A model generated the notes under the pieces. It was not told the origin of the DNA, did no database searches, and worked only from the letters and a program-made list of their open reading frames with translations. From the NCBI GenBank assembly GCA_026388735.1, contig JAPLJG010000052.1, positions 1 to 59,711 of the forward strand: DNA of 59,711 nt, read 5' to 3'. The stretch comes from Deltaproteobacteria bacterium. Lineage in GTDB: Bacteria > Desulfobacterota > Desulfobulbia > Desulfobulbales > Desulfurivibrionaceae. This document shows, in pieces, positions 1-59,711 of the stretch. The first letter of the stretch is position 1. Every line of letters begins with the position of its first letter. The translations under genes were made by a program, and so were the position numbers.

Positions 1-1305
1 ATCAGCCCGCGCGAAGTGGCGAAGGTCATTGGCGGCATGGGCGCGTGCGGCATCGAGCAGCGCTGTTGCTCGCGTTTCCTCACCGACTTCAGCCCGATCT
101 CGATCAAACACGCCAAGGAGCAGGGGCTGAGCCGAGAGCATGCTGCCCGCAATCTGCGCTACGGATTTTTGGAGGAAGTGGCGGCGCGGCACTTGGCCAC
201 GAAGATTGCCGTGGGCCATACGGCGGATGATCAAGCCGAGGAGATTCTGCTGCGACTTATCCGGGGCACTGGCCGTGCGGGCCTGACCGGGATGGCGAGG
301 CTGCGCGATGGCCTGGTGGTCCGGCTTTTTCTGGAGATAGCCAAGGAGGAAATCCTCCGTTATCTTGCCGCAGAAAATATCTCCTATTGCCTCGACAGCT
401 CCAATCGGGAGCGGATTTACCTGCGCAACCGAATCAGGCTCGATCTGCTCCCCTATTTACAGGAGCATTTTAACCCCAATATCGGCAACTCCCTGCGGGA
501 AACAGCGGCGATTTTGCAGGGGGAAGAAGAGCTGCTGGCCGGGATGGCCGAGCAGGCCTATGGCCGGGTGGTTGAGGAGGAGCAGGGCGAGCCTGGCGGG
601 TTGACCATCCAGTTGGCGGATTTTTTGCGGCAGCCTCTGGCCATCCGGCGGCGCATCCTGGAGACAGCCTGCTGGCACATGGGCTGTCGGCCAACGTTTA
701 AACAGATTGCCCAGCTGCTCTCTCTGGCTGAAACCGGGGCCGAGGGCGCTGGCTTGCATCTGGCCCAAGGCCTGCGGGTTGTCAAAGCAGAGGGGAGGAT
801 GGATTTCCGCTATCCTCTGGGGCGGCTGGCTGTGCGGGGCAATCTTTCGGGGGCGGGTGCGGAAGAGATTTCTTTTGTCAGGGAGTTTCCCGGTCCAGGC
901 GAGTATGTCTTTGAGGCCATGGGGGCAATGGTCGCGCTCCGTATTCTGGATGCGCTTCCCGATGGTTGGGAAGCGCAGGTTCCGGAGACCCTGTATTGTG
1001 ATGCCGATAAAGTCTGCTTTCCCCTTGTGGCTCGGTCCTTCCAGGCGGGAGACCGGTTTTATCCCCTGGGGGCGCCGGGCCGGAAAAAGGTCGGCGATTT
1101 TTTCACCGACCAGAAAATTCCCCCAGCTCAACGGAGGCGGATACCCATCCTGACCGATCAGGAGGGAATCATCGCCATCCTCGGCCTGCGCCCTGACCAA
1201 CGGGCGGCCATCACCCCCAGGACCAGAAGGATTCTCTCCGTAAGCCTGCACCCTCTGGCCACCGGTGAAAATGGCTTTACTGGAAAAGCGATACATGGTA
1301 AGTAA
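1..1305 (+). CDS. tilS: tRNA(Ile)-lysidine synthase, 5' end outside window
   Basis: TilS ATP-dependently converts C34 of the tRNA-Ile CAU anticodon to lysidine, so that it reads AUA. The frame is open from base 1 and the SGGxDS P-loop expected near the N-terminus lies upstream of the window, so this is a 3' portion of 434 codons. Visible parts are the conserved block beginning GHTADDQAE with LRLIRGTGRAGL (about visible residues 75-100), the substrate-binding middle region, and the C-terminal domain with PLGAPGRKKVGDFFTDQKIP near residue 360. The gene ends at TAA and is followed 20 nt later by tRNA-Arg. The first 35 visible residues are less typical of the family than the rest. An in-frame GTG at 16 is not considered the true start. 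Confidence 0.9.
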   Translation: MSPREVAKVIGGMGACGIEQRCCSRFLTDFSPISIKHAKEQGLSREHAARNLRYGFLEEVAARHLATKIAVGHTADDQAEEILLRLIRGTGRAGLTGMARLRDGLVVRLFLEIAKEEILRYLAAENISYCLDSSNRERIYLRNRIRLDLLPYLQEHFNPNIGNSLRETAAILQGEEELLAGMAEQAYGRVVEEEQGEPGGLTIQLADFLRQPLAIRRRILETACWHMGCRPTFKQIAQLLSLAETGAEGAGLHLAQGLRVVKAEGRMDFRYPLGRLAVRGNLSGAGAEEISFVREFPGPGEYVFEAMGAMVALRILDALPDGWEAQVPETLYCDADKVCFPLVARSFQAGDRFYPLGAPGRKKVGDFFTDQKIPPAQRRRIPILTDQEGIIAILGLRPDQRAAITPRTRRILSVSLHPLATGENGFTGKAIHGK

Positions 1306-1325
1306 GTGGCCACTGCAAAACCCGA

Positions 1326-1402
1326 GGGCGGGTAGCTCAGTTGGATAGAGTGTTGGCCTCCGAAGCCAAAGGTCGTGGGTTCGATCCCCGCTCCGCCCAC
1401 CA
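1326..1402 (+). tRNA. tRNA-Arg (anticodon CCG)
   Basis: A 77-nt cloverleaf: a 7-bp acceptor stem (GGGCGGG with TCCGCCC, one G-U), a D arm starting GCTCAG, anticodon stem TTGGC/GCCAA around loop CTCCGAA giving anticodon CCG (Arg, codon CGG), T arm with GTTCGAT and an encoded CCA at 1400-1402. It sits between tilS and a hairpin terminator. Confidence 0.95.
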
Positions 1403-1411
1403 AAAAAATAT

Positions 1412-1446
1412 AAGGAATCAGTCATAAAAGGCTGGTTCCTTTTTTT
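1412..1446 (+). terminator. Rho-independent terminator after tilS/tRNA-Arg
   Basis: Arms AAGGAATCAG and CTGGTTCCTT form a 10-bp stem (one G-U) with a short loop and are followed by a run of T. It lies 9 nt beyond the tRNA CCA end and would end transcription of the tilS-tRNA unit. Confidence 0.8.
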
Positions 1447-1638
1447 GTGGATATGCTGTTTGGGGCAAGAAAAATCTGTCTCGCATCTCACCCTTTATCC
1501 GTCTGGGACGCGCGATTTGTCCCATGAATTGCTTTGCTTCCTTTCCTGCCTCCGTTATAATCGAGAAATTAGGGGCGTTACAGGAGTTTCGCCTGCGGGA
1601 TAACCAAGGGAAAAGCCGCACATGGTAAGTGCTACGAA

Positions 1639-2040
1639 ATGATGGAACTCGATCCTAATATGAAGGTGCTGGTGGTTGACGATTCGCTGGTCATGCGGAA
1701 GATTATCACCAATCACCTGCGGTCATTGGGCTATACCAATATCCTTGAGGCGGAAAATGGGGAAAAGGCGTTGCAGATGTTGGAGAAAGAAAAGGTGGAC
1801 CTGATTTTTTCCGACTGGTGCATGCGGGTGATGCATGGCATTGATGTGTTGCGCAGTGTCCGGAAAAATGAGGCCACTAAGAACATCCCATTTATCATGG
1901 TAACGGCCGAGGCGCAGCCGCACCTGATTCTCGAAGCGATTCGGGCCCAGGTCAGTGATTACGTGGTTAAGCCCTTTACCAGGGAGAATCTAAGGGAAAG
2001 CATCGAGAAGGTTTTTGCCCTAGGCTCGGCGACTGGCTGA
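1639..2040 (+). CDS. single-domain CheY-like response regulator
   Basis: A 133-residue stand-alone receiver domain with no output domain, so it probably acts by protein contact, as CheY does at the flagellar switch. Acidic pair D14-D15 (VLVVDDS), phospho-acceptor D59 (FSDW), T89 and K111 (VKPF) are all present, so phosphorylation chemistry should be intact. The usual Pro four residues after the phospho-Asp is Arg (SDWCMRVMHG), which is uncommon. Of the two adjacent ATG codons at 1639 and 1642 the first is used here; no strong ribosome-binding site is visible. No chemotaxis genes lie next to it in the window, so the partner kinase is unknown. Confidence 0.85.
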   Translation: MMELDPNMKVLVVDDSLVMRKIITNHLRSLGYTNILEAENGEKALQMLEKEKVDLIFSDWCMRVMHGIDVLRSVRKNEATKNIPFIMVTAEAQPHLILEAIRAQVSDYVVKPFTRENLRESIEKVFALGSATG

Positions 2041-2076
2041 AGGCAGCAACAATTTTTCATGAAGTCATCATGCAGA

Positions 2077-2112
2077 GATGTTTCCCGCAAAGATCTGCCC
2101 GCGGAAAACATC
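2077..2112. terminator. hairpin between convergent genes
   Basis: GATGTTTCCCGC (2077-2088) pairs with GCGGAAAACATC (2101-2112) with one mismatch. It lies between the rightward receiver gene and the end of the leftward DUF6763 gene, overlapping the latter's stop codon. T-tracts are short, so its strength as a terminator is uncertain. Confidence 0.5.
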
Positions 2113-2416
2113 ACTCGTCAAGCTCGGTCAACGGCTCCCCCCAAACGTCATCTTCTGGATTTTCTGTCTGGCAACAGCCCGGGGCCTCATCGTCCTGGTC
2201 AGCCGAATCGTCGAACAGCACGTCTTCGTCTGGTGGGGAGATGGCTGCAAGATCGGTCTCATGCCAGACTCCGAGGGTGATTTCTTCGGTTGCCCCATCG
2301 TCATGCTGAAGTTCAACAATCCCCTCCTCCTCGTCAACGGTGACCACGAAGAAGCGGGCGCCATCCTCGATGGCCTCGTACCAGTTGCCCTCAATTGGTT
2401 CAGTGTCGGTCGGCAT
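2111..2416 (-). CDS. DUF6763-like small acidic protein
   Basis: About 101 residues, starting MPTDTEPIEGNWYE. The N-terminal half (WYEAIEDGARFFVVTVDEEEG, EITLGVW) resembles the small conserved DUF6763 proteins; the C-terminal tail is very acidic and probably disordered. The function of the family is not known to me. The start at 2416 is preferred over the upstream in-frame extension because the extra 33 residues look like non-coding translation and the family begins with MPTD or similar. It is the last gene of a leftward run of small genes, 31 nt downstream of the SAP-like gene. Confidence 0.7.
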   Translation of the reverse strand: MPTDTEPIEGNWYEAIEDGARFFVVTVDEEEGIVELQHDDGATEEITLGVWHETDLAAISPPDEDVLFDDSADQDDEAPGCCQTENPEDDVWGEPLTELDE

Positions 2417-2447
2417 GGGGTTTTCCGTCCGGGGAAAGCGAGTTGTG

Positions 2448-2630
2448 CTACATGAACAGGCAATCCTCCCGCCAGCTACAGTCTTCCTGGGTGCAATGCT
2501 CCAGGGCCGAGCCAAAACAGGGGAAGTTACCTTCTTTTTCTTGGATGGCGCGGATGAGATCCTCTTTTTTCATCTTACCGGACTTGAGGCCAAGCTCTTT
2601 TGCCTTTGCTTTGATGTCGGTCATTTTCAT
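2448..2630 (-). CDS. small SAP/Rho-N-like domain protein with Cys-rich tail
   Basis: Sixty residues. The first half (MKMTDIKAKAKELGLKSGKM, then KKEDLIRAIQ) matches the helix-extension-helix of SAP or Rho N-terminal nucleic-acid-binding domains. The second half has four cysteines (GNFPCFG, HCTQEDC, REDCL) that could bind a metal. The same architecture is common as a stand-alone small protein in Desulfobacterota and Geobacter relatives. Nucleic-acid binding is an inference from the domain; the cellular role is unknown. Confidence 0.75.
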   Translation of the reverse strand: MKMTDIKAKAKELGLKSGKMKKEDLIRAIQEKEGNFPCFGSALEHCTQEDCSWREDCLFM

Positions 2631-2676
2631 GGAAAACCTCCGTGGATGTTGGAAATGATGCGGGAAATCCGTATCG

Positions 2677-3123
2677 TTAAAGGCAAGGATTCATGCTGAG
2701 CACAGGGCAGTGGGCGGTTTTGATTACCCGTTCGGTAACGCTGCCGAACAGGGCTTTTTCCATCCCTTTGCAGGTCTGGGTGCCGATCATGATCAGGTCG
2801 CAGCCTTTGGCCTCGGCGTGGCGGATGATCTCTTTCGGGACATTGCCGTTGAGCACCGCACTCGCATGGGGGATGTCCTTGGGCATGTTTTCGGCGATGA
2901 ATTCTGTCATCTTGCGTTTGGCCCGCTCCAGCAGGTCTTTCTCCAGATTTTTCAGGGGCAAGTGGGGTACCGCAAATCCGGCATAGGCATCAAGGCTTTC
3001 CACCACAAAAACCACCTCGATGGCCGCCCCGAATTTGCGAGCGATCATGGTGGCCGCTTGCAACACCCGGTTTGAATGTTCGGAAAAATCTGTGGGGACC
3101 AGAATTTTTATGATGTTGTTCAT
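2677..3123 (-). CDS. universal stress protein, UspA family
   Basis: A 148-residue single Usp domain. The N-terminus ILVPTDFSEHSNRVL and the C-terminal nucleotide-binding region GTQTCKGMEKALFGSVTERV followed by HCPVL are characteristic of ATP-binding Usp proteins (G-2x-G-9x-G(S/T) type, slightly degenerate here). Such proteins are induced by growth arrest and stress. It is in the leftward set between the SAP-like gene and the Ppa-like gene, with about 45-nt spacing on either side, so co-transcription is plausible. Confidence 0.93.
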   Translation of the reverse strand: MNNIIKILVPTDFSEHSNRVLQAATMIARKFGAAIEVVFVVESLDAYAGFAVPHLPLKNLEKDLLERAKRKMTEFIAENMPKDIPHASAVLNGNVPKEIIRHAEAKGCDLIMIGTQTCKGMEKALFGSVTERVIKTAHCPVLSMNPCL

Positions 3124-3171
3124 GGTCGAGTCTCCCTGGGGGCGAGGTGTTGGAGCAGCCTAGCGGGGGCC

Positions 3172-3510
3172 TCATGGCCTGGTGCTAGCTACTACAAATG
3201 GGGTGCTGCGTACGGCAATGCTTTTTTTCTTGACCCAGATTCTGGCCATGGGAACCACCTCGCCGTCCATGGTGACGATGTTGGCCAGCTCCTCAACGAA
3301 GGAGATATCCTGGGTGTTAAATTCGTAATAAAAGGTGTTGTCGCTGTACGGGTCGACCACCAGGATGATTTTTTGCGGGTTGGTCGGATGTTTCTGGGGC
3401 GCGCCGGAAAAGGCGATGTGGGTGTCACGCAGGCGTTTTTCATCGCTGGGGCGTTGGTACACCTGGATTTCAAAACGGATTACTGCCTGGGGGAAATTGG
3501 AGAGGGGCAT
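3172..3510 (-). CDS. conserved small protein, sometimes labelled Ppa-like
   Basis: A 112-residue protein starting MPLSNF. Proteins with the same motifs (FSGxPQKHP, DPYSDNTFYYEF, MARIWVKK) occur widely in Desulfobacterota and Geobacter-type genomes and are often labelled inorganic pyrophosphatase Ppa. I do not see the catalytic signatures of class I or class II pyrophosphatases, so that label should be treated with caution. The start at 3510 is chosen because AGAGGT lies 6 nt upstream of that ATG; a GTG at 3525 would add five residues. Function uncertain. Confidence 0.7.
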   Translation of the reverse strand: MPLSNFPQAVIRFEIQVYQRPSDEKRLRDTHIAFSGAPQKHPTNPQKIILVVDPYSDNTFYYEFNTQDISFVEELANIVTMDGEVVPMARIWVKKKSIAVRSTPFVVASTRP

Positions 3511-3661
3511 GGCTGACCTCTGCACCGTGTGCTGATTGCCGTGTCGGCAACAACCGTATCGAAGCTCTTATTTCATAGTATACAGATTCTCCGGGGTGAA
3601 TCAAAAAATAAAGTGGCCGGATGCAATTTTTCGCAACCGTCCTAACCAAAACAGGCAGATT

Positions 3662-4048
3662 CTATTGTTTTACCGGAATCGGGCGCATGGCATCGTCAAC
3701 CGCGACAAAGGTGAAGAGTCCCTCGATGGCCTTTTCCCTGGTCTCGTCGTACATCTGCTCAAGATATACGGTCACCCGCACCTGGATGCTGGTGTTGCCG
3801 ACCTTGACCACCTGGCCGACCAGTTCGACAAAGGTTCCGGCCGGGATCGGGGTCTTAAAATCGATGCGGTCCGAGCAGACGGTGACGGTCTTTTGCCGGG
3901 AAAAGCGGGTGGCGGTGATAAAGGCTGCTTCGTCCATCCACTGGAGGGCCGTGCCGCCGAACAGGGTGGCATAGTGGTTGGTGGTGTTGGGGAAAACTGC
4001 CTTGGTGATGCGGGTTTCAGCGGCTTCCATCTTTTGGGTGATATCCAT
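3662..4048 (-). CDS. acyl-CoA thioesterase, hotdog fold
   Basis: A 128-residue hotdog-fold thioesterase of the YciA/BFIT type, expected to hydrolyse acyl-CoA to free acid and CoA. Diagnostic segments are NHYATLFGGTALQWMDEAAF (the region with the catalytic Asp), SDRIDFKTPIPAGTFVEL and the C-terminal TFVAVDD. The start at 4048 has GAGGTGGCC immediately upstream as ribosome-binding site; an upstream in-frame extension of 21 residues has no family support. The start region is preceded by a 40-residue membrane-protein gene on the same strand. Confidence 0.9.
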   Translation of the reverse strand: MDITQKMEAAETRITKAVFPNTTNHYATLFGGTALQWMDEAAFITATRFSRQKTVTVCSDRIDFKTPIPAGTFVELVGQVVKVGNTSIQVRVTVYLEQMYDETREKAIEGLFTFVAVDDAMRPIPVKQ

Positions 4049-4139
4049 GGCCACCTCGGTGAATGTGTGGGTGTTGGGGAAAGGGCTGCGGGCAGGACAG
4101 GAGCAATGCACCAGGTCCTGCCCGCAAACGACTTCCCTG

Positions 4140-4262
4140 TTAAAACGAGATCAGGTACAGCGCCGCAATAACGCAGAGAAAAATAATGCCCACCTTGAAA
4201 CAGGCTTCCGGTTCATCGTGGCCGTAGCCGTGGGGGTCGTCGTGGTGATCGTGCGTGCTCAT
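4140..4262 (-). CDS. 40-residue His-rich single-pass membrane protein
   Basis: A short open frame of 40 codons with an excellent ribosome-binding site (GGAGG 8 nt before the ATG). The N-terminal half (MSTHDHHDDPHGYGHDEPEA) is rich in His and Asp; the second half (CFKVGIIFLCVIAALYLISF) is a single hydrophobic helix ending at the C-terminus. The arrangement suggests a small inner-membrane protein with a cytoplasmic or periplasmic His-rich tail that might bind metal. I know no named family. It lies between the thioesterase and the thioredoxin-like gene, all leftward. Confidence 0.65.
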   Translation of the reverse strand: MSTHDHHDDPHGYGHDEPEACFKVGIIFLCVIAALYLISF

Positions 4263-4310
4263 GGGTGAATCCTCCAATGGTGATGGGTTTTTAAGAAATA
4301 TTCTTTATTG

Positions 4311-4817
4311 CTACGCGGTTAATTTTTCACTCTCTTCCCCAACCCACTCCTCGACCTCAGCCGGGGAAGGCATCCGCCCGGCGCATTTTACCGTGCCGTT
4401 GATGATCAGGGCCGGGGTCTTTGTTACCCCGAAGCGCCAGATCTCATCCAGATCATGCACCGCCTCCATATCGGCGGCCAGACCGAATTTTTGCAGGGCT
4501 TCAAAGAGCATGGCGCTGAGTTTGTTGCAGGTCACGCAGCCGGAGCCCAGCACCCGGATGGTGAGGTTTCTCAGTTCGGGACCCTGTATCCCCTGGCGGC
4601 GGCGGTATTCGCCGAGCAAGGCCTCGCGGTAGATCGGCTCCGCTGTTATGGGGATGTAATTTTCTCTGGAAACGGTGGCAAAAAGAAAATCCACCGCAGC
4701 CTCTTCCGGCATCTGTTCGCTCAGAGCCTTGCTCAGGGCCTGGTCAAGGCCGATCAGGCCGATATTGGCCGCGCCGATTCGGATGGTCCGGGGCGCGGGG
4801 ATGTCCTGGTTTTGCAT
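4311..4817 (-). CDS. thioredoxin-fold protein, MTH895/TM0996-like
   Basis: A 168-residue protein. The C-terminal 80 residues form a small thioredoxin/glutaredoxin-like domain of the MTH895/TM0996 type with the redox pair CVTC (RVLGSGCVTCNKL) and the cis-Pro region KTPALIINGTVKCAG. The N-terminal 80 residues are a separate region that I do not recognise. It probably acts in thiol-disulfide exchange in the cytoplasm, as no signal peptide is seen. The start at 4817 has AGGAATCCCC directly upstream; an upstream 11-residue extension is less supported. It is 39 nt downstream of the large nuclease-helicase gene in the same direction. Confidence 0.8.
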   Translation of the reverse strand: MQNQDIPAPRTIRIGAANIGLIGLDQALSKALSEQMPEEAAVDFLFATVSRENYIPITAEPIYREALLGEYRRRQGIQGPELRNLTIRVLGSGCVTCNKLSAMLFEALQKFGLAADMEAVHDLDEIWRFGVTKTPALIINGTVKCAGRMPSPAEVEEWVGEESEKLTA

Positions 4818-4856
4818 GGGGATTCCTGTGTGTGATACGGCCGTTGCCAAGCCCCG

Positions 4857-7800
4857 TTAAAAAAGTTGCAACTGCCGACCGCTGGCATTCCGTCGCTTGG
4901 CCAGGGGCTGGCCCGTCTCGCTCAGCAGGGAGGCCGGAATCTCCTGGATAAACCGGGAGGGGCTGTGTCCGGTGGTCCGATTGAAGATGGTGCGGTTCGC
5001 GGCGGCGCTTAAAACTAGATTTTCCTGCGCCCTGGTCATGGCGACATAGAGGAGGCGGCGTTCTTCTTCCACATCGCTGTGCAGATTGGCAATGGTGCAG
5101 GGGAGAATCTCTTCTTCAATTCCGGGGAGAAAAACTACTGGAAATTCCAACCCTTTGGCGGCATGCATGGTCATGAGGGCCACGGCTTCCGCCCGTGCAT
5201 CGTAGGCTGTGGCCTGGGCGTTTTGCCGGAGGTGTTCGCAAAACGCTTGGAGATCGTTGCCAAAGGCATTGGCCAGGTGGAGTAGACGTTTGGCCTCTGG
5301 TACCTGTGGATCAATGCCCAGCCCGGGCATGGCCTCGGCCAAGGGGCGGGCAATGTCGTGCTCTGTAGCCTGGCGGAAATTTTTGAGGGTTTCGCCCATC
5401 TCCTGGATGATTTTTGCTGCGCTGGCCGGCAGGGCAAGGGTGAGCGCCTCGCCATAAAAATCAGGACAGCGCAAGGGGAGTTCTTTTTCCAAGAGGGAGA
5501 TGGTTGCCTCTCCGACTCCTGGGAGATTTGCAATCAGCAGGAGATGCTCGCTTAAGCCCGCGTCCGCCGCGCTGGCCAGGAGGAAATGGCAGGCGGCCTT
5601 CAGGGCGGGTTTCAGGTAAAAGGGGGTGGCGCCAACGAGCTGGAAGGGGATGCCCTTGTGGTGCAAGGCTTCGGCAATGGGCTCGGTCATCTGGCTGAGC
5701 CGGTAGAGAACGGCGAAATCGGCAAAACTTCGGGCTGTGCCGCTGCTCCGCCCGGTGTGCCGGGAAAGGCTGCTGATGCCGCCCAACCCCTCTTCGATGC
5801 GTCGCACGATAAACTCCGCCTCGGCCTGGGCGCTTGCCGCCTGATGCCACTCAATGAGAGCCGTGCTGGTACTTTCGGCCAGGAGCTGGGTGTCGCCGCT
5901 CTGCCGGTTTCGGCGGATGAGGGCGGCCGCGCCATCGATAATGGCCGGGGCGGAACGGTAGTTGCGGATCAGGGCCAGGGTGGTGACGCCCTGCCTTTCC
6001 CGGAAACGTTGGAACAGGGTGAGGTCGCTGCCGCGAAAGCCGTAAATGGCCTGGTTGGGGTCGCCGATGGCGAATACCCGCGCCTGAAAGCCGAGCAACA
6101 GAACCAACTGGTATTGGGGATGGTTGAGATCCTGAAACTCGTCAACAAAGAGATGGGCTACCCGGCCAGTGAGCTGGCTGGCACGGGCGGGATCGTGGCT
6201 CAGGCGCTCCACGCACCAGGGGATGACCAGATCAAGGTCGATGGTCTTGTTCGGCGTAAGCGAGGCAAGATAGCGATCAAGGAGATCCGGCAGGGCGGCA
6301 TCGGCAGGGAGCGTCCCCCTGTTTAGCTGGTCAACATGGGCGGCCAGTTGCTTTTTCAGGATGTGGTGTTCGGCCCGGGGCCAGTCCGGAAAGGTCTTGC
6401 GCAGATAAAGATCGCGCTCCTCCTCGCCGATGACCACGAGGTCGGGGTGTTCCTTGCGCAACAGGGACAGGCAATAGGCATGGAAGGTGCCCACGACGAT
6501 GGCCTGGGCCGCCTTGCCGAGACCCCGGTCCAGGCGTTCTTGCATCTCGCGGGCTGCCCGGTTGGTGAAGGTGATGGCCACCATCTCTTCGGGGCGGGCA
6601 TGCTCCGCGGTCAGCAGATGTTCGATCCTGGCCACCAGGGTAAAGGTTTTGCCGGTGCCCGGCCCGGCAGCAACGAGGATGGTTTCTTCCCTGCTGGTGA
6701 TGGCGGCAAGTTGCTCCGGATTGGGCTTTCTCGGAGCCTGATGCAGGTCTGCGGGCGGAGAGGGTTTCTTTTCAAGGGGCAGCGGGCTGCGGTCCTGTTT
6801 TTTGGACGGCGAGGCTGTCTTTTTTCCGGCGAATAGGCTGATCTGTCCGGCCAGCTCCTGCCGCTCGCCTTCGGCAAAAACCTGGATCACCCCGAATTCC
6901 CCATCGTAGCCAGGGGTGCGGATGACCTTGCCCGTGCGGATACGAGCCACCGCCTCGCCCAGCACCGGGGACATCCGGTTGATCTCGTCCACCGGGGTGT
7001 TGAGCAGCAGGTTGAACTCCGAACCAAAGCGGTCGATGACTTTTGCGTACAGGGCCATCACCCCCTTGGTGGCAGGACCCGCGCCGAGAATCTCGCCCAG
7101 CACCTCGGGCAACGGGATCAGGCTATGCACCGCAGGCGAGCCTGGCGGATAATAGGGCTCGGTCCGTTCGGCCAGTTCCATAACCCGGTGCAATACCCCC
7201 ACGGTGAGGGGCTTGCCGCAGACCGGGCATGTTGCCCCGATCTTTCTGGTTTCGGCGGGTTCAAGGCAGACCTGGCAGTTGCGGTGGCCGTCGGCATGGT
7301 ATTTCCCTTCTTCCGGGTAGAATTCGATCGTGGCGGCAAAGGCGTTGGTCAGGGGATTTTTCAGGGCCTCGCGCAGAGAGAAAAAGTCGAAGCCGGTGTT
7401 GAAGATATTGGCCTCCCGGCCCAGCTTGCCGGGGGAATGGCAATCGGAATTGGAGATGAGGGCGAAGCGGTCCAGAGCCGGAATGAGGCGGTTCATGTCC
7501 GGGTCCGAGGAGAGGCCGGTTTCGAGGGCAAAGACGTGGGGGCTGAGGTCGCCGTAGCATTCCTCAATGGTGTTGAAGCCGGAGCGGGAGCCGAACAGGG
7601 AGAACCATGGCGTCCAGATGTGGGCCGGAACCAGAAAGCCTTCGGGTGCCTTTTCAAGTAGGATTTCGAGAAGGTCGCGGGAATCAAGGCCCAAAATGGG
7701 GCGGCCATCGGACACGATGTTGCCGATGCCGGCCAGGACGCTGTTTATCCGTTCCGCCGAGGCGAAATCGGGCACATAGAGCAGGTTATGGACCTTGCGC

Positions 7801-8108
7801 ACCGCGCCGTGGCGCTTATAGATGGAGCTGATCTCGGCGGTGAGCAGGAAGCGGCTTGGGAGAGCCTCCGGTGTTACCTGTGACAGGGCAGGGGGGATTG
7901 CCTCATCCTTGAGCTTATAAAATCCCGGTTCGGCAGGGACAAGCTGCTCTTTGAGCTGGCTGAACCAGCCGGGATGGGTGAAATCGCCGGTGCCCAGCAG
8001 GTGGATGCCTTTGACCCTGGCCCAGGCGGCAAGGCCTTGCAGGTTGCCGGCCTTGCTGGTCGCACGGGAGAAGGGGGAGTGGATGTGAAGATCAGCGATA
8101 TAGCGCAT
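4857..8108 (-). CDS. Endonuclease Q-type PHP nuclease fused to UvrD-like helicase
   Basis: A 1083-residue fusion. Residues 1 to about 420 look like Endonuclease Q (TIGR00375/PHP family), which in archaea and some Bacillus cuts DNA 5' of deaminated bases: start MRYIADLHIHSPFSRATSKA, GTGDFTHPGW, SNSDCHSP, a four-Cys zinc ribbon (CQVC, CPVCGK) followed by LTVGVLHRVMELA, and a C-terminal PGYDGEFG. Residues from about 470 are a superfamily 1A helicase: Walker A AAGPGTGKT (about 480), FVDEFQDLN (about 657), GDPNQAIYGFRG, RNYRSAPAI, MHAAKGLEFPVVF (about 984) and RRLLYVAMTRAQ. It probably nicks at damaged bases and unwinds from the nick. The ATG at 8108 is chosen by homology; a TTG at 8126 would add six residues. 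All key motifs are intact. Confidence 0.88.
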   Translation of the reverse strand: MRYIADLHIHSPFSRATSKAGNLQGLAAWARVKGIHLLGTGDFTHPGWFSQLKEQLVPAEPGFYKLKDEAIPPALSQVTPEALPSRFLLTAEISSIYKRHGAVRKVHNLLYVPDFASAERINSVLAGIGNIVSDGRPILGLDSRDLLEILLEKAPEGFLVPAHIWTPWFSLFGSRSGFNTIEECYGDLSPHVFALETGLSSDPDMNRLIPALDRFALISNSDCHSPGKLGREANIFNTGFDFFSLREALKNPLTNAFAATIEFYPEEGKYHADGHRNCQVCLEPAETRKIGATCPVCGKPLTVGVLHRVMELAERTEPYYPPGSPAVHSLIPLPEVLGEILGAGPATKGVMALYAKVIDRFGSEFNLLLNTPVDEINRMSPVLGEAVARIRTGKVIRTPGYDGEFGVIQVFAEGERQELAGQISLFAGKKTASPSKKQDRSPLPLEKKPSPPADLHQAPRKPNPEQLAAITSREETILVAAGPGTGKTFTLVARIEHLLTAEHARPEEMVAITFTNRAAREMQERLDRGLGKAAQAIVVGTFHAYCLSLLRKEHPDLVVIGEEERDLYLRKTFPDWPRAEHHILKKQLAAHVDQLNRGTLPADAALPDLLDRYLASLTPNKTIDLDLVIPWCVERLSHDPARASQLTGRVAHLFVDEFQDLNHPQYQLVLLLGFQARVFAIGDPNQAIYGFRGSDLTLFQRFRERQGVTTLALIRNYRSAPAIIDGAAALIRRNRQSGDTQLLAESTSTALIEWHQAASAQAEAEFIVRRIEEGLGGISSLSRHTGRSSGTARSFADFAVLYRLSQMTEPIAEALHHKGIPFQLVGATPFYLKPALKAACHFLLASAADAGLSEHLLLIANLPGVGEATISLLEKELPLRCPDFYGEALTLALPASAAKIIQEMGETLKNFRQATEHDIARPLAEAMPGLGIDPQVPEAKRLLHLANAFGNDLQAFCEHLRQNAQATAYDARAEAVALMTMHAAKGLEFPVVFLPGIEEEILPCTIANLHSDVEEERRLLYVAMTRAQENLVLSAAANRTIFNRTTGHSPSRFIQEIPASLLSETGQPLAKRRNASGRQLQLF

Positions 8109-8373
8109 TTTTTCGTTGCCGCCCAAAAAAGAGAAAAATCGACGTGAATCGATGAATCTTACACAGATTCTATCTTGCTGTCCACGCCGTATTTAGGGGC
8201 CGTTACGAAGCATTTCGTTACAGCCCCTTATGCCGTCTTGGTTATCCGAAACGAGACCTTGTTGTGTTTTTGAACGCCGGCTTCTCTACGGAAAATGGGT
8301 GGCCTTCCTGTAAAAAAATCGCTATATATTGAGGACTGCATTTCGAATGATTTTAAAGAAAGGGAGCCAGAAA
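8109..8373. promoter_or_regulatory. divergent intergenic region with imperfect palindrome
   Basis: The 265-nt gap between the divergent nuclease-helicase and reductase genes must hold both promoters. The clearest structure is an imperfect inverted repeat at about 8196-8228: GGGGCCGTTACGAA, GCAT, TTCGTTACAGCCCC (12 of 14 positions pair). It could be an operator shared by both genes or an RNA hairpin. I cannot assign promoter boxes with confidence. Confidence 0.4.
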
Positions 8374-9297
8374 ATGGTTGATCAAATAACAGACGTGGTG
8401 ATTATCGGTGCTGGTCCGGCAGGACTCCAGGCCGCCGTGCATGCAGCCCGAAAAAAGGCTTCGGTGCTTGTTTTGGGCCGAGTGGAAAATAGCAGTATTT
8501 CTCAGGCCCATGTTGAGAATTATCTCTGTGTCGATGGCGTGACCGCCGGGGCGGACTTGCTGCGGGTTGCTCTGGCCCAGGCCATCCGTTTTGGCGCGGA
8601 GGTGTGGCCGGAGGATGTCCTAAGTCTTGGCCAGGAAGGAGAGCTGTTCACGGTCAAGGTGGAAAGCGGACGGCAGGTCACGGCCCGGACCCTGATCCTG
8701 GCCACCGGCACCTCGCGTAAAAAGTTGAAGGTACCTGGCGAGAAGGAGCTGCTGGGACGTGGAGTCAGTTACTGCGTGGATTGCGATGCCAATTTTTATC
8801 GCAACGCCAAGGTGGCGGTGGTGGGCAACGAATCCGCTGCGGTGGACGGAGCCTTGACCCTTACCAAATACGCCGCCGAGGTCCATCTGGTCTGTAAGAA
8901 TCTGACGGTCACAACGGAGCTTGGTGAAAAGCTGGCCGCCAGCTCTGTAGTGGTGCATAAGGGAGTGTGGCCCAAGGAGATTGTCGGCGAAAAAGCGGTG
9001 AGCGGCCTTGCGCTGGACAGCGGCGAGACCCTTGCCGTGGAGGGAGTATTTGTCGAACTCGGGGCCAAGGGGGCCATGGAGCTTGCCACCAGCATCGGCG
9101 TTATGCTCGACACGGAGACCTTCTCTTTTATCGAGACCAATAAGAAACAAGAAACCAATATCCCCGGCATCTACGCGGCGGGTGACATAGCCGGGCCTCC
9201 CTGGCAAATGGCTAAGGCGGTGGGCGAGGGGTGCGTGGCCGGCTGGGAGGCTGCAAACCATGCCAACCAGCTCAAGCGCACGCCGGAAAGCGTCTAG
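8374..9297 (+). CDS. thioredoxin reductase-like FAD/NAD(P) oxidoreductase
   Basis: A 307-residue flavoprotein of the TrxB fold. It has the FAD dinucleotide motif IIGAGPAGLQAAV near the N-terminus, a redox-active CVDC at about residues 133-136, a second NAD(P)-binding segment VVGNESAAVDGALTL, and the FAD-contact block GIYAAGDIAGPPWQ. The NADPH motif departs from the usual GGGxSA, so cofactor preference and partner may differ from classical thioredoxin reductase. The start at 8374 is chosen because GGGAG stands 9 nt upstream; upstream in-frame codons lack support. The gene overlaps the start of tadA by 38 nt. Confidence 0.85.
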   Translation: MVDQITDVVIIGAGPAGLQAAVHAARKKASVLVLGRVENSSISQAHVENYLCVDGVTAGADLLRVALAQAIRFGAEVWPEDVLSLGQEGELFTVKVESGRQVTARTLILATGTSRKKLKVPGEKELLGRGVSYCVDCDANFYRNAKVAVVGNESAAVDGALTLTKYAAEVHLVCKNLTVTTELGEKLAASSVVVHKGVWPKEIVGEKAVSGLALDSGETLAVEGVFVELGAKGAMELATSIGVMLDTETFSFIETNKKQETNIPGIYAAGDIAGPPWQMAKAVGEGCVAGWEAANHANQLKRTPESV

Positions 9298-9814
9298 CGT
9301 GCCGGATTTTTTATCGATGGACTCTCCCGCGCACTACATGGAGGTCGCCCTTGCCGAGGCGCGGTTTGCGGCGGAGCGGGGCGAGGTGCCCATCGGTGCG
9401 GTGCTGGTGGATGCAGCCGGACAGATCATCGCCCGAGATGGTAACCGCACCATCGAGCTGTGCGATCCCGGGGCGCACGCCGAGATGCTGGTGCTGCGGC
9501 AGGCGGGAAGATTGCTAGGGAATTACCGATTGCCCGGCACCACCCTCTATGTTACTCTCGAACCCTGCGTGATGTGCGCCGGTGCCCTGGTGCATGCTCG
9601 GGTGAGCCATCTGGTCTATGGGGCTGTCGACCCCAAGGCCGGTGGGGTTGTCTCTCTTTTTCAGGTCGGGCAGGACACGCGGCTCAACCATCTGCTGGCC
9701 GTGGAAGGTGGCTTGCTGGCCGAAGAGAGCGCCACCCTGCTGAAGGATTTCTTCCGGCAGAGAAGGGGCGTGGCAGGTGAGGGCATAAGGTCGGAGCGGC
9801 TTCAGTCGCGATAA
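9260..9814 (+). CDS. tadA: tRNA adenosine(34) deaminase
   Basis: TadA deaminates A34 to inosine in tRNA-Arg(ACG). The zinc-binding and catalytic motifs are visible: HAE (in GAHAEMLVL) and PCVMC (in LEPCVMCAGAL), with the family end region around FFRQRRG. Length 184 residues from the ATG at 9260. This start lies inside the upstream reductase gene but has GGGAGG about 9 nt upstream; the core domain only begins near MDSPAHYMEVAL, so a GTG at 9299 or the ATG at 9317 are alternatives, though neither has a clear ribosome-binding site. The overlap suggests coupled translation with the reductase. Confidence 0.92.
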   Translation: MPTSSSARRKASSVPDFLSMDSPAHYMEVALAEARFAAERGEVPIGAVLVDAAGQIIARDGNRTIELCDPGAHAEMLVLRQAGRLLGNYRLPGTTLYVTLEPCVMCAGALVHARVSHLVYGAVDPKAGGVVSLFQVGQDTRLNHLLAVEGGLLAEESATLLKDFFRQRRGVAGEGIRSERLQSR

Positions 9815-9826
9815 TCTGTGTGAAAC

Positions 9827-9919
<93 letters not shown>

Positions 9920-10019
9920 TTTTGCCGGAAAATGTTTTGGGGCCGGACGTTATTTCCTTAAGGTAAACCCCCGGCTTTGTCGGGGGACAACAAAAGTTTG
10001 ACAGTTTCGGCGAGATAGA

Positions 10020-10068
10020 GAAGCCTCCTTTAACGTGGACCGCTCAAAGTCACGAAAGAGGAGGCTTC
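10020..10068 (+). promoter_or_regulatory. hairpin masking the tnpA ribosome-binding site
   Basis: GAAGCCTCCT (10020-10029) is the exact complement of AGGAGGCTTC (10059-10068), which contains the Shine-Dalgarno sequence and directly abuts the ATG at 10069. When transcribed, the 10-bp stem would hide the ribosome-binding site, as known for the 5' leader of IS200 tnpA. Confidence 0.75.
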
Positions 10069-10507
10069 ATGAACAACACACAATGTTTAAGCCATGCGAA
10101 GTGGGAATGCAAGTACCATGTCGTATGGATACCCAAGTGCCGCCGGAAGGTTTTATACGGGGAACTTCGCAAGCATCTTGGTGAAATTTTGCGTGAATTG
10201 GCTTGGCAAAAGGAGTGCAAGATATTGGAAGGGTATTTGCAATCCGATCATGTGCATATGCTGATGTCAATTCCGCTGAAGTATTCAGTTGCGCAAGTCG
10301 TGGGGTATATCAAAGGAAAAAGCGCTATTCAAATAGCGCGGAGCTACTTGGGACAACGGAAGAATTATTCCGGGATGCATTTTTGGGCGCGGGGCTATTA
10401 TGTGTCAACTGTCGGGACGGATGAAGGGGTTGTTCGAGCCTAATATAAAGGACCAGGAAAAAGAAGACAACCGCCTTGAGCAATTGACGATGTTCCGGGG
10501 AAGTTGA
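10069..10507 (+). pseudogene. tnpA: IS200-family Y1 transposase, frameshifted and lacking the catalytic Tyr
   Basis: The first 124 codons give a normal TnpA body (WECKYHVVWIPKCRRKVLYG, the HUH pair in SDHVHML, YIKGKS, HFWARGYYVSTVG) but end at TAA at 10441-10443. The expected C-terminal helix continues in another frame to TGA at 10505 (NIKDQEKEDNRLEQ). The whole span is one nucleotide off a multiple of three. In addition the catalytic tyrosine of the YxxxQ motif is replaced by Asn (codon at 10442-10444; NIKDQ). Both defects should abolish strand cleavage, so this copy is expected to be immobile in its own right. Confidence 0.85.
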
Positions 10508-10588
10508 CCACCCAGAGGTGGTCAGATAATCTGTTGAAGATACCGCTTTGAGCGGTCCATAAAATCAAGCCTCCGGCTTTGCCGGAGG

Positions 10589-10949
10589 TGGCTGACTTCC
10601 GCTATCATCAAAATATGAGTCCTCCCCGTGAATTTAGGGGAAAAAATTTTTGTGGCGGAGAAAATGAATGTGATTATTGTATGGCCGCAAGCAGGATAAA
10701 TTTTTTTATCCTGCTTGCGGTGTTCATTCTCATGCCAGGCTGGGTGGGGACCGTTCCGGCGGTACAGGAGGGTTGAACAGCGGGAAGCCGAGCATCGGCG
10801 GCTTTTTATTGTTTGTCGGGATAGGGGCCAGGTTGGTTTCATAGCCAGCCTGGCAATGATGGCATAACAACACCAGGCTTTTTTTGAATCTAACGACAGT
10901 TGTTCGGGGTTTTTAAAAGAGATTGAGCAGACATGGACGTGAGGGCTAG
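10589..10949. other. structured intergenic region before the type I secretion genes
   Basis: No gene is supported here. It holds three hairpins: a perfect 16-bp stem with loop TTTT at 10685-10720 (arms starting CCGCAAGCAG); AAGCCG/CGGCTT followed by TTT at 10785-10807, terminator-like; and GCCAGGTTGG/CCAGCCTGGC at 10827-10854 (one G-U). Some of these may terminate read-through from the IS or form a leader of the downstream operon. A 65-residue open frame across 10579-10776 has no recognisable features. Confidence 0.5.
10685..10720. terminator. perfect 16-bp stem-loop
   Basis: Arms 10685-10700 and 10705-10720 are perfectly complementary with a TTTT loop. The inner part is AT-rich and no T-tract follows on the + strand; it may act as a transcription stop, an mRNA-end stabiliser, or be a remnant of a mobile element. 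Confidence 0.4.
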
Positions 10950-12338
10950 ATGGATTTAGGACTATTGTCTTTATTGATGATTGCCAGGCACCATGGAATT
11001 GCCGCTGATGAAGCGCAATTGCGGCACGAATTCGGCCAAAAGCTGTTTTCGACGGAAACCATTCTTTTGGCCGCCAAGCGTCTTGGGATGACAGCCAAGG
11101 TTGTTGAGCAAGAGGAAGCCCGTCTAGATCGTGCGCCTCTGCCTGCCATTGCCATTGACAAACAAGGAAATTATTTTATCGCCGTAAAGTTTGGCTATGA
11201 GGGCGGTGATAAGACTCGGCCCAAAATGATAACCCAACAGCCCGGCAACCCTACCCCCCAGGTCTTGGATCTGCCGGAATTCATGGAACAGTGGTCGGGG
11301 CAATTTATTTTTTGTACTTCCAAAGCGACGTACCTGAGGGATCTCACCAAGTTCGACTTCAGCTGGTTTATTCCGGCCATCGTCAAATACCGGAAACTGT
11401 TTGGCGAAATCCTGGTGATCTCCTTTGTCCTCCAGCTCATCGGCCTGGCGACCCCACTGGCCTTTCAGGTGGTGATGGACAAGGTTTTGGTCAACCATGC
11501 CATGAAAACACTCAATGTCATTGCCATTGGGCTGCTAGCGGCAACCCTCTTTGAAGTCATTCTTACCGGAATCCGTACTTGGGTTTTTGCCCGGACCAGT
11601 AGCAAGATCGATGTCGAACTCGGGGCAAGACTCTTTCGACATCTGCTAGCCCTGCCGATTGCCTATTTCCAGGCACGGCGGGTTGGCGACTCTGTGGCGC
11701 GTATTCGGGAGCTGGAAAATATCCGCTCTTTCCTCACCGGTAATGCCCTCACCCTGGTGCTGGACCTGTTCTTCTCGTTTGTCTTTATTTTCGTCATGCT
11801 CTGGTATAGCAAGTTGCTTACCCTCATTGTGGTAATCTCCATCCCACTGTATGTCCTTTTGGCAGTGGGGATTACCCCGATCCTGCGCGCCCGTTTGAAA
11901 GAAAAATTCGACACCGGCGCTAAAAATCAGGCCTTCTTGGTGGAGTCGATCAGTGGCATCGACACAGTCAAGTCCATGGCCGTGGAGCCGCGCTGGATCG
12001 ATAACTGGGAAAAACAACTCTCTACCTATGTCTCAGCAGGATTGGATGCCACCAACGTCGGCACCATTGCCAATAGTGGGGTAACCATGGTGAGTAAGCT
12101 TGTGACCGTAGCCCTTCTTTGGGTGGGCGCAGGTCTCGTTGTGGAGGGTAACTTGACGGTGGGGCAGCTGATAGCCTTTAATATGCTCTCGGGTCGGCTC
12201 ACCGAGCCAATTTTGCGCATTGCCCAGTTGTGGAATAGTTTTCAGCAGGTAGGGGTTTCCATGGAGCGTCTGGGAGACATCCTCAACGCGCCGATGGAAG
12301 TGGTGGGGCAGAAAACAAGAATTCCCCGGTTGGGTTAA
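10950..12338 (+). pseudogene. type I secretion ABC transporter, N-terminal and membrane part (gene broken)
   Basis: This frame encodes the peptidase-C39-like N-terminal domain (MDLGLLSLLMIARHHGIAAD, no catalytic Cys, as in HlyB/RTX exporters) and the six-helix membrane domain (from FDFSWFIPAIVKYRKLF to [10 protein letters not shown]), 462 codons. It stops at TAA 12336-12338 just before the nucleotide-binding domain. The ATPase continues in another frame. The strand that should carry the first part of the ATPase domain (about 25 residues including the aromatic A-loop) is missing between IPRL and [10 protein letters not shown], so this is a deletion of roughly 70-80 nt, not a point indel. GAGGG precedes the ATG. 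It is the first gene of a type I secretion operon. Confidence 0.85.
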
Positions 12339-12360
12339 TCTCAAGATCGTCCCCGGCGAA

Positions 12361-13023
12361 GTGATTGGCATTGTCGGACGCTCCGGATCCGGCAAGAGCA
12401 CCCTTACCCGACTCATGCAGCGCCTGTACGTCCCGGATCGAGGGCGGGTTCTCATTGATGGCCAGGATATTTCCATTATCGATACCACTTCGCTACGCCA
12501 CCAATTGGGCATAGTCCTACAGGAAAATGTTCTTTTCACCGGCACCATCCGGGACAACATCGCCTTGGCCAACCCCGCCTTGCCTATTGAGGTTATTATC
12601 GAAGCGGCGAAACTGGCTGGCGCGCATGAGTTCATCTGCGAGTTGCCGGAAGGGTATGATTCCAAGGTGGGAGAGCATGGTACAGGATTGTCTGGCGGAC
12701 AACGGCAAAGGATTGCCATTGCCCGGGCCCTCATCTCCAACCCGCGTATCCTGATCTTTGACGAAGCCACCAGCGCCCTGGACTATGAATCGGAAAGTAT
12801 CATTCAGGAGAACATGCGCAAGATCTGTGCGGGGCGGACGGTGTTGATTATTGCCCATCGTCTTTCAGCCGTGCGGGATGCCAACCGCATCTTTGTAATG
12901 GATCGAGGACAGATTGTGGAGGAAGGGTCGCATGACGAATTGATTGCGATACAGGACGGAATTTATGCACACTTGAACCAATTGCAACTTGGCACAAGTA
13001 CAGCACAGGTGGTGGAAGGATGA
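12361..13023 (+). pseudogene. type I secretion ABC transporter, ATPase part
   Basis: This is the nucleotide-binding domain of the same transporter in a shifted frame: Walker [11 protein letters not shown]-loop region VLQENVLF, signature [16 protein letters not shown], Walker [14 protein letters not shown]-loop IIAHRLSAV. The frame is open back to about 12316 and has no good start signal of its own; the GTG at 12361 is only the first possible codon. It ends at TGA overlapping the ATG of the membrane-fusion gene. If a free ATPase fragment were made it would lack the A-loop Tyr that stacks on adenine. Confidence 0.85.
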
Positions 13024-14363
13024 GTATCAAGCATAAGTTGGAGGCATATGCGTTCTTGCTTCGTCATTATCGGCAAGTTTTTGGCCGCTTCTGGAAAGAG
13101 CGTGATCAACTGGGAGGGAATCTCTTCAAGGAGGACGAGGCGGAATTCTTGCCCGCAGCTCTCTCCCTCCAGGAAAGGCCGGTTTCGCCAAGCTTGCGGA
13201 TAACCGCCAAGATCCTGATGGCGCTGGTCGCCTTTGTGATTCTTTGGGCGATCTTTGGCCGGATGGATATTGTGGTCAACGCCACCGGTGAAATTATCCC
13301 GAGTGAGCGCACCAAAACCATTGCTTCGGTTGAAGTGGCCAGCGTCAAAGCGCTGTACGTTGAGGAAGGACAGGCGGTCAAAGAAGGAGATGTGTTGATC
13401 GAGCTGGATGCCAGCGCATCAGATGCAGAGCACGGGAAGGCGATGAGTAGTGTCACCGAAGCGACTCTCCAGATCGCACGGTCACGAGCGATGATTGAGG
13501 CGGTTGATAGCCGCCGGCCTCCAAAGCTCTTGGATATTGATGGTGTTCCGGTGGAAAAACTGCAGGAGGCTCAATTGCATCTGAATGGTCAATACCAGGA
13601 TTTTATAACTAAACTTCAACGTCTTGAAGGGGCGATAACCAGGTATTCCTTGGCCTTGCCACTGGCGACCCAGCGGGCTTCGGATTACAGGGATCTCGCT
13701 CAGAATCATGACGTTTCCGTGCATGCATATCTTGAAAAAGAGCAGGCGCGCGTTGATCTTGAAGGGCAATTGGCCGAGGCGAAAAATACGCGGGCTGCCT
13801 TGATTGCCGAAACCAGGCGCGCCGCCTTTGACGCGCAGGCAGAAGGCGACAGGATTGTTGGAGCTGGCAGGCAGGATGCCATGCGGACAGAAACCCGAAG
13901 TAAACTGCTCAAACTCACTTCGCCGGTGGATGGCACGGTGCAGCAGCTGACAGTGTTTACTGTCGGCGGGGTTGTGCCCGCAGCGCAACCGTTGATGAAA
14001 ATTGTCCCCAACGAGGACCATCTCATCGTCGAAGCCATGCTGGAAAACAAGGATATTGGCTTTGTGGAGGAAGGTCAGACAGCGGCAGTCAAGATTGCAG
14101 CCTTTGAGTATACCAAGTACGGCACAATTCCCGCCCGTGTGTTGCATGTGTCGCGCGATGCTATCAAGGATGAGAAAAAAGGCTTGCTCTATTCAGTCAT
14201 CATTGCCTTGGATAAATCCTCAATTTCTGTTAAGGGCCAAGATATGCCGTTGAGTGCGGGCATGTCCGTCAATGTGGAAATCAAAACAGGTACGCGCCGA
14301 GTGATTGAATACGTTTTGAGTCCGCTCCTACAGCACGCAAAAGAGAGTCTCAATGAGCGCTAA
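13020..14363 (+). CDS. HlyD-family type I secretion membrane fusion protein
   Basis: A 447-residue periplasmic adaptor linking the inner-membrane ABC exporter to the TolC-like channel. It has a cytoplasmic N-terminus, one membrane helix (about residues 65-83, [15 protein letters not shown]), a lipoyl/barrel-sandwich half-motif ([14 protein letters not shown]), a long coiled coil (about 150-290) and the second half-motif [19 protein letters not shown], with the C-terminal beta-barrel ending near [13 protein letters not shown]. The start ATG overlaps the ATPase stop codon (ATGA) and the end overlaps the outer-membrane gene by 11 nt, so the three genes form an operon. This gene is intact even though its ABC partner is broken. 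Confidence 0.92.
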
Positions 14364-15786
14364 ACTCCCCAGAACCGCTGCGGCAATGCTTGTCGCGGGG
14401 CTGATCTGGCCAACACTCGTCCTGGCTTTCGATCCCCTCTATCCCTTTGTTGACCCATTGCGCACGATGCCCGAGGTGGTTGATACAGGCGTAATCCTGC
14501 CAGGAGACACAGCCCCGATTCCCTGCTCGGTGCAGAAAGATTTCTCCCGCCCGCTTGCTTTGGCTGAGGCAGTGGACCTAGCCCTCTGCAACAATCCGCA
14601 AATCAGATCTGCCTGGGCGGATATCAAAATCCAGGCAGGCGCGGTGGGTGAAGCGCGCGCCGCATATCTGCCTGCACTGACCGGCTCGTTGAACCGGACC
14701 AAAGATCAGATCCGGTATTCGGACACCAGATATCCATCGAGCAATATCACCCGGAATACCGCCCAGGGGACCTTGTCCTGGAGGATCTTTGATTTTGGTG
14801 GGCGATCAGCCAACCGCCAAGCAGCCGAAAGCTTGCTGGCTGCGGCGCTGGCCAACCATAACGCTACCTTGCAAAAGGCCTTGTCTTCCGTGACCCAGGC
14901 CTATTTTGATGCGGTGACCGCTCAGGCTACCCTCACGGCCAAGACCGCAAGTGAGGACATCGCCAGAAATACCCTGCATTCCGCCAAGATACGTGAAGAC
15001 AAAGGAGCGAGCAGCCAGTCTGACACGCTGCAGGCAACAACCGCCCTGGCCAAATCGTCACTGGAAAAGAATCGTGCCCAGGGTGAGTACGAAAAGGCGC
15101 GGTCAGTGCTGGGATATATCCTGGGAATATCCGCAAATACCGCAATATTACTGCCGGAAGATCTGGCTGAGCATGTCGGAGAGAATGGCAAGGCCTTGAG
15201 TCTGTGGCTGGAAGAAACCCAGAAAAATCATCCCGCTATTCTTGCGGCCAGAAATCAACTTGAGGCAGCGCAAAAACGGGTAACCGTGGCCCGTTCCGCC
15301 GGGCTGCCTACCCTGGGCTTTTCCTCAAGCTACTATCAGAATACCCGTCCGGGCGAAGCGGTGACCTCGATCGATGCACAGGAAACTACTGTGGGGCTTA
15401 CACTATCTATTCCAATCTTTGACGGATTTGCTACCAGTTATAAGGTCCGAGGCGCGCAGGCGCAGGTCGAGCAAAAAGAAGCAGCACTCGCCGATACCGA
15501 ACATCAGATTGCCATGGAAGTAATCAAGGCGCACGCCGATGCCGCCTCCGCCTTGCATAATCTGGAGGCTTCCGCGATTTTGTTGGAAGCCGCCCAGGGT
15601 GCATTGGTGGTTTCTCAGCGCAAGTACGACAAAGGGGCTGCGGATATCATGGAATTATTGAATACGCAAGCGGCCCTGTCCGATGCACAAAAAGAACGCA
15701 TTCGCTGCTTGGCCGAATGGCGTTCCGCGCGGTTGCGGCTTCTGGCAAGCGCTGGCCAGATAGGGAGATCGGCAGTCAGGGAATGA
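14353..15786 (+). CDS. TolC-family outer-membrane channel protein
   Basis: A 477-residue outer-membrane efflux protein. A signal peptide is visible (AAAMLVAGLIWPTLVLA). Two homologous halves follow: the first begins LALAEAVDLALCNNPQIRSA and contains WRIFDFGGR; the second begins NHPAILAARNQLEAAQKR and contains SIPIFDGFATSYKVR. This duplicated helix pattern is the hallmark of TolC proteins, which trimerise to form the channel-tunnel of type I secretion. It overlaps the adaptor gene by 11 nt and is the last gene of the secretion operon. Confidence 0.92.
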   Translation: MSAKLPRTAAAMLVAGLIWPTLVLAFDPLYPFVDPLRTMPEVVDTGVILPGDTAPIPCSVQKDFSRPLALAEAVDLALCNNPQIRSAWADIKIQAGAVGEARAAYLPALTGSLNRTKDQIRYSDTRYPSSNITRNTAQGTLSWRIFDFGGRSANRQAAESLLAAALANHNATLQKALSSVTQAYFDAVTAQATLTAKTASEDIARNTLHSAKIREDKGASSQSDTLQATTALAKSSLEKNRAQGEYEKARSVLGYILGISANTAILLPEDLAEHVGENGKALSLWLEETQKNHPAILAARNQLEAAQKRVTVARSAGLPTLGFSSSYYQNTRPGEAVTSIDAQETTVGLTLSIPIFDGFATSYKVRGAQAQVEQKEAALADTEHQIAMEVIKAHADAASALHNLEASAILLEAAQGALVVSQRKYDKGAADIMELLNTQAALSDAQKERIRCLAEWRSARLRLLASAGQIGRSAVRE

Positions 15787-15925
15787 TGAGAGCCGCTGGC
15801 CATCGTTTTCCCTGGATGAACGGAAGCAAATTTATTCGTCATACATTCCTACCAATAAATGGCGACAGGCCGATAGAGGCTGAAGTCCTCCACCTTCGTG
15901 AGTGTGCTTGTCGAACTCAACTGAG

Positions 15926-16861
15926 ATGACACAGAAAATAGCAGAAACTCAAGTGGCGGTATTGCTTTGCACCAAAGACGGAGAGAGATTTCTTGCCGAG
16001 CAGCTTGACTCCATCAATGCGCAGACTTTTTCGGGCTGGAAGGTCTGGGCATCGGACGATGGTTCGCGCGATGGTACGCTCGCTATTTTCGGCCAGTACG
16101 GCTTCCTGTGGGGCGGGAGGCTTTCTGTGCAACCAGGGCCAGAACGGGGCTTTGCTGCAAATTTTCTTTCCCTTGTCTGTAACGAAAAGATCATAGCGGA
16201 ATATTACGCGTTTTCCGATCAGGATGACATCTGGGAGGTGGACAAACTCGCCCGGGCGGTTTCTTGGCTTGAGACTGTGCCCGCCACGGAGCCTGCGCTC
16301 TATTGTTCCAGGACCCGACTTATCGACGAAACCGGCCGGGAGATAGGCCTGTCGCCGCTTTTCCTCAGTCCTCCCGGGTTTGCCAACGCCCTGGTGCAGA
16401 ATATCGGCGGAGGAAACACCATGGTCTTCAACCAGGCCGCCCGTGCCCTGCTCCAAGAGGCTGGCCCTGAAATCGAGATCGTTGCCCATGATTGGTGGGC
16501 CTATCTGATTATAGCCGGCTGTGGCGGCACTGTGTTCTATGACCCTCGACCCATGGTCCGCTATCGGCAGCAAGGTAAGAATCTGATGGGAGCCAATATC
16601 GGATGGCTGCCCAAGCTGGTGCGGATTCGCCTGCTTCTCCAAGGGCGCTTTAAGGAGTGGAACGCCAGAAATATTAAAGCGCTACAGGGGGTGAGCCGGA
16701 TGCTCACCAGCGAAAATCGGCAAATTCTCAAGGGCTGGGCGGAGTTCCGGCAACAGCCGCTGCTGCCCCGACTTCTTGGCTTCAATCGGATCGGGGTCTA
16801 CCGGCAGACCCCGGCGGGCAATCTTGGCCTGCTGGTCGCGGCACTTTTTCGGCGGATGTGA
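15926..16861 (+). CDS. family 2 glycosyltransferase, rhamnosyltransferase-like
   Basis: A 311-residue GT-A enzyme. The N-terminal Rossmann-like region carries VAVLLCTKDGERFLAEQLDS, the DDGSRDGT motif and SDQDDIW (metal-binding DxD-type site). The C-terminal part (HDWWAYLIIAGCGG, RQQGKNLMGAN) resembles rhamnosyltransferases that build polysaccharide chains. It likely adds a sugar from an NDP- or dTDP-sugar to the O-polysaccharide exported by the Wzm/Wzt pair next door. Start at the ATG 15926 by homology; the upstream eight codons are unsupported. Confidence 0.85.
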   Translation: MTQKIAETQVAVLLCTKDGERFLAEQLDSINAQTFSGWKVWASDDGSRDGTLAIFGQYGFLWGGRLSVQPGPERGFAANFLSLVCNEKIIAEYYAFSDQDDIWEVDKLARAVSWLETVPATEPALYCSRTRLIDETGREIGLSPLFLSPPGFANALVQNIGGGNTMVFNQAARALLQEAGPEIEIVAHDWWAYLIIAGCGGTVFYDPRPMVRYRQQGKNLMGANIGWLPKLVRIRLLLQGRFKEWNARNIKALQGVSRMLTSENRQILKGWAEFRQQPLLPRLLGFNRIGVYRQTPAGNLGLLVAALFRRM

Positions 16862-16913
16862 TCATGGCCCCCGATTTGGTTTTCGTTATCGTCAGGATTA
16901 AGGGTTTTCGCTG

Positions 16914-17732
16914 ATGCAAAATTTCCCCATATCACCCCGGGCCATGGCCGGGAGTCTCTGGCACAACCGGAGCCTGATCTGGTTGCTGGTCGTGCGGGAG
17001 GTGGCAGGCCGCTACCGGGGCTCGATTCTGGGCATACTCTGGTCGTTTTTTAATCCGGTTTTCATGTTGGCGGTATATACCTTTGTCTTCAGCGTGGTCT
17101 TCAAGGCGCGCTGGGGGGCCAGCGATGAATCTAGGGCCGAATTCGCCCTGATCCTTTTTGCCGGCCTCCTGGTTTTCAACCTCTTCGTCGAATGTATCAA
17201 CCGCGCCCCTATGCTGATTTTGGCCAATATCAACTATGTGAAAAAGGTGGTGTTCCCGCTGGAGATCCTCCCCTGGGTCGCCTTTGGCGCCGCACTGTTC
17301 CATGCCCTGGTCAGCCTTGCAGTCTGGCTGCTCTTTTCTTTTTGGGTTTTTGGGGTGCCTCAGGTCACCCTGTTGTTTTTTCCCCTGGTTTTGGTGCCCC
17401 TTGGCCTGCTGGTCATGGGGCTGTCCTGGTTTCTTGCCGCCCTTGGGGTCTTTCTTCGGGATGTGGTCCAGTTGGTCGGGGTTATGACCACAGTCCTGCT
17501 GTTTCTTACCCCCATCTTCTATCCGGTTTCCGCCATCCCGGAGCGATATCGTCTTTTTCTCCATCTCAATCCCCTGACCTTCATTGTCGAGCAGAGTCGC
17601 GACCTGCTCATCTTCGGCTCCGGGCTCGCGTGGGGGCGGCTGGGGTTGTTGACAGCCTTTGCTTTTCTGGTGGCCTGGCTCGGCTTCGCCTGGTTTCAGA
17701 AAACCAGGAAAGGGTTTGCCGATGTCCTCTGA
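16914..17732 (+). CDS. polysaccharide ABC exporter permease (Wzm type)
   Basis: A 272-residue ABC-2 permease. The N-terminus carries the typical amphipathic start and the motif LLVVREVAGRYRGSILGILW, followed by six predicted membrane helices ending with LLTAFAFLVAWLGFAWF. In this family the permease moves undecaprenyl-linked O-antigen or capsule chains across the inner membrane. The stop codon overlaps the start of the ATPase gene by 11 nt, so the two are co-translated. Confidence 0.92.
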   Translation: MQNFPISPRAMAGSLWHNRSLIWLLVVREVAGRYRGSILGILWSFFNPVFMLAVYTFVFSVVFKARWGASDESRAEFALILFAGLLVFNLFVECINRAPMLILANINYVKKVVFPLEILPWVAFGAALFHALVSLAVWLLFSFWVFGVPQVTLLFFPLVLVPLGLLVMGLSWFLAALGVFLRDVVQLVGVMTTVLLFLTPIFYPVSAIPERYRLFLHLNPLTFIVEQSRDLLIFGSGLAWGRLGLLTAFAFLVAWLGFAWFQKTRKGFADVL

Positions 17733-18936
17733 TCCAGTTATCCGCCTGAACAATCTCGGGAAGTGTTATCATCTCTACGACAAGCCTCGGGACCGTCTGT
17801 TGCAGATGTTGTCGTGGGGAAGGCGTCGGTATTACCGTGAATTTTGGGCTCTCCGCGATGTTTCCCTTGAGATCGGCCGAGGGGATGTGGTAGGCATTAT
17901 CGGCTGTAACGGAGCCGGAAAATCCACCCTGTTGCAGCTTGTCTGCGGCACCCTCAACCCCACGCACGGGGAGATCAATGTCCATGGGCGGGTGGCGGCC
18001 CTTCTTGAGCTGGGTGCGGGGTTTAACCCGGAATTCACCGGTCGCGAGAATGTGGTGATGAGCGCGGCGGTTATGGGCTTGAGTTCGGACGAAGTTGAGG
18101 CGCGGCTCGAAGAGATCATCGATTTTTCCGGGATTCGCAGTTTTATTGACCAACCGGTCAAAACGTATTCCAGCGGCATGTATGTGCGGTTGGCGTTTTC
18201 GGTTGCCACCTCGGTCGACCCCGATATTTTGGTGATCGACGAGGCCTTGTCTGTGGGCGACGGGGCCTTTGCCAGGAAGAGTTTTGAACGCATCATGGCC
18301 TTAAAGGACCGCGGGGCGACGATTCTCTTTTGCTCGCATGCAATGTACCACGTCGATGCACTGTGCGAGCGCGCATTATGGTTGGATCGGGGCGAGGTGC
18401 GGATGTTCGATTCCGCGCAGAAGGTGACGGCGGCTTACAACGCCTTTCTGGCCCGGGAAAATCCGCCGACCGTCGGGCAGGACACGCCCGCCCCTGCCTC
18501 CGTCGCTGCGGTCGGTACGGCACGCATCCTGCGCGTTTCCACTCGGTGCGACGGCATCGAAGGTCGCCGGCTGACAGTGGTCTCCCGCAACAGTACGGTG
18601 GAACTCTCTGTTGAATTTGCTTCTGATCCTATCCTGCCCTGCCCGAGTGTGGCGCTGGGTATCGAAAATGATGCCGGCGTGGGGGTGACCAGCGCCATCG
18701 GCTTCGGTGAGACCGGGGCGGTGAAGCGCACGCCGGATGGCGCTGGATGCGCGACAGTGATTTTCCCGGAGATTCCCCTGCTCAAGGGGCGCTATCACGT
18801 GACGGTCTTTCTTGCCTGCGAACGCGGCCTGCATGTCTATGACAGCGCGCCTCGCTGCCTGACCTTGGAGGTGACTCAAGAGGACGCCCTGCAAGGCGTG
18901 GTCGTTTTGCCCCATCAATGGGAGCTGCGTGCATGA
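17722..18936 (+). CDS. polysaccharide ABC exporter ATPase (Wzt type) with C-terminal sugar-binding domain
   Basis: A 404-residue ATPase partner of the upstream permease. Walker A GCNGAGKST (about residue 60), TGRENV and the Wzt-type signature YSSGMYVRLAF, Walker B DILVIDEALSVGD and H-loop FCSHAM are present. After about residue 245 a separate domain follows (ARILRVSTRCDG to LEVTQED), matching the position of the Wzt carbohydrate-binding domain that recognises the chain terminus, which implies a capped polysaccharide. The start 17722 is chosen because GGAAAGGG lies upstream and the domain begins there. It shares ATGA with the next gene. Confidence 0.92.
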   Translation: MSSDPVIRLNNLGKCYHLYDKPRDRLLQMLSWGRRRYYREFWALRDVSLEIGRGDVVGIIGCNGAGKSTLLQLVCGTLNPTHGEINVHGRVAALLELGAGFNPEFTGRENVVMSAAVMGLSSDEVEARLEEIIDFSGIRSFIDQPVKTYSSGMYVRLAFSVATSVDPDILVIDEALSVGDGAFARKSFERIMALKDRGATILFCSHAMYHVDALCERALWLDRGEVRMFDSAQKVTAAYNAFLARENPPTVGQDTPAPASVAAVGTARILRVSTRCDGIEGRRLTVVSRNSTVELSVEFASDPILPCPSVALGIENDAGVGVTSAIGFGETGAVKRTPDGAGCATVIFPEIPLLKGRYHVTVFLACERGLHVYDSAPRCLTLEVTQEDALQGVVVLPHQWELRA

Positions 18937-19937
18937 CGGAATTTTCACCACGCGAATGCCGCATTGGAGACCGCTGTTTTTTGCTGCGGGAAGTCGGCGT
19001 TCAAGACCGGGCAGCGGTGTTGGACCTGTTCGTGCGAGTTTTCGGTGAGACGCCGCCCGCCACCTGGTACGAATGGAAATATGGTGAAGAAGGTCTCGAT
19101 GGGAAAGCGTATGGTTTGTGGGAGGAAACCGGCCGGCTTGTCGCGCATTTAGCTGGATTTCCACGTCTGATCAGTTGGCGCGGAAAGCAGATCGACGCCA
19201 TACAAATCGGCGACATGATGGTGGCGCCGGAAGCGCGCGGCGAGCTTACCCGCCGCGGGCCGCTTTATCAGGTCTGCTCCGCTTTTTTTGCCAGATGGGT
19301 TGGCGTCGGCAGACCGTACGCTTTGGCTTTTGGTTTTACCCACGAAAGAGCCATGCGGCTGATTGAAATCATCGGTCTTTTCGTCAAGGTCGAGACGATC
19401 CAGCGGCTTGTCTGGTCCGCTGACTCAGCACGTTTGCCGTGGGGCTGGAAAATGACAAACGTGGCGTCCTCGGCGCCGGATTTCGACCGTATTATTGCAT
19501 TAGCCTGGCGCAAGATGGAGCAAGAAGGCAAGGAGCACATTCTTGGAGTGCGCAACGCGGCCCAGTTGCGTGCGAGGTTCGTGGCGCGGCCGGGGATGAG
19601 GCACCGTTTCCTAGTGATTTCTCGTTGTTGGTTCGGTCCCTGTGCTGTGGTCATCGTTCGTGATGAGGGGAACAGTGTTTTGCGCTGGCTCGATTTCGTC
19701 GGTCCGCGTATGGCGCTGCCCGCCGCCGCCGCCGCCGTGCGTCGCGTCGCCGCAGAGGTCGGCATCGCCGAGGTCGAAATCTGGGCCAGTGCAGCCGCCC
19801 AAGCGGATTTGTTGGCCATCGGTGCGCAGCCTGCGGGCACGGCGGCGCACCTGGCACTGGCCCAGGCCTCCTGCTGCCCGGACGATTCCTTGGCGAGCAA
19901 AGGCTGGTGGCTTTCCGGGGATACCGACTATCTATGA
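18933..19937 (+). CDS. GNAT-like acetyltransferase of the glycan cluster
   Basis: A 334-residue protein. The first 150 residues resemble a GNAT N-acyltransferase fold (FLLREVGVQDRAAVLDLFVR, WYEWKYGEE, QIGDMMVAPEARG, RGPLYQVCSAFFA), as seen in proteins of polysaccharide loci that modify sugars or anchor them. The rest may be a second GNAT-like half. The start ATG overlaps the Wzt stop (ATGA), so it belongs to the export operon. Substrate unknown. A hairpin terminator follows 21 nt after the stop. Confidence 0.65.
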   Translation: MTEFSPRECRIGDRCFLLREVGVQDRAAVLDLFVRVFGETPPATWYEWKYGEEGLDGKAYGLWEETGRLVAHLAGFPRLISWRGKQIDAIQIGDMMVAPEARGELTRRGPLYQVCSAFFARWVGVGRPYALAFGFTHERAMRLIEIIGLFVKVETIQRLVWSADSARLPWGWKMTNVASSAPDFDRIIALAWRKMEQEGKEHILGVRNAAQLRARFVARPGMRHRFLVISRCWFGPCAVVIVRDEGNSVLRWLDFVGPRMALPAAAAAVRRVAAEVGIAEVEIWASAAAQADLLAIGAQPAGTAAHLALAQASCCPDDSLASKGWWLSGDTDYL

Positions 19938-19958
19938 GAAGACTGGTCGAGTACGGAC

Positions 19959-19980
19959 ACGGGTTTTTACCCGTTTTTTG
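19959..19980 (+). terminator. Rho-independent terminator of the Wzm/Wzt operon
   Basis: ACGGGT (19959-19964), loop TTTT, ACCCGT (19969-19974), then a run of T. It follows the acetyltransferase stop by 21 nt. Confidence 0.75.
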
Positions 19981-20211
19981 TTGACAGGTTGGTCGGCAGC
20001 TAGTATTGAAGAAACCTTAATTGCTTGGCCGGTGTAGGTGACACGGGTTTGGCGTTTACGCCCCCAGTTTTTCTTGTCAGGCATACCGAAAGGGATTTTT
20101 GTCCCCTTCCCCGCGGGCCGAGACTGGTCGGCTTCAGTGAAGACAGACTCACCTCTTGAGACGAACCTCCCCCCGCCCGCTTTATTTGCCTGCAGCAGGA
20201 CAATTGCAACC
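19981..20211 (-). other. gene-free spacer with a possible transposase remnant
   Basis: No intact gene lies here. On the minus strand an open frame of about 60 codons (FVSRGESVF, GKGTKIPFGMPDKKNWGRKR, TRVTYTGQAIKV) has the basic character of a piece of a DDE transposase, with no start or ends of its own. The family is not identified. The next gene's promoter must also lie in this stretch. Confidence 0.3.
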
Positions 20212-21060
20212 ATGACAGAAGAAAACGGCATGAGCCCGGCCGTCAGGGTCGGTGATTTTTATCAGTGGATCCGAGAAGACTGGATCGCCATTAGCGCCGA
20301 CGCCCAAGGCAACAGTCCGGGACTGCTTAATTTCGGCTTTTGGCAACCCGGAACCTCCAATCTGTTCGAGGCCCAGATGGCCATGTACGACAGGATAATC
20401 GGCTGGCTGGATTCCCTGTCCCCCGAATGGAAGGGGCTGGAAATCGGTTGCGGTATAGGAGGAACCGCTGTCAGGCTGACCGCCGAGACCGGGGTCGGCC
20501 TGACCTGTCTCGATTTGGTTGGCATCCAGCTGGATTATGCCCGCAAGCGGGCCCGTGAGGCTGGAGTGACGGACAAAGTCGATTTCAAACAGGGCGATGC
20601 CATGGCCATGGATCTGCCCGACAACCATTATGATTTCAGCTACAGCATGGAATCCACTTTTCATTATCCCGATGTGCCGGCATTCCTCCGAGAAAACCAC
20701 CGGGTGCTCAAGCCGGGCGCCCGGGGTGTGATCGCCGATATAACCTGCGAATGTCCCGAGGCGGTAATGTTTCGGGAAGGGAATTACTTCTACGGCTTTG
20801 ACCAGATGCGGAACTGGCTGACTGCGGCGGGCTTCGAACTGGTGGCGGTTGACCGTATTGGCGATCTGGTTTTTGGCCCGCTTTACCGCTTCATGTGCTC
20901 CATGGCAAGCGGCTCCGACCCTAAGTTGCGCCGTTTCTGGCGACTGGTGCTGAAAAATTATTCTGAGCTGGCGGCCCAAGGGCAAATGGGATATGACATC
21001 TTCGTAGTCCGCAAAGGGCCGGCTGTTCACGCCGCCGCAACCTCAATCCGAGCCGAGTAA
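20212..21060 (+). CDS. SAM-dependent methyltransferase (class I)
   Basis: A 282-residue methyltransferase. Motif I is GLEIGCGIGGTAVRL, motif II LTCLDLVGIQLDYARK, and the post-motif region FKQGDAMAMDLPDNHYDFSYSMESTFHYPD and LKPGARGVIADIT fit methyltransferase type 11 enzymes. The segment around MESTFHYPDVP resembles small-molecule and lipid O- or C-methyltransferases. Inside a glycan cluster it may methylate a sugar, for example to cap the chain. Start at ATG 20212 with AGGA upstream; the 58-codon upstream extension belongs to the spacer. Confidence 0.8.
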   Translation: MTEENGMSPAVRVGDFYQWIREDWIAISADAQGNSPGLLNFGFWQPGTSNLFEAQMAMYDRIIGWLDSLSPEWKGLEIGCGIGGTAVRLTAETGVGLTCLDLVGIQLDYARKRAREAGVTDKVDFKQGDAMAMDLPDNHYDFSYSMESTFHYPDVPAFLRENHRVLKPGARGVIADITCECPEAVMFREGNYFYGFDQMRNWLTAAGFELVAVDRIGDLVFGPLYRFMCSMASGSDPKLRRFWRLVLKNYSELAAQGQMGYDIFVVRKGPAVHAAATSIRAE

Positions 21061-21066
21061 CCGTCG

Positions 21067-21984
21067 ATGCCTGCCCCCTGGGCGGCCCTAGGGCTGCGGT
21101 ATAGATTGGCCTGTTTTCATTTCCTGCAATTACTGGAAAAAACCGGACTGCCCGACCGGCTTTATATAACGATCTGCGGCTGGTTATGGATGCTTTTCGG
21201 CAAAGACACTGAAAAATATGGCGAGTTTCGCCGGATCGGCAAGCGTTTTTCGCTGCCCCTGGGGCTGGCGACTTGGCTGAAATTCCGCCGTCTGCGGGGA
21301 GTAAGCATCGCCTGCATGCTGCGCCTGCACCGCTGGGCCGACGCGGCCGGGGGGCGTCCCCGGCTGGCCGTTGAAAATGCCGAACTGGTCACCCCCCCCG
21401 CCAACGCGGGGGGCAGGGGAGTGCTGGTGCTGACCTACCACCACCATTTCAACTCCACTTTCTGCGCTTTGCTGGGCCGGTATGCCGGCAAGGTTAACGT
21501 ATTTGCCGCCGACCCGAGAAACAGCCCGATTTACCAGCGTTTCAAGCGATTCGCCAAGATCATGTACGGAGGCAGCGAGTCGTTTTTCCGGGGCGGCCGC
21601 TATTTGTATGTGGAGCAGGAAACCAATATGAAACAGGCCCGGGCGATGGCCACGGCCTTCAACAGTGACGCTCTGCTGGTCTCGGTTCATGACTTTCCGG
21701 CGGCCAGGAAACCCTGTCTGGCCGGATTCTTTTACAACCCCGAAGTTTGCTATCCCACCGGGGCTATTGAGCTGGCGCTGGCCAGATCCATGCCGATTGT
21801 TTTTGCCTTCTTGCAGTGGCAGGGCGGGGATCGCTTCAAGTTATGCTTTCGGCCCTGCCAAACGAACAACAGCGTCAGGGCCGTACTGGACTCCTATTTC
21901 GCCACCCTCACAAAAGAGTTTCAGCCCCAACCGGAGTACTGGGAATACTGGCAAAGCCTGGCCACCCCTGAAGAAAGAGCTTGA
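21067..21984 (+). CDS. putative lipid acyltransferase-like protein (LpxL/HtrB-like)
   Basis: A 305-residue protein. The middle section (VLVLTYHHHFNSTFCALLGR, FRGGRYLYVEQETNMKQARAM, LLVSVHDFPAARKPCLAGFF, YPTGAIELALARSMPIVFAF) follows the pattern of the LpxL/HtrB family of acyl-ACP-dependent acyltransferases: a histidine block, a helper region, then the substrate pocket. However, the classical H(X4)D/E motif is not clear (HHHFNS), so function is uncertain. It starts 6 nt after the methyltransferase and is probably co-transcribed with it. It could acylate a sugar, lipid A or a polyketide-like lipid. Confidence 0.5.
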   Translation: MPAPWAALGLRYRLACFHFLQLLEKTGLPDRLYITICGWLWMLFGKDTEKYGEFRRIGKRFSLPLGLATWLKFRRLRGVSIACMLRLHRWADAAGGRPRLAVENAELVTPPANAGGRGVLVLTYHHHFNSTFCALLGRYAGKVNVFAADPRNSPIYQRFKRFAKIMYGGSESFFRGGRYLYVEQETNMKQARAMATAFNSDALLVSVHDFPAARKPCLAGFFYNPEVCYPTGAIELALARSMPIVFAFLQWQGGDRFKLCFRPCQTNNSVRAVLDSYFATLTKEFQPQPEYWEYWQSLATPEERA

Positions 21985-22165
21985 GCGGGAGCCGACCGAA
22001 TGAGAACACCAGTCTTCAGCGGACAATTCGCCAACCGTCGCAAATCATTGTTCGCGGTAAAGATTCTTAGGGACTTGAACATATCCGGATCGTCTTCTCC
22101 GCTGAGGGAGCCAATTTGTATATCGGCTTTTTCGATTTCATAGCCTCAATGAGCCTGCTTGCCAC
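21985..22165. other. short spacer, possible coding debris
   Basis: A 47-codon frame from ATG 22000 to about 22143 (MRTPVFSGQFANRRKSLFAV) lacks recognisable domains and has no good ribosome-binding site. Nothing else is seen. Confidence 0.3.
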
Positions 22166-23875
22166 ATGAATAATCGCTCCTTCCTCGCCATTTCGCTGTC
22201 TGTAGCCGCTGGTCTCGCATTGCTGACATTAGTGTTGCACGGAAGCGCTTTGCGGGGGTTCTGGCGCATTGACGACTCGTGGATTCTCTACTATGTGACC
22301 GAACACCCCGATGCGGCGGGTTATTTCTTTTCTCCAAGGTATTGGCAGGCCTTGGGGGCTGGTTGCTTTACTCCCTGGCTCGCCTTGGAGTACCGGCTGG
22401 ATTTTGTCCTGTTCGGCCTGAACCCGAAAATGTTTTACGCCCATCAGCTTTTCATCATCTGGCTGGCAGCCTTGTTGACATTAATATTGGTACGCCGCCA
22501 TGCCGGCTTGGTCTGGGGTGGAATTGCGGCAACCCTTTTTCTGATGGGGGCACCAACGACGGTTGTTGCCCAACAGATTATAGCGCGTCATTATGCGACC
22601 GGCTTGATCTTCGCCATTCTTGCCATATTGCTCTGGCAGCAGGCTAGCGAGCAACCTCGTCGTAGCGTAATTTTGCGCTGGTTGGCGACCATTTGCTATC
22701 TCTTGGCTATGCTTAACAAAGAAATATTCGCCCCACTGCCTTTGCCGTTGTTTTTTTTTGGTGAAGGGAAGATTTCTTGGCGTGTTCGCGCCATCATCCC
22801 CTTGGCCTTGATCGCAGCTAGCTTTATTTTCTGGCGCTCTCTCATGTTAGGGAAGTTCATCGGAGGCTACACTGATAACCTCTTCGGGATGGATAATCTG
22901 GTCGACTGGTTCACTGTCTTACCAAGAATACTTGTTGGCACCGGTTGGCCGATACTGGCGTTGGGATTGGCACTGTTACTCGCCATTGGCGGGATTGTTC
23001 GGCGCTCTCCCCTTCGACATCTTCTCGTCTTGTTGGCGACGGTTGTTGCGCTCCTGCTACCTTTGCTGGCCCTTCAAGCCAATGCCGATCCAATTAATTT
23101 ACGATATGCCTTTGTCCTTTGGTGGGGGATCTGTATCTTGCTTACCTTGGGTGTCGCACGAACAGTACCAGTCCATTTGGCCCCCGGGATCTTGTTTCCC
23201 CAACTTAGGATGCTTGGTGGGCTTGCGCTAATGCTGATCACAGTGGCTGCTGTTTTTTTGCATGCCCGGACAACCGCGAAGGCTTACGCGGTTGTCACTG
23301 ACAATCTCGATGCGCACGGGCATTTTATGTGGAGTCAAGACGAAACGCTGGGGTACATTCCTCATGGCGAAGCAGCCGGTTTTGCCATAATCTATGCTTA
23401 CCCACTTTTTGTGCTAAAACAACAAGCCCTAGGGAAAAAAACTCCTCATCCTTTCCCTTTTGTCGAGTATGCCAACCAATTTGGTGCTACGTTGCCAATT
23501 TACGCCTACGATCCAGCTGCCGCCAGCATGAAGCTGGCCGTCGAGAAGCCAGGGGGCTTGTCATTTCAGTCAACCATGCCGTTATCCCTAACAATTGACC
23601 GTCGAGATGGTGGATTTTATATGCACGTTGAACAGCCGGTCGACGGGGCATGTTTTCTGATATTTCCGGAGAAGCACATGTCTAGTTCGGTTCCCTGTTC
23701 TATAAATATTAGATTCGACCCCCCAAGCTGGCTTCAGGGAAAATTTCAACTGGTGGTGATCTCCCCGGAAAAGGATTGGAACGCATCACCATGGTTCGAT
23801 TTCCCGGAAAAAGGTTCCATTCTCGCGTGGGACTCTGCCGGAAGTTCCTTACCCATTCCTGGTAAAGTACCATGA
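22166..23875 (+). CDS. polytopic membrane glycosyltransferase-like protein (GT-C fold)
   Basis: A 569-residue protein with about ten membrane helices in the first 400 residues and a soluble C-terminal region of about 160 residues. An early loop after the first helix carries the acidic pair in WRIDDSWILY, the position of the catalytic Asp in GT-C enzymes that use polyprenyl-phosphate sugars. It is likely a periplasm-facing glycosyltransferase decorating the polysaccharide. The next gene (GtrB-like) starts within its last codons (ATGA overlap), suggesting that the two supply and use the same lipid-linked sugar. The codon use looks AT-richer than in neighbours. Confidence 0.65.
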   Translation: MNNRSFLAISLSVAAGLALLTLVLHGSALRGFWRIDDSWILYYVTEHPDAAGYFFSPRYWQALGAGCFTPWLALEYRLDFVLFGLNPKMFYAHQLFIIWLAALLTLILVRRHAGLVWGGIAATLFLMGAPTTVVAQQIIARHYATGLIFAILAILLWQQASEQPRRSVILRWLATICYLLAMLNKEIFAPLPLPLFFFGEGKISWRVRAIIPLALIAASFIFWRSLMLGKFIGGYTDNLFGMDNLVDWFTVLPRILVGTGWPILALGLALLLAIGGIVRRSPLRHLLVLLATVVALLLPLLALQANADPINLRYAFVLWWGICILLTLGVARTVPVHLAPGILFPQLRMLGGLALMLITVAAVFLHARTTAKAYAVVTDNLDAHGHFMWSQDETLGYIPHGEAAGFAIIYAYPLFVLKQQALGKKTPHPFPFVEYANQFGATLPIYAYDPAAASMKLAVEKPGGLSFQSTMPLSLTIDRRDGGFYMHVEQPVDGACFLIFPEKHMSSSVPCSINIRFDPPSWLQGKFQLVVISPEKDWNASPWFDFPEKGSILAWDSAGSSLPIPGKVP

Positions 23876-24831
23876 GCCGCCCCTTACGGCCCGACATGCG
23901 CCCTAAGCTTTCAGTTGTCTGCCCGATGTATAACGAGAGCGCCGTCTTGTCCCCGTTTTTCGCCCGGCTCCTGCCGGCGCTGGAATCGACCGGCGAAACA
24001 TTCGAAATCGTTTGCGTCAATGATGGCAGCCAGGACGACACTTTGGGAAAGCTGCGGGCTTTCCAGGAAAAAATCCCCGGGCTGCGTGTTATCGATCTGT
24101 CGCGCAATTTCGGCAAGGAAGCCGCCTTGACCTGCGGCATCGATCAAGCCAGAGGCGAAGCGGCGATCCCCATCGACTCCGACCTGCAAGATCCGCCGGA
24201 GCTGATTGCCGAGATGGTTCATCTCTGGAAAAAAGGTTTCGACATGGTGCTTGCACAGCGGGTAGACCGTTCGACCGACCACTTTTTCAAGCGCAAGACG
24301 GCGGAGTGGTTTTATCGGCTGCACAATATGGTTTCCGACGTGCCGATTGCCGTCAACGTCGGCGATTTCCGATTGATGGATCGCCGAGTGGTCGAGGCGC
24401 TGAAGTGTTTACCGGAGCGGAGGCGTTTTATGAAAGGCCTGTTCGCTTGGGTGGGTTTCCGTCAGGCGATCCTCCCCTACGTGCGTGAGGTGCGCGAGGC
24501 GGGAGAGAGCAAGTTTTCCGGCTGGCGGCTGTGGAACTTCGCCCTGGAAGGTATCACCTCCTTTTCCACCGTGCCTTTGCGGATCTGGACATACCTTGGG
24601 TCGCTCATCGCGCTGATCGCCTTTGTCTTCGGGGTCTTCCTCATCGGACGCACGTTGGTTTTTGGCCGCGATCTGCCAGGCTATGCCTCGCTGATGACGA
24701 CAGTCCTGTTTCTTGGCGGGATCCAACTGATCGGGCTTGGGGTGATAGGAGAATACATTGGTAGGCTTTACGGTGAGGCCAAGGCGCGCCCTATTTACAT
24801 CATCCGTGAGCGTTACGACGATGCAGCCTAA
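23872..24831 (+). CDS. undecaprenyl/dolichyl-phosphate glycosyltransferase, GtrB-like
   Basis: A 319-residue GT2 enzyme that moves a sugar from NDP-sugar to a polyprenyl phosphate on the cytoplasmic face. Visible: SVVCPMYNESAV, VNDGSQDDT, DSDLQDPPELI (metal site), a QRVDR-type loop, RRFMKGLFAWVGF, and two C-terminal membrane helices (YLGSLIALIAFVFGVFLIG; YASLMTTVLFLGGIQLIGLG) ending with GEYIGRLYGE, the standard GtrB/DPM1-like tail. ATG overlaps the upstream stop (ATGA) and its end overlaps the next gene start. Confidence 0.9.
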   Translation: MSRPLRPDMRPKLSVVCPMYNESAVLSPFFARLLPALESTGETFEIVCVNDGSQDDTLGKLRAFQEKIPGLRVIDLSRNFGKEAALTCGIDQARGEAAIPIDSDLQDPPELIAEMVHLWKKGFDMVLAQRVDRSTDHFFKRKTAEWFYRLHNMVSDVPIAVNVGDFRLMDRRVVEALKCLPERRRFMKGLFAWVGFRQAILPYVREVREAGESKFSGWRLWNFALEGITSFSTVPLRIWTYLGSLIALIAFVFGVFLIGRTLVFGRDLPGYASLMTTVLFLGGIQLIGLGVIGEYIGRLYGEAKARPIYIIRERYDDAA

Positions 24832-26740
24832 TGTTTTGCGCCAGGCTTTCGCGGCAACCAGAATGCTGTCATTTTCACTGGCGCTGTTGGCTATAGCATT
24901 GATTCCCTTATGGCCGAACTGGGTTGAGCAGGTATTGCCGGCAACGCACGAATGGTATCGTTACATGCTGCTGGCTGATTGGTTTGCCAATGCGCAAAGT
25001 TCGGGAATCTTCTATCCACGTTGGTTGCCGCAAATGAATGGCGGGTTTGGCTATCCGCAATTCGTTTTTTATCAGCCGGGGTATTTTTTTCTCCATTCGT
25101 GGACTGTGGCAGTGACCGACGATTTTTTGCTACGGCAATTATTGACACTCAGTTTAATCGCCTTTTTGGGCGGGCTGGGCACGTATTGTTTGGCTCGTTG
25201 TTTTGTTGCCCCCGGCGCTGCGCTGGTTTTGGTTATGCTCTTCCAGATTGCGCCCTATAGCCACATCAATCTTTATGTGCGCGGTGACTTGAGCGAATGG
25301 ATGGTGCTGCAACTGTTGCCCTGGCCGTTTTTTTTCCTGTTCAAGTTCATAGGCATACGGGCCATCAGGCGCTGGCGTGAACGGGCACTCACATGGCTGG
25401 GGCTGTCGCTTTCGACAGCATTGGTCTGCTACTGCCATCCGGTTGCCCTGCTGTTTCTACCGCTGCTCTTATGCGTAGCGGGTGGGCTTTGCCTATGGAG
25501 AAGCCAAAGCTCGTCCTCGTCGCATGTCAAGCAGATCGGCATGGAGCTTATTTGCGCCATCCTGCTGGGTTTGGTGTTGAGCTCACCATATTGGTTGAGC
25601 GTGGTCATGATGAAACCGTTCGCGAATACCAAAGTCGCCCTTATTGGTCAATTTGAAGCCTGGAAAAATACTGCTTCGCTGTTTAATATATTGTTTGGCT
25701 CTTTTGGCAATCCGAAGACATTCAACGGAACGGAATTCATAGGCGCACCGTTTGCGCTGTTGGCTTTGGCTGGTGCCTGGTTTGGGCGGCGTATTCCTCC
25801 GGTATTTGCCGCCGGTTTGATGTATATGGCAATCGTCGTGCTGATCACGCCGGCGGGGCAGTGGTTGTGGCGGATTTATCCTTTTTTATTGATACAGTTT
25901 CCCTGGCGTCTTGCGGTATTCGTGCCATTATTGCAAACCCTATGCATGCTTGGATTTTGGCAAATCCCTATCATTTATCCAGGCTTTCCGAAAAAAAGTC
26001 TGGCAATCGGATTGGCTGGTGCAGTCGGGATACTGGTGGCCTGGTCGCCAATTCTGCGCACCGGTTTTAAGCCGTTGGATATTGTGCATGGCCACGCCCT
26101 TACCCAACAGGAGTTGCTTTGCCTGCAAGATTTTGCACAAATTGCATTGCCCGGCACTTACCTGACAACGCTGGACGCAGGAGAGTGGCAGCCGGCCAAT
26201 GTTGTACGATCTCTGCCATCCACAGCGCGTGGAGCTCCTGGAGATCAGGGTTGCCAGAGTACCCAGCGGCGAGTTATTCAAATGGTAGATCAGGCAGGTC
26301 ACCCGCCAGTGTTCGGGCAATCTGATCCCCGCCCATGGGTAGAGGTGATGTCCGCCAATTGGGCGATTTCTCCTCTTCCAGGGGCCTCACCCTACAATCT
26401 GGCTTCTCAGATGAAAGGCAGCGAGGCGACGAGTGTGGTCATCAATCAGCTTTATCTGCCTGGATGGCGGATCATGGTAGACGATCAACCGCTGACGCGT
26501 CAGGAAATCGAGCGCCGGTTGATGCCGGATGGACGAATGCGTATCGATCTCACACCGGGCAATCATTCCATTCAGGCCTGGTACGACGGGCCGCTGTACT
26601 GGCAAGTGCGTGATTTCATAATTGGCCTGGCGATCATGACAGCTTTGGCTTACTGGTTGCGTCAGTGGCGCGCCACGCGGGGGTGCTTTAGGGACCGTCT
26701 GACTGGCAATTTGTGCGAACAAAACAACGATGCAGCCTGA
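24821..26740 (+). CDS. large polytopic membrane protein, PTPS-related/GT-C type
   Basis: A 639-residue membrane protein. The early periplasmic loop with GFGYPQFVFYQPGYFF matches the 6-pyruvoyl-tetrahydropterin synthase-related membrane domain, considered a GT-C relative. About eleven helices run to residue 450; then comes a soluble region with GWRIMVDDQPL, as in YfhO-like glycosyltransferases, and a last helix. It probably transfers a lipid-linked sugar outside the inner membrane. Start at ATG 24821 overlapping the GtrB-like stop. Confidence 0.65.
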   Translation: MQPNVLRQAFAATRMLSFSLALLAIALIPLWPNWVEQVLPATHEWYRYMLLADWFANAQSSGIFYPRWLPQMNGGFGYPQFVFYQPGYFFLHSWTVAVTDDFLLRQLLTLSLIAFLGGLGTYCLARCFVAPGAALVLVMLFQIAPYSHINLYVRGDLSEWMVLQLLPWPFFFLFKFIGIRAIRRWRERALTWLGLSLSTALVCYCHPVALLFLPLLLCVAGGLCLWRSQSSSSSHVKQIGMELICAILLGLVLSSPYWLSVVMMKPFANTKVALIGQFEAWKNTASLFNILFGSFGNPKTFNGTEFIGAPFALLALAGAWFGRRIPPVFAAGLMYMAIVVLITPAGQWLWRIYPFLLIQFPWRLAVFVPLLQTLCMLGFWQIPIIYPGFPKKSLAIGLAGAVGILVAWSPILRTGFKPLDIVHGHALTQQELLCLQDFAQIALPGTYLTTLDAGEWQPANVVRSLPSTARGAPGDQGCQSTQRRVIQMVDQAGHPPVFGQSDPRPWVEVMSANWAISPLPGASPYNLASQMKGSEATSVVINQLYLPGWRIMVDDQPLTRQEIERRLMPDGRMRIDLTPGNHSIQAWYDGPLYWQVRDFIIGLAIMTALAYWLRQWRATRGCFRDRLTGNLCEQNNDAA

Positions 26741-26749
26741 GTCAAAGAA

Positions 26750-27481
26750 ATGCGTCCTGAAACCTATCGAGAAATGGCCGAAGTGCAGGATCGCCACTGG
26801 TGGTTCGTTGCCCGGAAGCGGATACTCGCTAATCTTATCCGCACGCTGGCCTTGCCGACTGAACCCAGGATTCTCGAAATCGGCTGCGGTACGGGCGGCA
26901 ACCTGGCCATGCTGGCAAGGTTTGGACGCCTTTGTGCAATGGAATACGATGTTGAGGCACGTGCCATCGCCGCTTCATTGGGCATCTGCCCTGTTGCCGC
27001 CGGCGGCCTGCCCGATCCCGTGCCGTTCGAGGACGGGCAATTCGATCTCATCTGTCTGCTGGACGTGCTTGAGCACATTGAGGACGATCTTGCCGCATTG
27101 ATGCGCGCCAGCAAGCTGCTTGATCCAGCCGGTCGGCTGCTGGTCACCGTTCCTGCTTATGCCTGGTTGTGGTCGACGCATGATGAGGCGCACCATCATT
27201 TCCGTCGCTATACCGTCAAAAGTGTACGAAAGCTGGCGAACGCTGCGGGGTTGAGCGTTTACCGCCTCGGGTATTTTAACAGCCTGATGTTTTCACTGAT
27301 CGCCGGCGCCCGTCTCCTGCAGAAAGCCGTCGGCAAAAACGCTGGCTCGGATGCAGCATTGCCTGCATCATTTGTCAATCAGCTGCTGACAGGGCTTTTC
27401 GGACTGGAACGTCACATTGCCCCCAGGACGCTGTTTCCTTTTGGCACATCTGTCCTCGCTGTGCTAGGCAAGCGACCGTGA
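26750..27481 (+). CDS. SAM-dependent methyltransferase (class I)
   Basis: A 243-residue enzyme. Motif I is ILEIGCGTGGNLAML, acidic loop MEYDVEARAIA, then FDLICLLDVLEHIEDD and DPAGRLLVTVPAYAWLWS, followed by HHFRRYT. This pattern is frequent in methyltransferases of polysaccharide clusters lying next to GtrA/GtrB genes. It starts 10 nt after the upstream membrane protein and its stop overlaps the GtrA-like start (GTGA). Confidence 0.88.
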   Translation: MRPETYREMAEVQDRHWWFVARKRILANLIRTLALPTEPRILEIGCGTGGNLAMLARFGRLCAMEYDVEARAIAASLGICPVAAGGLPDPVPFEDGQFDLICLLDVLEHIEDDLAALMRASKLLDPAGRLLVTVPAYAWLWSTHDEAHHHFRRYTVKSVRKLANAAGLSVYRLGYFNSLMFSLIAGARLLQKAVGKNAGSDAALPASFVNQLLTGLFGLERHIAPRTLFPFGTSVLAVLGKRP

Positions 27482-27882
27482 GACAGTATCGATCAGCATG
27501 GCGATTCGTCCTGACCGGCATAGCCGCAACCGCCGTTCACACAGCCGCCGCCGTCGCTGCGATCGAAGGGCTGCGGTTCAATCCAGCTGTCGCTAACGGG
27601 ATGGCGTTTTTGTTCACCAACCTTTTTTCTTATGTCGTAAATAGCCGTTGGAGCTTTGCGGCCGACCTGAACCTCGCCCGCTGGGGACGTTTTCTCAGTG
27701 TTTCGCTTTTGGGCTGGTTGTGTGCAGTCGTGATCGCATGGGGTGTCGAAGCCACCGGTCGACATTATGTGACAGGTATCTTGTGCGTGGCGTTCTGCGT
27801 TCCTCTGCTGAGTTTTGCAGCGCACCGGCTCTTCACATTTCGCGATGTGACATGTGCGCCTTCCACCGAGCCAACTCCATGA
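27478..27882 (+). CDS. GtrA-family membrane protein (polyprenyl-linked sugar flippase type)
   Basis: A 134-residue protein with four membrane helices: FVLTGIAATAVHTAAAV, ANGMAFLFTNLFSYVVNS, FLSVSLLGWLCAVVIAW and ILCVAFCVPLLSFAAHRLFTF. The NSRWSF and HRLFTF motifs are typical of GtrA, thought to flip undecaprenyl-phosphate-linked sugar to the periplasm. With the GtrB-like enzyme and the GT-C proteins it completes a three-part modification system. GTG start at 27478 overlaps the methyltransferase stop. Confidence 0.88.
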   Translation: MRQYRSAWRFVLTGIAATAVHTAAAVAAIEGLRFNPAVANGMAFLFTNLFSYVVNSRWSFAADLNLARWGRFLSVSLLGWLCAVVIAWGVEATGRHYVTGILCVAFCVPLLSFAAHRLFTFRDVTCAPSTEPTP

Positions 27883-27884
27883 AG

Positions 27885-28054
27885 ATTGCCAGCCATGCTT
27901 CACTGACAAACCCGGCTTGGGTGATCATGGCGCCAAAAAGCAGTTCCATCTAGGTTGGGACAGATCGTTTTTGCAGCGTTTGAGCCAGAAATATGATAGC
28001 TTCGAATAGGGCCTCGGGGATATTGCCGTATTTCTTGGTGTTCATAACGTCCAT
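27885..28054 (-). pseudogene. transposase N-terminal remnant
   Basis: On the minus strand, from ATG 28054, the translation MDVMNTKKYGNIPEALFEAI, then FLAQTLQKRSVPT, an in-frame TAG, and MELLFGAMITQAGFVSEAWL resembles the N-terminal end of a family of DDE transposases. There is no catalytic part. It ends at the gtrA gene border. Family not assigned. Confidence 0.5.
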
Positions 28055-28157
28055 CCAAACCGCTTGATATGTCAAGATTTTTTGGCGCCAATTTGTTGTT
28101 TCTTTGCCGAATGCGAAACTCTAAACTCCAGCCCCGATGAGTCACCGAGCATAAATC

Positions 28158-29909
28158 ATGAAATCCAAGACAGCAGATGAACAAGAACTGCTGGCATCCG
28201 TCCAGTTCACCCTCCCAACAGCCCAGCGTGTCCTGGCTTTCGCCCCGCACCCGGACGATGAGGTCTTTGGCTGCGGCGGCATGCTGGCATTGCTGGGCAA
28301 TCAGGGCTGTTTAGTTTCTGTCATCGTGGTCACCGACGGCGCAGCCGGGGGGAGGAGCGCCGCAGGAGACCTAGCGCGGATACGGGCGCATGAGTCACGG
28401 AAGGCGGCCGGAGTCCTGGGGCTTTCCGCTCCCACATTCTGGGGGCTGTCGGATCGCGGCCTTGCTTATGGTGAACTGCTGGTCGAGCGGGTTAAAACCG
28501 CCATTGCGGAAGCCGAGGCCGACCTGGTGTTGCTCCCTTCCCCCACCGAGCTGCACCCCGACCATCAGGCCCTTGCCCTGGCCGGCGCCGAAGCGCTGCG
28601 TCGCCTGGGGGGGGATCGCCGGGCTCTTTTCTACGAGATCAACCTGCCGCTGCCCAGTCCCAACCTGGTGATCGACATCACCTCGGTCTTTGAACAGAAA
28701 CGTGCTGCCATGGCCTGTTTTTCCTCCCAGCTTGAAGAACAGCCCTATGATCGGCGCATCGAAGGACTCAACCGTTTCCGCTCCTACTTCCTCGGCCCTC
28801 ACGCAGAAGCCGCAGAGGCCTATGTAATCTTGGACGCAGCCTCCATCCAGCCGGGACTTGTCCCTCTGTTTGAAGGCCCGCTGGCCCACCGGCGGCGGCT
28901 GGGGTTTGCCGTCAGTGGTGAGGATATCCCTTTGGTCAGCATCATCGTGCGCAGCATGGATCGACCCACGCTCATGGAGGCTCTTGACTCCGTGGCACTG
29001 CAGACTTGGCCGAATACGGAGGTGGTCGTTGTGAATGCCCGGGGGGGAGACCATTCCCCCCTGCCGGAGCACTGCGGCCGATTCTCTTTGCGTCTTATCA
29101 ACCAGAAGAATGGTGAGCCACTTTCCCGCCCCCGGGCCGCCAATCTCGCCTTGGAGAGCGCTCAGGGCCAGTGGATCGTTTTTCTTGACGACGATGATTC
29201 TTTCGACTCGGAGCATGTGGCTGCCCTGATCCAGGCGGTGCAGGCGCATCCCGGCGCCCTGGCCGCGTATGCCGGCGTGCGGGTGGTAGACACCCGGGGG
29301 ACAGTGTGTGGCGTCTTTAACTCCCCTTACGATCGCCGCCGGCTCGTGGCCTCCAACTTTCTTCCCATGCACGCCGTTCTCTTCTCCAGCTTGCTGGTCA
29401 CCAAGCAGGGCGTCCGTTTTGATGAGTCCTTTGATGTCTATGAAGATTGGGATTTTTGGATGCAGGTGAGTCGCCACACTGATTTCATCCATCTTGATCA
29501 GGTGACGGCGACCTGCCACCCGATCGGGGATTCCAGAGCCGGCGTCGTTTTTGACGAGCGGGTGATCTGCCGTGGCCGTAGCCGCTTTTTTAGCAAGTGG
29601 TTAAAACGGTGGAGGGGCGATGAGGTTGCGGAAGGATTCAAGCATCTGGAATTTGAACGGGATGAGAAAAGCCATGCTCTGGTCCGACAGCAGGAGGAGT
29701 TTGAAAGGGAGCGGGCTGGTCTTGTTCAAGAGCGGCAGCTGAGCGAACAGCTGCTTAAACAGCAGTTTGATCGACAACTTTCCGATCTCGAGACTTCGCT
29801 GACCGCAATCCTTGCCTCCCGCTCATGGCGTCTCACCGCACCCCTGCGCCGGCTGGCGGCCTTTGTCCGTGTATTCGTTGCAGCCGGCAAAGGAACACCG
29901 ACCCAATGA
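28158..29909 (+). CDS. PIG-L-type deacetylase fused to GT2 glycosyltransferase
   Basis: A 583-residue fusion. Residues about 20-235 form a LmbE/PIG-L zinc N-deacetylase (FAPHPDDEVFGCGG, VVTDGAAGG, ELHPDHQALA), which removes acetyl from N-acetylglucosaminyl groups. Residues about 255-480 form a GT2 domain (VSIIVRSMDRPTLMEALDS, IVFLDDDDSFDSEH, YEDWDFWMQVS). The last 90 residues are a coiled coil plus a basic helix (LASRSWRLTAPLRR), as in large O-antigen GTs. Such an enzyme could deacetylate and extend a sugar in one polypeptide. The next gene overlaps by ATGA. Confidence 0.85.
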   Translation: MKSKTADEQELLASVQFTLPTAQRVLAFAPHPDDEVFGCGGMLALLGNQGCLVSVIVVTDGAAGGRSAAGDLARIRAHESRKAAGVLGLSAPTFWGLSDRGLAYGELLVERVKTAIAEAEADLVLLPSPTELHPDHQALALAGAEALRRLGGDRRALFYEINLPLPSPNLVIDITSVFEQKRAAMACFSSQLEEQPYDRRIEGLNRFRSYFLGPHAEAAEAYVILDAASIQPGLVPLFEGPLAHRRRLGFAVSGEDIPLVSIIVRSMDRPTLMEALDSVALQTWPNTEVVVVNARGGDHSPLPEHCGRFSLRLINQKNGEPLSRPRAANLALESAQGQWIVFLDDDDSFDSEHVAALIQAVQAHPGALAAYAGVRVVDTRGTVCGVFNSPYDRRRLVASNFLPMHAVLFSSLLVTKQGVRFDESFDVYEDWDFWMQVSRHTDFIHLDQVTATCHPIGDSRAGVVFDERVICRGRSRFFSKWLKRWRGDEVAEGFKHLEFERDEKSHALVRQQEEFERERAGLVQERQLSEQLLKQQFDRQLSDLETSLTAILASRSWRLTAPLRRLAAFVRVFVAAGKGTPTQ

Positions 29910-32596
29910 ACCTGCCCCTCGTCTCCATCCTGATCCGTACCAAAGACCGCCCTGAGTCCTTGGCCCAAGCCATTGTCTCGGTTATTGCCCAGACTTATCG
30001 GCCGCTGCAGCTGGTGGTGGTTAATGATGGTGGACAGGAGATCAGCCCCGACCATGGCCAGCGCGCCGCCCAGGCCGGCGTCGAATTTGTCTATCGGAGC
30101 CTGCAGCCGTGGCAGGGACGTAGCAGTGCCGCCAACCTGGCCCTTGAGACGGCAGACGGTCAGTGGCTGCTGTTCCTGGATGACGACGACCTGTTGTTGC
30201 CGGAGCACATCGCCTCCCTTGTCCAAGTGGCCCTCGACCACCCGGAGGCAGTGGGGGCCTATGCCGATGTTCAATGCGTGAGTTTTGCGGGCGGTGAGCT
30301 GGCCCTGCTGCCGGGTCGCTACGACCACGAATTCGATCCGCTGCACCTGGCGGTCGAGAACTTCCTGCCGATCCATGCGGTGCTGTTCCACCGCCGGGTG
30401 CTGGAGGCGGGCTGCCGCTTTGTCACCAGCCTGACCATCTATGAAGACTGGCACTTCTGGCTGCAGGTGACCAGGCTGGGGCCCCTGATACACCATCCCC
30501 GGCTGGGAGCTTACTACCGGGTCGACTACAGCGGGGTGGGAGAGCCGGGTAGCGAGCGCGACTTCAATGCCGAGTTTTTGGCCTTCATGCATGCCGCCAA
30601 GCACCTCTGGAGCGATGCCCAGCTTCTATACTTCGTGCGCAGTGTCAAGAATCTGCAGAACTGTCAGCAGCAGCTGACTGAGAACAATGAGCTGCGGGAC
30701 GAGGGACAACGGGCCATCAGCCGGCTTGAACAGCATCTGTGCAACCTGACCGAGGAATCGAGCCGGCGGGCAGAACAGCATACCGCGCTGCAGCAGCAGC
30801 TAGCCCAGTTCCGGGCAGAGCTGAACTACCTCAGAACATTGCGGGTGGTGCGCCTGAACAGCCGCTTGCGGGAGGCCGTGGAGCGCTGGCGCGGCCGTCG
30901 CAGCGCATACCGGCGCCGGGTGCGGACCTTTTTCAGGCTGCTTAAGGCCGGGGAGTTCCGCGAGATCTTCACCCGGGGGCAACGGCTGATCGGTTTCACC
31001 AGTCAGCCCGGGCCAGTGGGGCCGCCGCCGGGCTTCCGCTCACTGGAGGACGGGGTGGTGATCCTGGCAACGCGCCACACGCAATATGTGGCTCGGTTGA
31101 TCCAGGATGCTCTGGCCTTTTTCGGCTACCGGCAGGTGACCATCCTCGACCGGCAGCCGGACAGCTACGGCGACGGTCTCCACATCGTGGTATGCCCGCA
31201 GATGTTCGCGAAACTGCCTTCGGTCTACATCGTCTTCCAGATGGAGCAGTCGGTCAGCTCCCGCTGGTTCACCGCCGACTATCTGCGCATCTTGGAACGC
31301 TCCCTGGCCATCTTGGACTACTCCCTGGCCAATATCCGCTTCCTGCAGGAAAACGGACTGTCTTACAAGCAAATTTTCTGGGCCCCAATCTCCAACATCA
31401 CGGGATTCTGCCCGCTGCCAACCACGGCACCGGAGCAGGCGGGCGAGCCGGAGTATGATGTCGTCTTCTACGGCGACAGCCACAACCCGCGGCGTGCGGC
31501 CTTTCTAGAAGCCATCGCCAGCCGTTTCCGTCTGCTGACCGTCTCCGAGGTCTTCGGTGAGGAGCTCTACCGGCAGCTGCGGCGGGCTCGGGTGGTGATC
31601 AATATCCACTACTATGAGCAGGCCCTGCTGGAGACCACCCGCATCTTCGAGTGCCTCTCGCTGGGGCTGGTAGTGGTTTCCGAAGAGGGCTCGGACATGG
31701 CCGATCATGACCAGCTGCGCCCCTTTGTCACCTTTACGCCGGTGGGTGATGTGGCGGCCATGCTGACGGCACTGGAACAGCACCTGCAGCCCCCTCGTCC
31801 ATTGAAGCTGGCGCTCCTGCCTGCCGACCTGAACCATTTCAGGTACTATTTTGGCCGGATGCTGGCGGCCATGGACCTGATGTCGTTTGAGCGGCTGCTG
31901 CCGATGGCCTGTTTGACCCTTCAGCAGTTTCGCAAAGGGATAGGGCTTTCGCTGCCAGAGACTTTTGAACGCTTTGACAGTTTTAGAGGGGCTCACCCCG
32001 AGCTGGCGGTCTTTCATGGCCTGCGGCACCACCTGGGCTGGATCGGTTGCGCCATGAGCTTCAAGTACCTCTGCCACCACGCCCTGCAGCTGGGGCTGCC
32101 CTGGCTTGAGGTCTTTGAGGACGACGTGCTGATGGACAGCACCTTCCAGAGGCGGCGAGCAGCGATCCAGCACTACCTCTTCGAGGGGCTCGGCCAGGGG
32201 CGTTGGGACATCTTCTGCGGCCTGATCGCCGATGTCTCCGACCAGACCCGGATCTTTGACGTGGTTGACCACGACGGCCTGCGCCTAGTAACTGTCGACC
32301 GGATGACCAGCATGGTCTATAATATCTACGGTCCGCAGGCCATGCAGGCCATAGCCGCCTGGAACCCCGATGAGCGGGATGTGCATGCCAACGCCATCGA
32401 CCGTTATCTGGAGCAGCGGGTGCGTCTGCGGGTGGTGACGGTCGTGCCGTTCTGTGTCGGCCACCGCTCCGAGCTGTCCTCCACCCTGTGGCACTTTCAG
32501 AACAGCACCTATGACGAGATGATCCTCCAGAGCCAGCAAAGGCTGGAGGCAAAGGTTGAGCGGTTTCTTGCCGCACGAAAGATTGAAGAGGATTAA
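29906..32596 (+). CDS. three-domain glycosyltransferase (GT2 + CgeB-like GT + GT25)
   Basis: An 896-residue multidomain enzyme. Residues 1-240: GT2 (VSILIRTKDRPESLAQAIVS, LLFLDDDDLLLPEH, YEDWHFWLQV). Residues about 245-350: coiled coil. Residues about 385-640: GT-B-like CgeB/glycosyl_trans_1_2 region (VYIVFQMEQ, DVVFYGDSHNPRR, TTRIFECLSLGLVVVSEE). Residues about 690-870: GT25 LPS-type domain (GWIGCAMSFKYL, LEVFEDDVLM with the EDD motif, GPQAMQAI). The first domain is paralogous to the GT2 half of the upstream gene, which it overlaps by ATGA. It probably builds several linkages of a repeat unit. Confidence 0.82.
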   Translation: MNLPLVSILIRTKDRPESLAQAIVSVIAQTYRPLQLVVVNDGGQEISPDHGQRAAQAGVEFVYRSLQPWQGRSSAANLALETADGQWLLFLDDDDLLLPEHIASLVQVALDHPEAVGAYADVQCVSFAGGELALLPGRYDHEFDPLHLAVENFLPIHAVLFHRRVLEAGCRFVTSLTIYEDWHFWLQVTRLGPLIHHPRLGAYYRVDYSGVGEPGSERDFNAEFLAFMHAAKHLWSDAQLLYFVRSVKNLQNCQQQLTENNELRDEGQRAISRLEQHLCNLTEESSRRAEQHTALQQQLAQFRAELNYLRTLRVVRLNSRLREAVERWRGRRSAYRRRVRTFFRLLKAGEFREIFTRGQRLIGFTSQPGPVGPPPGFRSLEDGVVILATRHTQYVARLIQDALAFFGYRQVTILDRQPDSYGDGLHIVVCPQMFAKLPSVYIVFQMEQSVSSRWFTADYLRILERSLAILDYSLANIRFLQENGLSYKQIFWAPISNITGFCPLPTTAPEQAGEPEYDVVFYGDSHNPRRAAFLEAIASRFRLLTVSEVFGEELYRQLRRARVVINIHYYEQALLETTRIFECLSLGLVVVSEEGSDMADHDQLRPFVTFTPVGDVAAMLTALEQHLQPPRPLKLALLPADLNHFRYYFGRMLAAMDLMSFERLLPMACLTLQQFRKGIGLSLPETFERFDSFRGAHPELAVFHGLRHHLGWIGCAMSFKYLCHHALQLGLPWLEVFEDDVLMDSTFQRRRAAIQHYLFEGLGQGRWDIFCGLIADVSDQTRIFDVVDHDGLRLVTVDRMTSMVYNIYGPQAMQAIAAWNPDERDVHANAIDRYLEQRVRLRVVTVVPFCVGHRSELSSTLWHFQNSTYDEMILQSQQRLEAKVERFLAARKIEED

Positions 32597-32818
32597 TTCT
32601 GTCAGGCTGGTGAAAAAACCATAAACAACAGGTTGTTCGACATTTCAAGGTGATTTGAGTAAATCCTGAATGGGTGAGCCGATCAGGTAGATGATGGAGA
32701 TGAAGCTCAGGTCATTGCGGTGCCCACTGGCTCTGGCTTTTGCTGCCTAGAAGAGGCTGTTGAGCCACTCGATGTGCAGTTCAAGGGGACGGACTTATTT
32801 TTTGACCGGGACGAACAG
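32597..32818. other. spacer between the glycan cluster and the sensing module
   Basis: A gene-free stretch of about 220 nt. I see no clear terminator and no recognisable gene; the frame upstream of GTG 32819 is open but its translation is not protein-like. Confidence 0.4.
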
Positions 32819-33654
32819 GTGGTAATCAGAAAAAAAAATAAAGCCATACCCTTCCTTCTCCTGCTTTTTCTGGTGATTCCAGGCAGGTGTTTGGCGCAGG
32901 AGAAGGTGGTCGCCGTCCTGTTCTCCCGGGAGATAGCTCCCTATGTCGCCATGGTGGAGGGGCTGGAGGCCCGGCTCAATGTGCCGGTGCAGCGTTTTTT
33001 CCTCGATGAGACCGGCAGGCCGTACAGTCTCGGCGGTCGGAGTGTCACCCTGAATCCCCAGGCCTATGGCGTGCTGGTGGCTGTGGGGCCGGAGGCACTC
33101 CGCTACCTGCACGCCAGGGCCGGCGCCACGCCCCTGGCCTTCGGCATGGTCCTCGAGTCAGTCTGAATATCCCAGCCGAGGCGCAGTTCGCGTCCATCCT
33201 CCGCCAGCTGCCAAAGTTGCGGCGGCTCGGCGTCCTCTACGATCCTGCCAACAACCAGGTCTGGTTCACCGCTGCGGCCGCCGTCGCCGCAGCCAGAGGC
33301 TTTGAGCTGGTGCCGCTGCCGGTGCGCCGCCAAGAGGGCAAGCTGGCGATGGCGAGCGATTTTTCCCGGCTCGATGCGATTCTTTTCATTCCTGACACCT
33401 CCATCATCTCCAGATCCGTGATTCAGCATGCCATCAAGCAGGGGGTGGTGCACAACACGCCGGTCATTGGCTACAACCAGTTTTTTTATGATTCCGGGGC
33501 GGCCTTCACGTTGCTCATCGACTACCGTACCGTTGGTCAGCAGGTGGCCCGGCAGGTGGAGCGGCTCCTGGCCGGGGAAAAGTGCGACGGGGTGGCCTCG
33601 CCCTCCCATGAGTTGGTGATCAACGAAGAAGTCTGGCGGAAGCTGAAAAGATGA
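32819..33654 (+). pseudogene. ABC_sub_bind-type periplasmic binding protein, frameshifted
   Basis: The N-terminal frame has a signal peptide (AIPFLLLLFLVIPGRCLA) and VVAVLFSREIAPYVAMVEGL; it ends at TGA 33163-33165 (frame-1 end VLESV). The next segment (SLNIPAEAQFASILRQLPK, RRLGVLYDPANNQVWF, FIPDTSIISRSVI, GYNQFFYDSGAAF, LVINEEVWRKL) continues in another frame, one base out. Together they match the ABC_sub_bind (TrpX-like) family of solute-binding proteins, about 278 codons. A single indel near 33150 explains the break. There is no ABC permease or ATPase next to it; instead it directly precedes a histidine kinase (14 nt). GTG 32819 is the likeliest start. Confidence 0.8.
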
Positions 33655-33667
33655 GGGAGCACTGCGG

Positions 33668-35098
33668 ATGCTAAAGCATATGGCGCGATATAAGGCCTTG
33701 CAGCGGAGGAGTGGCTTCGCCTCCATCCAGGGAAGGCTCACCGCCATAGCGCTTTTTTCCATCATCGGCGCGGCATTGGCCATGGGGGTGGCCGGCTACC
33801 GGCTGACCGTGCATTTTGAAAAGGCCCGCTACCGCGATCACTTCCAGTTGCTTGCCTCCTATCTGGCCAGCAACGCCGAGGTGGGGGTTCTGCTGGAGAA
33901 CCGGAAGATGCTGGAGGAGCTGACCAAAAATATGCTGGCGGTGCGGGACGTGCAGATCGTGGAGGTCTCCGACGGCAGGGGAGAACTGCTCGTTCGCAAT
34001 GCCAATCCTCGGCCGCCGGGAGACCTTGGCTCTGTTTCCGCGGCGGTGTTCTCCAGCCGGATGGGCCAGGAGGATGCGCCTTTTGTCGCCCCCGGCAACG
34101 AAGAGGTGCTAGGCCGGGTGACCATCTTCTACTCGCAGGCCGGCCTGGCGCAGCTCAAAAAACTGTTGGCCTTCCGCTTTGCCCTGATCTCCTTGGGGCT
34201 GGCTTTGGCGGCGGCGGTCCTCTATTGGCTTTTTTCGCGGACGATCACCGCGCCGCTGCTGGAACTTCTCGGTGTGGCCGGCCAGGTCTCGCGCGGGCGG
34301 ATGGACGTGCGGGCCGGCGGCGGTTCGCTCCAGGAGATCAATACCCTGGCCGGCGCCATCAACGAGATGCTCGATGCCCTGGAGGCGCAGCGCAAAAAAC
34401 TCGAGGAGGCCCATACCGCCATGGCCAGGCAGCAGGTGCTGGCCGAGGTGGGCAGGTTCTCCATGATTGTCGCCCACGAGATCAAGAACCCACTGGCCAT
34501 CATCAAGGGCAGCCTGGACATGTTCAGGAAGGAGGGGACGTCGGCAGAGCTGAAGAGCCGGATGATGGGGTTTCTTGATGAGGAGATCGAGCGGATCAAC
34601 CGGCTCATCGAGGATTTTCTCCTCTTTGCTCGGCCGCGGGAGGCGGTTTTGCAGCCCCAGACCGCCGGGGAGTTCACGGCCAGCCTGGCCCAGCGCATCC
34701 GGTTACTGGGGGGGGAGGTCGAAGTGGCAGCAACAGAAGGAGGGGCCGCCCTTCAGGGAGTGCTCCGCTGTGACCCTGGCCTGCTGGAACGGGCGCTCTT
34801 CAACTTGGTGCGTAACGGCATGGAGGCGGCAGGCAAGGAGGGTGGAGTGCGGGTGGCGATGACCTGCACGACGCAGCGGTTGATCCTCACCATCGAGGAC
34901 AGCGGCCCAGGGATCGCGCCCGAAACCCTGCCCCGCGTCTTTGAGCCCTTTTTTAGCACCAAGGCCAAAGGCACCGGCCTGGGGCTTGCCATTGCCAAAG
35001 AGGTGATCCAGGGGCATGGCGGCACGATTGCGGCGGCGAACCGGCCGGAGGGCGGCGCCTCTTTTACGGTGAAGCTGCCGATTAAGAAGCAGGATTGA
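33668..35098 (+). CDS. membrane sensor histidine kinase
   Basis: A 476-residue kinase: membrane helix at about 27-46 (LTAIALFSIIGAALAMGVAG), a periplasmic domain of about 120 residues, a second helix at about 172-195, HAMP, then a dimerisation helix with phospho-acceptor H (VAHEIKNPLAIIKG, about residue 275) and a complete catalytic domain (N box NLVRNGMEAA, G1 DSGPGI, F-box FEPFFSTKAKGTGLGLAI). It follows the binding-protein gene by 14 nt and should phosphorylate the NtrC-type regulator downstream. The periplasmic domain may sense the binding protein, its ligand, or a cell-envelope signal. Confidence 0.92.
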   Translation: MLKHMARYKALQRRSGFASIQGRLTAIALFSIIGAALAMGVAGYRLTVHFEKARYRDHFQLLASYLASNAEVGVLLENRKMLEELTKNMLAVRDVQIVEVSDGRGELLVRNANPRPPGDLGSVSAAVFSSRMGQEDAPFVAPGNEEVLGRVTIFYSQAGLAQLKKLLAFRFALISLGLALAAAVLYWLFSRTITAPLLELLGVAGQVSRGRMDVRAGGGSLQEINTLAGAINEMLDALEAQRKKLEEAHTAMARQQVLAEVGRFSMIVAHEIKNPLAIIKGSLDMFRKEGTSAELKSRMMGFLDEEIERINRLIEDFLLFARPREAVLQPQTAGEFTASLAQRIRLLGGEVEVAATEGGAALQGVLRCDPGLLERALFNLVRNGMEAAGKEGGVRVAMTCTTQRLILTIEDSGPGIAPETLPRVFEPFFSTKAKGTGLGLAIAKEVIQGHGGTIAAANRPEGGASFTVKLPIKKQD

Positions 35099-35114
35099 AG
35101 GGGTGATGGTTTCA

Positions 35115-35333
35115 CCACTTCCTGCGGACATATAAGGGTATATGCTTGGATTGTGGCTATCGCGCGGATATAGTGTGTGTGGCACTTATCATTGAGTTGA
35201 AGAGTGCGGATGCCATCAGTATCCTGGAAGCACAGCTCCTGACCTACATGATGTGGCGAATGTCGGCATTGGCCTACTGCTCAATTTTAATGTGGCGTTG
35301 CTGCAACACGATATCAAACGGTTTGTGTTATAA
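35115..35333 (+). pseudogene. GxxExxY-family protein, C-terminal remnant
   Basis: Between kinase and regulator, YKGICLDCGYRADIV and IIELKSADAIS are followed by EAQLLTYM; then the frame shifts and NVGIGLLLNFNVALLQHDIK continues to TAA at 35331-35333. This is the C-terminal half of a GxxExxY protein, a family with a PD-(D/E)xK nuclease-like fold (ExK and QxxxY residues retained). No start or N-terminal part remains. It interrupts what would otherwise be a tight kinase-regulator operon. Confidence 0.75.
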
Positions 35334-35405
35334 AAATCTTCATGCTCTTCGTCTATTTCGTGGTGAAAAAACACGGCATACGACGGGAGGGGTGGGAATG
35401 GAACC

Positions 35406-36836
35406 ATGGCTCGTATCCTGATTGTTGACGACGAAGAGAAACTTCGCATGATTCTCAGCATCATGCTGGAGGCAGCTGGCCATCGGGTCAGTGAGGCTGC
35501 CAGCGGCGAAGCTGCCGTTGCCCTGCTCGGAGAGGAAGCGGTGGATTTGGTTGTCTCGGACATCCGCATGGAGGGCATGAGCGGCTTTGAGCTGCTGACC
35601 ACCATTCGTGAACGGGAGCTGGGATGTCCGGTGATTTTCGTCACCGCCTTTGCCAACCTGGAGTCGGCGGTGGAGGCTCTGCGTCTCGGCGCTGCCGACT
35701 ATCTGGTCAAGCCATTTGCCGAGCCTGAAGTGTTGCTCGCCGTGGAGCGTGCTTTGGGGGTGCGGCGGCTCATGGCGGAGAACATCCGCCTGAAGAAGGA
35801 GGCCCTCGGCGCCGGTGGCGGGCCGCTTATTTTTGCCTCGGCCGTCATGAGCGCGGTACACGAGCTGGCGATTAAGGTGGCGGCCAGCCAGGCCACGGTG
35901 CTCCTCACCGGTGAGTCCGGCACCGGCAAGGAGGTGGTGGCCCGGCTCATCCACCAGGCGAGTAGCCGCTGTCATGAGCGTTTTGTCGCGGTGAACTGCG
36001 CCGCCATGGCGCCTACCCTGCTGGAGGCGGAACTCTTCGGCCACGAAAAAGGAGCCTTTACCGGCGCTGACAAGGCCCGGCCCGGCAAATTCGAGTTCGC
36101 CGGCGGCGGCACTCTCTTCCTTGACGAGATCGGCGAACTGCCCATCGAAGCCCAGGCAAAACTGCTTCGGGCCATCCAGGAGAAAAGCGTCCAGCGGGTG
36201 GGCGGGCATCAGGAGATTCCGGTGGGCTGCCGGATTGTCTGCGCCACCAACCGGGATCTGGCCCGGCTGTGCGGTGAGGGCCGCTTCCGGGAGGATCTTT
36301 TTTACCGGCTGGCCGTTTTTCCGATCCACCTGCCGCCCCTTAGGGAACGTAAGCAGGATGTTGCCCTCCTGGCGCGCCACTGTCTGGAAAAGATCGGAGG
36401 GGTGAAGGTGGAAGGAGAGATTTTGACCCCGGCGGCCCAGCGGCTGCTTCAGGAGTATGCCTGGCCCGGCAACGTGCGGGAGCTCTTCAACATGGTGGAG
36501 CGGGCCATGATCCTGAAGGGCGGCGTGGTGCTTCCCCTGACCTCTGATGATTTTCCCCAGGTGGGCCGGCAGCCGGGGACAGTGGTGGACAGTGAGCCGT
36601 TCCGGCTGCCTGCCACCGGCATCGATTACGAGAAAATGCAGCGCAGCATCGTCCGGCAGGCCCTGGATCTAACCGCCGGCAACCAGAGCAGCGCTGCCCG
36701 TTTGCTCAACTTGAGTCGGCAGCGTTTCCGCACCCTGCTCGGCCTACTGGAAGAGCCGCCGGTCGCGGTGCCGGATTCCGGCTTTTCGGTGCGGGTGCAG
36801 CGGATCGTGGTCAGGAGGCAGAAGCCCGAGGACTGA
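35406..36836 (+). CDS. sigma-54-dependent response regulator, NtrC family
   Basis: A 476-residue activator with three domains: receiver (1-120; DDEE, phospho-Asp in VVSDIRMEGMSG, VTAFA, LVKPF), AAA+ (about 140-370; Walker A TGESGTGKE, GAFTGA at about 217 which contacts sigma-54, Walker B GGTLFLDEIGELP, FREDLFYRL, AWPGNVREL), and a C-terminal Fis-type helix-turn-helix (NQSSAARLLNLSRQRFRTLL). After the HTH it has an unusual extra tail of about 35 residues ending RIVVRRQKPED. Its target is probably the TonB receptor gene 100 nt downstream. GGGAGGGG lies upstream of the ATG. Confidence 0.93.
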   Translation: MARILIVDDEEKLRMILSIMLEAAGHRVSEAASGEAAVALLGEEAVDLVVSDIRMEGMSGFELLTTIRERELGCPVIFVTAFANLESAVEALRLGAADYLVKPFAEPEVLLAVERALGVRRLMAENIRLKKEALGAGGGPLIFASAVMSAVHELAIKVAASQATVLLTGESGTGKEVVARLIHQASSRCHERFVAVNCAAMAPTLLEAELFGHEKGAFTGADKARPGKFEFAGGGTLFLDEIGELPIEAQAKLLRAIQEKSVQRVGGHQEIPVGCRIVCATNRDLARLCGEGRFREDLFYRLAVFPIHLPPLRERKQDVALLARHCLEKIGGVKVEGEILTPAAQRLLQEYAWPGNVRELFNMVERAMILKGGVVLPLTSDDFPQVGRQPGTVVDSEPFRLPATGIDYEKMQRSIVRQALDLTAGNQSSAARLLNLSRQRFRTLLGLLEEPPVAVPDSGFSVRVQRIVVRRQKPED

Positions 36837-36936
36837 AGGAGCGGTGTGTGCGTGCACGAAGTACGAAGAGTGCGCAGCTTTTCGTGGTGAACAGGTAGTT
36901 AAGAGGAGAGGAAATCAGGATGAGGAAATCAGAGAG

Positions 36937-39090
36937 ATGAAACGCGCAAGAGGCAGAAGAGAGAGCGTCACCGTGGGCGTGCTTCGAGGCACCACCTTGC
37001 GATTGCACGCCGTTTTTTTCACTCTGGCACTTATCTGTGTTGCCCCGGTCGCCTTTGGGACAGAATTGAATTCAGCCCCCATTGCCGCCAAGCCCGGCGT
37101 CGCTGCCGGTGGGCAGTTCGTGGAGGAGGCCGCTCTCCTGGTGGGCTATGAAGGCGATGACCCGATGGCCGAGACCATGCTCATGTTCGTCGGCGAGACC
37201 GCGCCGGTGGTGACCGTGGCCTCCCGCCACCCCGAGTCGCCCACCACCGCGCCGGCCATGGTTACGGTGGTTTCCCGCGATACCATCGAACGAAACGGCT
37301 GGCGCACCTTGGGCGAACTCCTCACCGACCAGCCCGGCATCTTTATCGCCACCGGCGGTCGCGGCAGCGTGCCCTACTTGCGGGGCATGCGGGACTCCAT
37401 CCTCTTTCTCTACGACGGCGTGCCGATGACCACCGACGTTACCAAGAGTTTTGCGCCGCTCGATCAGGAACTCTCGCTGGTGGCCGTGGAACGAGTAGAG
37501 ATCGTTCGCGGGCCGGGCTCGGTGCTCTGGGGGCCGGACGCCTTTGCCGGCGTGGTCAACGTGGTGCCGCGGCGAGGCCAGCAGCAGCCCGGAACCGAAG
37601 TCGGCCTGGTGGGCGGTAGTGAGCGTCTCGGTGGCGCTACCTTTGCCTGGGGCCGGGCACAGCAGGAGTGGGATGGGTTTTTCTCCTTTTCCGGCCGGCG
37701 GGAGCGCTTCCATTCCCCCGACATCTCCGTGGTGGAGCGCCAATCAGGCCAGCTCGATGCCGATACTGTGGGTTCCTCCGAGTTTGCCGAAGCGGTGGGC
37801 ACCTTTCATTACGGCGACTGGCTCCATCTCACCGGCCGCTGGTCCGATTTCACCCGACGCTACGCCATGGCGAACAGCGACGAATCCATCCGCTGGGCCG
37901 GGGCCAAGGAAGCGCCGGTTAATTTGATTAAGGCCACGGCTAGCAAGGAGTATGGCCCAAGCCACTATACCCTCACCGGCTTTGTGCAGGAGACCGACTA
38001 TCAGGTGCGCGACGCGGACATCGAGCGCCAGCAACGGAACCGGATGAGCGAGCTTGCGCTGCTGTGGGACCGGCGGCTGCTCTCCCGAGGGCTGCTCACC
38101 ACCGGTGTCTCTTTGCGTCACAACCAGGTGGCCGGCGCTATGGTGCGCGACGGCTTTCTGCCCAGCTTCTTCTCCCCCAACGAGGCGCTCTTCCTGCCGC
38201 TTGTACCGCGGGTGGTGCAGGAGGATTTCAGTAATAACCTCGGCTCGCTCTTTACCCAGTTTCGCTATCAGTGGGGCGAGACCGAATGGTGGCTCGGCGG
38301 CCGGTTGGACGACCACAGCCAGTACGAGGTCACCCACAGCTACAATCTGGGCTTCCACCGGCCGCTGACCGATCTGCTCCGGCTGAAGGTGGTCTACGGC
38401 ACCTCATACCGCAGCCCTTACTCAAGCCAGCTCTTCGATAATCAGCATTTCGATCCCGAGGCGATCCGCACCATCAGCGCCCAGCTCCTCTGGTTCCCGG
38501 CCCCCGGCGGGCAACTTGAGTTCACCGTTTTCCACAGCCACCTGGACAACCAGCGCGCTGAGGATCCCTACGGTGGGCTGTCGTTGCCGGCAACACGGGA
38601 TCTTTACGGCGGGGAAGTGGCCGGCTCCATGGAGCTCCATCGTGCCGTCACCGTCAATGCCGCGCTTTCGCTCTTTGGCGGCGACCGCGCGATGGAAAAT
38701 TTCCGCGGCCTGCTCTTTTCCTTCATCGGTCCCGATGGCAGAAAAGAATCGACCTACGAGACTTGGGCTGAGCCTGTTGACCAAGGGCCGGATTGGCTGG
38801 CCAGCCTGGGCCTTCTCTGGCGGCCTGGCGTCGGCCACGCCGTGCGGCTCAACGCGCGCACCGGCGGCCGTATCCGCTACAGTTACGACCAGGGCACCAA
38901 GGAGGGGAGCTATGCCTTTCCCCTACAGGTTGATTTGAGCTACCGTCGGCCCGGCTTCATCCCCGACTGCGACACTGTCACCCTGCGGCTCACCAACCTC
39001 CTGAATCAGAATTACCAGCAGCCCGACCTCTTCGGCCCGGTGGCGGGACCGCCCTTTGCCGCCACCCTGGTATGGGAGTATCGGTTTTAA
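36937..39090 (+). CDS. TonB-dependent outer-membrane receptor
   Basis: A 717-residue receptor. Signal peptide (LHAVFFTLALICVAPVAFG), plug domain (PAMVTVVSRDTIERNGWRTL, GRGSVPYLRGM, VERVEIVRGPGSVLWGPDAF, AGVVNVVP), then a 22-strand barrel (for example LGSLFTQFRYQWGE) ending in aromatic WEYRF, the usual C-terminal outer-membrane signal. No TonB-box could be assigned with certainty. The ATG at 36937 follows AGAG-rich sequence; an upstream in-frame GTG at 36844 would give a non-signal leader. The substrate is unknown; the linked binding protein and two-component genes suggest a regulated small-molecule or metal-complex uptake route. Confidence 0.92.
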   Translation: MKRARGRRESVTVGVLRGTTLRLHAVFFTLALICVAPVAFGTELNSAPIAAKPGVAAGGQFVEEAALLVGYEGDDPMAETMLMFVGETAPVVTVASRHPESPTTAPAMVTVVSRDTIERNGWRTLGELLTDQPGIFIATGGRGSVPYLRGMRDSILFLYDGVPMTTDVTKSFAPLDQELSLVAVERVEIVRGPGSVLWGPDAFAGVVNVVPRRGQQQPGTEVGLVGGSERLGGATFAWGRAQQEWDGFFSFSGRRERFHSPDISVVERQSGQLDADTVGSSEFAEAVGTFHYGDWLHLTGRWSDFTRRYAMANSDESIRWAGAKEAPVNLIKATASKEYGPSHYTLTGFVQETDYQVRDADIERQQRNRMSELALLWDRRLLSRGLLTTGVSLRHNQVAGAMVRDGFLPSFFSPNEALFLPLVPRVVQEDFSNNLGSLFTQFRYQWGETEWWLGGRLDDHSQYEVTHSYNLGFHRPLTDLLRLKVVYGTSYRSPYSSQLFDNQHFDPEAIRTISAQLLWFPAPGGQLEFTVFHSHLDNQRAEDPYGGLSLPATRDLYGGEVAGSMELHRAVTVNAALSLFGGDRAMENFRGLLFSFIGPDGRKESTYETWAEPVDQGPDWLASLGLLWRPGVGHAVRLNARTGGRIRYSYDQGTKEGSYAFPLQVDLSYRRPGFIPDCDTVTLRLTNLLNQNYQQPDLFGPVAGPPFAATLVWEYRF

Positions 39091-39618
39091 GCGCTTCGTC
39101 AAAAAAACGCGCCTTTTGTCTTTCTCCCCTGTCCGGATTTCACCAGAGCTGGCTGAAATCAACCAGCTCTGGTGGGGAAAAAATTGGAGACAGGTATAGA
39201 GTTCTGTTTCAGATTCCTCTGTGCACTGGAATTTTCACAAAGAAAACAGAAAGATAGGGTTCTCTTGAAAATACATGTCATCAGTGGCATGTATTTTGCA
39301 AAAAACGAATTAAAGAGAAGTTTCCGTCTCGGGCCGGTTTCTGTGGTTCGGGGAGAAAGTTGGCGCAGGTAGCAGAAAAAGCTTGCCAGCCATGTGAAAT
39401 CGGCGGTATAAAAAAATGTTTTCTAAAGTAGAGGGGGGGAGAAGGCCGGGGCCGACTGCCTCTTGAGCGACAAGCCAAGAAAGAAAGAGGAGAAGAGAGT
39501 ATGGCAAAAATGAGAGGTGTACTTATCGGGTAGACCGAAACGGTTTTGCAATAGTGTATACAACCTGCACCGGATCCCCGGTGCGCAAGAACCAACTGAA
39601 AAAAAAGGAGACAACACC
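39091..39618. promoter_or_regulatory. long leader region of the RTX/S-layer gene with three hairpins
   Basis: This 528-nt gap has no supported gene. It contains perfect stems at 39141-39174 (CACCAGAGCTGG/CCAGCTCTGGTG, 10-nt loop), at 39268-39297 (AAAATACATG/CATGTATTTT, 10-nt loop), and at 39567-39584 (GCACCGG/CCGGTGC, loop ATCC) close to the ribosome-binding site of the next gene. The first may end the TonB transcript; the last could modulate translation of the very large product. A strong promoter is expected for an S-layer gene, but I cannot fix its boxes. Confidence 0.5.
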
Positions 39619-42600
39619 ATGATTCTTATGCTTCCCTCGCAGTCGCTGGTCTTAAATGCCTATGCCGTTCTGGTGGGTCAGACGCCGGGCCATACTGCCT
39701 TGACCGAGCACGGGGACTACATTGCCGCTAACGGCGAGGCTGCCTACAAGACAGCCCTCAACAACATCTTTGCCAGCTACACCACCGCCGAGTTGGCCAC
39801 CAGCATGCTCACCAACCTGGGGCTTTCCAGTGTCTTCAGCCAGGCCGAGGCAGTGACCTTCTTGACCGGTGCCACCAACCGCGTTAGCGCCATGATGGAC
39901 CTGGCCAACGCACTGTACCATTACAACGGCAGCGATGCCGCTATTGTGGCAGCCAAGACCACCTACGTTGCCGCCGTTGAAGGTTCCTACAACTATTCCA
40001 CCGACACCACCCACGTGTCCGGCACCACCCTGACCGGCTCGGTTGCTTCCGGCGGCCAGACCTTAACGCTCACTACTGCTGCGGACTCCGGTGCTGCTTT
40101 CACCGGCACCGCTAACGGCGACAACTACGTCGGGACTATTGCTACTGGCGGTACTACTACTTTAAATGCCGGCGATGTGCTTAACGCTGGTTCCGGTACC
40201 GATACTTTGACCCTCAGCATCGCGGGAACTGGCGGTTCTACTACTGCTGGAATTGTGTTGACCAGCATCGAAAACATTGTTCTTTCCAACTATTCATCGG
40301 GTGCTGGCGACAGCATCAATCTTGCTCAGGCGACCGGTGTGGCGAAGATTTCCGTCATCGGGAGTTCAGCTGCTGGCGATACCTCTTTCACCAACGTGGC
40401 TGGGATCGTTACCGCTGAAATGGGTGGTGGAGCTGGTGATCTTTCCATTACTTATGCCGATGCGGCTGTTACAGGTAGTGCAGATGCGCAAACACTGAAC
40501 CTGACAGGGCAAACTGCCGGTTCATTTAATGTTACAGGTACGACCAATACGAAGGGCGTTGAAACGCTGAATATTTCCTCGCGCTCTTCTGCTAACACCC
40601 TCTCCATCAACGATGCTGTAACGGCTACCATCGCCACGATCAACGTGACAGGTGACCAGGATCTGACCCTGACGGAAGGCGGAACCGATGCGGATGATGC
40701 TGTTGCTACCATCAATGCCGGAACCTTCACGGGTAAGCTGGTAGTGACCACTGGTTCTATAGCGCACAACATGTCCATCACCGGTGGTACCGCCAACGAC
40801 ACCATTACCCTCGGTCTCTTCGATGTAAATGACTCCGTGGATGGCGGGTCAGGTACCGATACCCTGTCCGTAGCCGTTGCCGTTACAGATGTAAATCTGG
40901 CTCATGTGACCAACGTTGAAAAGCTGACAGTGACGGGCGGCGCTTCTGTGACGCTTGCGGCAAACGTCACAGCAACCACCTTTACGGTCAGTGACGCAAC
41001 AGCTTCCGTCGTTACATTGAACACTGGTTACACCAACGCAACCACGGTTGCTCTGGGTGTTACCGATAGTGTGGTAAACAACGCAAACGTAGCGCTGACC
41101 ATCAATGCTACTGCGACTAACATGATGTCTGGTGCTGATATTTCAATCACTGGCGGTACAGGTACCGATACCTTGAATATTACCGCAGACGCCTCTGTTG
41201 ATCCTATAACTCTGGCTACAATCACAGGTGTCGAGGCTATCAACATTGTTGACGGCGGTGATAGCAGCACGACTGCAGGTAAAGATGCTTACATCACAAT
41301 CGGTGCTGGTTATGCCACCAACCTGACGGTTGACGCTTCCGCGTTGGATGCAGGGACTTTGACTGGCACAACCATGAATGCTGATTATGAAAACCTTAAT
41401 TTTAACGGCCTATTACAGTCAACTGCTGCCACGGTGTTGAACGTAACCGGTGGTGCTGGCGCAGATACCATTCAGGGTGGCGCTGGTAACGATATCATCG
41501 CCGGTGGCGCTGGTAACGACTCTATCAACGGTTCTGCAGGTGGCGCGGACAGCATCACTGCTGGCGATGGGGATGACACCATCAACATGGCTGGTGCGTT
41601 GACCTCTGCTGATACCATCGATGGTGGTTCCGGTACTGATATCCTGGCCGTGACTTCTCTCTCTGCTTCCGGCTTGACCAACGTCACCAATGTTGAAACC
41701 CTCTCGCTGTCTGGTGCTGCTTCTGCCGCTACCCTGACCGCGAACCTGTCCTTCACCTCAATCGACATGAGCACCGTTGATAACACTGCTCAGGTCTTGA
41801 CCCTGTCAACCGGTTACACCAACGCAACGACCGTTTCGGTTGACTCCGGCGACAAGGTGGTCAACTCCGCCAACGTAGCCATGACGGTAACTGCAGATGC
41901 TGCCGATCTGGTAGCCGCATCTGCGACCACCATCACCGGTGGCACGGGTACTGATACTCTGAGTGTCCTGGCCGATAGCACCACCGCAAACATCGTGGCA
42001 ACAAGTGGTTTGATCACCAACGTTGATACGATTACAGTTCGTGATGGCGGCGATGTCACCAGCGGCACCGTGACTGCAGGCAAGGACATTACGATCGATC
42101 TGGCTGCTTATGCCACGGCAACGACGGCACTGACGATCGATGCCTCCGCGCTTGATGCAGGTACCGTCGTTTCAAATGTAATGACCAATGACGAAGTTTT
42201 GACCATCACCGGTGTTTCCGCCAGGGCGCTGAATGTAACGGGCGGTGGCGGTGCAGATGTGATCGTCGGCAGTAATAGTACATCAGGCGACAGCCTGAAA
42301 GGTGGTCTTGGCAACGACACCTTCACCATGGATGCCAACCTGTCGTATAAAGATACCATCGTAGGTGGTGGCGGTACTGATAGGGTGTCTGTCACTACTG
42401 GAGCAGCAGTGAATGATGTCGACTTTATGCATGTATCTGATGCTGATACTCTGACCTTGGGTACCGGTGGTACTAAAGTTACCTTGGGATCTTATTTTGA
42501 TGCCTCTGGTATCGCTACGATCAATCTTGATAGCACCACCGCTGCTGGGAGCCAGGTTGACGCAGCAGGCACAACAAATGGTCATACGTTTAATGCTATT

Positions 42601-43974
42601 GCAGCAGGTGGTGCTGTGGTGAATCAAACTGTGGCTGGTGGTATGGGTAATGATACTTTCAACTTCGGCAATGGTGCGTTGCTTGCTGACGATCTGGACG
42701 GCTCTGATTCCATCGATGGTGGTGCAGGTACTGACACCATTGTTATCAGCAATGCGCTTACATCTGCCTCGGCGACTATCGATTTCAACGCCACGCACGT
42801 TACCAATGTTGAAAATGTTACCATGGGTACTGCGAGCGGTTTGGCTGCAACGTCCGCTGAGACAGTCACCGTGATTCTGTCAGACATTACTAGCACCACA
42901 GCGCAGACCATCAATCTGGATGGTTCTGTTATTACTGACAGTCATGACACTATCACCGTCACCAGCAATGTTACTACTGCCACCGGCGGCACTAAGTTCA
43001 GTATCACGGGTGGTGCAGGTGCAGACACACTGGCAGGCGGTGTTAATGCTGATACCATCTCTGGTGGTAGCGGTGCTGACGTCATTTCCGGTAACGGTGG
43101 TGCAGATAGTTTGACGGGTGGTGCTGGCAATGACATCTTTGGCTATGCTCTGGCCAGTTCGCAGAGTACGAATGCCGCGACGGACACCATCAGTGACTTC
43201 ACTACCGGCGAGGACAATGTCGTTATTTCCTATACTACAGTTGGTACTGGTACTTCGGTGCTTGATTTCACCAACAAGGGTACGGCGACGAGCTCCGCAG
43301 ATGGCTTGGCACTTCTTTCGGGAACTGCGACATCTGAAGCCACGGGACGTATTGGTCAGTATTTCTACAACTCCGGTACCAAGCAAATCGTATTGGATAC
43401 CGACGGAAACGGGCTGGTCCAGGCAACTGATTTCTTTGTGACCTTGGCTGGCTCTACCGCGCTGGCTAGCGGAGATGTCAATTTTGCGATTACAGCGAAT
43501 GCGGCAAATCAAACGATCACTACGGGCGGCGGTAACGATACGGTTGACATGACTGCGGCCGGTAATATGATCGTCACTACAGGTGCAGGTAACGATACGA
43601 TCTATGCAGCTCAAGGTACCTACGCTGCCGGTTCGGACTCTGTTTTGGGTGGTACTGGCACCGATACGCTGTCGATTTCTGGCGCAGGTGCGGTTAACCT
43701 GACTACCGATGCTTCTCTGACAGGTATTGAAAACATCACCTTGACGACCAACTCTGTCAATCTGGCTACCACCAACCAAACTGAAGCCTTCAACATCACG
43801 TTTGCTGGCGGTACGAACACTCTTGCTCTGTCGGCAACGGCTGGGCTTGCGCATACGATTACCGGTGGTGGTGGTGTGGATACGGTTACTGTGACCAACC
43901 ATGCCAACCTTAACTCCATCCGCTACTTTCGATGGTGGTCTCGGTACGGACGTTATTGCTGTAAGTACTGCTGA
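39619..43974 (+). pseudogene. giant RTX/S-layer-like protein, N-terminal 1430 codons (frame break near the end)
   Basis: The ATG has GGAG 10 nt upstream. The N-terminal 120 residues (SQSLVLNAYAVLVGQTPGHT, ALYHYNGSDAAI) are helical and typical of S-layer-like proteins exported by type I secretion. The rest is Thr/Ala/Gly/Asp-rich beta-structure, almost free of Cys. Two calcium-binding RTX blocks are visible: near 41450-41600 (GGAGADTIQGGAGNDIIAGG) and 43010-43140 (GGSGADVISGNGGADSLTGG). The last 20 codons (SIRYFRWWSRYGRYCCKYC) are basic, aromatic and Cys-rich, unlike the rest: the frame is lost between about 43900 and 43930. The proper C-terminus continues in the next frame; total 1780 codons if joined. 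Confidence 0.85.
41026..42260 (+). repeat. internal duplication within the RTX/S-layer gene
   Basis: The segment starting GGTTACACCAACGCAAC at 41026 recurs at 41812 (offset 786 nt, in frame). Each copy encodes a roughly 150-residue module: TGYTNATTV, then ITGGTGTDTL, a DGGD segment, TAGKD, and DASALDAGT. The copies have diverged but align over about 440 nt. Confidence 0.7.
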
Positions 43975-44962
43975 TCTCGGTATCGTTGATGCCGACTTTG
44001 CAGGCTTCACATCGGTGGATACCCTGTCGCTGACCGGTGCAAGTACTGTTGTTCTGGGCGCCAATGCAACGGCTGCGAGTCTTGCAACCGTTGTTACCGG
44101 TAACGATGTAACAAGTATCACCAGCACCCAAACCGCTTTGGCGGTTAATGCTGATCTCCTTGCTACAACGAAGGCGCTGACGCTGCTCGGTTCTGCTAAC
44201 TACACCGTAGTAGGTTCTGGTGGCACTGTATTCGACACGCTTACTGCTACCGGTTCTGCTGGAACGATCTCTGCGACATTTGGTGATGCGGGATCGAATG
44301 CAGTTGCCATCGCCACAGGTTCTGGCAACATGACCGTTGTCGGCGGTGCTGCTGGCGACACCATCACGGTTACTGGTTTGGCAGCTACCCAGAACTTCAC
44401 GGGCAGCGTGTCGAAGTTCAGTGTGACGGCTACGACCGGTAACCATGTTATAACGACCGGTGGAGCAGCCGACAACATTGTTGGTGGTACGGCTAATGAC
44501 ACCATCAACGCTGGACTTGGTGCGGACGTTATAACGACCGGTACCGGTAGTGACGTAATCTTGGTTACAACCGCCGGAAATCTTAATGGTAATGGTTTGG
44601 TTGTGGTTGATGGCGCCACAGTAGGGGCAATTGCGGCTACTGACGCTATCAACCTGACTGCGGCTTGCGATAAGGTTCTTGACTTCACAACTTTGGTTGA
44701 CAAACTTAATTTGGCAGCCTTTGGGCTTACTGGTGCTGCTGCCAGTTTGACTACAACCGTCGCTACTGCAACGGATCAAATTGCGGATGGAAAATATATC
44801 CTCATATATGGTACGTATGCTGGAACTACGCTTACAGTTACCGCCGCCGGTGCTGCCACCCATACTGCTGTGTTCTATGACGCAGACGCAACAGGCGGTG
44901 TCGATACCGAAGTTATGCTTTTAACTGGTGTAGCTGTCGCCGGTGATATGACATTGGCTTAA
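43901..44962 (+). pseudogene. giant RTX/S-layer-like protein, C-terminal part
   Basis: A 353-codon frame that continues the composition and style of the previous one (TFDGGLGTDVIAVSTADLGI, GGTANDTINAGLGADVITTG) and ends with the domain IADGKYILIYGTYAGTTLTV to AGDMTLA, which resembles the C-terminal, uncleaved type I secretion signal region of S-layer proteins. ATG 43901 is not a real start: there is no ribosome-binding site. A one-base insertion (or two-base loss) between 43900 and 43930 would restore a single 1780-residue protein. A terminator follows at 45064. Confidence 0.82.
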
Positions 44963-45063
44963 CCTGCATTAATCCTAAAATAGGGGACAAGCACCAACCC
45001 ACCGGTTAAGTCCCCTAAACCCCTCAGCCCACCGAGGGCGTAGTAAGTAGGTAAATTAACAAA

Positions 45064-45096
45064 GACCCCGTCTCTCACAAGGAGGCGGGGTTTTTC
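45064..45096 (+). terminator. terminator after the RTX/S-layer gene
   Basis: ACCCCGTCTC pairs with GGGGT-side arm GGAGGCGGGGT (one mismatch or wobble), followed by TTTTTC. It ends 17 nt before the ATG of the DUF6447 gene. Confidence 0.75.
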
Positions 45097-45113
45097 TTTA
45101 AAAGGAGATCAAC

Positions 45114-45320
45114 ATGCCCACCGTCACGATTGACGAAAAAGAGTACGATCTGGATAAGCTGTCTGAAGAAGCTAAAACACAACTGGGGAATATCAGGTTT
45201 GTGGATGCTGAACTAACGCGTCTTCAATCCCAATCAGCAGTATATCAAACCGCACGCAGTGCCTATAGTAAGGCGCTGAAAGATGCCTTGGTGGTACCTA
45301 AAAAGCGTAAGACGAAATAA
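45114..45320 (+). CDS. DUF6447-like small protein
   Basis: Sixty-eight residues beginning MPTVTIDEKEYDLDKLSEEA, then IRFVDAELTRLQSQSAVYQT, and a basic tail KKRKTK. The helical heptad pattern suggests a coiled coil. The DUF6447 family is recurrently found beside large secreted repeat proteins and TPR/methyltransferase genes, as here. Function unknown. AGGAG is 9 nt upstream of the ATG. The gene stands between two hairpin terminators and may be its own transcript or read through from the S-layer gene. Confidence 0.75.
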   Translation: MPTVTIDEKEYDLDKLSEEAKTQLGNIRFVDAELTRLQSQSAVYQTARSAYSKALKDALVVPKKRKTK

Positions 45321-45342
45321 GTGTGTCTGAGTTGTCCTGTGT

Positions 45343-45378
45343 AACCCCGTTACCCATCAAAAGGTACCGGGGTTATTT
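45343..45378 (+). terminator. terminator after the DUF6447 gene
   Basis: AACCCCGTTACC (45343-45354) pairs with GGTACCGGGGTT (45363-45374) except for one central mismatch, followed by ATTT. It starts 22 nt beyond the stop codon. Confidence 0.75.
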
Positions 45379-45585
45379 GTCTGGAAGAAATCTAAGCTAT
45401 CAAGTAAGTTTTCATAATGTTGAGGGAAGGGATGTCTTGTGCAGGGGGACCTGCAATGGAACATGTGGCGCCATCCGTTTGTTTGGAGATTGGTTACGTC
45501 AGTATAGCGGTGGGGGGTGGAGTATGCGATGGACCTTTGAGGCCAAATCGCATCAATTGGTGTTTTGCGGAGTCGGATTGCAATC

Positions 45586-46897
45586 ATGTCTGTATTAAGC
45601 GATAACCTCACTGCTGCCCTGACTCAGGCCAACAATGGCAAGCTGCAAGAAGCTCGTCCCTTGATCGATCAAGTCCTGGCCGAACAATATTTCCAGGCAG
45701 GTTATGCCGCCTATCAAAATGGCCAATATGCTCAGGCACTGCCCTATTACCGGGCCGCCATTGAACAACTCCCGCAATGGTACGAGCCCCATTGGCATGC
45801 TGGGGTCTGTTGTCACCAGTTGCGTCGTTACGCGGAAGCGATTGACCACTATCGTCACGCTGTGGCCCTGAAACCCGATCATGCTGTGGCGCGTTACCAC
45901 CTCGCCAAATGCCTGAAAGACGACGGTCAGCTTGATGCCGCTCTCTCGGTCTATGAACAGGCCCTGGCCCTTGATCCCGAAAATCCGGAAATCCTTTACA
46001 GCCAGGGCTTGCTCCATCTGTTGCGGGGTGACTGGCTTGAAGGTTGGGAAGGGTATGAGCTGAGATTACAGGGATCAGATCGGGCATCCATCGAACATCG
46101 TCCCGCCACCCAACTTCCGAAATGGCATGGGGAGGAGGTTGAGCAGGGAGGCGGCATTATTGTCTATGCCGAGCAGGGCATGGGGGATTCCATCCAATGT
46201 TTCCGGTATGCGCTCGTGCTGCGGGAGAGGTTTGCCAGAGTGAAGATCTCGGTGCACTTTTACCGGGGTTGAGGTGGTGCCACGGGTGGCCGGGTCCATT
46301 GACGAGAGCGGCTATACCCATCAGATGGATATGCTGAGCCTGCCCGCCGTGATTAGGGCCACCCCGGAGAGGGTGCCGGCATGCCCCTATCTGCAGGCTG
46401 ATCCAGAGGTTATTGCCCCATGGCAGGGACGGTGTGGCCAGTCTAGAAATCCTAGAATCGGTTTGGTATGGCAGGGTGGCAAGCTCACCTATGCCCCGGC
46501 CAGGGATATGCCCTTTGCCTTCCTGCAGCCGCTTATCGACCAGGAGAATATAACCTGGGTATCCCTGCAGAAGGATGCGGGAGTGCAAGCTGCGCAGCTC
46601 ATCGACCTCATGGAAGAGGTTGGTGGTTTTGCCGATACCGCAGCGCTCATCGCCAGCCTGGATATGATCATTGCCGTGGATACTGCTGTGGCCCACCTGG
46701 CAGGCGCATTGGGAAAGCCGGTGTGGCTACTGAATCGTTATGAAAGTGAGTGGCGCTGGATGCGTGGAAGGGAGACCACCCCATGGTACCAGACCATGCG
46801 CATCTTCAGCCAACCTACCCCAGGTGATTGGGGCAGTGTTATCCAGAAGGTCAGCGCCGCTTTGGCGCATCGTTTCACCTCAACAGGAGAGTTGTCC
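45586..46897 (+). pseudogene. TPR plus GT9/GT41-like glycosyltransferase, frame-broken
   Basis: From ATG 45586 a helical leader is followed by at least three TPR units (YFQAGYAAYQNGQYAQALPY, WHAGVCCHQLRRYAEAIDHY, HLAKCLKDDGQLDAALSVYE) and the start of the glycosyltransferase core (IIVYAEQGMGDSIQCFRYAL). The frame stops at 46270-46272 after KISVHFYRG. The continuing frame (TGVEVVPRVAGS) holds the rest: RIGLVWQGGKLTYAPARDMP, TAALIASLDMIIAVDTAVAH, GKPVWLLNRYESEWRWMRG. A few residues appear lost at the junction. Similar TPR-glycosyltransferases act in protein or flagellin glycosylation. The second frame runs without a stop into the next methyltransferase gene. Confidence 0.75.
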
Positions 46898-47509
46898 ATG
46901 AGTCTTAAAAAAACCTTTCTTCACGTCGGCTGCGGCCCTAAACGTAAAGACCAGACTACGCGCGGGTTCAACGCTTCGGAATGGCAAGAGCTGCGTCTGG
47001 ACATTGACGAGAACGTCAACCCTGATATTGTCGGCACCATGCTGGATATGTCTGCCGTGTCCGATGGTTCGGTGGATGCCATTTTCTCCAGCCATAATAT
47101 CGAACACCTCTATCCCCATGAAGTGCCTCTGGCCTTGGCCGAGTTCAAACGGGTACTCAAGGCCGATGGTTTTGTGGTGATCACCTGCCCTGACCTGCAA
47201 TCGGTCTGCGCTCTGATCGCAGAAGACAAGCTGGCTGAACCTGCCTACACTTCCCCGGCTGGGCCGATTGCACCGCTTGATATTCTCTATGGCCACCGAC
47301 CCCAGCTGGCTCAAGGGAATCTCTATATGGCTCACCGCTGCGGCTTCACCCAGAAGGTGCTGACCGGTACCTTGCAAGGCGCGGGTTTTGCCACAGCTGC
47401 TGCCAACCGACGAGTCCATCCCTTTTACGACCTGTGGGCGTTAGCGACAGTGGCCCCGATGCCTGAAGCCGAACTGCGGGCGCTCGCGGTGGAGCATTTT
47501 CCTGGGTGA
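46898..47509 (+). CDS. SAM-dependent methyltransferase
   Basis: A 203-residue enzyme from ATG 46898, which has AGGAGAG 9 nt upstream. Start MSLKKTFLHVGCGPKRKDQT carries the SAM-binding GCG motif; then RLDIDENVNPDIVG, FSSHNIEHLYPHEV and LKADGFVVITCPDLQSV follow. The family is common in clusters that glycosylate S-layer or flagellar proteins. The open frame extends upstream to 46274 without a stop, so a fused product is also possible, but the internal ribosome-binding site favours an independent start. Confidence 0.8.
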   Translation: MSLKKTFLHVGCGPKRKDQTTRGFNASEWQELRLDIDENVNPDIVGTMLDMSAVSDGSVDAIFSSHNIEHLYPHEVPLALAEFKRVLKADGFVVITCPDLQSVCALIAEDKLAEPAYTSPAGPIAPLDILYGHRPQLAQGNLYMAHRCGFTQKVLTGTLQGAGFATAAANRRVHPFYDLWALATVAPMPEAELRALAVEHFPG

Positions 47510-47527
47510 GCGGATGCCGCTCAACGG

Positions 47528-47653
47528 CAGAGGATCGTGAAGGAAGGTAAGACACTGGAGACACCTGAAGAGAATCTTGCGGAATTGACTGAGCAGGCGA
47601 CCATCTTTGCCGAGAAGCAGCTGCCTATATTGAAGGCATTGCAGATAGTGTGA
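47528..47653 (+). pseudogene. short gene remnant, copy 1 of a repeated C-terminus
   Basis: Directly after the methyltransferase stop and in the same frame, the sequence encodes RIVKEGKTLETPEENLAELT, EQATIFAEKQLPILKALQIV and a stop. There is no start codon of its own. An obvious relative stands at 53683. The family is not recognised. Confidence 0.5.
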
Positions 47654-47742
47654 TCTTATGAAGCTGTTGTTTTCTGGTCACTTAAAGCAAGGCTGGTTCG
47701 GAGATAGTTTGTCAGTCAGAGCGGGAGTTCCTTTGTTTTTAT

Positions 47743-47771
47743 TTGAAGTATCACACAAAGTGTGATATATA
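47743..47771 (+). promoter_or_regulatory. promoter with embedded operator for the toxin-antitoxin pair
   Basis: A -35-like TTGAAG (47743-47748) and -10-like TATATA (47766-47771) are separated by exactly 17 nt. That spacer holds the palindrome TATCACAC-AAA-GTGTGATA (47749-47767, its last two bases reaching into the -10 box). This is the layout expected for auto-repression by the antitoxin. Confidence 0.65.
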
Positions 47772-47797
47772 TAAATTATAGACATGGAGCGCTCGAC

Positions 47798-48172
47798 TTG
47801 AAGATATTCAAAAATGCATGGTTTGGACGCTTTGCCCGAAAGGAGAAAATCTCGGCGGATGCGCTTTGGGATGCAGTCGAGCGTGCGGAAAAAGGGCAGA
47901 TCGATGCGGACCTTGGCGGTGGGGTTATCAAACAACGAATTGCCCGTCCTGGAGCAGGCAAGTCCAAAGGCTACCGTAGCATCATTCTTTTCCGCAAAGG
48001 TGAGAAGTCGTTTTTTGTGTACGGTTTTTCCAAGAGTGAACTCGGCAACATTCGCGATGATGAAGAGGAACAATTCAAGAAAATGGCCAAGCATGTTTTG
48101 CTCTTAACGGATGCGCAGCTGAGTGAGTTGATTGTAAACGGACAGTTTGAGGAGGTCGCAAAAGATGGCTAA
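47798..48172 (+). CDS. RelE/HigB-like toxin
   Basis: A 124-residue protein from TTG 47798, preceded by GGAG at 8 nt. The sequence (KIFKNAWFGRFARKEKISAD, GGGVIKQRIARPGAGKSKGY, RSIILFRKGEKSFFVYGFSK) fits the RelE/ParE superfamily toxins of the HigB-2-like branch (pfam06296), which cleave mRNA at the ribosome. Toxin-before-antitoxin order and the 8-nt overlap with the next gene are HigBA-like. An ATG at 47784 is in another frame and the frame-matching upstream codons lack support. Confidence 0.87.
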   Translation: MKIFKNAWFGRFARKEKISADALWDAVERAEKGQIDADLGGGVIKQRIARPGAGKSKGYRSIILFRKGEKSFFVYGFSKSELGNIRDDEEEQFKKMAKHVLLLTDAQLSELIVNGQFEEVAKDG

Positions 48173-48482
48173 GAAATATCGCAGTGATGCCTTCGCCGCC
48201 ATCCATGAAACGATGGAGACGCTGCATGAAGTCGGCGCTATTGACAAGCAGACGATGCATGAGTTTGATGAGGCGTGTCTGACCCCCGTGCATGTACTGA
48301 GCCCTGATGAGATCAAGTCCCTACGGGTGCGGGAGCACATTTCTCAGCCGGTTTTTGCTCGTTATCTGAACGTCTCAAAGAACCTGGTTTCTGATTGGGA
48401 ACGCGGGGTCAAAAAACCCGGTGGTCCCGCTTTGCGTTTACTAACTGTAATCCAGAAAAATGGGCTTGGGTCAATTGCCTAG
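48165..48482 (+). CDS. HigA-like antitoxin with XRE helix-turn-helix
   Basis: A 105-residue antitoxin. Residues about 45-105 hold an XRE-type helix-turn-helix (SLRVREHISQPVFARYLNVS, KNLVSDWERGVKKPGGPALR). The N-terminal half probably binds the toxin. ATG 48165 has GGAGG 9 nt upstream and overlaps the toxin end by 8 nt. It should bind the palindrome at 47749-47767 to repress the operon. Confidence 0.87.
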   Translation: MAKKYRSDAFAAIHETMETLHEVGAIDKQTMHEFDEACLTPVHVLSPDEIKSLRVREHISQPVFARYLNVSKNLVSDWERGVKKPGGPALRLLTVIQKNGLGSIA

Positions 48483-48519
48483 CGCAAAACAGAATCAAAA
48501 AAGTGCCTTTTCTCTGGGT

Positions 48520-48642
48520 TCTGGCAGTAGGCAGTTGAGCATGGTTCAGGCGTGGATAGAAATGCACCGTGAAGACTTGCGAGCGGATTGGGAACTTGCT
48601 GTGGATGGTCAAATACCTTTCCCGATTGACCCTCTGCGATAG
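48520..48642 (+). pseudogene. DUF4160 C-terminal remnant
   Basis: Residues RQLSMVQAWIEMHREDLRAD and WELAVDGQIPFPIDPLR match the C-terminal end of DUF4160 proteins; the N-terminal part is missing, as the frame begins inside the antitoxin gene at 48460. It stands before an intact DUF2442 gene, its usual partner. Confidence 0.6.
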
Positions 48643-48653
48643 GAGCTGATAGC

Positions 48654-48899
48654 ATGGAAGCAGTTATTTGTGTTCTCCCTCGGGATGATTTTTATCTTGA
48701 GGTCTGGTTTAATACAGGAGAGCATCGTCTTTTTGATGCCCGACCTTACCTGGGAAAGGGCGTTTTCTGCCGGTTGCAGGATGTCACTTTATTCAAGCAA
48801 GCTTTTGTTTCCTTGTTGGATACAGTCTGCTGGCCAGGAGAGCTAGACATAGCCCCAGAGACCATCTACGACCGTTCAGTTCCTGTTGGCAAGACCTAA
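48654..48899 (+). CDS. DUF2442-domain protein
   Basis: Eighty-one residues: LEVWFNTGEHRLFDARPYLG, KGVFCRLQD and LDIAPETIYDRS are DUF2442 hallmarks. DUF2442 and DUF4160 genes occur as adjacent pairs resembling toxin-antitoxin modules; DUF2442 in other proteins behaves as a repressor-like partner. Here the partner is truncated. GGAG lies 10 nt upstream of the ATG. Confidence 0.8.
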   Translation: MEAVICVLPRDDFYLEVWFNTGEHRLFDARPYLGKGVFCRLQDVTLFKQAFVSLLDTVCWPGELDIAPETIYDRSVPVGKT

Positions 48900-48933
48900 T
48901 AAGCAAGGACACCAATATCCGGTCCTATCCTAA

Positions 48934-49684
48934 ATGATTCCTATGACCCTGCACGCCCAAATCCGCCAACAACTGCTCGGCAATTTAGCTCAATCACAAA
49001 CCGACGAAGCCGCCCAACTGAACAATGCCCTGCGCCTGCTCTCCAAATGGCGTAGCGTATTGATCCAGAACACCCTGCTCCAACACCAAGGCACCATGGT
49101 GCTGGACGGTCCGCTGAAGGGCATGGACTTTATGCCCCAATCTGCCGAAGGCTGTCACATCTCCAAACTGCTCGGCTGCTACGAACAACCGCTGCTGCCG
49201 TATATCGAGCAGGCAATTTCGACCAACTATCCCCTGATCCTCAACATCGGTTGTGCTGAGGGGTATTACGCCGTAGGGATGGCCAGACGGATGCCCAATA
49301 CCCGTGTGCTGGCCTTTGACCTGAACCCCAATGCACAAAAGGTCTGTGCGGAACTGGCTGCGAAGAATGGCGGAACCGACCGAGTGACTGTTGGTGCCCT
49401 GTTCAAGCCGGAAGACTTCGCTAATTATGCTGGTGAGCGAGTGTTGGTTCTCTGCGACATCCCACGAATGCCTGATACCCGGCATCACCAAACTGCTGAT
49501 TGATCGTTTTTCTCCAACGCACGACATCACGGTGGTGGAAGATAATGGTCAGCGCCAACTGCCCTATGCTCCTGCCTGGTTTAACAATCTGGCCCATCTC
49601 GACCAATTGCTGGCCGTGTGGGAATGGAGATCAGGGCCGACGCCGTGGTTGGTGATGAAGGCAAAGGCAATAGGCAAATCATGA
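48934..49684 (+). pseudogene. FkbM-like SAM-dependent methyltransferase, frame-broken
   Basis: The first frame (HAQIRQQLLGNLAQSQTDEA, LILNIGCAEGYYAVGMARRM, LAFDLNPNAQKVCAELAAKN) carries the SAM-binding domain; it is lost after VLVLCDI at about 49460 and ends at 49501-49503. The second frame (IPGITKLLIDRFSPTHDITV, WFNNLAHLDQLLAVWEWRSG) supplies the C-terminal part to TGA 49682-49684. Relatives have an acidic segment (EGAE type) exactly where the frames meet, so a short deletion with frame loss is likely. Confidence 0.75.
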
Positions 49685-51348
49685 CCGCCGCCATCTATTT
49701 TCACCCTGAAGCCTACACCACAAGCGGCCCAAAGTTGATGGGTCGCAATGCCGCCGGGGAGTCGTTCTTGCGAGGGTTCCTGGCGCATAGCCGGGCCAAC
49801 GAGTTTTGGGCGCAGGTGGAAAAGCCCGAGCATGCCCAAGCCTTTGCCCAAGCGGTGAAGGGGGCAGGGCGCAACGAATTGGTCAAGGCGATAGACAAGA
49901 ATAGTCTGGCCACTTTATCACAGCCCGGAGTCGTCTATTACCCTGGGCCTGGCATCGGTGAACATGCCTGGCATCGTGCTGCGGCAGGAGCTGCTGGTCA
50001 TGGCTCTTGGAGCCTGTGCGGCATTACCCACACCACCTCCAGTGCCGGGGCTATGGATGCGTTGGCGGAACTCCTCACCGCGCCTGTGCAGCCGTGGGAT
50101 GCAGTAATCTGTACCTCCTTAGCCGTAAAAGACAATGTCACTCGCCTGTTGCAGGCCCAGGCCGACTACCTGGTGCAGCGTCTGGGCGTGCAGCGTTTGG
50201 TGCTTCCGCAATTACCGGTGATTCCGCTGGGCATCCATACGCAGGACTTCGCTTACAGCGACGGGCAGAAGGCCGCCGCCCGTGCGGCCATCGGTGCCGA
50301 TGAGCACACCCTGGTGGTGCTTTACACGGGGCGCCTGTCTTTTCACGCCAAGGCCCACCCTCTGGCCATGTATCAGGCATTGGAAAAAGCCGTTGCCACT
50401 GTGCCAGCCGGGCAGAACGTGGTACTGGTCGAATGTGGCTGGCACGCCAACGAATACATCGCCAAAGCCTATGCAGATGCGGCGCAGCTTGCCTGCCCCA
50501 GTGTGCGGGTGGTGACCCTCGATGGCCGCATCCTCGAACACCGCCAAACTGCCTGGGCGAGTGCCGACGTTTTTTGTTCGCTCTCGGACAACATCCAGGA
50601 AACCTTCGGCATTGTGCCCATTGAGGCGATGGCTGCGGGGATTTCGGTGGTGGTTGCGGACTGGGATGGCTACAAGGACACGGTGCGTGCCGACATCGAT
50701 GGCTTCCGTATCCCTACTTTGATGCCGGGAGCTGGATTGGGCACCGATCTGGCGCTACGTCATGCCCTGGAGATTGACACCTACGACATGTACTGCGGCC
50801 ATGCCTGTTCTCTGGTGGCAGTGGATGTTGAGGCAACGGCACAGGCCTTTGTCCGATTATTTGCCTCTGCCGACTTGCGCAAACAGATGGGTGAGGCTGG
50901 TCGGAAGCGTGCTCGTGAGGTGTATGATTGGTCGGTGATCATTCCGCAGTACGAATCATTATGGGATCAACTAACGGAAACCCGTAAAGCCCAGGCCAGC
51001 AATCTTAATCCATCGCTGCATCCCTGGCCGGCAAGGATGGACCCATTCCATGCCTTTGCCAGCTATCCGACAAAGACGCTGACCCCGGAGATGGTGCTGG
51101 GTCTGGTGGACACAGACATTCAAACAGCACAGCAGCGGGTGGCCGACTACCGGCAACTGGCCATGGTCAACTTTGCCAAGGTGGTGCTGCCCAGTGAAGC
51201 CGAGGTGCTGGCTATCCTCGATGCCACGCTATCCTGCCCCAAAACCGCCGCCGAGCTGATCCAGGCTATCCCCGTCGAGCGGCAACCCCTCGTGTTCCGT
51301 GCATTGGTCTGGTTGGTGAAACTCGGTATCCTGAAGGTGTGTGCATGA
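49681..51348 (+). CDS. GT4-type glycosyltransferase with C-terminal extension
   Basis: A 555-residue GT-B enzyme. The N-terminal half has YFHPEAYTTSGPKLMGRNAA and VVYYPGPGIGEHAWHR; the C-terminal Rossmann domain carries TLVVLYTGRLSFHAKAHPLA, the nucleotide-sugar region SADVFCSLSDNIQETFGIVP and the E(x7)E pair ETFGIVPIE. An extra region of about 110 residues follows. Start ATG 49681 overlaps the preceding stop (ATGA), so it was translationally coupled to the broken methyltransferase. It should transfer a sugar to a protein or glycan in the same cluster. Confidence 0.82.
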   Translation: MTAAIYFHPEAYTTSGPKLMGRNAAGESFLRGFLAHSRANEFWAQVEKPEHAQAFAQAVKGAGRNELVKAIDKNSLATLSQPGVVYYPGPGIGEHAWHRAAAGAAGHGSWSLCGITHTTSSAGAMDALAELLTAPVQPWDAVICTSLAVKDNVTRLLQAQADYLVQRLGVQRLVLPQLPVIPLGIHTQDFAYSDGQKAAARAAIGADEHTLVVLYTGRLSFHAKAHPLAMYQALEKAVATVPAGQNVVLVECGWHANEYIAKAYADAAQLACPSVRVVTLDGRILEHRQTAWASADVFCSLSDNIQETFGIVPIEAMAAGISVVVADWDGYKDTVRADIDGFRIPTLMPGAGLGTDLALRHALEIDTYDMYCGHACSLVAVDVEATAQAFVRLFASADLRKQMGEAGRKRAREVYDWSVIIPQYESLWDQLTETRKAQASNLNPSLHPWPARMDPFHAFASYPTKTLTPEMVLGLVDTDIQTAQQRVADYRQLAMVNFAKVVLPSEAEVLAILDATLSCPKTAAELIQAIPVERQPLVFRALVWLVKLGILKVCA

Positions 51349-52577
51349 AGATTCTCTTTATCCATCAGAATTTTCCCGGCCAGTTCAAGTTTCTTGCTCC
51401 GGCTCTGGCGATGCAGGGCCATGACGTGGCGGCAATGACCATGCAGACGGTGAATGCCACCGAATGGCAGGGCGTGAAGCTGTTTCCCTATGCTGCTACC
51501 CGTGGTACCACGCCGGATGTGCATCCCTGGGTGAGCGATTTCGAGACCAAGACCATCCGGGGCGAGGCCTGCTTTCGGGCGGCTTTGCAACTGAAGGCGC
51601 AAGGGTTTTTCCCCGACGTCATCATCGCCCACCCCGGTTGGGGCGAGAGCTTGTTTCTGAAAGATGTCTGGCCCAAGGCGAAGCTTGGTATTTATTGTGA
51701 GTTTTACTACCACCCACAAGGCGCCGATGTGGGCTTTGACCCGGAATTTCTGGCCAAGGATGAAGGCGATGTGTGCCGTCTGCGTCTGAAGAACCTCAAC
51801 AACCTATTGCACTTTGAGATTGCCGATGCTGGCATCTCGCCCACCCATTGGCAGGCCAGCACCTTTCCGGAGCCATTCCGTTCGAAGATCACCGTGGTGC
51901 ATGACGGGATCGACACCGAAGCTGTTGCACCTCATCTGAATGTCAGTATGACGCTCAACGGTAACGTCATATTAACTAGATCTGATGAGGTGATCACCTT
52001 TGTCAATCGTAACCTGGAACCATACCGTGGTTACCATATCTTCATGCGGGCGCTACCGGAGATTTTGAAGCGCCGACCAAGTGCAAGGGTGCTGATCGTG
52101 GGCGGTGATGATGTGAGTTACGGTGCTCGGCCCGAAGGCGACCAGAAATGGAAGGATATCTTCGCCAGCGAAGTACGGCCACAGATCAGTGATGCCGACT
52201 GGACACGGGTCCATTTTCTGGGCCATATCCCGTATCAGCACTTCATCCCGCTGCTGCAACTCAGCACGGTACACGTCTACCTGACGTACCCGTTCGTGTT
52301 GAGTTGGAGTCTGCTGGAAGCCATGAGCGTTGGTTGCGCCATTGTGGCCAGCGATACGCAGCCGTTGCGCGAAGCGATCATGCACGACGAGACCGGAAGA
52401 TTAGTGGATTTCTTTGCTGTGTCCGCTCTGGTCAATGAGGTGTGTGCGTTACTTGACGACCCATCTGCACGTACCAAGCTGGGGGCAAATGCCAGAGCGT
52501 TCGCCCAGGCAACCTATGACTTGAAAACAGTCTGCTTGCCGAAGCAGTTGCAGTGGGTGGAAGGGTTGGCTGGGTGA
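51345..52577 (+). CDS. GT4-family glycosyltransferase
   Basis: A 410-residue GT-B enzyme: MKILFIHQNFPGQFKFLAPA, IIAHPGWGESLFLKDVW, YCEFYYHPQGADVGFDP, then ITFVNRNLEPYRGYHIFMRA and the donor region PFVLSWSLLEAMSVGCAIVA. It resembles GT4 enzymes found beside S-layer and flagellar glycosylation genes. ATG 51345 overlaps the upstream stop (ATGA). Catalytic residues look intact. Confidence 0.85.
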   Translation: MKILFIHQNFPGQFKFLAPALAMQGHDVAAMTMQTVNATEWQGVKLFPYAATRGTTPDVHPWVSDFETKTIRGEACFRAALQLKAQGFFPDVIIAHPGWGESLFLKDVWPKAKLGIYCEFYYHPQGADVGFDPEFLAKDEGDVCRLRLKNLNNLLHFEIADAGISPTHWQASTFPEPFRSKITVVHDGIDTEAVAPHLNVSMTLNGNVILTRSDEVITFVNRNLEPYRGYHIFMRALPEILKRRPSARVLIVGGDDVSYGARPEGDQKWKDIFASEVRPQISDADWTRVHFLGHIPYQHFIPLLQLSTVHVYLTYPFVLSWSLLEAMSVGCAIVASDTQPLREAIMHDETGRLVDFFAVSALVNEVCALLDDPSARTKLGANARAFAQATYDLKTVCLPKQLQWVEGLAG

Positions 52578-52578
52578 G

Positions 52579-53085
52579 ATGATGACCCAAGTCCTAGAAC
52601 GGATCACCACGGAATACATCGATACCGAAGACCGTATAAGGCTTTCTGGCGAGGTGGGGAACGATGTGCCGGTAGTGATCTGGCTGACCCAGCGGTTACT
52701 CCAGCGATTGTTGCCGAAGCTGCTCCAGTGGCTGGAAAATCAGAACGCCGATATGCCTCATGCTGATATTTTGCATGGCTTTGCCCAGCAAGCAGCCAAA
52801 GCTGAGCTGGCTCCACAGGCACCAGTGCTGGCCGGTTCCGATAGTACGGCATGGTTGGTACAGTCGGTGGATATTGAGCAGTCGGAACAAGCGGTCAGCC
52901 TGACGTTTTATGGGGTTAATGGTCAAGATCCGGTCTCTTTGGCGCTGGCCGCCACCCCACTACGCCAGTGGTTGAGTATCGTGTATGATGCATACCTCAA
53001 AGCCGAATGGCCAATCGAGGTATGGCCTGGGTGGCTGCGGGAAAGCCTGCCATCGGTGCAAGAGCAGGCGGTAATACTGCAATGA
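52579..53085 (+). CDS. uncharacterised protein of the glycosylation cluster
   Basis: A 168-residue soluble protein with no domain that I recognise. It contains a Leu-rich amphipathic region (VIWLTQRLLQRLLPKLLQWL) and ends WPGWLRESLPSVQEQAVILQ. It is placed immediately after the glycosyltransferase stop and overlaps the next gene by ATGA, so it was part of the same operon. A second in-frame ATG at 52582 is equally possible as start. Confidence 0.55.
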   Translation: MMTQVLERITTEYIDTEDRIRLSGEVGNDVPVVIWLTQRLLQRLLPKLLQWLENQNADMPHADILHGFAQQAAKAELAPQAPVLAGSDSTAWLVQSVDIEQSEQAVSLTFYGVNGQDPVSLALAATPLRQWLSIVYDAYLKAEWPIEVWPGWLRESLPSVQEQAVILQ

Positions 53086-53601
53086 ATGGCAATAGTGTGA
53101 ACAGTCAATTTCATCCTTTACAGGCGATACCAGTGAATTATACACCACTTATCAGCCGATATGACGGAGATGGAGTAACCAGTGATGCTGAGTGGTCCGG
53201 TGTCGCCCACATTCATGATGGGCTGATCTCCGGGTCCGGGGTATTGCTGTCATCGGGTTTGCATCTTCTGACCGTTGCCCACCTTGTTGATGATTTGGCC
53301 CTGGTTAATAGCACGGTTGTCTTCGGAACTCCAAGTGGCTCTGTTTCTCGTCGGATTCAGGCGGTGGAGGATTATCCGGGTGTCTGGAATGATCTAGCCC
53401 TGGTTACTCTGGGCCAAGGTGTGGGTTCAGACTTTGGCAGATAATCTGATAGAGGGGAGCGAGATCTTTTCCCTGGTGCTCACCAATCCCCATGGCGCTA
53501 TTTTTCCTGTTGGGCAGACCGAGCTGATCGCCCAGCGGACCATTCTTGATGATGTGACCTTGACAGGCGTGACGCAACTGACTAGTCAGCTTTTTGTCTG
53601 A
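53082..53601 (+). pseudogene. trypsin-like protease joined to Calx-beta-like end, internal deletion
   Basis: From ATG 53082 (overlapping the preceding stop) about 115 codons look like the front of a trypsin-fold protease: SGSGVLLSSGLHLLTVAHLV (catalytic-His region) and WNDLALVTL (catalytic-Asp region). The frame ends at 53444 without the Ser motif (GDSGGP). In the next frame the sequence jumps to ADNLIEGSEIFSLVLTNPHG and then RTILDDVTLTGVTQL, a Calx-beta-type end. The middle of a larger protein seems to have been removed. The product cannot be an active serine protease. Confidence 0.65.
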
Positions 53602-53882
53602 GAAAGTGCCATCGGTTCATCAGCATTTTTTGATACGGCAGACGAAGCTGCGTATGTTGGGCGGATTTTCTCGGTTTAAGGGCAGAAGATTGTGAAGGAA
53701 GGCAAGACGCTGGAGACCTTCGAGGCAAACCTGGCCGAACTCCCTCACCGACCAGGCCACTGCCTTTGCGGAGAAGTAGCAGCCCATCCTGAAGGCGCTA
53801 CAGGTTGCGTGATGCAGAGGCGCTGGCGGGGAAGATATTGCCGGGGAACTGAGCAAGATAGAAAGGATTATCGGTAGATAGT
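53602..53882 (+). pseudogene. debris including copy 2 of the repeated C-terminus
   Basis: At 53683-53812 the sequence encodes QKIVKEGKTLETFEANLAEL, then after a one-base shift TDQATAFAEK, an in-frame TAG, and QPILKALQVA followed by TGA. It is related to the remnant at 47528-47653 but more decayed. Upstream, 53605-53680 encodes ESAIGSSAFFDTADEAAYVG, another unassigned fragment. No intact gene is present before the dehydratase at 53883. Confidence 0.5.
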
Positions 53883-55790
53883 ATGAAATATCAGGTCCGT
53901 AAATTGAATTTCTGGATCGTACTTTTGGTTGATCTGTTGCTGCTTGTTGCCGCGCATCTGTTGGCCTATGTCATCCGGTTTGAAGGCGATGTGCCCATGG
54001 GCCAGCGGGCCAATATTCCGGTTTTTCTTGCTTTTCTTCTTCCGATCAAGCTGGGGGGGTTTTTCTTTTTTGGCCTCTATCGCGGCATGTGGCGGTATAC
54101 TTCCCTTGCCGACCTGTTGAGTCTCCTCAGGGCTTGCGTGGTCGCCGGTTTTGTCAGTCTGGGCGTTATCCTGCTGGTAAACCGTTTTGAGGGATTTTCC
54201 CGGGCTGTTTTTGTGCTTGATATTCTGCTCACCTTTCTTTTTGTTGCCGGATTCCGGGTCAGTCTTAGGGTCTACTACCAGAATATTTCAGGCTGGGTAT
54301 TTTTTCGGGAAAAGTCTGCGGATAGCCGACAGCGCCGCAAGCGGCTGCTTGTTGTCGGGGCCGGGGACGCGGCTGAGAAAGTAGCCCGGGAGATCAATGA
54401 CAACAAGGCGCTGCCTTACATGGTGGCGGGATTTCTTGATGACAATGCTGCCAAGGTCGGTCAGCGGATTCATGGCATTCCAGTTCTCGGTTCCATTGCC
54501 GAGCTGCAGGGGTTTGTGTCCAAGACCAGAGCCCAGGAGATACTCATTGCCATTCCTTCGGCCGGTCGGGAGCAGATGCAGCGCATCGTCGATCTCTGCC
54601 GGGAAGGGGATGTTCCTTTTAAAACTCTGCCCAGCCTGGGGGAGTTGATCAGCGATCAGGTTTCCGTTAAGGCCATCCGGGATGTCTCATACAGGGATCT
54701 CTTGGGTCGACCGCCGGTGCGGCTTGCGCTACAGGAGATCGGTGGGATCCTGGCAGGGAGGACTATTCTTATTACCGGGGCAGGGGGTTCCGTCGGCTCT
54801 GAATTGTGTCGTCAGATCGTTCGTTTTCAGCCCGGCAGTCTCATCCTCATGGACATCAGCGAACAGAATCTTTACCAGATTGAGATGGAGCTACGTCACG
54901 AGTACGGCTATTCTGGCTATACGGCGGTGCTTGGCAAGGTACAGGACAAGGCGCTGCTGGAGGCGTTGTTTCAGCAGTACCGGCCAACGGTGGTTTTTCA
55001 TGCCGCAGCTTACAAGCATGTGCCTATGGTCGAATGTAACCCTTGGGAGGGGGTGTACAATAACATCTTTGCCTCCAAGCGGTTGATGGAGGTTGCTGTG
55101 CGGTATGGGGTGGAGCGATTCATTCTGATCTCCACCGACAAAGCGGTCCGACCCACCAATGTTATGGGCGCCACCAAGCGGATGGCCGAGATGCTCATGC
55201 AAGGCTTCTGCGAGAAGGTCAAGGATTCAGGTGCAGGAACCAGGTTCATGGCGGTGCGTTTTGGCAATGTTTTAGGTTCCTCTGGTTCGGTCATCCCCCT
55301 GTTTCGGCGGCAGATCGAGTTGGGCGGACCGGTCACTGTCACCCATCCGGAAATGACCCGCTATTTCATGTCCATCGAGGAGGCGAGCCAGCTTATTCTC
55401 CAGGCTGCAACCATGGGCGAGGGCGGGGAGATTTTTGTCTTGGAAATGGGAACGCCGGTGCGGATCGGGCAGATGGCCCGTGATTTGATTCAGCTCTGCG
55501 GCAAAGAGCCGGATACGGAGATCGAAATCAGGTACATTGGGCTCCGGCCCGGCGAAAAGATGTACGAGGAGCTGATCACCGAGGGCGAAGGGATCGTGCA
55601 CACCGGGCATGAGAAGATTATGGTGTTGCGTGGCGAGAAAGGCTTTTCCTTGGCGGACTTGCAGGAATCGCTGGCAAACCTCAAGCAGTTTTCGGCAACC
55701 CATGATGCCGAGGGGATCAAGGCTGAGCTTGGCAAGGTGATCCCCGAATATACAGCCCAGGCCTGCGAATCCGTTTTGCCCCGGGGGTGA
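53883..55790 (+). CDS. membrane UDP-sugar 4,6-dehydratase (CapD/PglF/WbpM family)
   Basis: A 635-residue protein. Four membrane helices fill residues about 8-130 (FWIVLLVDLLLLVAAHLLAY and following). A CoA-binding-like Rossmann region (VVGAGDAAEKVAREI) precedes the C-terminal SDR domain with GAGGSVGSELCRQIVRFQPG, AAYKHVPMVE, STDKAVRPTNVMGATKR and RFGNVLGSSGSVIPLF. The family converts UDP-GlcNAc to a 4-keto-6-deoxy sugar, the first step to bacillosamine or QuiNAc. The lysine of MGATKR and the T/D pair are present. It may supply sugars for the glycan clusters upstream. The start has no strong ribosome-binding site. Confidence 0.92.
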   Translation: MKYQVRKLNFWIVLLVDLLLLVAAHLLAYVIRFEGDVPMGQRANIPVFLAFLLPIKLGGFFFFGLYRGMWRYTSLADLLSLLRACVVAGFVSLGVILLVNRFEGFSRAVFVLDILLTFLFVAGFRVSLRVYYQNISGWVFFREKSADSRQRRKRLLVVGAGDAAEKVAREINDNKALPYMVAGFLDDNAAKVGQRIHGIPVLGSIAELQGFVSKTRAQEILIAIPSAGREQMQRIVDLCREGDVPFKTLPSLGELISDQVSVKAIRDVSYRDLLGRPPVRLALQEIGGILAGRTILITGAGGSVGSELCRQIVRFQPGSLILMDISEQNLYQIEMELRHEYGYSGYTAVLGKVQDKALLEALFQQYRPTVVFHAAAYKHVPMVECNPWEGVYNNIFASKRLMEVAVRYGVERFILISTDKAVRPTNVMGATKRMAEMLMQGFCEKVKDSGAGTRFMAVRFGNVLGSSGSVIPLFRRQIELGGPVTVTHPEMTRYFMSIEEASQLILQAATMGEGGEIFVLEMGTPVRIGQMARDLIQLCGKEPDTEIEIRYIGLRPGEKMYEELITEGEGIVHTGHEKIMVLRGEKGFSLADLQESLANLKQFSATHDAEGIKAELGKVIPEYTAQACESVLPRG

Positions 55791-55946
55791 CGGTGTTTTT
55801 TGTAGGCATCCTTTTGAAATAGTTGATAAAGTCATCGAGTGAGACCGGCATCTCGTCCTCTGGGGCATTTTGTTCTTTGCAAGAGGGAGTAGGTGTTGTA
55901 AAGTGGTGCCCCATTGGCCAGCGCCTGTTTTGACTTAGAAAACGCT
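55791..55946. other. spacer between dehydratase and tRNA-Ser
   Basis: No gene or clear terminator is seen in this 156-nt stretch; it must contain the promoter of the tRNA-Ser gene. Confidence 0.3.
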
Positions 55947-56034
55947 GGAGAGGTGACCGAGTGGCTTAAGGTGCACGCCTGGAACGCGTGTGTGCGGCAA
56001 CGTACCGTGGGTTCGAATCCCACCTTCTCCGCCA
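55947..56034 (+). tRNA. tRNA-Ser (anticodon GGA)
   Basis: An 88-nt tRNA with a long variable arm; anticodon stem CACGC/GCGTG around CTGGAAC gives anticodon GGA (Ser, codons UCC/UCU). T arm GGGTTCGAATCCC and encoded CCA at 56032-56034. It is followed after 15 nt by the SRP RNA gene. Confidence 0.95.
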
Positions 56035-56049
56035 GATATTTTACGGTTT

Positions 56050-56151
56050 GATAGCCGGGTCCTGCGCAACAGAGACTTGCGAACCCCGCCAGGTCCGGAA
56101 GGAAGCAACGGTAGTAAGTTACTCTGTGTGCCGTGGGGGTGCCTGGCTATC
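56050..56151 (+). ncRNA. ffs: bacterial small SRP RNA (4.5S)
   Basis: The SRP-RNA core AGGTCCGGAAGGAAGCAAC is present in the apical loop region, and the ends GATAGCC/GGCTATC close a single long hairpin with internal loops (GCGAACCCCGCC opposite GTGGGGGTGCC). A T-run follows directly. The RNA binds Ffh for co-translational membrane targeting. The tRNA-Ser, ffs, dnaX order is common in bacteria. Confidence 0.92.
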
Positions 56152-56158
56152 ATTTTTT

Positions 56159-56266
56159 TATACCTGTTCAGCAGCACCACATCTGCTTTGTCATCGGCCT
56201 GCTCATGTGCGATAGCACACTTCGCAGTCCTCTTTCGCGCATCTGCGGCACTGCTGAACAGGTATA
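56159..56266. repeat. 16-bp inverted repeat enclosing a structured spacer
   Basis: TATACCTGTTCAGCAG (56159-56174) is exactly complementary to CTGCTGAACAGGTATA (56251-56266). The 76-nt spacer holds smaller stems (TGTGC-GATA-GCACA; CGCAG with CTGCG). It resembles a small palindromic element or a structured RNA between ffs and dnaX. Confidence 0.6.
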
Positions 56267-56402
56267 GTTGTGATGTTTAATGCTGTTTTCAGCCTTAGCT
56301 GAATAGCTTGTTTTTGCGCCCACCGGAGCGTCCTGGGCTACCAGCCTTCCGTCTCCCATTCATATCCAAGAAACACCGGTGTCTGACACCTGAGGACTGA
56401 AA

Positions 56403-58145
56403 ATGTCCTACCTGGTTTTAGCCAGAAAATGGCGTCCCCAGAATTTCGATGAGGTTGTCGGTCAGCAGGCCGTGGTGCGTACCTTGCGCAATGCATTGAC
56501 CCGGAACCGGGTGGCCCATGCCATGCTTTTTTCCGGGGTGCGCGGGGTTGGCAAAACCACCCTGGCGCGACTCATGGCCAAGGCGCTCAACTGCCAGCAG
56601 GGTGAGCCGGATATGCCCTGCGATCAGTGCGAGTCCTGCCTGGAGATCATGGCTGGTAATGCCATGGATCTGCATGAGATCGACGGCGCCTCCAACCGCG
56701 GCATCCAGGAGATCCGCGAGCTCAAGGAAAATATCCGTTTTTTCCCCGCCAAGGGCCGCTACAAGATCATCATCATCGATGAAGTGCACATGCTCACCAC
56801 CGAGGCATTCAACGCCCTGTTGAAGACTCTGGAAGAGCCGCCGGCCCATGTCTATTTCATGTTCGCCACCACCGAGCTGCACAAGATTCCGATCACCATC
56901 CTTTCCCGTTGTCAGCGTTATGAGCTCAAGCGGGTGCCTTTTGCCGAGCTGGTCGCATTTTTTGCCAGGATAGCCGAGGCGGAAAAGGTTGCTATTTCTC
57001 CGTGTGCCTTGGAAATGATCGGGCGGGAGGCTGAAGGCAGTGTGCGGGATGGCTTAAGTCTTCTTGATCAGCTTTTTTCCTTTGGCGGAGCTGAAATCAG
57101 CGATGGCGATGTGGCTGAGGTCCTGGGGTTGGTTGACCGCCGGATCTATGAAAATCTGGCCCGAGCGCTCCTGGCTGCCGATCTGGCCGGTTGCCTCGAG
57201 ATTTTTGAGCAGGGCCAAGCCGCAGGCATGGATCTCAAACGTTTTGCCAACGATCTGCTGGGATTTTTTCGGGCTCTGCTGATTGCCAAGGTCAAGGCCC
57301 GGCCCGAGGAGCTGCTGGACCTTTCCGACCAGGAACTGGCGGCCATCAAGGACATTGCCGCAGGTGCCAGCCAGGAAACGCTCTATCAGTATTTTTCCCT
57401 GCTGTTGAAAGGGAGCGAGGAGATGCAGTACTCTTCCCGACCTCGCCTTGCCTTGGAGATGGCCTTTGTCAGGGTTACCCAGGCAGGCCAGATCGTGCCG
57501 ACGGGTACCCTGTTGGGACGACTTGACGGATTGCTGGCCGGAGCCGTTCCCCTGCCGCAGGGGGCCGGGAGGCCTGTATCGCTGGCGATTTCCACGGCGG
57601 AACCGGAGCCAACCGCGCCCAGGTCTATGCCCCGGCCAGCGAGTGCCTCTTCTTCCGGACCGCTTCCGGAACAAAAAAAAAATGAAATAGCGCCAGAATC
57701 CACGGCCTCCCAAGAGCAAAGCGGGCAATCATCTCCCTCGGCCGCCGTTTTCCCTGCCGGCCGGGAAGTAAAAAGGCATTGGGGGGAGTTCATTGAGTAT
57801 GTCAAGAAGCGCAAGCGCTGGATGGCTCCGGTATTACAGCTGTGCGCCTCCGCCCGTGATGAAGGGGGCGAGCTGGTCCTGAAGTTTGATGACCCTTCCG
57901 ACTGCAAGCTGTTGCAGGAGCATGACAATTTGAAGCTCTTGCAGGCTTTTGCCCTGGATTTTTTCCAGCATGATTTTCGGGTTGTTTTCAAGGTGCGCGG
58001 CGCACAGGCGACCGACGATGGCGGCGGTGATGAGGCGGAGAGCCTTCTTGCCGAGCGGCGGGTTTTGGCCAATGACCCCATGGTGCAGATGGCCAATGAG
58101 ATTTTTGGTGGGCAGGTCGGTAGTATCCGGACCGGGTCCAAATAA
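56403..58145 (+). CDS. dnaX: DNA polymerase III subunits gamma and tau
   Basis: A 580-residue clamp-loader ATPase. Start MSYLVLARKWRPQNFDEVVG, Walker A FSGVRGVGKTTLA, zinc-binding cysteines (C-x8-CDQCESC), Walker B IIIIDEVHML, SRC motif ILSRCQRYELK. A linker rich in Pro/Ser separates the ATPase and collar domains from the tau-specific C-terminal region (from about residue 455). Inside that linker is a run of ten A (57673-57682) likely to produce a shorter gamma form. GAGGA lies 7 nt upstream of the ATG. First gene of a dnaX-ebfC-recR set. Confidence 0.95.
   Translation: MSYLVLARKWRPQNFDEVVGQQAVVRTLRNALTRNRVAHAMLFSGVRGVGKTTLARLMAKALNCQQGEPDMPCDQCESCLEIMAGNAMDLHEIDGASNRGIQEIRELKENIRFFPAKGRYKIIIIDEVHMLTTEAFNALLKTLEEPPAHVYFMFATTELHKIPITILSRCQRYELKRVPFAELVAFFARIAEAEKVAISPCALEMIGREAEGSVRDGLSLLDQLFSFGGAEISDGDVAEVLGLVDRRIYENLARALLAADLAGCLEIFEQGQAAGMDLKRFANDLLGFFRALLIAKVKARPEELLDLSDQELAAIKDIAAGASQETLYQYFSLLLKGSEEMQYSSRPRLALEMAFVRVTQAGQIVPTGTLLGRLDGLLAGAVPLPQGAGRPVSLAISTAEPEPTAPRSMPRPASASSSGPLPEQKKNEIAPESTASQEQSGQSSPSAAVFPAGREVKRHWGEFIEYVKKRKRWMAPVLQLCASARDEGGELVLKFDDPSDCKLLQEHDNLKLLQAFALDFFQHDFRVVFKVRGAQATDDGGGDEAESLLAERRVLANDPMVQMANEIFGGQVGSIRTGSK
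57673..57688 (+). promoter_or_regulatory. poly-A slippage site within dnaX
   Basis: Ten consecutive A (57673-57682) read CAA AAA AAA AAT in frame. Gaining one A, or a ribosomal -1 shift, gives AAA TGA; losing one A gives ATG AAA TAG. Both alternatives stop at once, giving a product of about 427 residues equivalent to gamma. The position corresponds to the programmed site of other dnaX genes. Confidence 0.65.
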
Positions 58146-58245
58146 AAGTGAAAAACGAAAAGTTGTAAGTGAAGGACAGCGGGAGCAGGTAGTCGCTTCT
58201 GCTGTCTGTCCACTGTGCCGAAAAGTTAATGCCGGAGATATGCGG

Positions 58246-58554
58246 ATGGATATGAAACAGATGGTGAAACAGGCGCAGCAGTTCCAGCAACGTCTGACGG
58301 AGAAACAGGGGGAGTTGGCGGGCAGGCAAGTCAGCGCCACGGTGGGCGGCGGCATGGTGAGTGCCACGGTGAATGGCAGACATGAGCTTGTCAGTCTGGC
58401 CATTGACAAGGAAGTGGTGGATCCGGCGGACCCGCAAATGCTCCAGGACCTTGTGGTCTCCGCAGTGAACGAGGCCATGCGCAAGGCTCAGGCGATGATC
58501 GATGCCGAGATGGCAAAGCTCACCGGCGGGATCAAGATTCCTGGAATGTTTTAA
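58246..58554 (+). CDS. ebfC: YbaB/EbfC-family nucleoid-associated protein
   Basis: A 102-residue DNA-binding protein: N-terminal helix MDMKQMVKQAQQFQQRLTEK, then VSATVGGGMVSATVNGRHEL and the C-terminal GGIKIPGMF. It forms homodimers that coat DNA. The ATG at 58246 is chosen since GGAG is 8 nt upstream; ATG 58240 is too close to it and 58252 is later. Lies between dnaX and recR as in most bacteria. Confidence 0.92.
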   Translation: MDMKQMVKQAQQFQQRLTEKQGELAGRQVSATVGGGMVSATVNGRHELVSLAIDKEVVDPADPQMLQDLVVSAVNEAMRKAQAMIDAEMAKLTGGIKIPGMF

Positions 58555-58652
58555 GTGAAAGGTGCAAAGGAAAAAATGAAGACTAAAAAACTGCGGCTGT
58601 CTATGCCTGTTCTTATTCTATTTTGCTTTTTGCCTCGGGGTTTTTCCTTCAT

Positions 58653-59261
58653 ATGAATGTCGTTCCTCCGGCCTTGAGCCGTCTCATTACCGACCTGAAC
58701 CGTCTGCCGGGAATCGGCATGAAAACCGCGACCCGGTTGGCCCTCCATATCCTGCGTCGGCCCGCCAGCGAGGCCCAGAGCCTGGCCAGGGATCTGGGGG
58801 AGCTGCACCGGACCATTAGGCTATGCGGTAGCTGTTTTGCCTTTGCAGAGACCGATCCGTGCGCCATCTGTATGGATTCTAACCGCGATGCCGGGTTGGT
58901 CTGCGTGGTGGAGGAATCCGCCGACCTCATGGCCATCGAGAAAACTGGGGCCTTCAAGGGTAAGTATCATATTCTCCATGGGGTTCTTTCTCCCATGGAT
59001 GGGATCGGCCCGGAGGAAATCAAGGCGGATGCCCTGTTGGAAAGGATCAGGAAGCAGCAGGTGCGGGAGGTGCTGATCGCCACCAGCTCTACAGTGCCAG
59101 GGGAGGCAACGGCCGCTTATCTCATCAAACGGTTGCAGGAGGAGGTTGCGGTCAAAGTGACCAGGCTGGCCTGCGGGATTCCCATGGGGATGGACATCAA
59201 GTATGCTGATGAGCTTACGCTCAGTCGGGCCATTGAATCCCGGAAAGACACCTGTGCCTGA
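58653..59261 (+). CDS. recR: recombination mediator protein RecR
   Basis: A 202-residue RecR: helix-hairpin-helix ALSRLITDLNRLPGIGMKTA, C4 zinc finger (LCGSCFAFAETDPCAICMD), Toprim domain (VCVVEESADLMAIEKTG, YHILHGVLSPMDGIGPEE, EVLIATSSTVPGEATA) and the C-terminal TRLACGIPMGMDIKYADELT. With RecO/RecF it loads RecA onto gapped DNA. ATG 58653 is selected because the family begins about ten residues before the HhH; upstream codons look random. Confidence 0.95.
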   Translation: MNVVPPALSRLITDLNRLPGIGMKTATRLALHILRRPASEAQSLARDLGELHRTIRLCGSCFAFAETDPCAICMDSNRDAGLVCVVEESADLMAIEKTGAFKGKYHILHGVLSPMDGIGPEEIKADALLERIRKQQVREVLIATSSTVPGEATAAYLIKRLQEEVAVKVTRLACGIPMGMDIKYADELTLSRAIESRKDTCA

Positions 59262-59438
59262 GTGCGATAGACTGTGTCTGGGTAGGGGGTGTTTGGCTGC
59301 TTTTTTTCGTGGGTGAGAAGGTGGGCGGTCGGAACTATTTGTCCTTGACACCAAGGCGAATTGTTGTTATTTGGTTGCCGTTTGGAAGTTTTGTCTAAAA
59401 ATGGGCTGTCGCCATGGGCGGCGTCTCATTATTTTTTT

Positions 59439-59515
59439 AGGCGCGTAGCTCAGTTGGTTAGAGCGCTTGCCCGACACGCAAGAGGTCGGCGGTTCGAATC
59501 CGCCCGCGCCTACCA
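59439..59515 (+). tRNA. tRNA-Val (anticodon GAC)
   Basis: A 77-nt tRNA: acceptor AGGCGCG with CGCGCCT, D arm GCTCAG, anticodon stem CTTGC/GCAAG around CCGACAC giving anticodon GAC (Val), T arm GGTTCGAATCC, encoded CCA at 59513-59515. It precedes thrS by about 140 nt. Confidence 0.95.
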
Positions 59516-59653
59516 GAGAACATTCACGGATATCGTGGCGTCGCGAGGCTTGGCAGGGGCAGTTTTTGCCAAACCTTATTGTGCAGGCAGATTGACCTGG
59601 TCAATGTGCTTGTTTTTGTTTGTGCATTTGTGGAAAGGATGATCCCAACAACC

Positions 59654-59711
59654 ATGACGGAAATATCCCTTACCCTTCCTTCCGGGGAGCAGAAAACGTT
59701 CCCTGCGGGGA
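59654..59711 (+). CDS. thrS: threonyl-tRNA synthetase, first 19 codons
   Basis: The frame from ATG 59654 reads MTEISLTLPSGEQKTFPAG to the window edge, matching the N-terminal TGS domain start of threonyl-tRNA synthetase. GGAAAGGATG lies upstream. The gene continues outside the window. Confidence 0.7.
   Translation, partial: MTEISLTLPSGEQKTFPAG

Follow-up and report, generated by a model that had tools for sequence, protein, structure and literature searches.

The minus strand of the window (the whole stretch of DNA analysed here, 59,711 nt) encodes a protein that joins Endonuclease Q (EndoQ) to an SF1A helicase in one reading frame and ends in a candidate beta-clamp-binding motif. We consider it moderately probable that this fusion is a clamp-tethered EndoQ plus UvrD/PcrA-type 3′-to-5′ helicase, dedicated to nick-and-unwind repair of deaminated or abasic DNA. 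The fusion runs through the whole order, is widespread in bacteria and is not peculiar to the window genome.

Layout and identity of the fused protein

Inspection of the open reading frames places the ATG at 8108 and the stop codon at 4857-4859 (Table 1). There is an in-frame TTG upstream, at 8126, and the alignments of relatives begin at the ATG. The AlphaFold2 model of the full protein, computed from 53 aligned fused homologs, has a mean pLDDT of 87.2, with residues 424-458 (linker) and 1068-1083 (tail) as the main disordered segments. Its pTM is 0.58, so the placement of EndoQ relative to UvrD is not confidently predicted. A merged or frameshifted gene artefact is ruled out by the presence of the same fusion in most congeners and by the dN/dS values of both domains given below.

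Table 1. Coordinates in the window of the fusion gene, its parts and its two flanking neighbours.
Feature	Position	Strand	Remarks
Thioredoxin_3 protein, directly downstream neighbour	4311..4850	-	Pfam E 3.8e-21; conserved neighbour; synteny marker
EndoQ-UvrD fusion gene	4857..8108	-	1083 aa + stop; homologous fused ORFs in relatives
C-terminal candidate beta-clamp-binding motif QLQLF	4860..4874	-	aa 1079-1083, last residues of the chain
SF1A helicase, UvrD/PcrA/Rep type	4929..6722	-	aa ~463-1060; without C-terminal Tudor domain
Linker, variable, mostly disordered	6723..6869	-	aa 414-462; AlphaFold2 pLDDT <50 at 424-458; raised dN/dS
Internal candidate beta-clamp-binding motif QISLF	6831..6845	-	aa 422-426; start of disordered linker
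Endonuclease Q domain (PHP catalytic domain, Zn ribbon, C-terminal part)	6870..8108	-	aa 1-413; phmmer, Foldseek, metal ligands
Zinc ribbon H275-x2-C278 ... C294-x2-C297, inside EndoQ domain	7218..7286	-	residue conservation, 74 fused proteins
Thioredoxin-reductase-like flavoprotein, divergent neighbour	8329..9297	+	conserved neighbour; synteny marker

The N-terminal ~413 residues match Pyrococcus furiosus EndoQ (PfuEndoQ, 5zb8) end to end in phmmer (E 1.4e-51), with 127 of 373 aligned residues identical (34%). Modelled alone, this domain reaches a pLDDT of 91.7 and a pTM of 0.91, and Foldseek superposes it on 5zb8 with E 2.9e-36, TM 0.85-0.89 and an rmsd of 2.4-2.5 Å over 428 columns; the N-terminal part of the full-length model also matches PfuEndoQ (TM 0.89-0.90 by EndoQ length). 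In this comparison with Pyrococcus EndoQ, which the initial annotation had proposed, the structural match extends over all ~400 residues, so that the counter-evidence named there, a resemblance limited to the PHP fold, does not apply. The best other PHP protein returned by Foldseek is weaker by about 30 orders of magnitude (E 1.4e-5, TM 0.31-0.43), which argues that the N-terminal domain is EndoQ itself and not just another bearer of the PHP fold.

The PHP motifs first noticed in the sequence (DLHIHSPFSRATSK, GTGDFTHPGW and SNSDCHSP) are all found in the reading frame, as is the PGYDG end of EndoQ, here PGYDGEFG. The metal-binding residues, whose absence had likewise been named beforehand as possible counter-evidence, are all present in the alignment to PfuEndoQ: Pfu D6, H8, H10, D42, E76, H84, H139, E167, D193 and H195 have identical counterparts in D6, H8, H10, D42, E92, H107, H163, E196, D222 and H224 of the window protein. 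These metal and catalytic residues are identical in 72-74 of 74 fused proteins, H8 in 72 of them. Each of the substitutions E76A, H84A and H139A abolishes cutting by PfuEndoQ, and H139, G169 and S171 keep T and A out of its pocket (review PMC8307549); the corresponding E92, H107, H163, G198 and S200 do not vary among the 74 fused proteins. Of the four Cys expected in the zinc ribbon, three are kept: C278, C294 and C297 occur in 74/74, and the first ribbon position, Cys in Pfu, is His in 71 of the 74 (H275 here), still a plausible zinc ligand. The TIGR00375 score of 182.8 bits lies under the cut-off of 326.6, a model that is typed as a hypothetical equivalog, is narrower than the EndoQ fold family and was not taken as defining EndoQ. 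Given this score and the 34% identity to PfuEndoQ, the lesion preference could have shifted. The predicted incision chemistry of the fused protein is well supported by homology.

That the same chain carries a complete SF1A helicase, as the initial annotation held, agrees with the Pfam matches of the C-terminal part (UvrD-helicase, E 1.2e-53; UvrD_C, E 2e-39), with its match to PcrA 1pjr (E 1.4e-71) and with intact motor motifs. Foldseek returns UvrD, PcrA and Rep (UvrD TMt 0.73-0.77; 0.73 for 2is6). Motifs Q, I, Ia, II, III, IV, V and VI are all present, and none of the 53 fused proteins departs from the key SF1A residues (Q466, Walker A GxGKT, DExQD and those of motifs III to VI). The domain is not a PcrA/UvrD ortholog proper by score, falling under all equivalog cut-offs, and the chain has no room for the PcrA-type C-terminal Tudor domain, ending instead in the short disordered tail. 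The possibility that this is the cell's only PcrA is ruled out by a separate PcrA-like gene, with an extra C-terminal domain, on contig C96 of the window genome. Near its N-terminus, this other helicase (locus L167, genome G000) has a clamp-motif-like MQPTLF.

Distribution, inheritance and genomic neighbourhood

EndoQ domains are found in 45 of the 58 relatives, mostly within open reading frames some 1080-1190 codons long, and most congeners have the same fusion with an EndoQ 92-97% identical. At phylum level the domain occurs in 253/395 genomes, and bacterial EndoQ thus reaches far beyond the handful of genera from which it was described in 2015. Among the 150 matches listed in the phylum, 94 are of fused length and 56 stand-alone. 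In a scan of named genomes, complete fusions turned up in about a dozen named phyla, among them Thermodesulfobacteriota, Actinomycetota, Pseudomonadota, Bacillota and Spirochaetota, and also Elusimicrobiota, Melainabacteria, Verrucomicrobiota, Planctomycetota and Binatota. Many carriers are metagenome bins, and because the scan kept the 80 loci nearest the window, it probably overstates the proportion of fusions. Among the carriers in culture are Geobacter argillaceus, Saccharopolyspora hirsuta, Micromonospora okii and Saccharothrix algeriensis. At three loci (L090, L094 and L130) the EndoQ and helicase frames are adjacent and interrupted by a stop or a shift of frame, and represent either split genes or frameshifts.

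Both domains are under purifying selection: within the genus, dN/dS is 0.03-0.10 in EndoQ and 0.15-0.23 in the helicase, and it is raised in the linker. EndoQ is the better conserved module of the fusion (mean identity 59% versus 37% for the helicase). Pairwise distances of the two domains are correlated (Mantel r 0.87; 0/2000 permutations as high), and this correlation, together with the selection on both, indicates that EndoQ and helicase have been inherited as a unit.

Stand-alone EndoQ arises repeatedly within the fused group: on the EndoQ tree this state needs 12 changes, at least nine of them forced by well-supported branches. Two congeners (L156 and L157) have a stand-alone EndoQ in the same neighbourhood with Thioredoxin_3 directly behind it and no helicase between, the helicase having been deleted in place. 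Such in-place deletions favour one ancient fusion followed by many losses, on a tree without a safe root, the branch to PfuEndoQ being very long and saturated. Repeated loss of the helicase with EndoQ kept implies that the helicase is not strictly required, and we infer from the several lineages concerned that, of the two modules, EndoQ is essential and the helicase serves to enhance its work.

In members across the order, the thioredoxin-reductase-like and Thioredoxin_3 genes lie on opposite sides of EndoQ-UvrD; the Thioredoxin_3 gene is a synteny marker, outside the repair machine. A TadA gene (window 9260-9814) adjoins the reductase gene, and a thioesterase gene is also among the immediate neighbours. 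Further along, an ORF at 10069-10443 resembles by eye an IS200-type transposase, beside a tRNA-Ser (9827-9918), and ABC transporter, membrane-fusion-like and TolC-like ORFs stand in a row at 10950-15786, type I secretion-like by eye. No match to the EndoQ domain was found in phage or plasmid records, which, along with the conserved chromosomal neighbourhood, indicates that the fusion is not mobile.

Clamp-binding motifs and proposed function

The bacterial beta-clamp consensus QL[SD]LF has been revised to Q-phi-x-[LM]-[FL] (PMC13254535). A strict motif is found within the last 14 residues of 64 of 76 complete fused proteins versus 0.4% of shuffled tails, a pattern that also admits M at position 2 (53/76 without M), and 49 of the 76 chains terminate in the motif itself. 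With a looser pattern the C-terminal count rises to 70/76 (5.6% expected from shuffles). An internal loose motif follows the EndoQ domain in 38/76, versus 6% in shuffles, chiefly within the order of the window genome and among its near relatives. AlphaFold2 places QLQLF in the disordered tail and QISLF where the disordered linker begins, and the motifs are kept as the linker and tail around them vary. Archaeal EndoQ binds PCNA via a C-terminal PIP box that stimulates its cutting activity; the same work already pointed out beta-clamp motifs in EndoQ homologs from bacteria (PMC4858679). The link between EndoQ and the clamp is therefore known, and what is new is a clamp motif that ends a fused helicase. 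The clamp motifs of the fused protein are an addition to the initial annotation, whose author overlooked them. By homology, predicted clamp binding is well supported.

A variant of the chain's end was observed in genome G021 (L154:502-4263), where no stop follows QMKLF and the frame runs on through the Thioredoxin_3 gene as a triple fusion of 1254 codons; its sister genome (L153) has a stop directly after QMKLF.

In the mechanism we propose, QLQLF and probably also QISLF would, as conserved motifs, bind the hydrophobic pocket of DnaN, and this would bring the enzyme to DNA that has just been replicated or repaired. The EndoQ domain would then flip out a uracil, hypoxanthine, xanthine or abasic site and cut the bond just 5′ of the lesion, leaving a 3′-OH, as full-length homology and the identical catalytic and base-excluding residues suggest. 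In the least certain steps, the helicase would load at the nick on the intact strand and move 3′ to 5′, the lesion-bearing strand would be peeled from its 5′ end and a clamp-associated polymerase would extend the 3′-OH, the flap then being trimmed and ligated. Given the polarity of UvrD-family helicases, one travelling 3′ to 5′ along the intact strand from a nick on the 5′ side of a lesion would displace the lesion-bearing strand, 5′ end first, and expose template for the 3′-OH. For the fused protein, such helicase action is what we infer.

The discoverers of EndoQ drew both Fen1 strand displacement and helicase removal after the nick, the helicase step as one possible pathway (PMC4357722). 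A natural EndoQ-UvrD fusion with clamp tags points to one answer for this post-nick step and makes it testable in vitro and in cultured carriers, for instance Geobacter argillaceus and several actinomycetes. Held less firmly, and slightly short of what we would call probable, is a broader proposal: that one clamp-tethered polypeptide, so far unrecognised, combines the incision and strand displacement of glycosylase-independent deaminated-base repair, that this pathway extends over about a dozen phyla of bacteria, and that its helicase is a detachable part.

The order of events could also be reversed, the motor unwinding or scanning the duplex and feeding single-stranded or distorted DNA to EndoQ, so that unwinding itself is the detection step. 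EndoQ does cut uracil and hypoxanthine efficiently in single-stranded DNA (PMC11354406), and the long flexible linker between the domains in the AlphaFold2 model would suit such a transfer. We regard this order as unlikely, given that stand-alone archaeal EndoQ cuts duplex lesions without a helicase (PMC4357722, PMC6202378) and that EndoQ is kept in lineages that lost theirs.

The substrates of incision can be considered against the other repair genes. UDG-superfamily genes are present in 55/58 relatives, with two in the window genome, so uracil repair does not depend on the fusion protein, and a role of the fusion as UDG replacement is ruled out. EndoV is absent from 54/58 relatives, the window genome included, which would leave room for a hypoxanthine nuclease; hypoxanthine is thus an attractive main substrate, in a survey that covered EndoV and the UDG superfamily. 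Complementarity between EndoV and EndoQ is not demonstrable, since EndoV occurs in only four of the 58 relatives, three of which carry EndoQ as well. The EndoQ module may instead have drifted to another main substrate (abasic sites, oxidised pyrimidines or ribonucleotides), the fusion serving that pathway. The low identity to PfuEndoQ and the very long branch to it would fit, as would the retained UDG genes and the acceptance of abasic and some oxidised sites by PfuEndoQ (PMC11354406, PMC8307549). The invariance of the catalytic and base-excluding residues (H8 ligand excepted, at 72/74) and the full-length fold match to PfuEndoQ make such drift improbable.

Slightly less credible again is a neutral fusion of adjoining genes whose products work independently. 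Repeated and precise loss of the helicase, along with the few split forms known, could be read in this way; against it stand the occurrence of the fusion in about a dozen phyla with both domains constrained, their correlated divergence and the clamp motif conserved at the helicase end. Very improbable, finally, is an antiviral nuclease-helicase directed at uracil-containing or replicating phage DNA and analogous in parts to Gabija, for which GajB models are the helicase's top PADLOC matches and a defence role has been suggested for bacterial EndoQ (PMC8307549, citing B. pumilus work), and which is ruled out as the main reading by PADLOC matches (those shown) confined to the generic UvrD part, by immediate neighbours that form a stable chromosomal set with no GajA-like partner among them, by the lack of EndoQ matches in phage or plasmid records and by the joint divergence of EndoQ and helicase.

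Comparison with known systems

The initial annotation regarded the joining of EndoQ to a helicase as a new arrangement, and a search of open-access papers, with subscription papers and preprints outside it, returned no description of such a fusion. The parts are known and the architecture is apparently undescribed; automatic annotation very likely already names such proteins.

The fused protein resembles Endonuclease Q (PfuEndoQ, TkoEndoQ, MacEndoQ, B. pumilus EndoQ; TIGR00375/COG1379) in fold, PHP ligands, base-excluding residues and ribbon position and, in the window's order, in a sliding-clamp motif that closely follows this domain. It differs from the characterised enzymes, which are stand-alone, in its fusion with a helicase, in the His that replaces the first zinc Cys and in its 34% identity to Pfu. 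With UvrD, PcrA and Rep it shares the SF1A motor motifs and overall fold, but it has an N-terminal nuclease, a C-terminal clamp motif, no Tudor domain and a sub-equivalog score.

RecBCD, AddAB and AdnAB likewise combine a UvrD-type motor and a nuclease in one chain or complex. Their nuclease is of the PD-(D/E)XK type, unrelated to the PHP EndoQ nuclease found here and not lesion-specific, and the double-strand-end processing of those machines is not expected of EndoQ-UvrD. RecB has recently been shown to bind the beta clamp (PMC13254535). In the archaeal EndoQ-PCNA complex, too, a short motif, there C-terminal, holds EndoQ on the replication clamp (PMC4858679); the fused protein differs in using a bacterial clamp and motif, in having two candidate sites in the window's order and in carrying a helicase in cis.
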